DNA of 64,000 nucleotides. It comes from Anaeromyces robustus. Taxonomy: Eukaryota; Neocallimastigomycota; Neocallimastigomycetes; Neocallimastigales; Neocallimastigaceae. This document shows positions 1 to 64,000 of the stretch, piece by piece. The stretch covers positions 1 to 64,000 of the forward strand of contig MCFG01000333.1 of the NCBI GenBank assembly GCA_002104895.1. Direction: 5' to 3'. The notes beneath the pieces were generated by a model. The model ran no database searches. It was not told the DNA's origin and saw only the letters and a list, made by a program, of their open reading frames with translations. Position numbers and translations under genes: made by a program. The first letter of the stretch is position 1, and each line of letters begins with the position of its first letter.

Positions 1-819
1 TGCACGATTCCGAAATGCACTTCTCCCTGCACCTCCATCTTGTAATATTGATATGTAAATAATAAGTGGCGCATGCATAACGTACATTAAATTTTACATC
101 TAAAGTTTTAACCATCATTTTTTTTTCATCTATTCTAGGATTAGTGATAAACATATCAAACATTTTTGCGTAAATTCGAGAAACTTGAACTATAAAATAG
201 ACAAATTTAATATATTTAAATAAATACTCCGAAGAAAATACGGTTTGAGTAATGAGTACTAACAATTCTAAATCTTTAACTTGAATTAAAAGAATTGTGT
301 GTAAGAGTACGATAATAAAGACTTTTAAACTTTCTGTTACTAGCATTTTTTTTGCAATATATTTTGTGAAAAATAAATTTTCGAAACAATTAATTCCCAT
401 TTTTTTCACAGAATCCTTTTCTTCATTATTGTAGTATTTGTGAGTCACACGTTTTGTAATATTCACATTAAATGATTCTTTTATAAAAGATTTTCTACGT
501 TCATTTTCTGCTACATTTTTGAAGTATATATCTACAAGATTTGTAAGAACGACATATGTAATACTGAATATAATATTAAATATGAAAAATAAATCTTGTA
601 ATTTAAAATCAATGATAGTAATTGCTGATACTACTAAGTTGATATAAAATATTCCATTGGCTATTTTTTCTATAATACTTACTCTTTTATATAATTTACT
701 AACTCATCAATTTTTTCGTTATTATTTTTCTCATTATTTTCTTCATTATTATCACAATTTATAGTTAAAACAGTTAATTCAGGACATGATAAATTATGTT
801 TAATTCTTTTACTAGACAT
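1..819 (-). pseudogene. Multi-pass membrane protein, paralog of the gene at 1662-2450, cut by the window edge and apparently broken
   Basis: Reading leftward from an ATG at 817-819 the sequence encodes a short polar N-terminus, then two hydrophobic segments, a polar middle part containing KYYNNEEKDSVKKMG and INCFENLFF, then two more hydrophobic segments, and runs off the left edge. It aligns along its whole length with the complete protein at 1662-2450: the motifs YYNN(N)E, KKMG(I/L)NCFE and (I/F)FIT(N/S)P fall in the same order. Continuous alignment needs one apparent change of reading frame in the N-terminal part, so this copy looks broken unless that is an assembly error. The pattern YYxNxExxSxxKxGxNxFExxFF is, from memory, typical of an uncharacterised bacterial four-helix membrane family, so bacterial origin is possible. 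That family match is an inference; the paralogy is seen directly. Confidence 0.6.
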
Positions 820-1025
820 ATTAAATTTATTGTTTTAGATAAACTTCTTATTAATTATTTATCATTTAAAATATTAATCTTAAATTAATTTTTATTTATT
901 TCAATAACTTAATTTAGAATAGTTAAGTTATATAATTGTTAATTCATTAAACTTTTTTGTTTATTTGATATTAACAATTATTTTATTTATTGTATCTATT
1001 TTTTTATTTTTATTTTTTTTTATTT

Positions 1026-1070
<45 letters not shown>

Positions 1071-1661
1071 AGGGAATTAGAAGGAACAGTTATATTCTTC
1101 ATTTTTAAGGTTATTATTATTATTACTATAAAATCTCATACAATAGTTACGTTTTTAATTATTGTATTAAAATGTAATTATTATTTATAAAGTATAATTA
1201 AATATATATAAATATAATATATTTTTTATATAAATACACACATTAGTTTGAATGAAATACACACAGGTATATATTATTAAAATTCAAAAAATGTCCTAAT
1301 AATGTCATACTTTTATATATATATATATTTTTTAAAACAGATAGTATTATTTTAATATTTTTGATATATGAATGAATTGTTTATGTTTAAATAAGAGTAA
1401 TAATAGTAAAATTATTGACTAATGTAATAATGAAAATATTAATATTTAAACAATATATATTTATTATTATATATTTTATTTATGTATAAATGCTTTAATA
1501 TTTATTACATATTTTATTATCTTATTATTATTATTATTATTGTTATTATTTTATTTTTATAAATTTCTACGTTTATTTTATAATTTTAGTTTTGTTAATA
1601 ATTTAAACAATAAATAAAAAACATATGAAAGTTTATTATTCTGATTTTAATATAACGTTTT
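820..1661. other. AT-rich intergenic region
   Basis: Between the two paralogous membrane-protein genes. It holds a 34-base T run at about 1032-1065 and short TTA and TA tracts. No reading frame with coding character was seen. It should contain the promoter of the left gene. Confidence 0.5.
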
Positions 1662-2450
1662 CTAATTTAATTTTTTATTATAAATATCATCCCATTCTTT
1701 TGATAGAATGGAATTATATTTATTGAAAATACGAGAAGAGAGTGATATTTTACAAAAATATTTTAAACATTCATAATTCATAATAATATCTAATATTTTA
1801 GCAATGAAAACATTTTCTTCTTTTGGAGGTGAAGTAATGAAAATGTCATATACTTCGGTGTAGATATAATTTGCCTGTGTCTTAAAGTAATAAAGTTTAA
1901 TAAACTTAAAGATATATTCAATAGAAAAGAATGTTTGACTTATTATAAGAATTAAGGCTGCTAAATTTTTGATTTGAAATAACAAGGAAATATAAATTAA
2001 TATTATACCAAAGGTTTTTAAACCTTCTTCTTTAATCATTTTATTAGCAATAAATTTTGAAAAAAATAAGGTTTCGAAACAATTTAAACCCATTTTTTTA
2101 ATGGATTCTTTTTCATTATTATTATAATAAAGGTCTGGAGTAGTGTTTTCGGTTATATTAGCATTAAGAGAATTTTTAATAAATGTTTTTCTATGTTCAG
2201 TTTCAACATAATTTTTCAAAAATATATCAATTAACCTTGTTATTATGATATAAGCTGAATTTATGACAATATGTATAATTATAAACAAACTTTTAAACTT
2301 TATTTGAAATATGAATGATAATATAATTATTATATTAATGTAGAATAGACAATCTGTTATTGTTTCGTAAAATGCTATTTTTCCATATAATTGTTCAATT
2401 TTGTTTTGAACATTTTCAACTTTTTTATTTTTATTATCTTCTTCTGTCAT
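1662..2450 (-). CDS. Four-helix membrane protein of unknown function (262 aa)
   Basis: Single-exon gene; the ATG at 2448-2450 is the only reasonable start and is followed by a charged, Lys/Asn/Glu-rich N-terminus. Hydrophobic segments lie at about residues 28-50, 52-75, 145-163 and 164-190, giving a predicted four-helix membrane topology with a polar central loop (about 80-140) containing YYNNNEKESIKKMG and NCFETLFF. No signal peptide cleavage site or catalytic motif is visible. The partial gene at 1-819 is a clear paralog in the same orientation, so the pair probably arose by local duplication. From memory the central loop motif resembles an uncharacterised bacterial four-TM family, which would fit lateral acquisition from rumen bacteria. 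I cannot assign a function; the ORF and topology are firm, the family placement is weak. Confidence 0.7.
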   Translation of the reverse strand: MTEEDNKNKKVENVQNKIEQLYGKIAFYETITDCLFYINIIIILSFIFQIKFKSLFIIIHIVINSAYIIITRLIDIFLKNYVETEHRKTFIKNSLNANITENTTPDLYYNNNEKESIKKMGLNCFETLFFSKFIANKMIKEEGLKTFGIILIYISLLFQIKNLAALILIISQTFFSIEYIFKFIKLYYFKTQANYIYTEVYDIFITSPPKEENVFIAKILDIIMNYECLKYFCKISLSSRIFNKYNSILSKEWDDIYNKKLN

Positions 2451-6464
<4,014 letters not shown>

Positions 6465-8143
6465 TTTGTTAATTGTTATTTTTTTAAAACAAAAAAGAAA
6501 ATGTTTTTTTTTTTTTAAATTATTATATTATTATTGATTTTCTCTGTCTATCTATTTATTTTTCTTAATAAATATAAATTTTGTTTGTAAAAATAATTAC
6601 AATAAATAAATTTATATATATCCAATAAATAATTTTTTGTTCTATGTAAAACATTTAATATTATTTATGAAAAAATAAAATAAAGAAATGGTTAGTTTGT
6701 ATGTATTTATTTATGTAGTTTAATAAAAAATAATTAAAAAAGAAAAAGAAAAAATGATTTATCAATTTTTTAATTTTCATTAATTTTTTGTCATTTTTAT
6801 TTATTTCATTATATTTATTTTTGAAATTTATGTTATTTTTTTCTTTTCTTATTTATTATTTTTCTTTTCTGTATAGAAGTTGTATATATAGATGTATTGA
6901 TGAAATTTTACTTTTAGTTGATAATTATTTATTAGTATTATTTATATATCAAAACTGAAGACTACTGTTTGGGTATAAATTTTCATTTTTTTTTTTTAAT
7001 TACTTAAATTAAAGTCAGAAATAGTGAAAATTTAATATTTCTTTCTAAACTTTAATTATTTTTTGCTTAAAAATGATTAAAATACTGTTTAGAAAAAAAG
7101 AATAATTATTGTTTATTTTATTTTTCTTTTGTTATATTTTTTATTATTTATTTATGATTTATTGATTATAATGTTATTTATATATATTGCTTTTGTTCAA
7201 TAATCATTTAAGAAGCATTTTAAATAAAAATAAACATTATTTTAATTATTACTAACTTTTATATATAAAATTATAAATTGGTAATTAAAATATTATTATT
7301 AATTTTTTAAGAAAATAAAATTTCTATTACTTTTTTTTTTCTTTTTTATTTTTATTTAAAGTATAAGTATAATAAATTTTTTGTGAAACTTTGCTTTGTT
7401 TAATAATCATTAAAGTAATATATTGTAAATTTCTTTATAATAAATAATAAATAATAATTAATAATTAATAGTTAAAATAATATAAAATTATAATAACAAG
7501 TTCTTATATTTTTATAAATATTATTATTATTATTAATTATATAATAATATAATTTATTATTAAATATATATTAATATTTTAATATTTTAATATATTGACA
7601 TATAGTTTTAATTAATAAATAATTTTGTGATGATTTTTCCTTAAAATCTTAATCAAATATATATAATTAAATTTATTATGTAAAATATTAGTATTTAATG
7701 TTTAATATGTTATTCATATTAGTATTTTAAAGATTCTAATAATTTAATTATTATAGTGAGTTTACTGCTTCACATTAAGGAAGATCAAAGAAACATACCC
7801 CGGATTAAGAAAAAAAAATTATATAATAGATATACAGTCTGGAAAATATTAATAAAATTAAAATATTAAATCATTTTTATTATTAGATAGAACTTATATA
7901 ATAAATAGTTCAAGTAAACATTATTCTATTATATATTAACTATTTGTTATATTAATAATAATATTTGATAGTACTTTAAAAAAATTAGGTTTTGATATTT
8001 TCATTCGAAATTCAAAAACTTGCTATATTATTATTTAAATATTTTATACACGTATTAAAAAAAAAAAAGCAAAAAACAAAAATGCTTATTAATAAGTATA
8101 AAATAATAATATGATATAAATGAATGAATGATTGAATAAATAA

Positions 8144-8182
<39 letters not shown>

Positions 8183-8199
8183 ATAGATAAATAAATAGA

Positions 8200-8258
<59 letters not shown>

Positions 8259-8860
8259 ATTAATTAATTAGTTAATTTTAAAATTTGATCTGGTCCATTA
8301 ATAAAATTTTAAAAAATAATATTTTAAAGAATATAAAAAATATAGAAGAATATAAAAAAAACAAAAGCAAAAAAAAAATATAAAATATAATAATCATAAT
8401 ATTTCTTATTTACAAGTTCCAAAAAAATTATTTACATTATTTATAAAGTGAATTTTTAAATTATGAAGTTGGATTAATATATATTATATATATCTATCAT
8501 ATATATTTTATTCATGGTAAATAAATAAAGAAAATAAAAGGCAATAAAAGAAAAGTAAATAATATAATAAGGAAGAAATGAAATAAAAATTATTATTTAT
8601 ATATACGTTTAAATTATTGTATACGTAAAAATTATTATGAATTATTATGAGAAATAATAAGAAACATAAATCATTAAATAAATATTATTTATTATTATAT
8701 ATATTTATTATTATATATATTTATTATTATATACTATATAGCCAATCATATTCATTCTATATCATGATTGGTATTTTTAATTTCAGTATAATGAAACTGA
8801 ATGATCGATGTAAAAAAATTTTTTCCTTCCTCTCTCTCAATAATTTGTGTAAACTGAATC
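6465..8860. other. Intergenic region between divergent Arp1 and eS26 genes
   Basis: Both flanking genes point outward, so this should hold two promoters. It is AT-rich with T and A runs. A slightly GC-richer patch at about 7755-7806 stands out (see findings). A TAAA array lies at 8140-8260. Just before the eS26 ATG is a pyrimidine-rich stretch (8821-8840, TTTTCCTTCCTCTCTCTCAA) that is a plausible transcription start/5' UTR for a ribosomal protein gene. Confidence 0.5.
8140..8260. repeat. (TAAA)n microsatellite
   Basis: About 120 bases of TAAA units with a few TAGA variants around 8184-8200. Confidence 0.92.
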
Positions 8861-9772
8861 ATGGTAAATTATGCTAAAATTTATGAATTTATTTAATAGA
8901 TTGATGAATTATGATATTTTTAATGTTTTATAAGTGGAAAATTGTCTATGTATATGAATGTTTTGTATAATTTTATATTATGGATTAATTTTTTAATATC
9001 AACTTGACCATCTTGGTAATTTCAAGTATATTTAAGATAGATGGATGGAAAATTGAAAATGTTTTGTTTTACATATATATAATATATATATGGTATTATA
9101 TATTATATATTATATATATGGAACTGTAAATTTATTATGTATATGTTAAATATGTTATGGAAAAATAGAATGGAATATGTAATGCTTCTCATACAAATTC
9201 AATTATAAAACTTAATATTAATGTAATATATTTACTTTTTATATATTATATAATTATTCTATTATATAAGACCCAAAAAAGAAGAAATAACGGACGTAAC
9301 AAGCACGGTCGCGGACACGTTAAATTTGTTCGTTGCGCCAACTGTGCCAGATGTGTTCCAAAGGACAAAGCCATCAAGAGATTTTTAATCAGAAACATGG
9401 TTGAAGCCGCTGCTGTTCGTGATATTGCTGAAAACTCTGTCTACGACAGTAAATATCAATATATTCAGATTATTTGAAATATTAATATTTTCAAAAAAAA
9501 TTTTTTTAAAAAAATATTTATTATGGTATTAATATTTTATAATTTTTTTTGTATTATATAATATTATATATAATTAAAATTTATAATTATTTTTGAAAAA
9601 TGAAGATGTTGTTCTTCCAAAACTCTACATCAAGATGCACTACTGTGTTTCCTGTGGTATCCACAGTCACATTGTCCGTGTTCGTTCCCGTGACGGTCGT
9701 CGTAACAGAGCTCCACCACAAAGATTCAGATTCAACAAGGATGGAAAGAAGGTTACTCCAAACAAGGCCTAA
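8861..9772 (+). CDS. RPS26: 40S ribosomal protein eS26, 3 exons, 115 aa
   Basis: Exons 8861-8863, 9271-9448 and 9606-9772 give 348 nt, 115 codons plus TAA. The protein begins [20 protein letters not shown] and contains the paired zinc-binding cysteines CANC (C23, C26) and CVSC (C74, C77), plus [19 protein letters not shown], all diagnostic of eS26, a component of the 40S mRNA exit channel. Length matches the family (115). Exon 1 codes for the initiator Met only: exon 2 begins at ACCCAA (Thr-Gln-Lys) with no ATG of its own. An ATG directly followed by a GTAAAT donor lies at 8861-8867; another ATG|GTAAAT at about 8514 is an alternative. Exons 2 and 3 are far richer in G+C and in C/G-ending codons than their surroundings, as expected of a highly expressed gene. 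The last two exons are near certain; the exact ATG exon is likely. Confidence 0.93.
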
Positions 9773-10815
9773 ATTTGAAATTGAGCCTCGTTCTTTTTTT
9801 AATTGTTGGAAAATTCAAAAATAAATTTAATAATAAAAATTTATTTATGAAAAAATAATTAAATCAAAAATATGTATTGACAAAATAACAAATATAAAAA
9901 TCTTATCAATTTTTAAGTGTAAAAAATAATCAATATTTTATGACCCATTTTAAAAAAAAAGTTGTGCGTGAATGTATATATTAATGGAAAAAAGAGAAAA
10001 TTGAAAAAATGGAAAGGACATGAGAAAAATATATGAGTATTTGTAAGAAACGTTAATAATATTAGGTATTTTAAATATATATGATTTATTAATTATTATT
10101 GATATTAATTTTGTAATATATAAGTTAATTATGTTAAAATGTCTTTGTAATGAAGTATATAATTATTATATATGTAAATTTAACAGTAAATCCGTAAAGG
10201 TCATGTATTTTGAATTAATGAGTCGATATTCAATATTTGTAAATATATATGAATATATAATAATATAAATTATGTGATTAAAAAAAAAAAAAGAATATTC
10301 ATTTGATAATAATAAAAGAAAAAAAGAATGTAGAAAAATGATATTTTATAATGAAGTTATTCTAGTTATTAGTAATATATTTTTATTTTATTTTTTTTTA
10401 TTTAATTTATTTATTTATATAGTTATTTTTTTTTACTTAATTTTAATTGTTTCAAATTTTTCATTTATATGGTTTTCTAATTGTAATTTTAGAAAACAAA
10501 AAAGTTTTTTGATAAAAATAAAATTAAAAAATTATAATTTATGATTAAAAAAATTAATAATTTCACTGGTTAAAAATATTAAAAGAATTTGATATAAGGT
10601 CTAATAATAATATTTTGTAACTAATATTTTTTTTTTCTTTTCTGTTTTCTTGTTTATTCTTTTTCTTTTTTTTTTTTTTTCTTTTTTTTTTTTTCTTTTT
10701 TTTCTTTTTTACTTGTATTTTTTATTAAAATATTGTTAAGGGTTATATAAAAGTAGTTCTAATAATTGGAAACAATATAGTAAATATGTAATATTATATA
10801 TCGATATTTTTTTTA
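9773..10815. other. AT-rich intergenic region
   Basis: 3' flank of eS26 and unassigned DNA; contains a T/C-rich tract at 10629-10710. A 68-codon ORF at 10338-10544 has only A/T-rich codons and no recognisable features, so it was not called as a gene. Confidence 0.4.
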
Positions 10816-11007
10816 ATTGGTGGAAGAGAATATGGTTTTAGTGATAGAATTAAACAAACATTCCCATTCCTTTTTGTATGGACAATTGTTAAGTGTCAGA
10901 TTGAATCTGGTAATTCAAAATCCCCATTCTTGTTGCGATCTACGGCTCTATTGAATGATATCCTGCCTATTGTCTGTAAAAGACAAACATATAATATTAT
11001 TCAATAA
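10816..11007 (+). pseudogene. Transposase-like reading-frame fragment
   Basis: An open frame with no proper start, about 63 codons, ends at TAA 11005-11007. It includes FSDRIKQTFPFLFVWTIV, then SGNSKSP, and LLNDILPIVCKRQ. Codon use is richer in G+C than the neighbours, so it looks like genuine former coding sequence. The order FPF...NSKSP...LNDI is reminiscent of the zinc-ribbon-like region of KDZ/Plavaka-type fungal DDE transposases, whose usual cysteines are not evident here; that is a weak, memory-based guess. A poly(A)-tailed retroposon begins a few bases downstream. Confidence 0.4.
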
Positions 11008-11012
11008 ATTTG

Positions 11013-11389
11013 AAAACAACCTCTTATTCAAAGAACATCAATATTGATGACATTAACACACAGTAGGAACAGCCTAACAGGGCCAATGCCCCGATCCTAT
11101 TTATCCTGACCCGAGTGAAATAGGATAGATTAAATTTTTATTTTAATTTCTATAATGTAGTATTAAGGGCTAGTATGGATTTATTGTTTTTAAATATTAT
11201 TATACTACTTTTTTCCCCCTCCAGTATTATTCATTATTATCTATAAATGTTTAACTAGTTTTTTATTTTTATTTAGTATCATTTTTTTTTTTTTTTCATT
11301 ATGTGTTTTTTTTATGATTCATGTATATTAATATTTAAATTCAATAAAGATGATGTACGAATTGTGTGTATGAAAAAAAAAAAAAAAAA
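11013..11389 (+). mobile_element. Poly(A)-tailed retroposon (SINE-like or LINE 3' end), copy A
   Basis: Starts AAAACAACCTCT and contains the family's core words: CAGTAGGAACAGCCTAACAGGGC, AATAGGATAGAT, a spacer ending GTATGGATTTATTGTTTTTAAATATTAT, CCTCCAGTATTATTCATTATTATCTATAA, CATTATGTGTTTTT and TGATTCATGTATATTAATATTTAAATTCAATAAAGATG, followed by 17 A. The AATAAA hexamer about 30 bases before the A-tail points to a Pol II-polyadenylated RNA. It starts at the same point as copy B at 30534, so that point may be the true 5' end of the element. I found no clear target-site duplication, so this is probably an older insertion. Confidence 0.75.
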
Positions 11390-12745
11390 GATAATCATAA
11401 AATTATAAGTTTAATTAATTGGAATATATATATAAATTGAAGGAGTTGAAGAAGATAAATCTGATATATTTATAAATACATCTTTTTATTTTATATTTTA
11501 TTTTTTTTATTTAATTTTTTAATTATTTTACTTTTTATTTTAATTTCTATTTTATCTTTAATTTTTTTTTTTTTTTTGACCAAATTATATATTATATATA
11601 TGGTCAAGCTATTTACAACAATAATAACGACTTAATTTTAATTTTTTTTATTAAAAGACTTTCATATTTTTTAATATATCTAGTTCGATCATATAAATAT
11701 ACATCTTAAAATTTAATTATATATTATTTGTTTTGTTTTGTTTATATATATAGTTAAAGTTTTTATTACTACAACTACTATACTATTAAATATGCAATTT
11801 TTTTTTTAACTTTAATAATCAAATTGTTACAAAAATTCAATCGTTATTAATTAATATTATATTTTATATTAATTTATACTTTTTTTGTGTTTTTAGTTAT
11901 ATCATTACTATTTACAACAATAATAACGACTTAATTTTAATCTTTTATTTTATTTTTATTTTATGTTACTAAATGTATTAATATGTTTTAATAATTATTT
12001 ATAATAAATGAAATAAAAAAAGTAGAAGTATATTCTCTTCCTTTATTCTATATATATAGAATACAAAAATAAAAGCAAAAACAATAACAACAAGAATTAT
12101 GTTTTAAAAAAAATTTTCGAAATTCTTTTTTTTTCAAATTTATATCATATCAAAAAGTTAAATTTGATTTTAATAGCAATAATTTTTGTTGTTACAAAAG
12201 TTATAATAGAACTAAAAAAAAAAAAAAATGAATTAATATATAATAGTTAATTTAATTAAAAATAAAATTTCAAATTATATCATTTAAGATTGTAATGCGA
12301 GTAATTCTTTTCATTATTAATATATTAAATAGAATATATATATATATTCAATTTGTAATAAATTTATTCATTAAAAATTAAACAATTTTTTTTTTCTCAA
12401 AAGTTTTTTGTATTAATATTTTAGTATATACATTAATTTACATTTAAGATTCAAGATACTACTTATTTGGAAATATTTCCGCTAGTATAAATAATGATGA
12501 ATATTATTAATACAAAATAAAAAAACTGATATAATAATTATATAACCTTTATGACAAATATTTATTTAATTAATTAATAAATATATATATATAAACAAAT
12601 AAATTTATTTATTTTTTTTTTTTTTTAAATTTATAAATTAGTTTTAAAAAATACAGTATAATTTAGATTGCTATTTTTTTAGTAATAAAAATAAATCAAT
12701 AATAAAAATAATAAAACAAAATAAAATAAATAAATAAATAAAAAA
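11390..12745. other. Intergenic region with a duplicated 34-base word
   Basis: AT-rich 5' flank of the SDR-like gene. A 34-base sequence beginning CTATTTACAACAATAATAAC occurs at 11609-11642 and again, identically, at 11908-11941. No gene seen. Confidence 0.5.
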
Positions 12746-13423
12746 ATGTTAAAAGTAATTATTACTGGTGCTAATGGTTTTGTTGGACAAGGAGCTTTAA
12801 TTGAATGTTTAAAAAGTCCAAAAGTTGAAAAAGTTTTAAGTGTTACTCGAAGATCTTTAAATCGTCAACATGATAAATTAACTGAACTTATTATTCCAGA
12901 TTTTAAAGAATTTAAAGAAAATGATGAACGTTTAAAAGATTATAATACTTGTATTTATTGTGCAACCAAAACTAGTAATGGTATACCAGAAGATGAATAT
13001 AGAAATTTTACTCATGACATTCCCATTCATTTTGCAAAAAGTTTAGGTATAAATAAAGATATGACCTTTATTTATATTTCAGGAGCTGGTGCTAATATTA
13101 ATAGTCGATTGATGTGGGCAAGAGTTAAAGCAGAAACTGAAAATGATTTACTTAAAATGAAAGGAAAAGAATTTAAAGATGTTTATTGTGTACGTCCTTC
13201 TATTATGAAACATTCTAATGAACAACAAAATGTTTCTGGTATGCAAAAATTTTATTCAGCTTGTTATTGGATTGGTAGACCATTTGGTGGAGCTAATTTA
13301 ATTGAAGAAGTTGGAAAAACTTTTATACAATTAAGTTTAAATGGTTATGAAAAAGAAATTCTTGAATCTAATGATATAAAAATTTGTTCAGATAAATATG
13401 ATGATCTTATTAACAAAGAATAA
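12746..13423 (+). CDS. NAD(P)-binding Rossmann-fold protein, atypical SDR / NmrA-like (225 aa)
   Basis: Single exon; ATG at 12746 directly precedes the Rossmann beta-1 strand (MLKVIITGANGFVGQGA), so the start is well supported. The glycine-rich dinucleotide motif TGANGFVGQG is at residues 7-16, an Arg-Arg pair at about 35-36 (VTRRS) suggests NADP(H) preference, and a YISGAG strand and an RPSIM strand follow in the order expected for an atypical SDR of the epimerase/HTATIP2 type. The usual catalytic Tyr-x-x-x-Lys appears as Trp-Ala-Arg-Val-Lys (SRLMWARVKAETE), so the active-site tyrosine is replaced by tryptophan or shifted. Substrate cannot be inferred. A decayed partial copy lies just downstream (13932-14262). 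Fold assignment is firm; enzymatic activity is uncertain. Confidence 0.85.
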   Translation: MLKVIITGANGFVGQGALIECLKSPKVEKVLSVTRRSLNRQHDKLTELIIPDFKEFKENDERLKDYNTCIYCATKTSNGIPEDEYRNFTHDIPIHFAKSLGINKDMTFIYISGAGANINSRLMWARVKAETENDLLKMKGKEFKDVYCVRPSIMKHSNEQQNVSGMQKFYSACYWIGRPFGGANLIEEVGKTFIQLSLNGYEKEILESNDIKICSDKYDDLINKE

Positions 13424-13931
13424 TCATGAAAAAATTATAAAGAAGAAAAAAAAAATAAAAAAGAAAAAAGAAAAAAAAAAACTTTTATTTTTATTAAAAT
13501 ATAATCATTAACTTTTTTATTTTACTATTTTCTTTATAACCAAATAAAGAAATAACTATAACCAAAACAAAAACACCTAACAAAAAGATTTATAAATAAT
13601 ACAATAGTAAAAAAAAAAACCTATATTAAATATTAATAAATAATAAATTAAATTAAATAAATTAAAAATTAAATTAAATAAATATAAATTTGTTGGTAAA
13701 TTATTTTTTTTGATATATATATAGATATATATATATTTTTTTTTCTATTAAATAATTTTTATTTAGTTATTGGGAATTTTTTATTAGATATATTAGTAAT
13801 TCTTTAAAAGAATAATATATATATAAAAATTTTTTTTCTTATTTTAGTTTAGTTTTTATTTATTATTTTTCATTTTTATTATATAAATATTAATATTTGT
13901 ACATATGTATAATAAAAATTTATTCTTACTT
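13424..13931. other. AT-rich spacer between SDR gene and its decayed copy
   Basis: A-rich 3' flank followed by TA-rich tracts. No other feature seen. Confidence 0.4.
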
Positions 13932-14120
13932 TCAACTAATGATTATTTTTGTTGGACAAGAAAGAAGATGCATAATCATTTATGATATTAATAATAATAA
14001 TAATAATAAGAAAAGAATAGTTATTAAAGAATATTGTTAAGCAATTATTACAAGGTATACAAATTGGTTTTATTGGACAAAGAAAACTTTAATTGAATAT
14101 TTAAAAGTCTAAAAGTTGGG

Positions 14121-14156
<36 letters not shown>

Positions 14157-14262
14157 TGATATAAAAAATATAATAAATTAAAAATTAGATAAACTTTTTA
14201 ATTCCAAATTCTAGAGAATTTAAAGAAATGATGAACATTTATCTATACTGTAAAAATAAGTA
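13932..14262 (+). pseudogene. Decayed partial copy of the SDR-like gene
   Basis: At 14041-14262 the sequence follows the 5' third of the intact gene at 12746: TGGTTTTATTGGACAA matches its TGGTTTTGTTGGACAA, TTTAATTGAATATTTAAAAGTC matches TTTAATTGAATGTTTAAAAAGTC, and TAGAGAATTTAAAGAAATGATGAACATTT matches its DFKEFKENDERL codons. A shorter second match to the same Rossmann start lies at 13932-13965 (TTTTTGTTGGACAAG). The frame is lost at several points and TA repeats have expanded inside it. It is a degenerate tandem duplicate of a host gene. Confidence 0.75.
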
Positions 14263-14973
<711 letters not shown>

Positions 14974-15357
14974 TTATTCAGATTTAATATTTTCTTGTAA
15001 TTCTTCACCCTTCTTCTTGAGGTCATCAGCTAATTCACCACCTCTCTTCTTAATGTCACTTTGAACTTCACCGGCTTTCTTTTTAAGATCACCAGCTCTC
15101 TTCTTGATGTCACTTTCAACAGACTTGTATTGTTTCTTAAGGTCATTACCAGTACTCTTAAGGTCTCTTTCAATGTCTTCCTTAAGATCGTTAAGTCTGT
15201 TCATGGTTGGTAATGGGATCCAAAGACCGAAGATACCAAGGTAATTGGTTTCGTTTTCTAATATATAAATATTTATAATAATTAAAATAAAATATAAATT
15301 TATTTGTATTTTAATTAGTATTGTATTATTTATTTATTTATTTATTTATTTTTACTA

Positions 15358-15401
<44 letters not shown>

Positions 15402-15749
15402 TATTATTTATTATTTAAAATATTATATTTTACCTGGAACGTTGATAACAGAGAAGAATTTGTAATCCTTTTAAAAAAATACAATATAATTTAGATTAAT
15501 ATTTTATATTTTTATTTATATAGTTTATTTGCTTATAAATAATTTATTTATTAATTAATTTAATATATATTATAATATATTAAATAAAAAACTTACTTCT
15601 CTCTTGTAGACAAGGGAAGAAATGTTAGAAACTAATTTTCTTTCAAACCAGGAGGAACCAGTGCTTAATTTTTTTATATAAAATAAAATAAATATATATT
15701 AATATTTTTTAAATAGAATATATAATTTATAAATCTTTAATTTCAAACA

Positions 15750-15784
<35 letters not shown>

Positions 15785-16271
15785 GTTTCTTATATTGTTA
15801 TTATTATTATTTCTATTATTATATTTGTTTTATATATATATATATATTTTTTAATATTTTTTTTAATAATAAACATAAATAATTTATAACGATTTTTCAA
15901 TATTTTTTAATAATAAACAAAATATAATAAAAGCCTCTTTAATATTTTTTAATAAAAAATTTAAGGAAGTTCATAATAAATGATTATACTATTTATAATA
16001 TTTTTTATTATTATTTAAATTTAATTATTCTATATTCATTTATTATATAAATAAATTTATATAAACCGTTATTTCATTATAATTTTACTTCTTTTATTGT
16101 TATTTATTAAATAATAATATATGTATAAACTTTATAAAAATATTTAAATAATATTTACTCCTTCATTTTAGCATCAATGTATTTCTTGAAGCTTTCTTCA
16201 TTTGGATTTAAAGCAAAAGCAGTAGCTAAAACAGCAACTAAACCAAGAACAGCGTTAGCCTTGTTACCCAT
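14974..16271 (-). CDS. Membrane-anchored or secreted protein with DUF4359-like domain and amphipathic helical repeats, 4 exons, 165 aa
   Basis: Exons 16271-16159, 15663-15597, 15467-15434 and 15257-14974 sum to 498 nt with consistent phases and GT-AG introns. The N-terminus MGNKANAVLGLVAVLATAFA is a signal peptide or membrane anchor (MGN could alternatively be myristoylated). Residues about 20-90 contain LNPNEESFKKYI, SSLVYKREDYKFFSVI and NYLGIFGLWIPL. That order (NPxxxxY/F, R-x-x-Y-x-x-F-S, YLGxFG) is reminiscent of the DUF4359 family, an inference from memory. The C-terminal half is a highly charged coiled or amphipathic helix made of related units (SDIKKRAGDLKKKAGEV, SDIKKRGGELADDLKKKGEEL), like LEA or apolipoprotein helices that lie on lipid surfaces. 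Codon use is comparatively GC-rich, suggesting good expression. Role unknown; gene model strong. Confidence 0.82.
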
Positions 16272-18253
16272 GTTGATTATTTTAAATTAATTCTATAATA
16301 TTATATTAATTATAAAAAAAGTAAATAATGAACATATTTTTCATTTAGTATTCTATTACACGTTTTTTTTTTTCCTTTTTCTTTTTATTATTATTGTTTA
16401 AATTTAAAAAAAGAAAAAAAAAAAAAAAAGGAAAGAGGAAAGATAAAATTTATTAAATCCATCTTTCTTTTTTTTTTTTTTTCGTTATTTTTTAAACATT
16501 TTTATTAAACAAGATTTTTTTTTTTTTTTTGTCTTAGTTTATCCTTTTTTTTTTTTTTTTTTTTGTTTACTTACAAATAAATTTATTTTTATTAACAATT
16601 ATTTTTTTTTTTAAAAAAAGTCAGCTTTCGCTTTTATTTACTTTATTTATTATTTTTTTTTTTAAAGAAAAGTTTTTTTATATAAATAAAAAAAAGTTTT
16701 TTCTTTTAAAATAAATAGTTTCTCACAAATATGAAGTTGAAACAAAAAAAAAAAAAAAGAAAAAAAGAAATAAGAAAAAATACTAATAAATATTAATAAA
16801 TATTAATAAATAAGTGAATGAATAAATAAATGGTTAATAAATGGATAAATAAAAATAGATAAATAGATAAATAGATGATAATAAAAAAAATATCATCAAT
16901 AATAAGTAAATAAATAAATTAAATATATTTTAAATAAATTGATAAAATAAATATAAAAAAATATTTATATTAAATTTATTGTATAAAATTTATTTATTTT
17001 TTAATTATTTATTCATTTATATATTTATATATTTAATATAATAATTTTTTTTTTTTGTTTTTTTTTTAAAAAAAAAAATATAAAATAAAGATGTTTCATA
17101 TAAATTTACTAATATTACATAATTATATTAATATATTATAATATAATCATTTATATATTGATAAATTGTATTATACATGTACATTTATTCCTATTGTAAT
17201 ATTTATTAATAGTTATTTAATTATTATTCATTCAAAATTTCATATTTTTTTTTTTTTTTTTTTTACAAAATTTAATTAATTTTTATTATTATTTAAACTT
17301 TTTTTAAACAATACTCTATCAATATATTAGAATATATTTGGATATATGTAATATTTATTTATTTTTATTCTCGTCCAATAAATAAATAGTTATTTATTTC
17401 ACAAAAAAGATATAATATATAGATTATATAATACAATATATTCTAATATATGCTATGTTAATAACTTAATCATTACATTTTTTTTTATTTGGAAAAAATA
17501 AATATAACAAAGATAAATAAATGAATGAATAATTAATAAATAAATAATTTAAAAAGAAATTTCTTATTATCATAATGTGAATAAAAAAGAATCCATATAT
17601 TAAAAACAAAAACTAATAATCATTATATATTAATCCAATTAATTGTTTTTATATGAATTGATTCATAAAACAATTTAAAAGGCTGAATAAGAATTATTTA
17701 TTTATTTTATAATTATTCATTTATTTATTTATTTTAAAAATAAGTGAATAAATAAATTAATAAATAAATAAATTAATAAAGTAAATTTTTTTTTATTTTT
17801 TTAAACTAAATTTATCCATATTTATTAAACAAACATATAAAAAATATTAAATATTAAATATTAAATATTAAAGAATTGGAATAATTGGAATAATAATTAA
17901 ATAATTATATAATAATGATTAATAAATTCTACATTTATAACATAACATTAATTATATTATTTATTTGATTTGAATTGTATATTATTTATTTTATTATTTT
18001 TCTACATTATTATATCTTTACTTTAGTTAGTTAACTTCAGTTAGTTAATTTTTTATCTTTTTTACAAAATGTTTACAATTTAAGTACGATATTAAATATT
18101 AATAAATAGAAAAAAAGAATTAAAAAAAAAAAAATTTTTTTTAAAAAAATGTGGAGTAAAGATAAATTGAAAAAAAAATGTCAATGTTAAAAAAAAAAAA
18201 TTAAAAAAAAAAAATTAATATAATTAAACTGATTAACTCTAAAGAAATAGTTT

Positions 18254-18354
18254 TATTATTATTTGTATAATGTATAAAATGTAAAATATTGATGTTGATG
18301 TTGATGTTGATGCTTTATACATATTACATTCTACATTTTATATAAATAATAATG
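18254..18354. repeat. Imperfect inverted repeat flanking a GATGTT array
   Basis: The left arm TTATTATTTGTATAATGTA plus TAAAATGTA is mirrored by a right arm CTACATTTTATATAAATAA. Between them lie four units of GATGTT (about 18291-18312). It could form a hairpin or cruciform. Confidence 0.7.
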
Positions 18355-18399
18355 AAAATCAATTTTCCATTTAATAATTTGTAAAATAAATATAAAGAG

Positions 18400-18439
18400 T
18401 TTTATTTATATATATATAAACATATATATATAAATAAAA
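18400..18439. repeat. Perfect 18-base-arm palindrome
   Basis: TTTTATTTATATATATAT, spacer AAAC, then its exact reverse complement. Confidence 0.9.
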
Positions 18440-18646
18440 GTCTTTTTTAAATAAAACCATTTATATAATATGACCACTATTTTATTATTTTATTTATATA
18501 TCAAAAAATACCTTTTTTTATGTATTTTTATCCATTTTTATATGCTATGTATAAATTTAAATAATATTTAGTAAAACTTATATTACTTATAAATACTTTT
18601 TTCTTCTTCATATAAATAATAAAAATGCATATCAGTAATAATTATA

Positions 18647-18706
18647 TATAACGTTATATTTCTCATTAATATAAAATATAACGTTATATTTCTCATTAAT
18701 ATAATA
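18647..18706. repeat. Two 30-base direct repeats
   Basis: TATAACGTTATATTTCTCAT followed by TAATATAAAA is repeated immediately with only the end differing. Each unit contains the palindrome TATAACGTTATA. Confidence 0.85.
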
Positions 18707-19031
18707 TAATATAATATAATACTTCATTTGTAATTATTAAAAGAATAAAATAGTGAAATAATGAAAGGCTTGTATATATATATGTATATTTTTTTTTCAT
18801 TTTAGTATAATATTTACAAAAACAAAAATAATAAAAAGAATAAAAGGTAAAAAAAAAAGAAAAAACAAGTTCAAATAATATTTTATATTAATGTTTTTAT
18901 ATATTATATTATATTTTTAATTATTTTGTTTTATGGTTTGTTAAAGTTAAAGTAGAAATTATCTGTATCTATTATTATTAATTTTATATATAATTTTGAT
19001 ATGTTATATAGAAACTAAACTAATAAATTAT

Positions 19032-19032
<1 letters not shown>

Positions 19033-19118
<86 letters not shown>

Positions 19119-19125
19119 TAATAAT
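19033..19125. repeat. (TAA)n microsatellite
   Basis: About 90 bases of trinucleotide repeat about 0.4 kb upstream of the ankyrin-repeat gene. Confidence 0.93.
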
Positions 19126-19541
19126 AATAATAAATAATAATTAATAATAATAAATAAATACTTAATTTAATTATTTGTCTATGTAGGGTTAGTTCAAAAT
19201 GACTAATAAATTAATTATTTATAATTTATTAATTAATTATTGATTATTTAATAATAATTATTTATTATTTAATAATAATTATTTATTAATATGTCTATAT
19301 AATATTTTTATATTTTATATATGGATAATATATAAAAATTTTTATTTTATTTATTATATAATTAATTAGAGAAATTTTTTAAATTTTTTTTTTTTTTGTA
19401 TTTTTTTTTAATACAATAATAATTTAACAAAATAAAAAGTAAATTTCTAATTTAAAAACAATTATGTATATATAAATGTAATTTACATTTGAATATATGT
19501 ATTATTAATATTATATAAATTACAATAAATATAATTTGTTA

Positions 19542-21369
19542 ATGCAGACGGTTATATCACAAGAAATTAATATCAATAATAAGAATGGAAAATATAATGA
19601 ATTATTAAATAAAAAGATTAATGATTGTATTATTTCTTTAGATTATAACAGCTTGAAATCTTTACTTCAAGGAAATTCTATTATAGATTGGAATGATAAT
19701 GGAATTATAAATGACTCAGCTCATCTTAGAAATGGTACTATAACTAATGATAATGGTGTTGTTCGAAGTATGTAATAATAAATATTTATATAAATTAAAA
19801 TTTATACATTTATAATTTATTTATACATTTATAATTTAATTATATATTTATTTACTTTTTTGCTTTTTATATCATGTTATATTTTTATTTTTATTTTTTT
19901 TTTTTCATTTTTTTTTATCAAAATAATAATAATAGAAGAAAAAGAATAAAGAAAAAACAATATTAAGATATTAACTATTTCTTATTAATATTATATATTA
20001 TTATATATTATATATATATTGTGATTTTTTATTATATTTATATTTATTTTTTATTATAAAAAAAAAGAAAAATCTATTGATATAAGTCATTTTCAAGAAC
20101 AAAATAACCCAATAATTTTTTTAATAGAATATTATTCTCAAATAGATAAAAATAGTACATTAGAAGAAGATGTTTCTCCTTCTTCTTCTGTAAAAGATAC
20201 CAAAGAGAAATTATTAAAAATTTTAAAATTATTATTAAACTATACTTCTACTTTAAATTTTGAAACTTTAGGTGGTCAAATACCATTATTTATTGCCTTT
20301 TTTAATAATCAAATTGATATTTTAAAAATATTATTGAATCAGTCTATTTCGTCTTCTCTTATATCTTACCCTAATTCTACTAATACTACAAATACTACTA
20401 CTACTACTACTACTACTATTGTCAATAATACCATTAATTCTTCATCTTTTAATTTTAATAAAATATCAAATATAAATATAAATCTTTATAATGAAGAATG
20501 GGAAAATATACTTTTATATACTTTTCAACGTCAAAATGATTTACCTTTCCAAGCATTGACTTTTCTTCTTAATTATGGATTAGATCATTGTTATTATCAA
20601 GGTCATATTATAAATTCCTTTTTTATTGATCTTAATGCTACGGATTGGAATGGTCAAACTTTAATAATGAAGGCTATTAAACGTAATAATTTTATTTTTT
20701 TAAAAAATTTTTTTGATACCATTATGGATTTAAATGTACAATCTATTATTCATCTTCTTTTCCGTCGAAAACACTTTTTCTATCAAAATTTAGTTCATCA
20801 TTCTCAATGTAATAGTTCAAATTATTATCAATGTCAATGTTCAAATCCAAATCCAAATTCAAATCCAAATCCAAATCCAAATTCAAATCTAAATCTAGAT
20901 CCAAATCTAAATCCAAATCTAAATCCAAATCTAAATTCAAATTCAAATCAAGATTCTACGGTAATAAAAGATTTAATTATGAAAGATATAGTTCGAATTA
21001 TTAAAAGTGATTATCGAAACTTAGATTTAGAATTAAAAGATAAAAATCAAAATACTGTATTATTACAATCTGTATGGTGTAATAATTTATGGATTATGAA
21101 ATATTTACTTCATTATGGTGCTAAAGTTAATAATGTTTATGATAGTTCAGGATTTACTCCATTAATGTTAGCTGTTATTAAAGGTGATTTTGCTATGGTT
21201 AAACTTTTAATTCATTATGGTGCTAATGTTAATGCTCGTCAAGGTCAAGAATCAATAAATGAAATATCTCATTCTAATTATTATTCCGAAAATGAATATG
21301 ATGATCCTCTTAATTTTGATTCATATTATTATTCTTATAATTATGGAAATGACATTAGAAATGGAAATG

Positions 21370-21402
<33 letters not shown>

Positions 21403-21530
21403 TAGATATAAGTAGAAGGATGGAAATTAAAGAAAATTATCTTTTAGGTAAAACGGCATTAACCATAGCTCGTGAAAATCATCAACAAGCTATTGTTGAT
21501 TTACTTTTAAAATATCATGCTACAGAATAA
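19542..21530 (+). CDS. Ankyrin-repeat protein, 2 exons, 562 aa
   Basis: Exon 1 is 19542-19767, donor GTATGT; exon 2 begins at 20068 after ...AAAAAAG; the sum is 1689 nt, 562 codons plus stop. ATG 19542-19544 is the first ATG of the frame. Ankyrin-like helices recur through the protein: PLFIAFFNNQIDILKILLN, TVLLQSVWCNNLWIMKYLL followed by HYGAKVN, TPLMLAVIKGDFAMVKLLIH followed by YGANVNARQG, and a C-terminal KTALTIARENHQQAIVDLLL. Two low-complexity insertions interrupt it: a Thr run, and an Asn-Pro-Asn-Ser-rich segment coded by AAATCC-type hexamer repeats (20845-20950), plus a late Asn run. Ankyrin repeats mediate protein binding; the partner is unknown. The same kind of large ankyrin families is common in anaerobic fungi. 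The model is good; repeat count is approximate. Confidence 0.85.
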
Positions 21531-21756
21531 AAATCATTATATCTATATCTATATCTATATCTATATATCTATATATATATAAAAAGAATAAGAATGATAC
21601 CCTTAAAAATTTTTGTTTATTAAATATTATGCAAAATTTTCATATTTTATCAATGATCAAAAAAATTTTATTAATATAAAATAATAAAAAAAGAGAAATT
21701 CTATTAAATAATTTATATATTTATTTATTTATTATTTAATAATTTATTTATTTACG

Positions 21757-21801
<45 letters not shown>

Positions 21802-22010
21802 AAAAAATAAAAAAATAGAAAATTAAATAGATTAAAAAATAAATTTAACAAAATTAAGGTATAAAATCTATAATATCTATGATTATATTATATAATTGGA
21901 ATATTTATATGATAAATTAATAATATTATTATTATATGTATTGGGTATAAATAAGATATATATATATTTTTTTTTTTTTTAAATTTTTTTTTATTTTATT
22001 TTATTTTTTT
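21531..22010. other. Convergent 3' intergenic region
   Basis: Lies between the ankyrin gene (plus) and the LRR gene (minus), so it holds both 3' ends. Contains an ATATCT array (21540-21570) and a TA run at about 21760-21796. Confidence 0.5.
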
Positions 22011-22954
22011 TTATTTTTTTGAAAAATGGATTGTTGAAGTAGTAAGAAGGGCTGGTTCAGTTTCTATATTATTTGCTTTTTCTGTAGTTCCTAATGTTGT
22101 TGTTAATGTTGTTGTTGTTGGTTTTGAAGTAGGAAAACTAGAAAAGGATAAATTAAAAGTATCTACATCACTATCAGAACTATTTTCTTGATGATAAAAG
22201 GAATTTAATTGATCTAATAAAAGATCTTTTTTAGTTTTCTTTTTATAATTTCTTGCGCTACCTAAAATTGGCATTCTTGAAAGATGATAATTAATACTAC
22301 TGGTAGTAATATCTAAAGGTTCATTAAAAGCATTTGTTGTTGAAATGAAATTTTTATTTTTTATTTTAGATATTTCTTTTTCATTTTTCTGTTGATTAGA
22401 AGAATTAACATTATCATTATCATTAGTATTATTATTATTAGTATTGTTTTTATTGATATTTTTATTTTTAGCTATATCTGTGTTATAAAGGATATAATTA
22501 ATCAATTCATCTTCTGGATTTTTTTCATTAACGGATGATGATCCGTTTTTTTCTTCAATTTTATTTTTTACTGTATAGGTATTAGCATTTCTTTTTTTAT
22601 AATAATGATTATTAGTTAAAGTATTATGAATAGTAAAATCTTTAGATATAGAATAATTATTTTGATACTCATCGTCATCATCATCATAATCATCGTCATC
22701 ATAATCATTATCTTCATCATTATCATCATTTTCAGTATCATCAGTTGTACTACTACTAAAGGAAATACTTTCACCATCTTCAAAATTAATAACATCATTT
22801 TTAAATTTATTATAGGATATCTTATTATTATCATCATCATCATCATCATCATTTTTATTTTCCTTATTATTTTTTTCTTTTTTGCTTTTGTTGGAATAAC
22901 TCATATTACTACTTTTTCTATTATGCATGAAACTTTTATGATGAAGATATTTAC

Positions 22955-22995
<41 letters not shown>

Positions 22996-24903
22996 CTTTT
23001 AATTTCATTTTCATTTTTATTTTCATTATTAATTTCATTTTTTTCATTTTTGTTATGATCATTTTCTTCAGTTGATTTCTCAGTTGCTTTATTCATATTA
23101 ATTGATGATTTCTTTAATAAAGATAAATCTTTTTGATTACCAGTTGATAATAAAGGTTCTTTATTATTTTCTTTAATATTTTTATTATCTTCTTTCTCTT
23201 TATTATCACTATTATTATCACTATTATTATTATTACTATTATTATTATTGTTGTTATTATTATTGTTATTATTTTTATTTTTAAGAAGATTTAAAATTTC
23301 TGCTTCTATATTTTCTTCAGATTCTTCTTTATTACCATTTTCATCATCCTTATTTATCATTTTATTATCTTTTTTATTTTCTTGCTTACTAAATTTTCGT
23401 TCTTGTACTACACTTCCTCTTTTTTCATGTTTTTCTGTTTTAGGAGTATTAGTACCCATAATCGTTTCATTAATAGCTTGTATATTTTTAAGTAATTTGG
23501 TATCATCTAATATATTTTGATCAAATAAACTACTTCTAGTTCTATTTTTAGTTTTAATTTTATTTTTATAATTTTCTTTCATATAAGGGGAAGAAGTAGA
23601 AGATGTTGCATTAACATTTTCTTTATCTTTTTCTAATTGTTTATTTTTATTTTTATTCTTATTTTCATTTTCATTTTCATTTATTTCTTTAACATCTTCC
23701 ATATTTGGAAATAGAGTAGAAGAAGCAGCTGAAAGTAAGGTAGCTCTACTTAAATTAGCACTTCTTTGTCTAGCTAAAAGTTCATAATGACTAATACTTT
23801 TTGTTGTTGATCGTAAACTATGTTGACGTCGTACTGATCGATTTTTCATTTTATTTTTATTTTCTTCATCAAGAAGTAAATTACCTGTACTTTTAATTTT
23901 ATTCATACTTCTATTATTATTAATATTATTTTTTGTTAATGAAGCAGTTGATGAAGATTTAGAAGATAATCCTTTACTATAATTACCATTATTATTATTA
24001 TTATTATTATCTATATTAATAATATTATTATCTATATTAATATTATCTTCTATTAGAGAAACTTCTACTTTATTGAAAAATACTTTTTGACCTTTAATCA
24101 TTAAATTATCTTCAGCTAATAATTGATTCATTAAATCATAAGCTTCTTCTGCTTCATAAACATGCATAATAGAATTATTTAAATAAAAACGTAATTCTAC
24201 AGCTCTACCATGAATATCCATTGAATTTGAAAATAATCGTTGATATTTTGAAGTATTAATTAATAATGGACTAACTTTTTTCCTTAAAATATCATTTAAA
24301 TTAAGTTTATATTTATTATAACCATTACCATTTCCATTACCATAAAGTAATAATCGATGAATTTCAGATGATTTTTTTTTACCATTAAGTTCTACTTCTT
24401 TTTGCATTTCTTGTTCAAATTTAATTTGATTTAATTTTTGTTGTTCTTTACTATCTTTATCTTCTTTTAAATAATAAATCATTTCTTCTTCTGTCATGAA
24501 AAAATTATAATCTGAAGTTTCTAAATAGGTTATAGGAATAAGAAGTAGAATAGCTTTAGCATAAATATTATATAAAGTTTGAAAATGAGTAAGAAAAAAC
24601 ATATCTTTTGGAATAAATGTTAATAATTGAATTAATCTTAAATTTATTCTAGCTAAATGAACTTGTTGATTATTTTTAATATAAGCATAGGAACCATAAA
24701 TTGAATAATCATTTCCATTTAAATTATTTTGAGAACGATTATAAATAAAAAGTTTCATTATTCCTAAAGTTTTTTTATCAAGTAATGCAGTATCATTTGA
24801 ATTTTGGAATGAGGATGCTTTTATTTTTATTATTATTATTATTATTTTTTTTGTATTGTTTATAATAGAAATAGAAAAGAAATTATATTTAATACTAATG
24901 TTA

Positions 24904-24934
<31 letters not shown>

Positions 24935-26829
24935 ATTGATATTATTTATTATTAATTTTTTATTTTATATTTAATTATTTATTTTTTAATGGGTTTAATT
25001 TTTATATAATTATTAAGTTAAGTATTTACCTGATTCTGTTTCTAATTCAATTCGTGAAATTAACATATGAATAAAAAATAACATTAATTTCTCACTCCAA
25101 AGTAATGGTGAAGTAGGATTTTCTACCCAATAATGTTTTTTTGAATCTTAAATTTTTATTATATAAACAAATATATAAATATATATTTTATAAAAGTAAA
25201 TACATATATAAATATATTTAATTTAAGATAAATAATATCAATATTTTTTTTCTATTATATTGTAAAACTAAGGAAAAAATCTTTATATTATATTCTTTAT
25301 ATTTTTTTATCATAGTTATTTTTATATTTTTATATGAATTATATATATATATATTTTATACCTTTATTATTTTCTCTTTCTTTATCATCTTCTGCTAATT
25401 TTGAACAAGCATAAGCTTCAGGATTATTAATAAATGGTTCATAAATTTCATCATTTTCTTTTGCAAAAAAATATTCTAATCCCTTTTGAATGACTTCTTT
25501 TGGAAATTCTGGTAAAAGAGAACCAAATAAAAGTAATAATAATATAATACGATATTCGGTATACATTTTAATTTTATTTTTTGGTGAAATTTTAGGATCA
25601 TAATAAATATTATCATCTTGTGCTAATATATGATATAAAATATCATTTTCACGATAAAAAGTTTCCATTTCTGTTCTTTCATGTTCATCATATAATTGTA
25701 AATAAAATTGTTGCATTAAAATTTTAATTCTCCATTTATCTTGTTCCATTGGCATATAAAATGTTTTTGGCATTTTACTTAATAATAATTTTGCTTTATT
25801 TGACCATAATTTCCCTGCTCTAATTTTATTTTGATTAATTTCTTATATATATATCAATTAATTATTATTATTATTATTATTAATTTATATATTTATTTAA
25901 TTATACATATATATATATAGAATATGTAAATATTAATTATTGATAATTAGTAATATATATTGATTAGAAAGTCATAAAAATTACTATTTATTATAATAGT
26001 AATATATATATTATATGATGATTATATTTTATAGTTTTTTTTATATTATTTATATCAACTAAAGAAAGTTTTTAAAAATACCATCGTTAAGTCTCTTTTG
26101 ATAGGATAAAGGATTTATATTATTATTATAAAATTTATTATATTCTTCTTTTTTAATGCTTTCTATATCTCCTAATTTTTCATATTCTTCTTGTTCTTCA
26201 CTTGGTATATAAGAAGAATCTGGATTTATATAATATTTTCTTATATAAATAGAATATTGTCCTGCACCTGCCAGATTATTATTTGTATTTGCATTGATAT
26301 TAGTATTATTAAAATGACGATTTTCTGTTGTTGAAGATACAGTAGTATCTGAAGAAGGGGAATAATAACGATGCCAAAAACGACGTTCAGCAAAAGTTAT
26401 AAATTGATCATTTATCATCCAAACATTTGGTAAACAAAAAATTAAAAAACCACGACATTGAGGATTATCAAAAGGAAAATAAGGTATACCATATAATTTA
26501 AGATGTTGTATAGATAAAGGACGTATATATTTTTGTAACCATTCAAAAGTTATATTAGTAAAAGATAAATCTAAAGTACCAAGATAAGCAAAAGCAGATA
26601 AAGGTTTTAAAAGTTCTGAAGTTGTTTGATCTTCATTAAATTGACAATTTCTAAGGGAAATATTCCAAAGATTTGGAAAATGATGTATATTTTTTAAAAC
26701 ATTAATATTTTTTTGTGTAAGAGAAATAGATTCAATTAATTTATGTTTTGGTTCTTGATCTTTCCCATTATTAATCATATTATTTCTATTTCCATAATTA
26801 TTAATGGTATAATATGTATTTTTAAACAT
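22011..26829 (-). CDS. Large leucine-rich-repeat protein with Asn-rich disordered C-terminal half, 4 exons, 1383 aa
   Basis: Exons 26829-26082, 25841-25362, 25146-25030 and 24817-22011 sum to 4152 nt with matching phases, so what look like separate ORFs are one gene. Residues about 35-150 form a short LRR solenoid (NVLKNIHHFPNLWNISLRNC, LGTLDLSFTNITFEWLQKYI, IQHLKLYGIPYFPF) closed by a U2A'-like cap (LPNVWMINDQFITFAERRFW). The next approximately 300 residues (exons 2, 3 and start of 4) are well-structured and contain EYRIILLLLLFGSLLPEFP, SPLLWSEKLMLFFIHMLISR and LARINLRLIQLLTFIPKDMF. The rest is low complexity: poly-Asn, Asp-rich and Lys/Asn/Glu-rich tracts with Ser-rich patches that may be phosphorylated. 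No signal peptide is seen, so it is probably cytoplasmic or nuclear. I do not recognise the family. A conserved core plus a long disordered tail suggests a scaffold or regulator. Confidence 0.85.
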
Positions 26830-27739
<910 letters not shown>

Positions 27740-28197
27740 ATGAAAGAATACTATAATAATTAATGAGGATATTAATAAAGTTAGAGTTTAACCTGGTATT
27801 GATAGTATAGGTAATGTATTTTTTTTTTTATATTTTTTTTTTTCCATTTATTATTTGATAAATTTGATAATATATATAATAATAATAAGAAATATATTAA
27901 AAAAAAACTTTTACTTTTACTTTTTTTTTTGCTAAGTCATATATTTTTACTTTTATTTATGTTTATGAAAAAATTGCTGTTAATATTAACAAATATAAAT
28001 TAGAAAGTTCTACTATTAACCATTATGAATTATCTCCTGAATTAGAAAATAGATTGAATTATCATATTAATAGTTTAATTCAAAACAATCTTAATGATCT
28101 TATAATAGTAAACATTCGAAGAATAATTTATCCAAACCAAATAAGTTTATTGATCATAGATAAAGTAAAAAATAAAGTATTTAAAAATTTACAATAA
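27740..28197 (+). pseudogene. Decayed gene fragment of unknown family
   Basis: Two stretches have coding character. One, about 27755-27815, reads with IIINEDINKV and PGIDSIG. The other, 27961-28197, reads VYEKIAVNINKYKLESSTIN, then YELSPELENRLNYHINSLIQ and ends at TAA 28195-28197. The reading is interrupted in a few places, so it is not a working gene. A piece of the same sequence lies inverted at 31807-31873 at the junction of the tandem duplication. The end of the frame is loosely reminiscent of the C-terminal helix of bacterial Ger(x)C proteins, but I would not rely on that. Confidence 0.4.
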
Positions 28198-28202
28198 AGC
28201 TT

Positions 28203-28240
<38 letters not shown>

Positions 28241-28438
28241 CTAAACTATTCAATGTTTTTTTTTTTTTTAATTACTTTAATTTTTTTTAAAACAAAAAAC
28301 AAAAAACAAAAACAAAATTAAGTCATTTACAATTCTAATATATGAATCAATTTAAAACAAGCTTAAAAATAGTTTTTTTTTAATAGTTCTATTTTTTTTA
28401 ACAAAAATCATTTTTTAAATTAATAAAAAAAATTAATT

Positions 28439-28481
28439 AAATTTTGGCAGTAAAAAAGATTGATTTTTACCGCCAAAATTT
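28439..28481. repeat. Hairpin upstream of Cys-rich gene 1
   Basis: Arms AAATTTTGGCAGTAAAAA and TTTTTACCGCCAAAATTT with a 7-base loop AGATTGA; one mismatch. The equivalent hairpin in unit 2 (32149-32191) is perfect. Confidence 0.9.
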
Positions 28482-28921
28482 ATTTTTTAATAGTTTTGGT
28501 TAAGTTTTTTTTTTAGAATTTTCTAGAAATGTTAATAAATGTTACAAAAAATTTTTGTATATAAAGAAAGATTTTTTATTCATCATTTTATTCTCCAAAA
28601 AAAAAAAAAAAAAAAACGAATAAATCATTAAATATAGCAATATTAAAAAAATCGAATCCACAAAAAAAAAAAAAGTAAATAAAAATAATAATAAACAAGT
28701 ACAAGAACTAAAATAAATAAAAATAAAAACGAAAATAAAAACGAAAAAAAAATAAAACAAATAATATTATATATATAAAAAATAAAATAAATATAATAAA
28801 TAAAATAAACAATATATACATAACAAAAAATAAATAAAGTAATAATAAAAAAAAAAAAAAAAAAAAGAACAAAAATAAATTAAAATAAAATAAGATATAA
28901 AATAACATATAAAATAACAAA

Positions 28922-29737
28922 ATGAAACTTCAAAATTTATCATTAATATCAATTTTATTTATATGCCTTACAAAAGGTCAAGATATTATACTCTCTACTA
29001 ATTACACCTTATCCTACCTACAAAAGGTTGATATGAATCAAATGAAGTGTACATCCGATAAGGATTGTCCTTTATACTCCACATGTGAAAGTTTTACTTC
29101 AAAAAATAATGAAACCCGTTCTCTATGCAAATTTGGGGATTTCCTATGTCCAGAAAGAGACGTTAGTTTTTTTATGACTGAAAATGTAGATGAAAATTGT
29201 TTCTACGTGAATACTACTATGTATGATTTAGAAAATGAAGAAATAAAAGAAGGCTTCCCAAAAAATATTAAGCCAGTTTTAAAAACTTGTGGTTATTTTG
29301 GTGAAACATATAAATGTAGCACTGAAGAATGTAATAGTAATTCTGATTGTTTATCCGGAATGTGTAAAGACTATAAATGCATGAATAAAGATAATTTGAA
29401 TAATTATATCTATCGATGTTCCGTAGATGATTACGAAAAGTATTCTATGAAGTGTAAAAAGGCCAATGGTATGAAATGTGAAGAAAATATAGAATGCTAT
29501 TCTGGTATATGTTCATGTGGTGATGATAGAAGTATAAAATATCATAGAATAAAATATTGCTCTAATAAAGATTATAGTATTACAAATATATATATATATA
29601 TAGCAATAACAATTGGAGTGTTTGTATTATTTCCAATACTATTTTTTCTTTTTTACTATTTAATTGAAAAAGCAAACACAAACACAAAGACAAACACAAA
29701 AATAGAAACTCATCCTCATCCTCTATATAGAGTTTAA
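28922..29737 (+). CDS. Secreted-type cysteine-rich single-pass membrane protein (271 aa), copy 1
   Basis: Single exon with ATG 28922-28924. Signal peptide MKLQNLSLISILFICLTKGQ, then an extracellular domain with about 20 cysteines in small disulphide-rich units (CTSDKDCPLYSTC, CSTEECNSNSDCLSGMC, CEENIECYSGICSC), several N-glycosylation sequons (NYT, NET, NTT), one membrane helix at about 223-247 and a short Asn-Thr-Lys repeat tail ending HPHPLYRV. The CxxDxxC...SGxC pattern resembles Dickkopf/prokineticin-like or EB-type cysteine modules seen in many gut-fungal surface proteins. Its role could be surface adhesion or sensing; not established. Copy 2 (32658-33503) has an almost identical ectodomain but a strongly different membrane helix. 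Good confidence in topology, low in function. Confidence 0.85.
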   Translation: MKLQNLSLISILFICLTKGQDIILSTNYTLSYLQKVDMNQMKCTSDKDCPLYSTCESFTSKNNETRSLCKFGDFLCPERDVSFFMTENVDENCFYVNTTMYDLENEEIKEGFPKNIKPVLKTCGYFGETYKCSTEECNSNSDCLSGMCKDYKCMNKDNLNNYIYRCSVDDYEKYSMKCKKANGMKCEENIECYSGICSCGDDRSIKYHRIKYCSNKDYSITNIYIYIAITIGVFVLFPILFFLFYYLIEKANTNTKTNTKIETHPHPLYRV

Positions 29738-29830
29738 TTCTATAGGTGGTGGTGAGTGACTATTTTAATTGGCGGAGTGATTTGTCTGGTTAATATTCTG
29801 ATAATGAACGAGACTTTAACCTAGTAAATA

Positions 29831-29860
29831 GTTACACGAAAATTTTTATTCGTGGTTAAC
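29831..29860 (+). other. Hairpin in the 3' flank of Cys-rich gene 1
   Basis: GTTACACGAA-AATTTTTA-TTCGTGGTTAAC can form a stem (CACGAA/TTCGTG) about 95 bases after the stop. It lies in a 3' flank conserved between both gene copies and unusually G-rich for the region, so it is probably a 3' UTR or 3'-end element. Confidence 0.6.
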
Positions 29861-30029
29861 TTCTTTGTTTGGATTAAGTCAAATTTTTTTTTTTAAATAA
29901 ATAATTTACATATATATATATATATTTTAGAAAAAAATATTATATATATTAATAATATTTAATAGTTGTAATTATATTAATAATATTAATATAATTACAT
30001 TATATAATATATCATGTAAAATAATAATA

Positions 30030-30170
30030 AAAACTAAATAATAAATACTAAATAATTAATACTAAATAATAAATACTAAATAATAAATACTAAATAATAA
30101 ATACTAAATAATAAATACTAAATAATAAATACTAAATAATAAATATTAAATAATAATAAATAATATTGTT
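30030..30170. repeat. 14-base tandem repeat (AAATACTAAATAAT)n, long allele
   Basis: About nine to ten units here, against about four in the paralogous site at 33800-33870, so the array has changed length since the duplication. Confidence 0.85.
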
Positions 30171-30533
30171 ATTTTTTTTTATTCTTATTCTTATTCTAAT
30201 TTTTATAATTATAATTATTACTTTTCTTTATATATATAAGATTTATAAATATATTTCTTTTTTATTTTTATTTTCTAATTTTAATATCAAGTAATATATA
30301 TCCATAATAAATAAAAAAACGAAAAAAAAATATTTTGGAAAATATCATATAAAGAATATTAAATTAATAAAAAAAAAAAAAATTGGATTATATTACGTGA
30401 TGAAAATAATGAATTGATTTTTATTAGAAAATAAAAAAATTTTTTTTTTTAATTAGTTTTTCTTTTAGTTACTTATATTGCCTATTTTGTAGTATATATA
30501 TATATATATATTTTTTTTTTTTTTCATTTTCAA

Positions 30534-30880
30534 AAAACCAACCTCTCCAGGAACGTCAATGCTGATAACACTGTAGGACAGCCTAGTAGGGCAAATGCCG
30601 ATTCTATTTCCGACCCTAGTGGAATAGGATAGATCAATTTTACTTTAATTCTATATTTAGAATTAAGGGCTTGTATGGATTTATTGTTTTTAAATATTAT
30701 TGTACTATTTTTTTACCCCTCCAGTATTATTTATTATTATCTATAATATTTTACTGGTTCTTATTTTTTTTAGTATCATTTTTTTTTTCATTATGTGTTT
30801 TTTTATGATTCATGTATTTTAATATTTAAATTCAATAAAGTTGACGTACAAATTGTGTGCCATAAAAAAAAAAAAAAAAA
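30534..30880 (+). mobile_element. Poly(A)-tailed retroposon, copy B, with target-site duplication
   Basis: Begins AAAACCAACCTCTCCAGGAA and ends CAATAAAGTTGACGTACAAA followed by TTGTGTGCCAT and a 17-base A tail. It is flanked by 14-base direct repeats TTTTTCATTTTCAA at 30520-30533 and 30881-30894. The paralogous locus in duplication unit 2 has a single TTTTTCATTTTCAA (34250-34263) and no insert. Same 5' start and same internal words as copy A. About 347 bases with no ORF: a SINE-like or truncated LINE-derived element that used target-primed reverse transcription. Its insertion postdates the tandem duplication unless unit 2 lost it precisely, which is unlikely. Confidence 0.92.
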
Positions 30881-30894
30881 TTTTTCATTTTCAA

Positions 30895-31756
30895 TTTTTT
30901 TTTATTATTATATTAAAAAATAAAATGAATATTAAATTAATTTTTTTTTTTTTTAAAAAAAATACAAATTAAAAAAAAAAAATATAAAGATTAACTTTTT
31001 GTCCTCTAAAAAAATATTTACTTTTTTTCTTTTTTTTTTTCTTTTTTTTTTTTATATAATAAAGTTTGTATATTCATAAAATAACAATGAAATGTCCCAA
31101 GGTAGTCATCATATATATATATATAAAACAACAAAAAATAAAAACAAAAATCTAAAACAAATACAAAAAAACACAAATAATGAACAAAAATAATGTTATA
31201 TATATATATATATATATATAAAAGTGACACAATTGTTTACTTTTAAAAATAATTTAATTCTATTTTTTTTCTTTTTTTTTTTTTTTTTTAAATTTTATTT
31301 GGTATTTATTTAATTTTATATATAAAAGATAGAAATTTAATTATGCATTAACAGGTTTAATAAAAAAAATAATTATTATTTTAAAAAAAAAATTTATATA
31401 TTTTATAATTATGAAAAAATTTTTTATAATTGTTTAATTTATTTTTTTTAATTCTTTTTTTCAAAAAAAGAAATTAAAAAAAGAAAAGATAAAAAAAAAA
31501 AAAAAAAAAGGAAAAATAAATTTATATATATTTAAATGTGACTATTAATATATTATATATATATTTATTATATATATCACATATTAATATTAATATATCT
31601 ATTTTCTTTGCCTTTTTTTTTTGTTTGTTTATATAAATATAATAATACAAGTAGAGATTTTTTTTGTCTTTCTATTTTTTTTTTAAAAAACTTTAAATTT
31701 CTAATTATCTAAAATTTAAAAAAAAAAAAAAAAAAAAAACATATACATTTTTTTTA
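30895..31756. other. Noncoding part of duplication unit 1
   Basis: AT-rich DNA matching 34264-35147. Contains TTTTTGTCCTCT and TGAAATGTCCCAAGGTAGTC, the most GC-rich conserved words of the unit, with no open frame of coding character. Confidence 0.6.
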
Positions 31757-31873
31757 TATATATATTTTTTAATTGCATTTTTTTATATATATATTATTCA
31801 AACCAAATAAATTATTCTTTAAATGTTTACTATTATATTCCTTTATAAGATCATTAAGATTGTTTTGAATTAA
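31757..31873. other. Duplication junction with inverted gene fragment
   Basis: Bases 31807-31873 are the reverse complement of part of the gene fragment at about 28075-28132, with a small length difference. After this the direct copy resumes at AAGTATTTAAAAATTTACAA. The join between units therefore includes a local inversion. Confidence 0.8.
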
Positions 31874-31910
31874 AGTATTTAAAAATTTACAATAAAGTTT
31901 TCTTTCTTTC

Positions 31911-31941
<31 letters not shown>

Positions 31942-32148
31942 CTATTCTATTCATTGTTTTTTTATTTTTTTTAACAAAACAAAAAACAAAAAACAAAAAA
32001 CAAAAAACAAAAAAAAAAAACAAAATTAAGTCATTACCCATTTTAATATATGAATCAATTTAAAACAAGCTTAAAAATAGTTTTTTTTTTTAATAGTTCT
32101 ATTTTTTTTAACAAAAATCATTTTTTAAATTAATGAAAAAAATTAATT

Positions 32149-32191
32149 AAATTTTGGCAGTAAAAAAGATTGATTTTTACTGCCAAAATTT
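32149..32191. repeat. Perfect hairpin upstream of Cys-rich gene 2
   Basis: 18-base arms AAATTTTGGCAGTAAAAA and TTTTTACTGCCAAAATTT with loop AGATTGA, about 470 bases before the start codon. Confidence 0.92.
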
Positions 32192-32657
32192 ATTTTTTAA
32201 TAGTTTTGGTAAATTTTTTTTTAGAATTTTCTAGAAATGTTAATAAATGTTACAAAAAATTTTTGTATATAAAGAAAGATTTTTTATTCATCATTTTATT
32301 CTCCAAAAAAAAAAAGAAAAAATGAATAAATCATTAAATATTTAAAAAAATCGAATCCAAAAAAAAAAGTAAATAAAAATAATAATAAATAAGTACAAGA
32401 ACTTAAATAAATAAAAATAAAAACGAAAATAAAAACGAAAATAAAAACATAATAAAAAAAATAAAACAAATAATATTATATATATAAAAAAAAATAAATA
32501 AATATAAAAAATAAAATAAATAACATAACAAAAAATAAAATAAATAACATAACAAAAAATAAATAAAGTAATAAAAAGAAAAAAAAAAAGAAACAAAAAT
32601 AAACTAAAATAAAATAAGATATAAAATAACATATAAAATAACATATAAAATAACAAA

Positions 32658-33503
32658 ATGAAACTTCAAAATTTATCCTTAATATCAATTTTATTTATAT
32701 GCCTTACAAAAGGCCAAGATATTATACTCCCTACTAATTATACATTATCCTACCTACAAAAGGTTGATATGAATCAAATGAAGTGTACATCCGATAAGGA
32801 TTGTCCTTTATACTCCACATGTGAAAGTTTTACTTCAAATAATAATGAAACCCGTTCTCTATGCAAATTTGGGGATTTTCTATGTCCAGAAAGAGACGTT
32901 AGTTTTTTTATGACTGATAATGTAGATGAAAATTGTTTCTACGTGAATACTACTATGTATGATTTAGAAAATGAAGAAATAAAAGAAGGCTTCCCAAAAA
33001 ATATTAAGCCAGTTTTAAAAACTTGTGGTTATTTTGGTGAAACATATAAATGTAGCACTGAAGAATGTAATAGTAATTCTGATTGTTTATCCGGAATGTG
33101 CAAAGACCATAAATGCATGAATAAAGATAATTTGAATAATTTTATTTATCGATGTTCCGTAGTTGATTACGAAAGGTATTCTATGAAGTGTAAAAAGGCC
33201 AATGGTATGAAATGTGAAGAAAATATAGAATGCTATTCTGGTATATGTTCATGTGGTGATGATAGAAGTATAAAATATCATAGAATAAAATATTGCTCTA
33301 ATAACAATTATGATGTTACAAATATGATTATATATATAGGAATAGTAATTGGAATCCTTTTATTCTCTACAATACCATTTTGGATTCTTTACTGTGAAAT
33401 TATAGTTAGAAACAAAAACGAAAACACAAACACAAATACAAACACAAACACAAACACAAACACAAAAACAGAATTTCATCCTCATCCTCTATATAGATTT
33501 TAA
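32658..33503 (+). CDS. Secreted-type cysteine-rich single-pass membrane protein (281 aa), copy 2
   Basis: Single exon, ATG 32658-32660, same signal peptide (MKLQNLSLISILFICLTKGQ) and cysteine framework as copy 1. Over the first 213 or so residues I count only about seven substitutions (for example S25P, K61N, Y151H, D169V), yet the membrane helix is rewritten: MIIYIGIVIGILLFSTIPFW against IYIYIAITIGVFVLFPILFF. The juxtamembrane tail is longer owing to an expanded Asn-Thr repeat coded by AACACA units, and ends HPHPLYRF. The HPHPLYR end is kept in both, so it may be a sorting or binding motif. The flanking noncoding DNA is also nearly identical to unit 1. Confidence 0.85.
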   Translation: MKLQNLSLISILFICLTKGQDIILPTNYTLSYLQKVDMNQMKCTSDKDCPLYSTCESFTSNNNETRSLCKFGDFLCPERDVSFFMTDNVDENCFYVNTTMYDLENEEIKEGFPKNIKPVLKTCGYFGETYKCSTEECNSNSDCLSGMCKDHKCMNKDNLNNFIYRCSVVDYERYSMKCKKANGMKCEENIECYSGICSCGDDRSIKYHRIKYCSNNNYDVTNMIIYIGIVIGILLFSTIPFWILYCEIIVRNKNENTNTNTNTNTNTNTKTEFHPHPLYRF

Positions 33504-33596
33504 TTCTATAGGTGGTGGTGAGTGACTATTTTAATTGGCGGAGTGATTTGTCTGGTTAATATTCTGATAATGAACGAGACTTTAACCTAGTAAATA

Positions 33597-33626
33597 GTTA
33601 CACGAAAATTTTTATTCGTGGTTAAC
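33597..33626 (+). other. Hairpin in the 3' flank of Cys-rich gene 2
   Basis: Same CACGAA/TTCGTG stem as in the copy-1 flank, at the same distance from the stop. Confidence 0.6.
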
Positions 33627-33799
33627 TTCTTTGTTTGGATTAAGTCAAATTTTTTTTTTTAAATAAATAATTTACACATATATATATATATTTTTTAGAA
33701 AAAAAAAATATATATATTAATAATATTTAATAGTTGTAATTATATTAATAATATTAATATAATTACATTATATAATATATCATGTAAAATAATAATAAA

Positions 33800-33870
33800 A
33801 ACTAAATAAAAAATACTAAATAATAAATACTAAATAATAAATACTAAATAATAAATATTAAATAATAAAT
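33800..33870. repeat. 14-base tandem repeat (AAATACTAAATAAT)n, short allele
   Basis: About four units at the site paralogous to 30030-30170. Confidence 0.85.
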
Positions 33871-34249
33871 AATAAATAATATTGTTATTTTTTTTTTTTC
33901 TTATTCTTATTCTAATTTTTATAATTATAATTATTACTTTTCTTTATATATATAAAATTTATAAATATATTTATCTTTTATTTTTATTTTCTAATTTTTT
34001 TTTATTTTTTTTTTTAATTTTTTATCCATAATAAAAAAAAAAAAACGAAAAAAAAATATTTTGGAAAATAAAGAATGTTTAAAAAAAAAAAAAAAAAACT
34101 ATGAAAAAACTATGGAAAAAAATTGGATAATATTACATGATGAAAATAAAATAATGAATTGATTTTTATTAGAAAATAAAAAAAGTTTTTTTTTATATTA
34201 GTTTTTAATTTAGTTACTTATATTGCCTATTTTGTAGTATATATATATA

Positions 34250-34263
34250 TTTTTCATTTTCAA
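34250..34263. other. Empty target site of the retroposon
   Basis: A single TTTTTCATTTTCAA at the place where unit 1 has the same word on both sides of a retroposon. Confidence 0.9.
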
Positions 34264-35170
34264 TTTTTTTTTAATATTATATTAAAAAATAAAATGAATA
34301 TTAAATTAAATTAATCTTAATTTTTTTTTTTTTTTTTTTTAAAAAAAATACAAATTAAAAAAAAAAAAAAAAAAATAAACTTTTTGTCCTCTAAAAAAAA
34401 TTTACTTTTTTTCTTTTTTTTTTATATAATAAAGTTTGTATATTCATAAAATAACAATGAAATGTCCCAAGGTAGTCATCATATAAATAAAAACAAAAAC
34501 AGAAATCCAAAACAAAAATCCAAAACAAATACAAAAAAACACAAATAATGAACAAAAATAATGTTATATATATATATATATATATAAAAGTGACACATAA
34601 TTGTTTACTTTTTAAAAGTAATTTAATTCTCTTTTTTTTCTTTCTTTTTTTTTTTTTTTTTTCCTTTTTTTTTTTTTTTAAAATTTTATTTGGTATTTAT
34701 TTAATTTTATATATAAAAGATAGAAATTTAATTATGCATTAACAGGTTTTAATAAAAAAAATAATTATTATTTTTAAAAAAAAATTTATATATTTTATAA
34801 TTATGAAAATATTTTTTTATAATTGTTTAATTTTTTTTAATTCTTTTTTTCAAAAAAAGAAATTAAAAAAAGAAAAGATAAAAAAAAAAAAAATAATAGG
34901 AAAAAAAATTTTATATATATATTTAAATGTGACTATTAATATATTTTATATATATTAATATTATATATATCACATATTAATATTAATATATCTATTTTTT
35001 TTTTGCCTTTTTTTTTTGTTTGTTTATATAAATATAATAATACAAGTAGAGATTTTTTTTTTGTTTTTATTTTTTTTTTTTTAAAAAACTTTAAATTTCT
35101 AATTATCTAAAATTTAAAAAAAAAAAAAAACATATACATTTTTTTTTATTTTTCTATATTAATTTTAATT

Positions 35171-36577
35171 TTAATTACACTTGTATTTAATACTACACCA
35201 TTGATCGTTTTCAACACCCCAACGGTCACCATCTTCTTCAGAGAAGACATTACAAGTTTCACAACATGGGTAGAATGAAGCAGACTTACAAGATTCTGGA
35301 TCAACACTGTTAGTAGAACAAGATTCTGGAATACCACACCATTCATCATCTTCAACACCCCATTCATGATCATCAGTGAAGTAAACAGTACAACTCTTGG
35401 TACAACATTTGAATTCTGGTTCAGACCAACAAGTGGAGGAACTTTCACCACCACCAGTGCTACCATTATCTGGGCCTGAGCTACCACCATAAAGACTACC
35501 ATGATATTTGTAGAAATCACCAACTTCAGAATCCTTGAATTTAAGTCCTTTACGGTCAAAGTGATCACCATTATCCCAAAGCATTGGACACATACCTAAA
35601 CTTGTAGCATATTGAGCACAAGTGAATAAGTATTTGTGAACACTGTCCTTATCTTTGTTAGTTAAAACGGTACCATATTCACCAATAATAACTGGAACAC
35701 CATTATCAACAAAACGTTTCTTAAGTTTATCGAAATCAGCAAGAAGGGCATTAACTTCAGCATCAGTACCCCAAGTACCAGCAAATTTACCCCAACTTTC
35801 ATCCTTTTCAAGAATAGTGAAAGTAGATGGAGTGTAATAGTGAACAGAAACCATCATTCTATTGGCAGAATCAGTTGGCATTTTGAAAGCTGAATCGACA
35901 GTTAAGTCAATATCGGTACAATAACCAGCTATAAGTAAATGTCTGGATTTGTTGTTACCACCAGATTTACGTACAATATCAACAAATTGTTGGTTAATGT
36001 TATTTAAAGTAGAGTAAGCCTTGTTTTTATCACCAGAGTTACTATAACGATTCCAAACATCGTTCCAACAACCTTCTTCATTTAATGATTCGAAAATTAA
36101 ATGTTCACCATAGTTTTTGAAATAGTCGGCAACTTGAGTCCAAATTTTATTGAATTTATTATTAGCCATAGTAGATTCACTAGTACCGAATTTTTCAATC
36201 CAACCTCCATCGTAGTGAATGTTAATAATAGCATACATGTTACTATCAATAACCCAACTAACAACTTCATTAACTCTTTTTAATAATTCTGAACTAATAG
36301 TGTAATCAGAACTCATAAGATTACTCCAGGCAACTGGAATACGAATACTATTGAAACCAGAATTTTTAATTGCAGTAATTAATTGTTTTGTTGCTGCTGG
36401 ATTACCCCAAGCAGTTTCAAATTGATTAACTGTACTACCATTTATCCAATCACCAAAAGCTTCTAAAGTATTACCTAAATTCCAACCGAGACCCATTTCA
36501 TTAACAACTTCTTGAGAAGTTAAAGCTAAAGCTGAACTAGCAGCTGCTAAAGTAAGTAAAATATTTTTTAATTGCAT
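35171..36577 (-). CDS. GH5 (subfamily 4-like) endoglucanase with two C-terminal fungal dockerins (468 aa)
   Basis: Single exon. Signal peptide about 1-18 (MQLKNILLTLAAASSALA). The GH5 domain spans about 20-362 and has the family's conserved residues: R79 (SIRIPVAW), H121 (IHYDGG), the acid/base Glu in SLNEEG (N166-E167), H246 in VHYY, the nucleophile E300 in IIGEYG, and W334. Residues 364-382 are a Gly/Ser linker. Two cysteine-rich fungal dockerins follow: CWSEPEFKCC...WGVEDDEWCG (383-420) and CKSASFYPCC...WGVENDQWCS (430-467). The sequence pattern matches the secreted CelB-type endo-1,4-glucanases of anaerobic fungi, which cut cellulose or mixed-linked and xyloglucan backbones and dock to cellulosome scaffoldins. 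No intron, in contrast to housekeeping genes here. Its 3' flank is part of the duplicated block. Confidence 0.95.
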   Translation of the reverse strand: MQLKNILLTLAAASSALALTSQEVVNEMGLGWNLGNTLEAFGDWINGSTVNQFETAWGNPAATKQLITAIKNSGFNSIRIPVAWSNLMSSDYTISSELLKRVNEVVSWVIDSNMYAIINIHYDGGWIEKFGTSESTMANNKFNKIWTQVADYFKNYGEHLIFESLNEEGCWNDVWNRYSNSGDKNKAYSTLNNINQQFVDIVRKSGGNNKSRHLLIAGYCTDIDLTVDSAFKMPTDSANRMMVSVHYYTPSTFTILEKDESWGKFAGTWGTDAEVNALLADFDKLKKRFVDNGVPVIIGEYGTVLTNKDKDSVHKYLFTCAQYATSLGMCPMLWDNGDHFDRKGLKFKDSEVGDFYKYHGSLYGGSSGPDNGSTGGGESSSTCWSEPEFKCCTKSCTVYFTDDHEWGVEDDEWCGIPESCSTNSVDPESCKSASFYPCCETCNVFSEEDGDRWGVENDQWCSIKYKCN

Positions 36578-38489
36578 TTTTTTTTTTTTATATATTTTTT
36601 TTAAATTACAAAATTAAAATGAAAAATTGTCCAATTTTTATTTATTTTTTTTATTTTTATTTTGAATGTCTATATATAATTTGATTTTTTTATCAAATTT
36701 TTTATAATGAATGAATATATATATATTAAATATTAAATAATTATATATAAAAAAACAATTCTTTTTTTATTATTTTTCTATAATTATTATAAAGATGATC
36801 TTTTTCTTATAATAAAAAATATAAAAAAAAAAAAATCAATAATTATAATTATTATAATTTAAAAAAAAAAAAGATTTTTTTTTATTTTAGAAAAATCATG
36901 GTTATTTTATATACTTTACAAATTGTATTTTAATTTTTTAATTTTTATTATTTATTAAAGTTTTTAAATGATATTCAATTTTTTTTTCTATTCTATGATA
37001 TAATGAGAAATTTATAGTTAAATTAATTGTGTAAATAATTTAAATTATTTAATTGATAGAATAAATAAATTATATTGCATTATATTATATTATTATATTA
37101 TAATATATTAATATTAATATTATTATTATTGTAAAAAAAAAAATTTAGTTTATTATGAAATTAATTTAAAAATTTAATTATTTATTGTTTAATTTCTATT
37201 TTTAATTTTTATTTTTGTTTCTTATGTTTTTATTATTATTATTATTATTATTAATTTATATTATTTTACATTATATACTTAAATAATAAATAATAAATAC
37301 TTAAAAGAATGAATAATGAATAAAATCGTTTAATAATAGAAAAGTTAATTAAAAAAAATTAAAAAATAATGGAAATTAAATATATATAAAACATTATTAA
37401 TATAGGAAAAATAATATTCATTGTAAAAAAAAAATAATCAATACAATGATAACAATTAATGTGAATTTTATTTCATATTAAACGTATCATATTAAGCATT
37501 ATTCCAAAAAAAATTTTACTTTCAAACTATAATCATTAATAAATAAATATTAATAAATAAATAAAAAATAATAATAAATAAATAAATAAATAAATATAAA
37601 GTAAAAAATAAAAATTATGAACTCCTCCTCTTTTAATAAATTTAATTATGTCATAATATAATATTAATCCTATTAGTATTTAGCATTGTTGTTATACTAC
37701 AAGAAAAGAAAGAAAAAAAAAATTATCCTTGGATAATTTTTAATTTATTTATTTAAATATTATTTTATATTATTAAATAAATATTATTAAATATTAAAAT
37801 ATTAAATATTATTATTCTAATATAAATTAATAAATAATAAATTACTAAATTAATAAATGATTAAATGATTAAACATTTTAAAATGAGATTTTCATTAATG
37901 ATTAACATTTACAATAGGATTGAAAGTAAAAAAAAAATTTTTATTATTTATATTATATATTAAAATTATCCATATGAAAAAAAAAAAGTATTTTTTTTAT
38001 AGTTTACTTATTTTGTTTTTTATTTATTTTATTTTATTATTATTTTGATTCAAACTTTAATACATTACATAATGCTAATACATTAATATAATGATATCCA
38101 TGTACCGTTATAATAAACTTTAATTTATAATATTTTAAAGAAAAATTAATATATTTATAAATTAAATATTAAAGTTAAATTAATAAAATAAGTTGAATAA
38201 AATCAATAATAAGATTAAAATGAACATATGTAACATTTTTATATATATTTTTAATATTTTTTTAATATTATATAATATTATAAAAAATGAATATAAATTA
38301 ATTATTTATTAAATTTTTTTAATGAAATAAACTTAAAATTATAATAAACTATAATTATTATATTATCTATTTTTTTATTTTAAGAGTTGTTGTGATTTTT
38401 TTATTAAATAAGGTTTGATATAAAATATTACTCTGAAATATTAAAAATCAAAATCTTATAATTAAATTATAGGAATAAAAAATAAAATA

Positions 38490-38507
38490 ACTAAATAAAT
38501 AAATAGA

Positions 38508-38554
<47 letters not shown>

Positions 38555-38559
38555 ATAGA

Positions 38560-38634
<75 letters not shown>
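38490..38634. repeat. (TAAA)n microsatellite
   Basis: About 145 bases of TAAA units with occasional TAGA. Confidence 0.95.
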
Positions 38635-39475
38635 ATGTATAAAGAATGAAACAAATTAATAAATAAATATATAAAAAAATTTAATAATATATTATATTAT
38701 ATAATTATGATTTATTACTTATATAATAAATATATTAATGAAATAAATAAATAAATAAATAAATAATGAAATAAAGTTACATAATATTTAAATAATCTAT
38801 ATTATAATGTTATGAAAATATATTAGAAAGTATAATATTAAAATACTGATTATATTAAAAATTATTTGTTTGTGGAATAATAATTAATAATTACTATATT
38901 TGTTAAAAAAAGAAAAACACGCAAATCAACAAAAAAAAAAAAATTAATACGGAATTTTTTTTAGGAGATATAAATGAAAACAAAATAAAAAAAAAAAAAA
39001 AAACAAAAATTAAAAGAAAACAAAAACAAAAAAAAAACAAAAACAAAAAGAAACTTTATCTTATTAAAGTATATATTAAAACTTATATAATTTAGAGTAT
39101 ATCCCTATATCACATATAATAATATTAAATAAAAATATAAATTTGATAATGAAAATCATCCAAAAAAATATATAAAAATAATAATAATAAAAAAGAAATA
39201 ACTAAAAATAATAAAGTAACAAACAATATCATGTAATTAGTGGACATCTATTAAAATTAATTTTCTTTATAAGATTATATAATGTTATGTAATATTTTTA
39301 TTTTTTTAATTTTATTTTTTTTTATTTTATTTTATTTTTTATTTTTTTACTTTACAAATAAATAATGAATAATTTTATATTGGTATATTTATTAGAGTTA
39401 CGTTATATTCCAAAAATTATAAATAAATTGTAAATCTTAATATTATGAAAATATTTATATAAAAAAAATAATTTT

Positions 39476-39712
39476 CTTTTTATCGCACAATTTATATATC
39501 ACTTTATTGAATTTAAATATTAATATACATGGATTATAAAAAAACACATAATAAAAAAAAATAATATTAAAAAAAAATACAAAAAATAACATTATAAATA
39601 ATAATGAATAATACTGGAGGAAAAAAAAGTAGTATAATAAAAATTCATACTACCTTAATTCTACATATAGAATTAAAGTAAAAATTGATCTATCCTATTC
39701 CACTTGGGTCAA
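39476..39712 (-). mobile_element. Poly(A)-tailed retroposon, copy C, 5'-truncated
   Basis: On the minus strand it starts within the head at GACCCAAGTGGAATAGGATA, passes through TTTAATTCTATATGTAGAATTAA and CCTCCAGTATTATTCATTAT, and ends with TTCAATAAAGTGATATATAA and a short interrupted A tail. It is more diverged than copies A and B and lacks the first approximately 100 bases of the head. Confidence 0.8.
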
Positions 39713-41006
39713 TAAAAAAATATAGTAATAACTTAGTTTTTTTTTTCAATTTTTATATAAAGAAATTATACACATTTCAATAGTAGTAATAATAGAAATT
39801 TTTTTATTAAAAATTAGAAGCATACAACACTGCAAACAACAATAAATTTTTAGTAATTTTAATATTAACAATTTTTATTTTTATTTTTATATTTTTTTTT
39901 TTATATAATTTTTTTAATAATATATATGTTTTTTTGAGTTTTCGTTTATTTTTTTTTTTTTTTTTTAATTTTTTTTTTGTTTGTTTTATATATATATATA
40001 TATAAATATGTATAAAATATTTTTTTTCTATAGTAATATATGATTCGTTTTTTTTTTTTTTTTTTTTTTTGCTGCTAAATGTACACTTATAATAATATTA
40101 TATAATATTATATTTGTACACACTTAGTAGTTATTAAATTAAAAATAATATACTTTATTATATATTATTTTAGTTCTATTTTATTATATATATTTTATTA
40201 TATTATATTATATATTATTTATAATATAGATATAATAATATATAATATAAAAACGTCTCATATTATTTTATTACTAAAAATATTTTATATACATAATTAG
40301 ATTATTTATTTCTATATAAATCAAATTGTTTTCAATTTACCTTAATAATCTTTTTTTTATATATAAAATTTTAATAGTATATATAATATATAATATATAT
40401 AATATATATAATATATTTAATTCAAATATATATTTAATTATAATTGAATTATTAATTATTTTTAACTTTAATTTGATTTGTTTTTGATTTTGTTTTTTGT
40501 TTTGTCAAAAATAATTCTTTTTTTTTTTTTTTTAAACTTTAATTTTTTTAATAATAATTGTTTTTTTTTTTTTTTTAATAATTATTTATTTGAATTTTAT
40601 TTTATTTTTTGATGATATATGATATTTGTATATTTGTATGTATTTGTATATTTGTAAAATAATAAAAAAAAGAAAAATAAATGTATTCGATTGTCGTTTT
40701 TTTATAATATAATATCTAATCTAGTATACAAAAATAATTTTTAATTTTTTCCATTTGTCAAAAATGTTTAAAAAAAAAAAAAAAGAATAAAATATTATTA
40801 TATATAAAAAAATATATTCTATTGTATATATTTCTATATATATAAAGTTAATATATAATCAATATATATATCTTTTTTTTTTTCATAGAATATAATTATA
40901 GAATTTTTTATATTAAAAAAAAATTTTATTATATTTTATATTTTATTTTATGATATAATTTTTGTGTAAGTTTTTTTTTATATTATATTATATTATTATA
41001 ATAGTT

Positions 41007-42824
41007 TTAACATTTGGATTGGTCAATTAAACACCAATTATCATTTTCAATACTCCATTTACCGTCAGAATCTTCAGCATAAACGGTACAACTTGATTTA
41101 CAACATGGATAACCGGCAGCACCACAAGTAGATTGATTATCACAACTTGTTGGAATACCACACCATTTATCATTTTCAACTCCCCATTTACCATCATTAT
41201 CTGTATAGACGGCAGCTATACATGATTTACAACAAGAATAACCTAAACCAACAGACCAACAAGCAGCTTGACTTGGTTGTTCTTCTTCTTTTGGTTTTTC
41301 TTGTTCTTCTTCTTGACCACCAGCAGATTCAAATACCCAAGTTTGATGAGCTTTTTCACCTCCATTATCCCATTGACAAACATTACTACCATCACTTTTA
41401 CCTTCTCTTTCTACATCAAGAACTTTATAACCATTACTAACCTTGGTACTAATAACATAAACTCCTTCTTTAGAAGTTTCTCTAAGAACAAATTTTTGAG
41501 CATCTCCAGCATAAGCATCATAAATTTGAATATTAGCTCCATTTTCACTACTACCACTACTAACATCTAACATATAATCTCCAAGTTCACTAAGTAATGT
41601 AATAGTATTATCATCCATATTAGTAACTTTCCATTTTTGTTTAGTGGAATTAATTTCAACATTTTGAGCGGCAGCACCTTTACCATTTTTAACGGTAAGA
41701 TATTTGTTGGAACCAGTATTTTTAATATAATACCAACCATTCTTAATAGTAACGGCTTTAGCTTCTGGTTCAACATCATAGGTTGGATTTTCTACAACAG
41801 GTTGACCATTAAGACAAGCAGCTGGAGTTGATTTTAAAGTTTCTAAAATAGCATTATATTGTCCTTTTGGTTGATAATTAGAATTGAAAAGTAATGGTTT
41901 ATTTTCAGCACCTCTCCAACTATCACTATCACCAATACCCCAAACAAGGAAACCAGTACAACAAGAATTATTAAGACAAGCTTTTAAAGCATTAATATAA
42001 ACTTGAGATTGTTTACCTTCACCACCATCTCTATCATTACAATTATCATCACAACTAACATCTAATTCTGTAATATGAACTTCAACACCTAATTTACAAT
42101 AACGACTAATTAAATTATTAATTTTATCAAATTGAGGTTGAACATTAACACCAACATGATATTGTATACCAACACCATCAATTGGAATATTACGTTTTTT
42201 CATATCAGCAACAAATTGATAAACAGATTCACTTTTTGCCCAAATACCTTCTGTATTATAATCATTATAGAAAAGTTTAGTATTTGGAGAAACTTTACGA
42301 GCAGTTTGGAAAGCAATATCAATGAAATTTGGAACTTTTTGATAAAGGAAAGAATTACGTAATTTCCAACCATTACCATTAGAACCATCATCAATAGCTT
42401 CATTAACAACATCCCAAGTATCAATTTTACCTTCATAATGTTTTAAAACAGTAGTAATATGATCAATAATAGATTGTTTCATAGTATTAGAATCTTCACG
42501 TTCAAGCCATTGTGGAGCCATAGAATGCCAAATTAAAGCATGACCTCTGAAATCCATTTTTAATTCTTGAGCTTTTTTAAGATGATTATCACAATCATCA
42601 AAATTATATCTACCTTTAGTACCTTGAATACTAACAAATTTACAAGCATTTTCAGCAACCATATAATTGAAAGACTTCATAGCTTCAATATAATTACGAT
42701 TACTGTAATGAATTGTATTTGTAGCGGCACCAATTCTAAAACCATTAGCAGCATCTCTTAAAAGTTCAAATCCATTAGCAGATGCAGCTAAAACAATAAG
42801 ACCAATAGCTTTTGATAATTTCAT
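41007..42824 (-). CDS. GH10 endo-1,4-beta-xylanase with ricin-type beta-trefoil and two fungal dockerins (605 aa)
   Basis: Single exon. Signal peptide about 1-18. The GH10 barrel spans about 20-332 with GHALIWH (94-100), acid/base E142 in DVVNEA, nucleophile E253 in HITELDV, and [12 protein letters not shown] near its end. Residues about 355-500 form a ricin-type beta-trefoil (CBM13-like): three related stretches, [31 protein letters not shown] and [13 protein letters not shown] ... QTWVFE. An acidic Glu/Pro/Gln linker (503-518) leads to two dockerins, [11 protein letters not shown]...[10 protein letters not shown] (522-561) and CGAAGYPCC...[10 protein letters not shown] (567-605). It would cut xylan backbones while anchored to the cellulosome, with the trefoil probably binding carbohydrate. 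No intron and same strand as the GH5 and CE1 genes. The domain order is clear. Confidence 0.95.
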
Positions 42825-45800
42825 CTTTATTTTTTTTTTATTTTGTATATATATTTATTTATTTATATTTATTTATATTTTTTTTATATTTATTTTTTTT
42901 ATATATATTTTTAAAAATTTTTATCAAAAAAATTTTTTTTATATAATTGAATTCTATTCTATTTTTATGTTTTATTATTCTTTTTTTTTATTTTATTTTT
43001 TTTTTTTTATAAATCAATATAAAAAACTCTATAATTTTATTCTTTATAATTTAATATCAATTAGACTATTGATAATTAAATCTGAAGAAGAATGAAGAAA
43101 AAAAAAAAAGTTACAAAAAATGGGATAATTTTTTTTTTATATACTTTTTTTTTTAATAGTGATAAAAAAAAATGAGATATATATAAAATATAAATAAAAT
43201 TTAAATAATTATTTAAAAATGGGATAAATTAAAATCATTAAAAAATAAGGAATAATTTTTCAATTAATAAAAATTTAAACAAATAATAAAAAATATTTAT
43301 TATAAAATAAAATATAAAATTTATAATTTATATAATTTTATTTATCAATTTAATAATAAATAATTTAATAATAATAAATCTAATTAGATTCAACTTAATA
43401 TATATAATATATACAAATAATATAAAAAATACAAAATAATAAAACTATAAAATATATCAAAATTATAAGCTATAATAATAATAATAAATAATAAATATAT
43501 AATATTAAATATTAAATATTATATAATAAATAGTAAAATAAATTATACACAATTATTAATATTATATTTAAAATATATTTTTTATTTTATTTTAAGGTTT
43601 AATATATAATAAAATTATATCATAAATGATAATAATAAAGAAAAAAATAATGATATCACTAAATCATTATGGTAACACACTTTAATTATTTCTAATATTA
43701 AAAATAATTGTATATAATAAATAAAGACAAATAAAATTGAAGAATAATATATTAGACAGTGCAAATCAATTTTCATATTAATATTTAATGTATGTAAATA
43801 TTAAATATATAAAATAACTATAATAAAAAGAAAAAGATTAATTTTTATCCTTTTTTATATATTTCTTATTTTCATATTATTTTAAAATTATAAATATTTT
43901 TATATTTATATATATTTAAACTTTAAAAAATAATAATATTTTTTTTTTGTTATTATTAGCACATTTTAACCAATTTTTTATATACTTTTAGTATTTTTTT
44001 TAATATGTAGATCAATTTCATTTTTATTATTTTTTAAAGTTTTTTTCAATTCTTATATTTCCTTTTATTTAAACTTTTTTTATTAACAAAAAATCATTAT
44101 TTAAATATTAACATAAAAAATAAAAAAATTATGGTAAATAATCTTTTGTTAACAATTTTTAATTAAAAAATATTTATTTTTCCAAGAACTTCATTTTTCA
44201 GAGAAATACAAAATTTATTATTTTTTTTTTAATATTTAAAATTGATTAATTCTTTAATATTATTTCAATAATGAAATAATATTAAAGAATTAATAAATAA
44301 AAATAAATTAATAAAAAAGATAATATTAAATATTTAATAATAATAATTAAAAAAAAGAATTTAAAGAAATAGTGAAAGTTTAATATAATATTGATTTAAT
44401 CCTTTTAAAGGATAGAGAATTTATTATTATATAAAATATACAGTTTATTATTAATTTTAATTTTATTTTTTTTATAATAGAAAAAAAAATTAAAAGGAAT
44501 ATAAAAAAAAAGGTTTCATAAAGTTTAAATTAATAAAGTAAATCTTTTTAATAATCAGGTAAATCCATTTATATACATAAATTACTTTTTATATATAATA
44601 ATATATATAATAATTTATATAGAGTTATATATAGTTATATATATAGATATTAAAGGTATATAATACTACCTATTTTAAATGAACATTATTTAATCATAGA
44701 TGTATTGATTATTATTATTAAATAAACTTTTTTTTTTTATTTAAAACTTAATTATAATAATCAAGCATAATATTATAATATTATACTTCATTTTTTTTAT
44801 AATAATTAAATAGGTTAAATATATAATAGTTATTTTTCATAATTATTGTAAAACAAAACCTATGTAATTAACTATATTTCAATATTTATAATATAGAATA
44901 ATGAAAAAAAAAAGACAATTAATATTAAAAATTATATATATATTCTTAAGGAAAAATATTATTATTTTTTTAGAACTTTATTATTATTTTTTTTACTTTT
45001 CAACTTTTTTTTTATAATATTAATAAAAAAGATAGATTGTAATTATATAAAATAATTTGTTTTTCTAAAAAAAAAAATGTTACTATTTATTATTTGTACA
45101 ATTACACAAAAAAGTCAAAAGACCGCACTTAACTCAAGAAATATATTTTCTTTTTTTAAAAAAAAAAAAAATAAAAAGTTAGAGTTTTATAATCTGTATT
45201 ATCCAATAATTTCAATTTTAAAGTTTTAGTTTTATTAAAAAAATATCGAAAATCTACAAAAATTTACAAAAAAAGTATATTTATATATTATATATTTATA
45301 TTAAGTATTACAAACATGAAAAATTATAGTAAAATAAATTATATATTATTATGTCAATTCAAAAAGTAAAAAATGATAAGAAAAATATTAGAATAGAATA
45401 TTAAAAGAAAGAAAGAAAAAAATAAAAAAACAAAAAAATAAAAAAAATGAAAATAATTATTTTAAATATGAGTACAAACTAAACAATATTATATTATTTT
45501 TCTATTTTCAATTTTCTTTTTTATAATATGACTTTCTAATAATTAAATAAATGTTGTATTTTTAATTTATATTATTTGAAATAAAAAATAAAATAAAAAA
45601 ATAATTAATCATTAATCATTAACATATAAATTAAAGTTTTAAAAAATAGCATGCTTTTTAGTATTATACTTTATTGTACTTATTATATATTATATAGATT
45701 ATGGAAAATACTTTTATATAAATTAAATTAAAGAAAAATTTTTATTTATTAATAAAATTTTTTTTTTTTTATAATATTAATTTTTATATTTTTATTTTTA

Positions 45801-46869
45801 TATATATTTTATTTTTATTTTTTTTTTTTTTCCTTTTTTTAATTTATTAATCATGGTTTTAATTTGTTTAAATATCCATTAAGATTTTTAATTTTTATAT
45901 TATTAAATGTTGTATACAATTAATTTAACTAATCATAATTAATAAATTTTATTTTTTAACAAATAATAATCATGGAAAGATAATTAATATACTTTTACAA
46001 ATAATATTTATGGAAAGATATGATTAATAATATTTTAAGTTATATACAAGAAAATGACTTCCACTAAATATAATCAAAAAATAGATTAATTATTTAAATT
46101 GTTACACAAGATATATTAATTTAATATAATACCTATAAAATATAAAATAATTTAATTTATAATTTCCCTTATTGTTTAAACCTTATTTATAATATTATTT
46201 TGTATTAATATTCATCAAAAAAGGGATTCTTAAATCATTATTATTATTATTTTGTATTAATATTCATCAAAAAAGGGATTCTTAAATCATTATTATTATT
46301 ATTTTTTTTAATTATATTCTTGGTTTTCTAAATGACATTGATGACAAGTTAATCAATAATTAATCATAATTACAAAAAAAGAAAAAAAAGAAAAGAAAGA
46401 AAAATTAATAATGATTTTTTGAAAATGAAAATTTTACTATTGAAATTCATATTATTTGAGTAATAAATCATTATTGTCATTGAGGATTAAATAATTCTTT
46501 TCTACTTCATTTTTTCTTCTTTTTTCTTTTCCTTCTAAAAACTTTCTGTAAAAAATAAAAAAAAAAACAAAATATAATATTAAATATTTAAAATATAATG
46601 ATAATTATTAGTATTAATTTATTATAATAGAAAATGGTAATTTTATTTTTTTTATTTTATATAATTTGGATAATTTTTAATATTTTTTTTTTTTAATAAA
46701 TGTAATAAAATTACCATTTTATTATATTTATTAAAAAAATTTAACAAAAAATTTCTAAAAAATAAAAAATTTCTATTAATTTCAAATTTTCAAAGTAATA
46801 TTTATAAAAGTATTTATAAAAATAAATATTATTAACAAATATTTGTCATAATCAACTGTACAGTTTAAT
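42825..46869. other. Large AT-rich intergenic region
   Basis: GH10 promoter side plus about 3.5 kb of unassigned AT-rich DNA. Near its right end is a two-unit 52-base direct repeat (46201-46304). Scattered short palindromes occur, for example ATCCTTTTAAAGGAT at about 44399-44413. No coding sequence recognised. Confidence 0.5.
46201..46304. repeat. Two tandem 52-base units
   Basis: TGTATTAATATTCATCAAAA followed by AAGGGATTCTTAAATCATTA and a TTA tail is repeated exactly, head to tail. Confidence 0.92.
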
Positions 46870-47277
46870 ATGTTTAATTCAGAGACTTTCAGTCAAAAAT
46901 CACATGACCTTGTTCTACCCTTTGCTAAAGGTTATTTCGCTGGTGATGCAATAAAAAGAATTGAACAGGAATTTGATAATGTGATTCTAGAATTAAATCC
47001 AGGTTCATATGCTTTAATATCTGTAACTTATTCAACAATATCAAATATTAATTTTGGAGCAATAATAATGAAGGAATGTTCTGTAAGTATTGTTGGCGAA
47101 TATGATTCTTTGAGAGAAGCAGAAGTAGAAAAGAGAAAATATGAAAGTTACGGTTGTATGTTACCTATATATCAAAATGAGAAATATTATCATTTTTATT
47201 ATATATTAGATTCTAATCATAGAAATCCATTTCGTGGAATGGCATTTGGAGTAGCTGCATATGCTGCTGCTTCTTAA
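46870..47277 (+). CDS. Orphan protein, 135 aa
   Basis: A single uninterrupted ORF starting at ATG 46870 with ordinary amino-acid composition and mixed codons, unlike the AT noise around it. No signal peptide. Predicted alternating strands and helices: YALISVTYSTI and GAIIMKECSVSIVG look like beta strands, DSLREAEVEKRKYESYG like a helix, then YYHFYYIL a strand, and the protein ends with a short hydrophobic Ala-rich tail (FGVAAYAAAS). I do not recognise the family. A nested inverted repeat lies just after the stop. A 5' exon cannot be excluded, but the ATG context is good and no acceptor is needed. Confidence 0.72.
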   Translation: MFNSETFSQKSHDLVLPFAKGYFAGDAIKRIEQEFDNVILELNPGSYALISVTYSTISNINFGAIIMKECSVSIVGEYDSLREAEVEKRKYESYGCMLPIYQNEKYYHFYYILDSNHRNPFRGMAFGVAAYAAAS

Positions 47278-47301
47278 ATAAAATATAAGATAAAAAATAA
47301 G

Positions 47302-47375
47302 GAGTTATCATAAACCACAATATATCCATATCTAAAAGAATGTAATTTTAGATAAATTTACTATGTGGTTAACTC
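47302..47375 (+). other. Nested inverted repeat after the orphan gene
   Basis: Outer arms GAGTT (47302-47306) plus AACCACA (47313-47319) pair with TGTGGTT (47364-47370) plus AACTC (47371-47375). An inner stem TCTAAAA/TTTTAGA lies at 47331-47337 and 47346-47352. The transcript could fold into a two-step hairpin about 25 bases after the stop, probably a 3'-UTR element. Confidence 0.7.
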
Positions 47376-49683
47376 TTTATTATAAAATATATTAATAAAG
47401 TTGACATAATTATTAAATCCAATTATTACTGACTGTTAATAATTATTTATATTACTATTATTATTATTATTTATTAATTTATTTAATATTTATTTATATT
47501 ATTTACATTTTAAAAAATCTTTATAATTATTATTTTTTGTTATATTCATTTTCATCCTATGTCCGGTCATGGAATAATATTTTATTATAATATATGTATA
47601 TAAATATATTTAATATATATCTTTTTTTTTTTTTTATTTAATTTTAAAAGTATATTTATTATTAAATTTAAATATATTCAATAATCATATGTTATTTTAT
47701 TTTTATTCTGTTATATGAATTAATGTAATTTTATAATTATCTCATCTCATTAATATTATGATTTTTTATTCCTTTAAATCATTATATTTCTACAGTTAAT
47801 TAATATGGTAGTATTAATGGATTAAATGGATTATCAATGGATTATCAAATGGAATCATATATATTTTCCAGTTTTGGTACCTTGATTATTAATATCATTA
47901 TTTATAATGTATTTTTAATTTGAATTATTGATTATATATAAGTTATAAGTTTAATATTCGAGTTTTTTTGAATTAGAATTTAAAATAATATTTGTAATAT
48001 AGATATAAGAATTATTATTGTGTATTGTGTACAAACTGAATATATAATAAATAGATTAATAAATAAATATAATAATGTTTATAAAAAAAAAAAAAAGAAA
48101 AAGAAAAATAAATGAATATAAAAATTTTTGTTTATTCAAAATTTTTACATTAATATAGTGTTAATATTTCCAAAAATTTTTTTTAATAGTATAAATAAAT
48201 TGATCTCTAGAGTTGAGTTGGGTATCAAAATTTTGATGGGATGATGGGATGATGATGAATAATAAACATCATCATATCAAAAATTTTTGTATATATATAT
48301 ACATATTTATATATACATATATACCATATATACATATACATATTGAGTCATAATTATATATATAATATAAAAAAGGGAAAACATTTCCAAATGGAATTAA
48401 AATAAATATATTTTTTTTTTTAATAACATTCATTGATTATTTTATTTTTAGTTAAAAACGGCATATTAATTAATTGAAGAATGTTTACAAATTATATATA
48501 TATATATAATTTTAGTTCAATCAATCTTTTCTCCAAAAAAAAAAAAAAAAAAACAAAAACAAAAACAAAAATAATTAATATTATTAAATTTTTTTTAAAA
48601 GCATTTGAAAAAACATTTATCAAAAGACAAAAAACATAAAAGAAGGCTTTTGTTAATAAAATTAAAAAATATAAAAAAAAAATCGTATATTTTATATTTT
48701 TTTTTGTTCTTTATATTATATTTTCATTTTCATTTTATTTTATTTTATTTTTTTTTTTAATTTTCATTCTTTATTTTATAATTTATTTTTTATTTATTTT
48801 ATTTTATTTTATTTATTTTGTTTTATTTTTTTTTTTTTTTGTTTTATTTTTTTTTTAAATTTATATTATTATTATTTATTAAATTTCTTAGATTTTTGTT
48901 AAAAGTGTTATATTTTTTATATGTTTGAATAAATTAAGTTGAAAGATATATAAGAAAATAAAAAAATAAAAAGAAAATATTTTATAAAAATAAATATTAA
49001 AAGAAAAATAAAAAGAAAAAGAAAAAGAAAATGAAAAAAAAAAAAGAAAATTATTTTATAATTATTATATATTCTTTTAATGATGAATTTAGTTATATAT
49101 AAATTATATATATAATATATATAATATATATATATATCATTCTTTTCATTCTTTTTAGTATTATAAAAGAATAATAATAATAATAATTATATATGTATTG
49201 ATTATTATTTTTATTTTTTCATTAATATTAAAAATAATATAATACAAAAAAAAAAAAAAAAGATTATAATGATTTTTTTCTTATAACTATTTTTTTTTTT
49301 TTTTTTTATTAAATATTTAAAACTTAAGTAACTGTAAAAAATTTTTTTTGATTGATTTTAGGTATGCACTTTTTAATGATTTAAAAAAAAATTATTATTT
49401 ATAAAAAAAAAAAAAAGTTAATATTATTATGTATCTATATTTTCTTTTTCCCATTTGTTTTTACTAATTTAATGCTCAAATAATATATTTATAAATAATT
49501 ATAATAGAATTATAATATAATGATAATATTTATAATAATTATTATAATAGTTATAATAGTAAAGAAAAAATAGTTATTAATTTAATTTATTTTTTTTTTT
49601 ATTTTCTTTAATATTTACTATTATTATTGTTATTGTTATTATAATTATAATTATTATTATTATTATAATTTTTATTATTAATT
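47376..49683. other. AT-rich intergenic region
   Basis: Between the orphan gene and the convergent 4-TM gene. Around 48210-48290 is a more G-rich patch with GGGATGATGGGATGATGATG mirrored by CATCATCATATC (inverted repeat). Otherwise A and T runs. The last approximately 80 bases are a TTA/TTG-rich tract just after the 4-TM gene stop. Confidence 0.45.
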
Positions 49684-50865
<1,182 letters not shown>

Positions 50866-53149
50866 TTTGTATAATATTTGCTTTTATAGTTAATTTTTAA
50901 TATTTTCTTTTTATTATTTCCTATTTAATTTTGTATATAAATTGTTGTACTATGATTTATGTATTGATTATAATCTCAGTTTATTTTATTTTATTTTATT
51001 TTATTTTATTTATTTATTATTTTATCAATTTTTTCAATTTCTTATTATTTATTTATTTACTTATTATTATTTTATTAATTTTATTTCTTTATATTTATTT
51101 TTTTTAAAAAAAGGGTTTTAAAATAAATAAAAAGAATTTTAAACTTATAAAAGAAGATATAAAGATGTAATTTGTATATTGATAGTAATGATATTATTTC
51201 TACTTTTTTTTTTATTTAATTTTAAAATCTATTATTAAAAGCATTCTTCTAATTTAAATGTATATTTATTATATAATTTTAAAATCTATTATTAATAGCA
51301 TTCTTCTAACTTAAATATATATTTATTATATTTTTAATAAGATTTTTTTTTTTTTATTAATTTTCTATTTATATTTATTCTTTGTGATTTTTGATTTAAA
51401 AAAAAAAAAAAAAAAAAAAATAAAGAGAAAAAAGTAATATATATATATAAATAACAAATACAAAAAAAGAAAAAAAAAATTTTTTTATTTTTTTTTTTAA
51501 AAAAAAACTTTTTTAATATAAATTTAAATTTATATTAAAAAGTTTTCAAAATTTGTATTTGTATAACTTTATATTAATTTTATTGTTTTATTAAAATAAA
51601 ATTTTATATTATATTATATAATATTGTATTATTTTTTTTTCTTTACATATGATTTAATATTATAATATTAACATATTATTTTTTTTTATGTTACGTTTAC
51701 TCTATTTTATTTATTTTTTATAATCAAATATTTTATTTTATTTTATTTTATATCATTTTTATATCATTTTTTTATATATATATAAACTATAGATTAGAAA
51801 TGTTAAATGTTTCTTCAAATAAATAATGTATAGAACAAAAGAAAGAAAAAGTAGTTTATAATTAAAATGAAATATAATGTAAATTTAAAATAAAAATAAA
51901 ATTAAAATAAAATAAAATTAAAATATAAATTAAGAGTACAAAAAATAAAATAAAATTAAAATAAAATAATTATTTTTTACATATATTAGATTACATTAAT
52001 TATATATTATGGGTATATAATTAATTCTTTTTTTTTTTTTTTTAATTATTTTATATTTTATATCTTTGTTTATTATATTATCGATATTCTTTTTCTTAGT
52101 TTTATCATCTCATTTTTATATATTAATTTAACCAATCTGTAAAAATAATAAATGAATAAATAAATATATAAATAAATAAATATTCTATTATAAATAAATA
52201 ATTATAGTATAAAATAAATAATTTAGTGATTTATTAAAAAAAAAATTATTTCTTATTATTTAATATTTTAATAAAATTTAATAAAGTAATATATTATTAA
52301 TATATTAAATCAATATATATTATATATTATTAAATTAAAACATAATCATATCATGTCCTAATAAAAAATATAAATTAAAGTTTGTTTGTAATTAATTATT
52401 TCATTTATTATAAATTTATTATCAATATTAATTAATATTATAAAATATTATAAAATATTATAAAAAAATAAAATATATTGTTTATAGTGATAAAAATTAA
52501 TATAATTATAATACAAAAATCTTGGAAAATAAAAAATGAAGGAAAAGAAAAATATAGTAAAAAAAAAATAAACATTTTAAATAAATAAATATTATGATAT
52601 TAATTATTATAAAAAAGTAAAAAAAATAAACAATTTCTAGAATAGTATAACTTTATAAAAAATGTTGCAACATTTTTTATATTAGAGTAAATTTAAATAA
52701 TTAAAAATAAATAATAAAGTATTAAAAAAAATAAAAATAAGCAAAATAATATTTAATACTATTAAATAATTAAAAATTTCCTTTTTTATTTTAGTAGTAA
52801 TAAAAAAAAGAGAGAAAAAAAAAAAAAACTTTAAAATGATAAATATTTTATAATAATAAAAAACCTATTAAATTTAATTGTTAATAATTAATAATTAATA
52901 ATTAATAATTAATATTTAATAATAATTAATAATGATAACAATTAAAATAATAAAAATAATTAAATAAGATTATGTAATAAGTAATATAATATAATATAAT
53001 ATATGTAATATAATATAATATTGTTTGTTTTGAAATGTTCGATTATTACAATATATTACAATACATTACAATATATTAAACTCTTGTTATATTAATTTTA
53101 TGTACCACATAAAAATACATAAATAGAGAAATACAAAAATATAAAAAAA

Positions 53150-53192
<43 letters not shown>

Positions 53193-53618
53193 ATATTAAA
53201 TAAAATTAAATAAATAAATAAATAAGTAAATAAATTTTTTTAATTAAATTAAATTATATTAAATTAAATTAAAATTATAAGTTATAATTAAAAATAAAAA
53301 TACAAAAAAAATAGTATGATTTTTTTTTTTTTTTTTTTAGATGCTATCAATAATATAAACATATGAATATATTTCATAAACTTAACATATGAAAAGATTA
53401 AATAAATAACAATAAATAATAATAAATAATAATAATTTATAAAAAAAATTTTTTATAATTATTTTTTATTTATATAAATTATTAAATAATTAATTTTAAT
53501 GAATGAATGAATGAATGAATAAATAAGTTTTATTATTTATTTATTTATTTAAATAAAATGATAATAATAAAATAATAAAATAATAAAATAGATTATTTAT
53601 AAATTATTATATAATTAA

Positions 53619-53650
<32 letters not shown>

Positions 53651-54800
53651 AAATAATTAATAATAAATTAATAATTAATTAATTAATTAAAAAAATTTCC
53701 TTTTTTATTTTTTGTATTAAAAAATATATAAATAAAAAAAAGAGAAAAAAAGAAATTTCAAAAAAAGTAAACTTATTTTATTTATAAAATTTTATAATAA
53801 CAACAATAATTACATTTGTTATTATTTTTTTTATATAATTTTTTTTGTTATTTATTGTAAATTTTACTATAAAATGAAAAAATTGACATTTATTTATTAA
53901 TTGTAAATTTAAAATAGATAAACAAAGTTATTATTATTATTTTTATAATTATTAAAAATAGTTTATATAGAATATAATAATTACAAATTACCAAAATATA
54001 ATGTTATAATTAACAACTAAATCAAAAATAATAATTTTTTTTATAATTTGATATATTTGTATTTAATAATAAAATAAAATAAAATAAAATATTATTATTA
54101 TATTCTAGTATTTTATTTTATTTTCATATGAAAATATATTCTTACAGTCTTATTGTTAATGAAAATAATATTCTTACAGTCATATTGTTAAAATAAAAAA
54201 AAAAGTTTAATATTAAAAATTTTTTTATTTTCTTCTTTATTTTATTTATTTATTTTATTTATTTATTTATTTATATTTGATATTTACATTATAAATGAAT
54301 AAAGTTTTTTTGCTATGATCTATAATTTTTTAATATACTTTATAAAAAAAAATTTTTTTTATTAAGTATATTCGATTTTTTTTTAGATTAAAGGAAGAGA
54401 ATACATTTTCATGATAAATATATTTGATTTGATTTATTCTATTTTTTTTAATACTTATTTATATAGAACCCTTTAATATATATATACATATATATACATA
54501 TACTTATTTATTATTATTTTTATATCAAAAAGTATTGTTTTTTTATTATTATTATTATTTCTTATTTTTATTAAATTTATATATATATATTTTTCTTTAA
54601 ATATCAACAATACTGTTAAAATAAAAAAGTATTATTTACAAGTTTTTTTTTCTTTTGTAGTTGAATTATTACTTTTAAATTGAAGTAGTTGTTAAGTTAA
54701 TATTCTAACTTTTTTTCCTTAATGATGTTGAATTTCTATTAATTTTAATAATAATGTTATATATATAATTTTAAAAATGCTTTTATATATTTAATTTTAT
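50866..54800. other. Large AT-rich intergenic region
   Basis: Contains a 57-base tandem repeat (51218-51331), runs of TAAAA and TAAA, ATTACAATAT-type short repeats near 53045-53080, a TAAA array at 53146-53192 and a two-copy word ATATTCTTACAGTC(T/A)TATTGTTAA at about 54137 and 54168. No gene recognised. Confidence 0.5.
51218..51331. repeat. Two tandem 57-base units
   Basis: AATTTTAAAATCTATTATTA then (A/T)AGCATTCTTCTAA(T/C)TTAAAT repeated head to tail with three differences. Confidence 0.88.
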
Positions 54801-55037
54801 AATATAGTATGGATTTATTTGTTTTTTTTTTTTTACATATATTATTATGCTACTTTTTTTTTCCTTCCAGTATTTAATTCATTATTATTTATAATGTTTA
54901 AACTGATTATTTTTTTATTTTTTTTTATTATCATTTTTTTTTATTATGTGTTTTTTTTTTATGATTCATGTATATTAATATTTAAATTCAATAAAAGATG
55001 ATATACGAATTGTGTGCTATTGTGCTTTAAAAAAAAA
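54801..55037 (+). mobile_element. Retroposon, copy D, 3' part in plus orientation
   Basis: Starts at TAGTATGGATTTATTTG, contains CCTTCCAGTATTTAATTCAT and TTATGTGTTTTTTTTTTATG, and ends TTCAATAAAAGATGATATAC ... TTGTGCTTT and nine A. Matches the last 230 bases of copies A and B. Confidence 0.82.
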
Positions 55038-55052
55038 TGCAATATAAAATTT

Positions 55053-55141
55053 TAAGTAAAAATTGATCTATCCTAATTTCACCTTGGGTCGGTAATAGAA
55101 TCGGCATTTGCCCTACTAGGCTTGTCCTACTGTGTATTATT
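55053..55141 (-). mobile_element. Retroposon, copy E, 5' part in minus orientation
   Basis: On the minus strand reads CACAGTAGGACAAGCCTAGT, AGGGCAAATGCCGATTCTAT, TACCGACCCAAGGTGAAATT and AGGATAGATCAATTTTTACT, the head of the same family. It lies immediately after the A tail of copy D but inverted. Confidence 0.82.
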
Positions 55142-55679
55142 ACATTATTTATTTAATTCTTTATTTATTTTATTTATTTATTTTTATTATTATTTTTTTT
55201 TTTTCATTAAGACTAAAGGAAAAAGTACACAATTATTTTTCAACCCATAACACAACAATATGCAATTATTTTTAACAACAACACTATCTAATATACATAT
55301 TCCAATAAAAAAATATTGGTCATATAAATTTTCATAACTACAATTAATTTTTTTTTTAAAATAGATAGATAATATGAGCTTTATTTAATAATGATATAAT
55401 ATAAATTTTAATAAATAAATAGTTAAAAAAAAATGGTCGATAAAAGAATTTTTTTTCTTAAAGATATATTTACATTAAAATTAAATTTTTTTTTCTTATT
55501 ATATATAATATTATTTTTAAAATTTTATTTTTTATTTATGTTTATAATTTAAATTTTAAATTTTATATATATAAAATTATATTTTAAAATAAGATTAATA
55601 ATAATTACAAAGATTAAAGATTTTTTTTTTTTAAAATATAAAATATAATTTATAATAATTATATATAAAAAAAAAAAAC
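55142..55679. other. AT-rich spacer, 3' flank of the esterase gene
   Basis: No feature beyond T and A runs was seen. Confidence 0.4.
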
Positions 55680-57215
55680 TTAGAATTTATTAATGAATTC
55701 CCAAGTAGCTTGTGGTACCCAGGATTGACCTTGACCTGGATCTTTATGATCCCAAAGGTGACCACCAGATTGAGTACACCAACGTACTGGGAATTTTTCA
55801 TCTACTGTAGTGTAATCATAACATTTATGTGGTCCATTAGGTTGAGCTTCTTCAGCTTTTTCTTGAACAGCTTTACCTCCTTCAGAATTATGTTCAAGAA
55901 TAATATCACGAGCATGACGTCCCATTTCTGGGGTACAAAGACCATCATCAAAACCAAGTACACCCATCCAACCAATACCATCACCAGTATGTTGTGGAAG
56001 GTAAATATTACGTTCAGCTGTTTCATATACAGCTACACCACGAAGTACTTTTTGATGATTCCAGGAAAGACCATTAGAGAACATAGAACCATAACTGAAA
56101 CCTGTAGAGAAGACACGAGATTCATCAATACAATAATCATTCTTTAATTTTTCAAGAAGTTCATCAAATAATTTATAATCGGCTTCTCCCCATGGCATTT
56201 GTTGTCCATTACCTTCTGGAGCAACAAAAATAGTACTACCTTGAGTATCTAATGGTTTTAATCCATAATATCCTTCACTACGAACACCAGTAGCAGAACC
56301 TCCCATACAATGCATACCAAATACTAAACGGTATGGTTTACTACTATCATAGTTTTGTGGAAGATCTATAAGGACATTACGCATACCACCGGACCAATTG
56401 AAATTGAAGCTACCGTTGTTTCCAGCAGCATTCTTTCCACAACCTTTAGATGGAACAGCGGCATTCTTAAGTGGATATGGGTAAGAACCACCACCACCTC
56501 CAGCTTGTGGAGTAGTTGTAGTATTACCATTAGCATTAGCATTACCATTATCAGTAGTTGGTGGAGTTGTGGTATTACCATTATCAGTGGTTGGTGGACC
56601 TCCTTGGGTATTACCATTGTCTGTAGTTGGTGGACCTCCTTGAGTATTACCATTATCAGTAGTTGGTGGAGCATTGTTGTTATTATTTTGTTCCCAAGGA
56701 TTTCCTTGATTATTGTTATTATTATTTTGTTCCCATGGATTTCCTTGATTATTGTTATTGTTATTTTGTTCCCAAGGATTTCCTTGATTATTGTTATTGT
56801 TATTATTTTGTTCCCATGGTTGTTGACCACCTTGTTGATTACCTTGATTCCATGGTTGACCTCCCCAACCACCTTGTTGGTTACCTTGATCCCATGGTTG
56901 ACCACCCCATGGTTGACCACCTTGTTGGCCACCTTGATTCCATGATTGACCACCCCATGGTTGACCTCCCCAACCACCTTGTTGGTTACCTTGATCCCAT
57001 GGTTGACCACCCCACCATTGACGTTTTTTAAGACTAGCATCTTTATCTGAAATACCACACCATTCATTATTTTCTATACCCCATAAACCATCTTTATCTT
57101 CAAATACTACCATATTATCTTTACAACATTTATAACCAAGTTTTTCAGAAAAACATTGTGCAGAAGTTTTTGCAGTAAGAGCTGCAAGTGCAGAAAAAAC
57201 AATAATTGCCTTCAT
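55680..57215 (-). CDS. CE1-type carbohydrate esterase (feruloyl/acetyl-xylan esterase-like) with N-terminal dockerin (511 aa)
   Basis: Single exon. Signal peptide about 1-19 ([19 protein letters not shown]), then one fungal dockerin, [11 protein letters not shown]...[10 protein letters not shown] (21-54). A long linker of about 180 residues is built from three repeat types in turn: Gly/Gln/Trp ([14 protein letters not shown]), [13 protein letters not shown] and [12 protein letters not shown]. The alpha/beta-hydrolase domain, about 245-511, has the nucleophile elbow GFSYG (S374), the strand [10 protein letters not shown] for the oxyanion region, candidate acid D423 or D424 in GFDDG, and candidate His H486 in [13 protein letters not shown]. 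This pattern fits CE1 / LpqC-like feruloyl esterases of gut fungi, which remove ferulate or acetate from arabinoxylan, helping the xylanase. Exact ester specificity cannot be told from sequence. No intron. Confidence 0.92.
56700..57030 (-). repeat. Coding minisatellites in the esterase linker
   Basis: Degenerate tandem units encode the Gly/Gln/Trp part (about 56830-57020) and the [13 protein letters not shown] part (about 56680-56825); a third set (about 56560-56680) encodes [12 protein letters not shown]. Confidence 0.85.
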
Positions 57216-58581
57216 TTTTTTATTTTTTTTTTTAAAAAAAATTTATATATAAATTTGTTTATATTTTAAATGTTTTATTTTTATAAATTACCAGAAATTT
57301 TGTACTTTTTTTTTAAAAAAAAGTCTTTTTAATATATATAGTGTAAATTAAAAAAAAAAGTCTTTAATAAATATAGAGTGTGAAAAATAAATATTATTTC
57401 TAAATTATTATTATTATATTTTCTTCCAGAGAAAATAGTCTTTTTTTACAAATATATTCAACAAAAATATATACAAAGTTTTTAATAATTTATTATTAAA
57501 ATAAAAATTATTGAAAATGAAAAAAAAATAATAAACGGTAAAAATTTATTCTTTTTATACAAAAAAATTTAAATATATTAAATATTAAATATTAATATAA
57601 TATTTTTTATTATATATAATATAAATAATACTAAAATATACTATTAATTTATTAAATAATTATATAAATTTTTTAATTCTCCAATTGTTATTCATTATAA
57701 TTTAATAAAAAAAAAAAGAAAACAATAGAAATTTAAGAATATTTGTTTTAACATAAAAATTTAATTTATAAAAAGTAAAAAAAGTTTTTTATTATCATTT
57801 TTTTATCGTTGATTCATAAAATATAAATTAAATATAATTTTATAATAATATTTATATATATAAACAATATAATCAAAATAATATATTTATGTTAATTTAA
57901 ACTTTAATGTTTTTATATACATTTTTTTTTTCAACTCTTTTTATATATATATAAATAAAAAAAAATGCATTTTTTTAATTATTTTTTATTAATAATATTT
58001 AATCATTTTAATAAGTAAAAAGTAGGTAATAAATAACAACAACAAAATGAAAAAAAAAAAAAAAAACTAATAACAAATAAATTTAAAATTAGAAAAAAGT
58101 GATAATTATATTAAAATTTAATGTGATATGCTATTTTATTTTATTTTATTATTTTTTAAATTATATGTTTTATATGATTAACGAATAATATTAATTTAAT
58201 TTAAATATAATTTATTATATTTAATAATATTATAATTATTAATATATATACAAGTTTTATATATATCATCATTAATTTTATTTTGTGCAACATTAAAGCA
58301 TTTTTAATTCTATATTTTTTTATTATATCATAATTTTAATATAAATAAAAAAAATGAAATTATTAGGTGAGAATAATTATAAACATTAAAGATTAATCTT
58401 TTTTTTTTATTTTACTTTACTTTACTTTTTATTTTTATGGGATAAAAATTATAAAATGGTAACACAAAACGGCAATTTTTTTAATAAATTTTATATTAAC
58501 TTTATTTTTATTGATTCATTTTTTGAAAAGATAATTAAAAAAATACAAAATAAAAAATAAAAAAAAAAAAAATAAATCATA

Positions 58582-58674
58582 ATGGGTAACATTCTTTTTT
58601 TTATTGTTGTTTTTTTTTATTATCTTTTAATTTACTGGTTATGTAAAAAAAAATATAAAAATAAAAAAAAGTAA
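58582..58674 (+). CDS. Candidate micro-ORF, 30-aa single-helix membrane peptide
   Basis: ATG GGT AAC begins a 30-codon frame: MGNILFFIVVFF then YYLLIYWLC, followed by a Lys-rich end (KKKYKNKKK). It would be a tail-anchored-like peptide with one helix, a positive C-terminus and an N-terminal MGN that could be myristoylated. The AT-rich setting makes such Phe/Ile/Lys ORFs easy to get by chance, so this is only a candidate; the GGGTAAC and TACTGGTTATGT words are less AT-biased than the surroundings. Confidence 0.2.
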   Translation: MGNILFFIVVFFYYLLIYWLCKKKYKNKKK

Positions 58675-59454
58675 TTTTTTTTTTAAATAAAAGAATAATA
58701 ATTAAAAATAATTAAAATAATTATTAAAAATATATGAAAATAAAGTTAAAAGTAAAAAATGAAAAAAAATAGAAAAAAGAATTAATTAAAATGTAATAAT
58801 ATTTATTTTTAAATAATTATAAATAAAAAAACCAAGAAATGTTTTATTAAATATATCATGATAAAAAATAATTAAAAATGAAAAATATTTAAATGTTTAT
58901 AATCTTATTTATTATAAATTAAAAACAAGTTAATAATAATAAAAAAAAGTATTTTTTTATATTTAATTAATGAATAATAATTGTATATATATAATATTAT
59001 AAACATTATAATAAAAAAAGATTTTTTATAATTAAAAACAGTTTCTTTAATTAGAGAAAAAAAAAGACTTACTATATAATAATCAGCTGTAATTGTAGAT
59101 ATAAAAAATTGGAAAAAAAAATTAGAAAAATAAAAATGTATTGAAAATTCTTTAATTGAATTGTGTAATATTTATGTTTATAATTATAAAATATTTTTTA
59201 ACTTTATATATATTAAATTATGTTTTATGTTTTATCTTTTATTTTGCCTTGTTTGTTTATTCGTTGAAATTTATTAAGTTTGGTTTCAAATATAAAAAAA
59301 AATTTTTTTTTTATTATTTATACCCTATAGGAAAAAAAAATGTTAAAAAATGTTATTAAAGTATGATTGAGTCATAAAATACGCCATAGTAATAAAAATA
59401 TCCATTTATAGTTATTTCTTTTAATTGAACAGACAGTATAATTTTGTTAAAAAT

Positions 59455-59489
<35 letters not shown>

Positions 59490-59992
59490 AAACTTAAGTT
59501 AGATCAAAAATTGATAAATCCTTATTTTTATTTTAATTATTATCAATATTTAATGATAATAAATATATAATAATAATTATAAAAGTATTAATACTTCTAT
59601 TTTTTACTTAATTTTTATAACATTATAATAAAAAATAATAATAATAGAAGATAATAATATTATAATAATAACATTTATATTATTTTATTATAATATTACT
59701 TCATTATTGTTAATATTTTTTCTTTATACTTTTAATATTTTAAATATATATATTAATATTTTGGAATTTATAAAAAAACATTTTAATATATACTATATAA
59801 TATTTTATTAAATATTTAATAAAAAATATTAAAATAGTACCGAAAATGTATGTGAATAAGTGTGTTTTTTGTTTTGTTTATAACTTTTTTTTTTTTTTTT
59901 TTTTTTTATGATTATGATAATTAAATTTTTAATCACAAAGAAATTTTAAAATTTTAAAATTTTTAAATTAATATATGTAATGTCAATAATTA

Positions 59993-60072
59993 TAATTTTA
60001 TAATTTTTATTATAATTTTTATTATAATTTTTATTATAATTTTTATTATAATTTTTATTATAATTTTTATAA
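59993..60072. repeat. 12-base tandem repeat (ATAATTTTTATT)n
   Basis: Six to seven nearly perfect units; one strand reads as IIKI repeats and explains a spurious ORF. Confidence 0.9.
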
Positions 60073-60332
60073 TTAATTTTATTATCAATTTTATTATCAT
60101 ATGAATATTGTAAATATTGTCATTTTTAATTGGTTTTTTTTTTCCAATTAAGATATGAATGAATATGAATATAAAAATGAATATAAAAATGATAAACATT
60201 AATTTTTTAATTTTTCCATGAGATATTAATAAATAATTAATAATTAATAATTAATAATTAATAATTAATAATTATATTAATTATTAAAAAATTAATTATT
60301 AAAATATTAATTAAAACTTGTTATTCAAAAAA

Positions 60333-60371
<39 letters not shown>

Positions 60372-60580
60372 TTGTATATTTATACTTTAATAAAGTTTAT
60401 AATATTTTTATTTTTCTTTTTTATTTTTAATTTCTTTTTTTTTTTTTTTATTTTTTTTTATTTTCATGATTATTAAGCTATCATCATTATTTATTAATAA
60501 TAAAAATATTAATTAATTAATTAATTCATTAATAATAAATATATAAAGATTTTTATATAATAATTTAACTTACACAAGTT

Positions 60581-60788
60581 ACATATATTAATATTTCCTT
60601 TCTATAGCTACAAATAAAATAGGATTACTCTTTTTATTATATAATATTTTTTTTTACATATATATTAATATTCACTTCATATAGCTACAAATAAAAATAT
60701 GATTACTCTTTTTATTATACAATATGTTTTTTTTACATATATTAATATTCACTTCATATAGCTACAAATAAAATATGATTACTTCTTA
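60581..60788. repeat. 75-base minisatellite, nearly three units
   Basis: Units start ACATATATTAATATT and contain TATAGCTACAAATAAAAT and GATTACTCTTTTTATTATA; starts at about 60581, 60656 and 60734, the last truncated. Confidence 0.88.
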
Positions 60789-61111
60789 TTTAATTTATAA
60801 TTTTTAGATTATATGTTCTATTTCTTTATATATTGCTTTTGTTGTTCTTTATTATGTTCATTTTTATATTTATTTATTTAATTTATTTATTTATATACAT
60901 GTTTATTAATTTATATAATTACTTATTATTTATTTATTTAATTTATTTATTTATTTATTGTAATTTCTTGTTTAAAAGTTAAAAAAAAAAAAAAAAAGGC
61001 TATTCATGGTATGAAATTTATATTATATAATTTTTTTTACAAGTTAAATTTTCAATTAAAAGTAAAACTATTTATATAAATCACCATAATTTGTACTTTT
61101 TTTTATTACTC

Positions 61112-61142
<31 letters not shown>

Positions 61143-61454
61143 TATTTATATATATTAATTTTTATACTTTTTTTTTTACATACATATACTTTTTATATTA
61201 ATATTTTTCCTATTTGAACTTAGATATTCTTTTCTATACTAAATTTTTTATATTCATTAAAAATTTTTTATATTTAAAATTATTGGTTAGAAAAATTTTA
61301 TAATATATTACTTTATATTATAATATATTATATGTTATTAAATTATTTTGATCAGATTTGGTATGAATTATATAATTCACTATTCTATTAAAAATCTTAA
61401 ACTTTACTATTTTATTATTAAAAAAATTATCATAATAGTGAAAAATATATAAAA

Positions 61455-63213
61455 ATGGAAACTAAATTCGAAGATTATTGGGAAGAAATTAGAAATGAAA
61501 TCATTTCTGATCTCCCTTCTTACAAAATCCCAAAAGAAGGAATTGATTATATTGAAAAAGTAATGAAAATTATTATTGTTATAAATAAATTTCTTAAAAT
61601 TGTTTAATCTAATATAATAAAAATTTATAAAAATTTTGTTATTTTTTAATAAATTAAATTACCTAATAGTAATCATAGAATTATATAATAATTAATAATA
61701 ATATAATATGTAAATAAATAAATAAACAAATAAAAAAAAAAGAAATAGATAAAATAAATATGTAAATAAAAAATATAATTAGATAAAGAATACATATTCA
61801 TAGATATTATTTATTAACTTTTATTAACTTTTTTTTTTTATGATAAAATATAATTTAAATTAAAACTTATGATAATTTTTAGTGTATTAATTATAACATT
61901 CCAGGAGGTAAATTACATTTTATTATAAATAATTATAATCAAAATAATTTTTCATAATGATTTATTATAATTTTATTTATTTATTTTTTTTTTTTTTTTT
62001 TTTAGAATTTATAAAATTTAATTATATTGTTATATATTATTATTTTCTATATTTATTAATGTATTTCCTTATACAATTTATTGTTTTTTTATTTTTAAAA
62101 AAAAAAAAATTATTCAATAATTAATATTGAATGTAATAATTAGGAAAAATGAACCGTGGTAAAAGTGTTTTAGTTTCCTTACAAACTATCCTTAATAGAG
62201 ATTTAACTGAAGATGAAACTAAGAAAGCCAATATTTTAGGTTGGGCTATTGAATGGTAAATAATAATTATCATTATACGACATATTTATTTATTTATTTT
62301 TTTCAAAAAAAAAAAATAAAAAAAGAAATGAAAAATATTATAATAATTATAACAAATGAATAAATAATAATGAATATTTTTTTTATTTAAAAACAATTTA
62401 AATTTATGAATTAAAATAATTAGGCTTCAAGCTTTATTCCTTGTTTCTGATGACCTTATGGATGCATCCATTACTAGAAGAGGTCATGAATGTTGGTATA
62501 GAAAGGTAAAATATTATACAATAGTTTAAAATAAACTTTTTTTTTTATATTTTGAAATAAAAAACTAATTTTATTTTTTAAAATATTATTATAGGAAGAA
62601 GTTGGTTTAATCGCTGTTAATGATACTCTTATATTAGAATCTTGTATTTATAAATTACTTAAGAAATATTTCAGAAATGAAAAATATTACATAGACCTTG
62701 TTGAATTATTCCATGAAGTATATAATTTTTTTTTATATATTACAATATTTTATTTTATTTTATTTTATTTTAATTATATTAATTTTTATTTTCATTTTTT
62801 TAACTATATATTTATATTTATTTTTTATTTTTAGGTATCATACAAAACCGAATTAGGTCAATTAATTGATTTAATTACAGCTCCACAAAACAAGGTTAAT
62901 CTTGAGAAATTTTCTATGGACAAATACATTTGGATTGTTAGATACAAAACTGCTTTCTATTCATTCTATCTTCCTGTTGCTTTAGCTATGACAATGGTAA
63001 TATAAATAAATATAAATATATTATATATTTAAATATTAATATAAAATGTTATATTAATTTATTTATAAATAAATTATATATTAAATAGGCTGGTGTTAGT
63101 AATGAAAAATCTTTAAAGGTTGCTGAAGATGTTTTAATTCCATTAGGTGAATATTTCCAAGTTCAAGTAAGGATTATTTTTGTTTTCTTTTATTTATATA
63201 AATAAATAAGTTC

Positions 63214-63259
<46 letters not shown>

Positions 63260-63805
63260 TTAAGTTTTATTTATTAATATGGAATATATAATATAGTTAT
63301 TTTTTTTTAATATAGTAATTACATTTATTTATTGATTATTTATTAATATTTTATATTTTATTTATAGGATGATTATCTTGATTGCTATGGTGACCCAAAG
63401 GTTATTGGTAAAATTGGAACTGATATTCAAGATAATAAGTGTTCATGGCTTGTTAACCAAGTTCTTAAGATTTGTACTCCAGAACAAAAACAAATTTTAG
63501 CTGTATGTATTGAATAACTCTCTATTAATAAGAATAATTCAAATAATATATATATATATACATATATACATTTAATATTAAATTTAATTTTAATTAATTA
63601 GGAAAATTATGGTCAAGATGATCCAGTAAAAATTCAAAGAGTTAAGGACTTATATAAGGAATTAAAGATTGAAGAATTATATAAACAATATGAAGAAGAA
63701 AGCTACAAAAATATTAGTGATATGATATCAAAGGTTGATCCAAATGTTATTAATCCTGATGTTTTCACAAAATTCATGAACCGTATTTACAAGCGTACTA
63801 AATAA
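61455..63805 (+). CDS. ERG20: Farnesyl diphosphate synthase, 9 exons, 341 aa
   Basis: Exons 61455-61559, 61883-61907, 62144-62255, 62424-62505, 62595-62717, 62835-62996, 63089-63166, 63368-63502 and 63602-63805 sum to 1026 nt with GT-AG introns and matching phases. Trans-prenyltransferase landmarks: [10 protein letters not shown] (IPP-binding region near residue 44), first Asp-rich motif DDLMD (90-94) followed by RRG, QLIDL (region III), [15 protein letters not shown], and second Asp-rich motif DDYLD (230-234) followed by [15 protein letters not shown]. It condenses IPP with DMAPP and GPP to make farnesyl diphosphate for sterol/tetrahymanol-type lipids, dolichol and protein prenylation, in the cytosol. 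The C-terminus IYKRTK is the usual basic end. Position -5 before DDLMD is Leu rather than the Phe/Tyr usual in FPP synthases, so a longer product is conceivable. Family certain; product length likely. Confidence 0.93.
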
Positions 63806-64000
63806 GGGGATTTAATTTCAATAATTTGATTAAATAATAATAATATAAAAAAATTTTATTATATTTATTAATAAAAATATATATATTAAATCTTTAATGA
63901 TAAATATTATACAATACAAATTATTAAAGATATATAAAACAAAGTAAAATAAAAGTAAAAAAAAAAAAAAAAAAGAATAAAATAAAAGTAAAATAAGATA
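63806..64000. other. 3' flank of the farnesyl diphosphate synthase gene
   Basis: AT-rich, ends in A-rich DNA at the window edge. Nothing else seen. Confidence 0.4.

Follow-up and report, generated by a model that had tools for sequence, protein, structure and literature searches.

A 5′-truncated LINE copy and its empty counterpart site in a tandem duplication of the anaerobic fungus Anaeromyces robustus

The 64,000-nucleotide stretch of Anaeromyces robustus DNA analysed here (contig MCFG01000333.1, positions 1 to 64,000, referred to as the window) holds two tandem copies of one segment, of which the first (unit 1) carries a short A-tailed insert and the second (unit 2) does not. This arrangement raises the questions of what kind of element the insert is, how it reached the site, and whether it arrived before or after the duplication of the segment. 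An initial annotation, made from the letters of the window, had described a discrete 347-base retroposon between 14-base repeats, with a preserved empty site in unit 2. Direct reading and a script agree on the A-tailed 347-base insert and its two repeats in unit 1, and on a single copy of the repeated word, with no insert, in unit 2 (Table 1). The description as a discrete retroposon is replaced here by that of the truncated 3′ end of a LINE of about 5.1 kb.

Table 1. Coordinates of the duplicated units, the insertion site and other LINE-derived sequences in the window.
Feature	Position	Strand	Support or remark
Tandem duplication unit 1 (filled site)	28170..31782	+	window self-comparison; alignment to unit 2
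Tandem duplication unit 2 (empty site)	31868..35172	+	self-comparison; alignment to unit 1
Left target-site duplication copy, TTTTTCATTTTCAA	30520..30533	+	abuts element; direct reading, script
Truncated LINE: last 32 ORF codons, stop, 3′UTR with AATAAA	30534..30863	+	96.7% to positions 4751-5077 of the 5077-base L049 reference copy
A tail, 17 bases	30864..30880	+	direct reading
Right target-site duplication copy, TTTTTCATTTTCAA	30881..30894	+	abuts element; direct reading, script
Empty site, word TTTTTCATTTTCAA once in unit 2	34250..34263	+	direct reading, script
Unit 1 gene, 271 aa from Met, no Pfam family over cut-off	28922..29737	+	translation, Pfam
Unit 2 gene, 281 aa, 88% identical to unit 1 product	32658..33503	+	translation, pairwise identity
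LINE family fragment	10808-11368	+	79-87% to reference (range for the four fragments)
LINE family fragment	39486-39710	-	79-87% to reference (range for the four fragments)
LINE family fragment	54807-55020	+	79-87% to reference (range for the four fragments); faces 55041-55135
LINE family fragment	55041-55135	-	79-87% to reference (range for the four fragments); faces 54807-55020

BLAST comparison of the window with itself pairs positions 28170-30530 with 31868-34278 at 86.9% and 30880-31782 with 34249-35172 at 87.4%. With the insert excluded, the units are colinear and show 184 mismatches in 3139 aligned bases (5.9%), together with numerous short indels (35 gap runs, 279 gap columns), and the mismatches are unevenly distributed, ranging from 3 to 30 per 300 columns. 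At the site itself unit 1 has a surplus of 361 bases, made up of the 347-base element and a repeat of the 14-base word TTTTTCATTTTCAA. On the + strand of the window this word is found at three positions (from 30520, 30881 and 34250; direct reading and script). Removal of the insert and one repeat from unit 1 allows it to align straight through the unit 2 site, and this alignment revealed no scar of a precise loss from unit 2, a trace named beforehand as evidence against a true empty site. The nearest differences between the units are, upstream, the lengths of a T-run and a TA-run, with 14 T before the C in unit 1 versus 5 in unit 2, and, downstream, a single A/T difference. In this AT-rich window a repeat of at least 14 bases abutted two random points 150-600 bases apart in 166 of 200,000 draws (0.08%), the chance repeats presumably lying mostly within the window's tandem repeats.

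It is most improbable that the empty and filled pair was created by the assembly. The genome is in 769 contigs, which may tend to break at LINEs, as inferred from the strand counts given below; the site, however, lies well within its contig (C261, 79,570 bases), the units differ all along their length, and both junctions carry the target repeat. Apart from the two units, the site region gave no further genome match above 80% over more than 150 bases among the best 40 of 404 candidates. For the product of the duplicated gene, a genome search with all 39 candidates scored returned one other copy at 88%, the remainder reaching at most 54%. This Cys-rich protein, for which neither copy of the gene yields a Pfam family over the cut-off, looks by eye to be secreted or membrane-bound, and its other relatives in the genome are 29-54% identical. 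A neighbouring gene (35171-36613) codes for a cellulase of family GH5 that carries two CBM_10 domains, which fits an anaerobic fungus.

The nature of the insert was revealed by its relatives elsewhere in the genome. A search with the 347 bases gave at least 48 matches from the best 40 of 813 candidates, many of them at 96-97% identity, and at all seven other loci examined longer copies continue upstream of the insert's first base as one common sequence. Long ORFs are present in the extended loci, and a reverse transcriptase domain was found in three that were translated. The insert (30534-30880) consists of 330 bases of LINE sequence and 17 A: its head encodes the end of the LINE ORF (...KTNLSRNVNADNTVGQPSRANADPISDPSGIG stop in L049), followed by the 3′UTR with AATAAA shortly before the A tail, and it retains about 6% of the full-length LINE. 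Its RNA folds better than shuffled sequences (z -3.75, 0 of 100 as good). An Rfam scan of 30000-31400 gave nothing relevant (best E 0.15, below gathering), and ARAGORN found no tRNA anywhere in the window.

These observations leave very little probability for a SINE-like element, in which the 347 bases would replicate separately and borrow the LINE tail. Such an element would be short and A-tailed, as the insert is, and most of the best matches do span bases 1-347; this span, however, arises because longer copies contain it and run on colinearly upstream. A start at the insert's first base is confined to the window copy itself among 39 copies compared, and the head of the insert is the end of the LINE ORF rather than a tRNA-, 5S- or 7SL-like sequence, with no support for one from Rfam or ARAGORN. 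The expectation that genome copies would share both a 5′ end and an A tail therefore holds for the tail, which is common, whereas the starts are scattered, and the 5′ end that copies have in common is situated about 4.8 kb upstream of the 347-base unit.

The parent element is represented by the reference copy L049, which comprises 5077 bases plus A45 between copies of AAAAGCGACATC, the leading A run of the right-hand copy merging with the tail. Its ORF of 1415 aa from the first Met contains an endonuclease/exonuclease/phosphatase domain (PF03372, residues 192-399, 38.4 bits against a cut-off of 24.5) and a reverse transcriptase domain (PF00078, residues 726-981, 124.4 bits against a cut-off of 29.6), and by sequence its nearest solved structures are LINE-1 ORF2 proteins, matched in the reverse transcriptase region with E about 1e-28. 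Six copies with the 5′ end kept (L040, L048, L051, L052, L057 and L058) extend 35 bases beyond L049, which is without these 5′-terminal bases, and share the start CCTCTTCTGAGG, giving a full length of about 5.1 kb (5080 to 5134 in L052, L057 and L058). No long terminal repeats were seen by eye at the ends of the copies. Most long matches in the fetched loci, which were picked as best hits, are 98.3-99.6% identical to L049, a second group of copies lies near 96-97%, and L041, L049 and L058 each have an open ORF within the range of 1409-1420 aa (stop to stop). Since the long matches are near-identical and ORFs are open, the family has been active in the recent past, and it may perhaps still be moving.

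The 5′ end of the LINE has features of its own. In L052 (2668-2717) an 11-base inverted repeat forms a stable predicted hairpin (CCTCTTCTGAG...CTCAGAAGAGG; fold z-score -2.9, 1 of 200 shuffles as good), which is followed by a second hairpin. An Rfam search with the 5′ end of one copy gave no match at the gathering score. An HDV-like ribozyme was considered and rejected: that class has a P1 of 7 bp, for which the stem is too long, and no such Rfam match was obtained. The 50-base 5′ end also occurs two to three times in a row in several contigs (C278:72203/72330/72457, C305:65678/65805 and C237:28035/28282, as well as C527, C363, C120, C473, C500 and C48), with spacings of 127 to 247 bases, of which 127 and 247 are the commonest, as if the 5′UTR held tandem monomers.

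Genome-wide counts place the window insert in the company of many incomplete copies. The 3′-terminal 30 bases of the LINE occur at 416 places and the 5′-terminal 50 bases at 101 (at most 3 mismatches in each case; reversed-pattern control for the former and control for the latter both 0), rough counts given that the stringencies differ and that some copies hold the 5′ word more than once, which suggests that the majority of copies are without the 5′ end. The loci contain 69 distinct matches. Of these, 39 were kept and 30 dropped, the criteria being a 5′ junction that falls within the locus, at least 90% identity, sufficient flank, and removal of duplicates; the first 30 exact matches in contig order are L009-L038, and some other loci were chosen as best hits, favouring long and young copies. 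Five of the 39 begin at reference base 1, four of which extend to the true start. The other 34 start away from the reference start, at 33 different positions (BLAST match ends, accurate to a few bases), although two of these are not truncations: L007 (4953) is an internal-deletion junction and L048 (976) is the right part of an interrupted copy. The start at 4751 belongs to the window copy only, its nearest neighbours being 4691 and 4791.

Flanking repeats of at least 10 informative bases are present in 13 of the 39 copies, whereas 200 control re-pairings of the flanks gave 0.18 on average and never more than 2. By the same strict test 24 copies are without a flanking repeat of at least 7 informative bases; some of these belong to arrays (nested or tail-to-head) to which the test is not applicable, and others, such as L002 and L029, simply have no repeat. 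Allowing one mismatch gave 16 repeats, reduced to 15 by removing an array period: the apparent target repeat of L004 at reference 4832 proved to be the period of a tandem array and was taken out by hand. In five of these 15 (L009, L017, L018, L034 and L052) repeat and element share a microhomology of 4-8 bases at the 5′ junction, a feature with no counterpart in the window copy. Repeats of 11-13 bases, read by eye, also flank the 5′-end-keeping copies L040, L052, L057 and L058. At the locus L048 a truncated copy (reference 3122-5077 plus A32) is nested within a longer member of its own family, close to reference position 980, and has TTCTTCAACA and TTCTTTCAACA at its sides. The reference copy supplies the uninterrupted sequence, so that this nested insertion gives a second known pre-insertion site for the family.

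Taken with an A tail at one end, repeats of variable length and 5′ truncation, the window insert can be assigned with high confidence to the 5′-truncated copies of a young APE-type LINE family placed by target-primed reverse transcription. Because of this anatomy we infer nicking, target priming and an early stop of reverse transcription. Briefly, the LINE endonuclease would nick one target strand, and the reverse transcriptase would prime at the nick and, starting from the 3′ end, copy the polyadenylated mRNA of the LINE. Copying would halt after about 330 bases, installing the last 32 codons and the 3′UTR, while a cut in the second strand 14 bases away, followed by repair, would duplicate those 14 bases. 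The initial annotation had regarded movement by this route as proved; the anatomy fits and no rival fits as well, which makes target-primed reverse transcription the best reading of the insert rather than a demonstrated event. No clear L1-like TTTT/AA nick motif is visible in the 15 sites. Upstream T is only weakly enriched in them, with T at -1 partly forced by the method and A at -1 not scorable because it merges with the A tail. At the window site the primer strand as read would end in A, not T, and pairing to the A tail is not evident.

The insertion probably followed the tandem duplication, a conclusion held with good confidence mainly because the unit 2 site is empty. If the units evolve alike, each should have diverged by about 3%, half of the 5.9% between them, and an insert as old as the duplication would be expected to carry about 10 changes. 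The window insert and its nearest copies are separated by 7 changes in about 328 bases, and 5 of the insert's changes are private among 40 other copies (1.5-2.1%); 7 and 10 are not significantly different, so that the counts lean toward an insert younger than the duplication while being too weak to decide. An older insert that was then precisely lost from unit 2 is very unlikely. Recombination between the 14-base repeats could in principle recreate the empty site, and the scar-free state of unit 2 is also what such repeat-mediated loss would leave; two events are required, however, and the changes in the insert (5 private, 7 to the nearest copy) fall below the roughly 10 expected, though not significantly.

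The main rival to insertion after the duplication is insertion first on one allele, with the duplication then arising by unequal exchange with an empty allele, or with unit 2 converted later by the empty allele. It predicts an identical sequence picture. The insert must then have been polymorphic when the duplication arose, and the substitution counts tend to favour a younger insert, so that this course of events is considered unlikely, if less so than precise loss. The dating of the insertion after the duplication, as first put forward, consequently survives as the simplest reading toward which the counts lean, and not as a proof, since unequal exchange gives an equal picture. The uneven divergence along the units makes conversion between them possible as well.

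The insert resembles 5′-truncated insertions of human L1 in its A tail, in flanking repeats of about 10-18 bases and in scattered 5′ truncation, and the two elements also share an APE endonuclease with a reverse transcriptase and, at some 5′ junctions, microhomology or extra bases. L1 follows a two-ORF plan and prefers to nick at TTTT/AA, whereas the L049 LINE shows one long ORF and its 15 sites have no clear motif of this kind; likeness to L1 ORF2p is confined to residues 637-949 (pairwise solved-structure search). For human L1, repeats of about 15 bp and such types of 5′ junction are described in one report (PMC2912911). LINEs of the Tad1 clade are likewise fungal, and in a second report they are recorded in the chytrid Synchytrium endobioticum (PMC6572847).

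Among proteins, the nearest relatives covering at least 86% of the query are the unnamed P0001-P0012 at 48-55% identity (sources ena, jgi and lgn; best 120 of 200 matches listed; 7992 candidates scored). More distant are P0027, a gene model named Orpsp1_1, whose host is on that ground taken as Orpinomyces and which has both domains at 44% over 55% of the query, and four Batrachochytrium salamandrivorans proteins (P0049, P0050, P0052 and P0056) with PF00078 at 25-26% identity. Stretches 85-97% identical to the LINE ORF also occur in the A. robustus gene models P0035, P0047, P0063 and P0066 (named beta-glucosidase, C2H2 protein and others), which probably run into LINE copies.

Among the open-licence papers searched, none describes LINEs of Anaeromyces in its title or abstract opening. 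On that ground the family counts as new but of a known type, and truncated LINEs with target-site duplications are textbook material; with the short-retroposon reading corrected to a truncated LINE, the locus represents otherwise ordinary LINE biology. Its value lies in a clean natural before/after pair for the insertion of a LINE. The fungal phylum concerned, Neocallimastigomycota, has LINEs that seem to be little described in the papers searched, and inserts of this kind would help to tell strains apart, provided that the family is active. A broader proposal, advanced tentatively and rated less likely than not, is that of an undescribed LINE family of anaerobic fungi, active recently and perhaps still. 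Its single ORF would be a fused one, its 5′ terminal hairpin would recur in tandem in part of the copies, and new copies would habitually insert into the A tails of older ones, which would produce head-to-tail arrays; the window insert might still be polymorphic between strains.

Several further observations concern other copies of the LINE. The window holds four more fragments of the family (Table 1), which are probably older because of their lower identity. Head-to-tail arrays, in which a truncated copy lies directly behind the A tail of another, were seen in L044 (C734, about 197800-199200), L056 (C117, about 53400-54040), L026 and L043. The first bases of the array copies in L044 and L056 all but coincide (reference 4832/4833). 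Insertion into A tails and the copying of read-through transcripts would each explain such arrays. The reverse complement of L040 (8121-8651) contains a 531-base miniature in which the LINE 5′ end is joined to the last 125 bases, with an A32 tail and flanking TTAATTTTTTTAA. Splicing was discarded as the origin of this internal deletion, as the junction read by eye shows a short shared word instead of GT-AG, and template switching or deletion is likelier. By strand, 251 LINE 3′ ends lie on - versus 165 on +, and 65 5′ ends on + versus 36 on -, and right-hand contig ends breaking inside LINEs would yield both skews.
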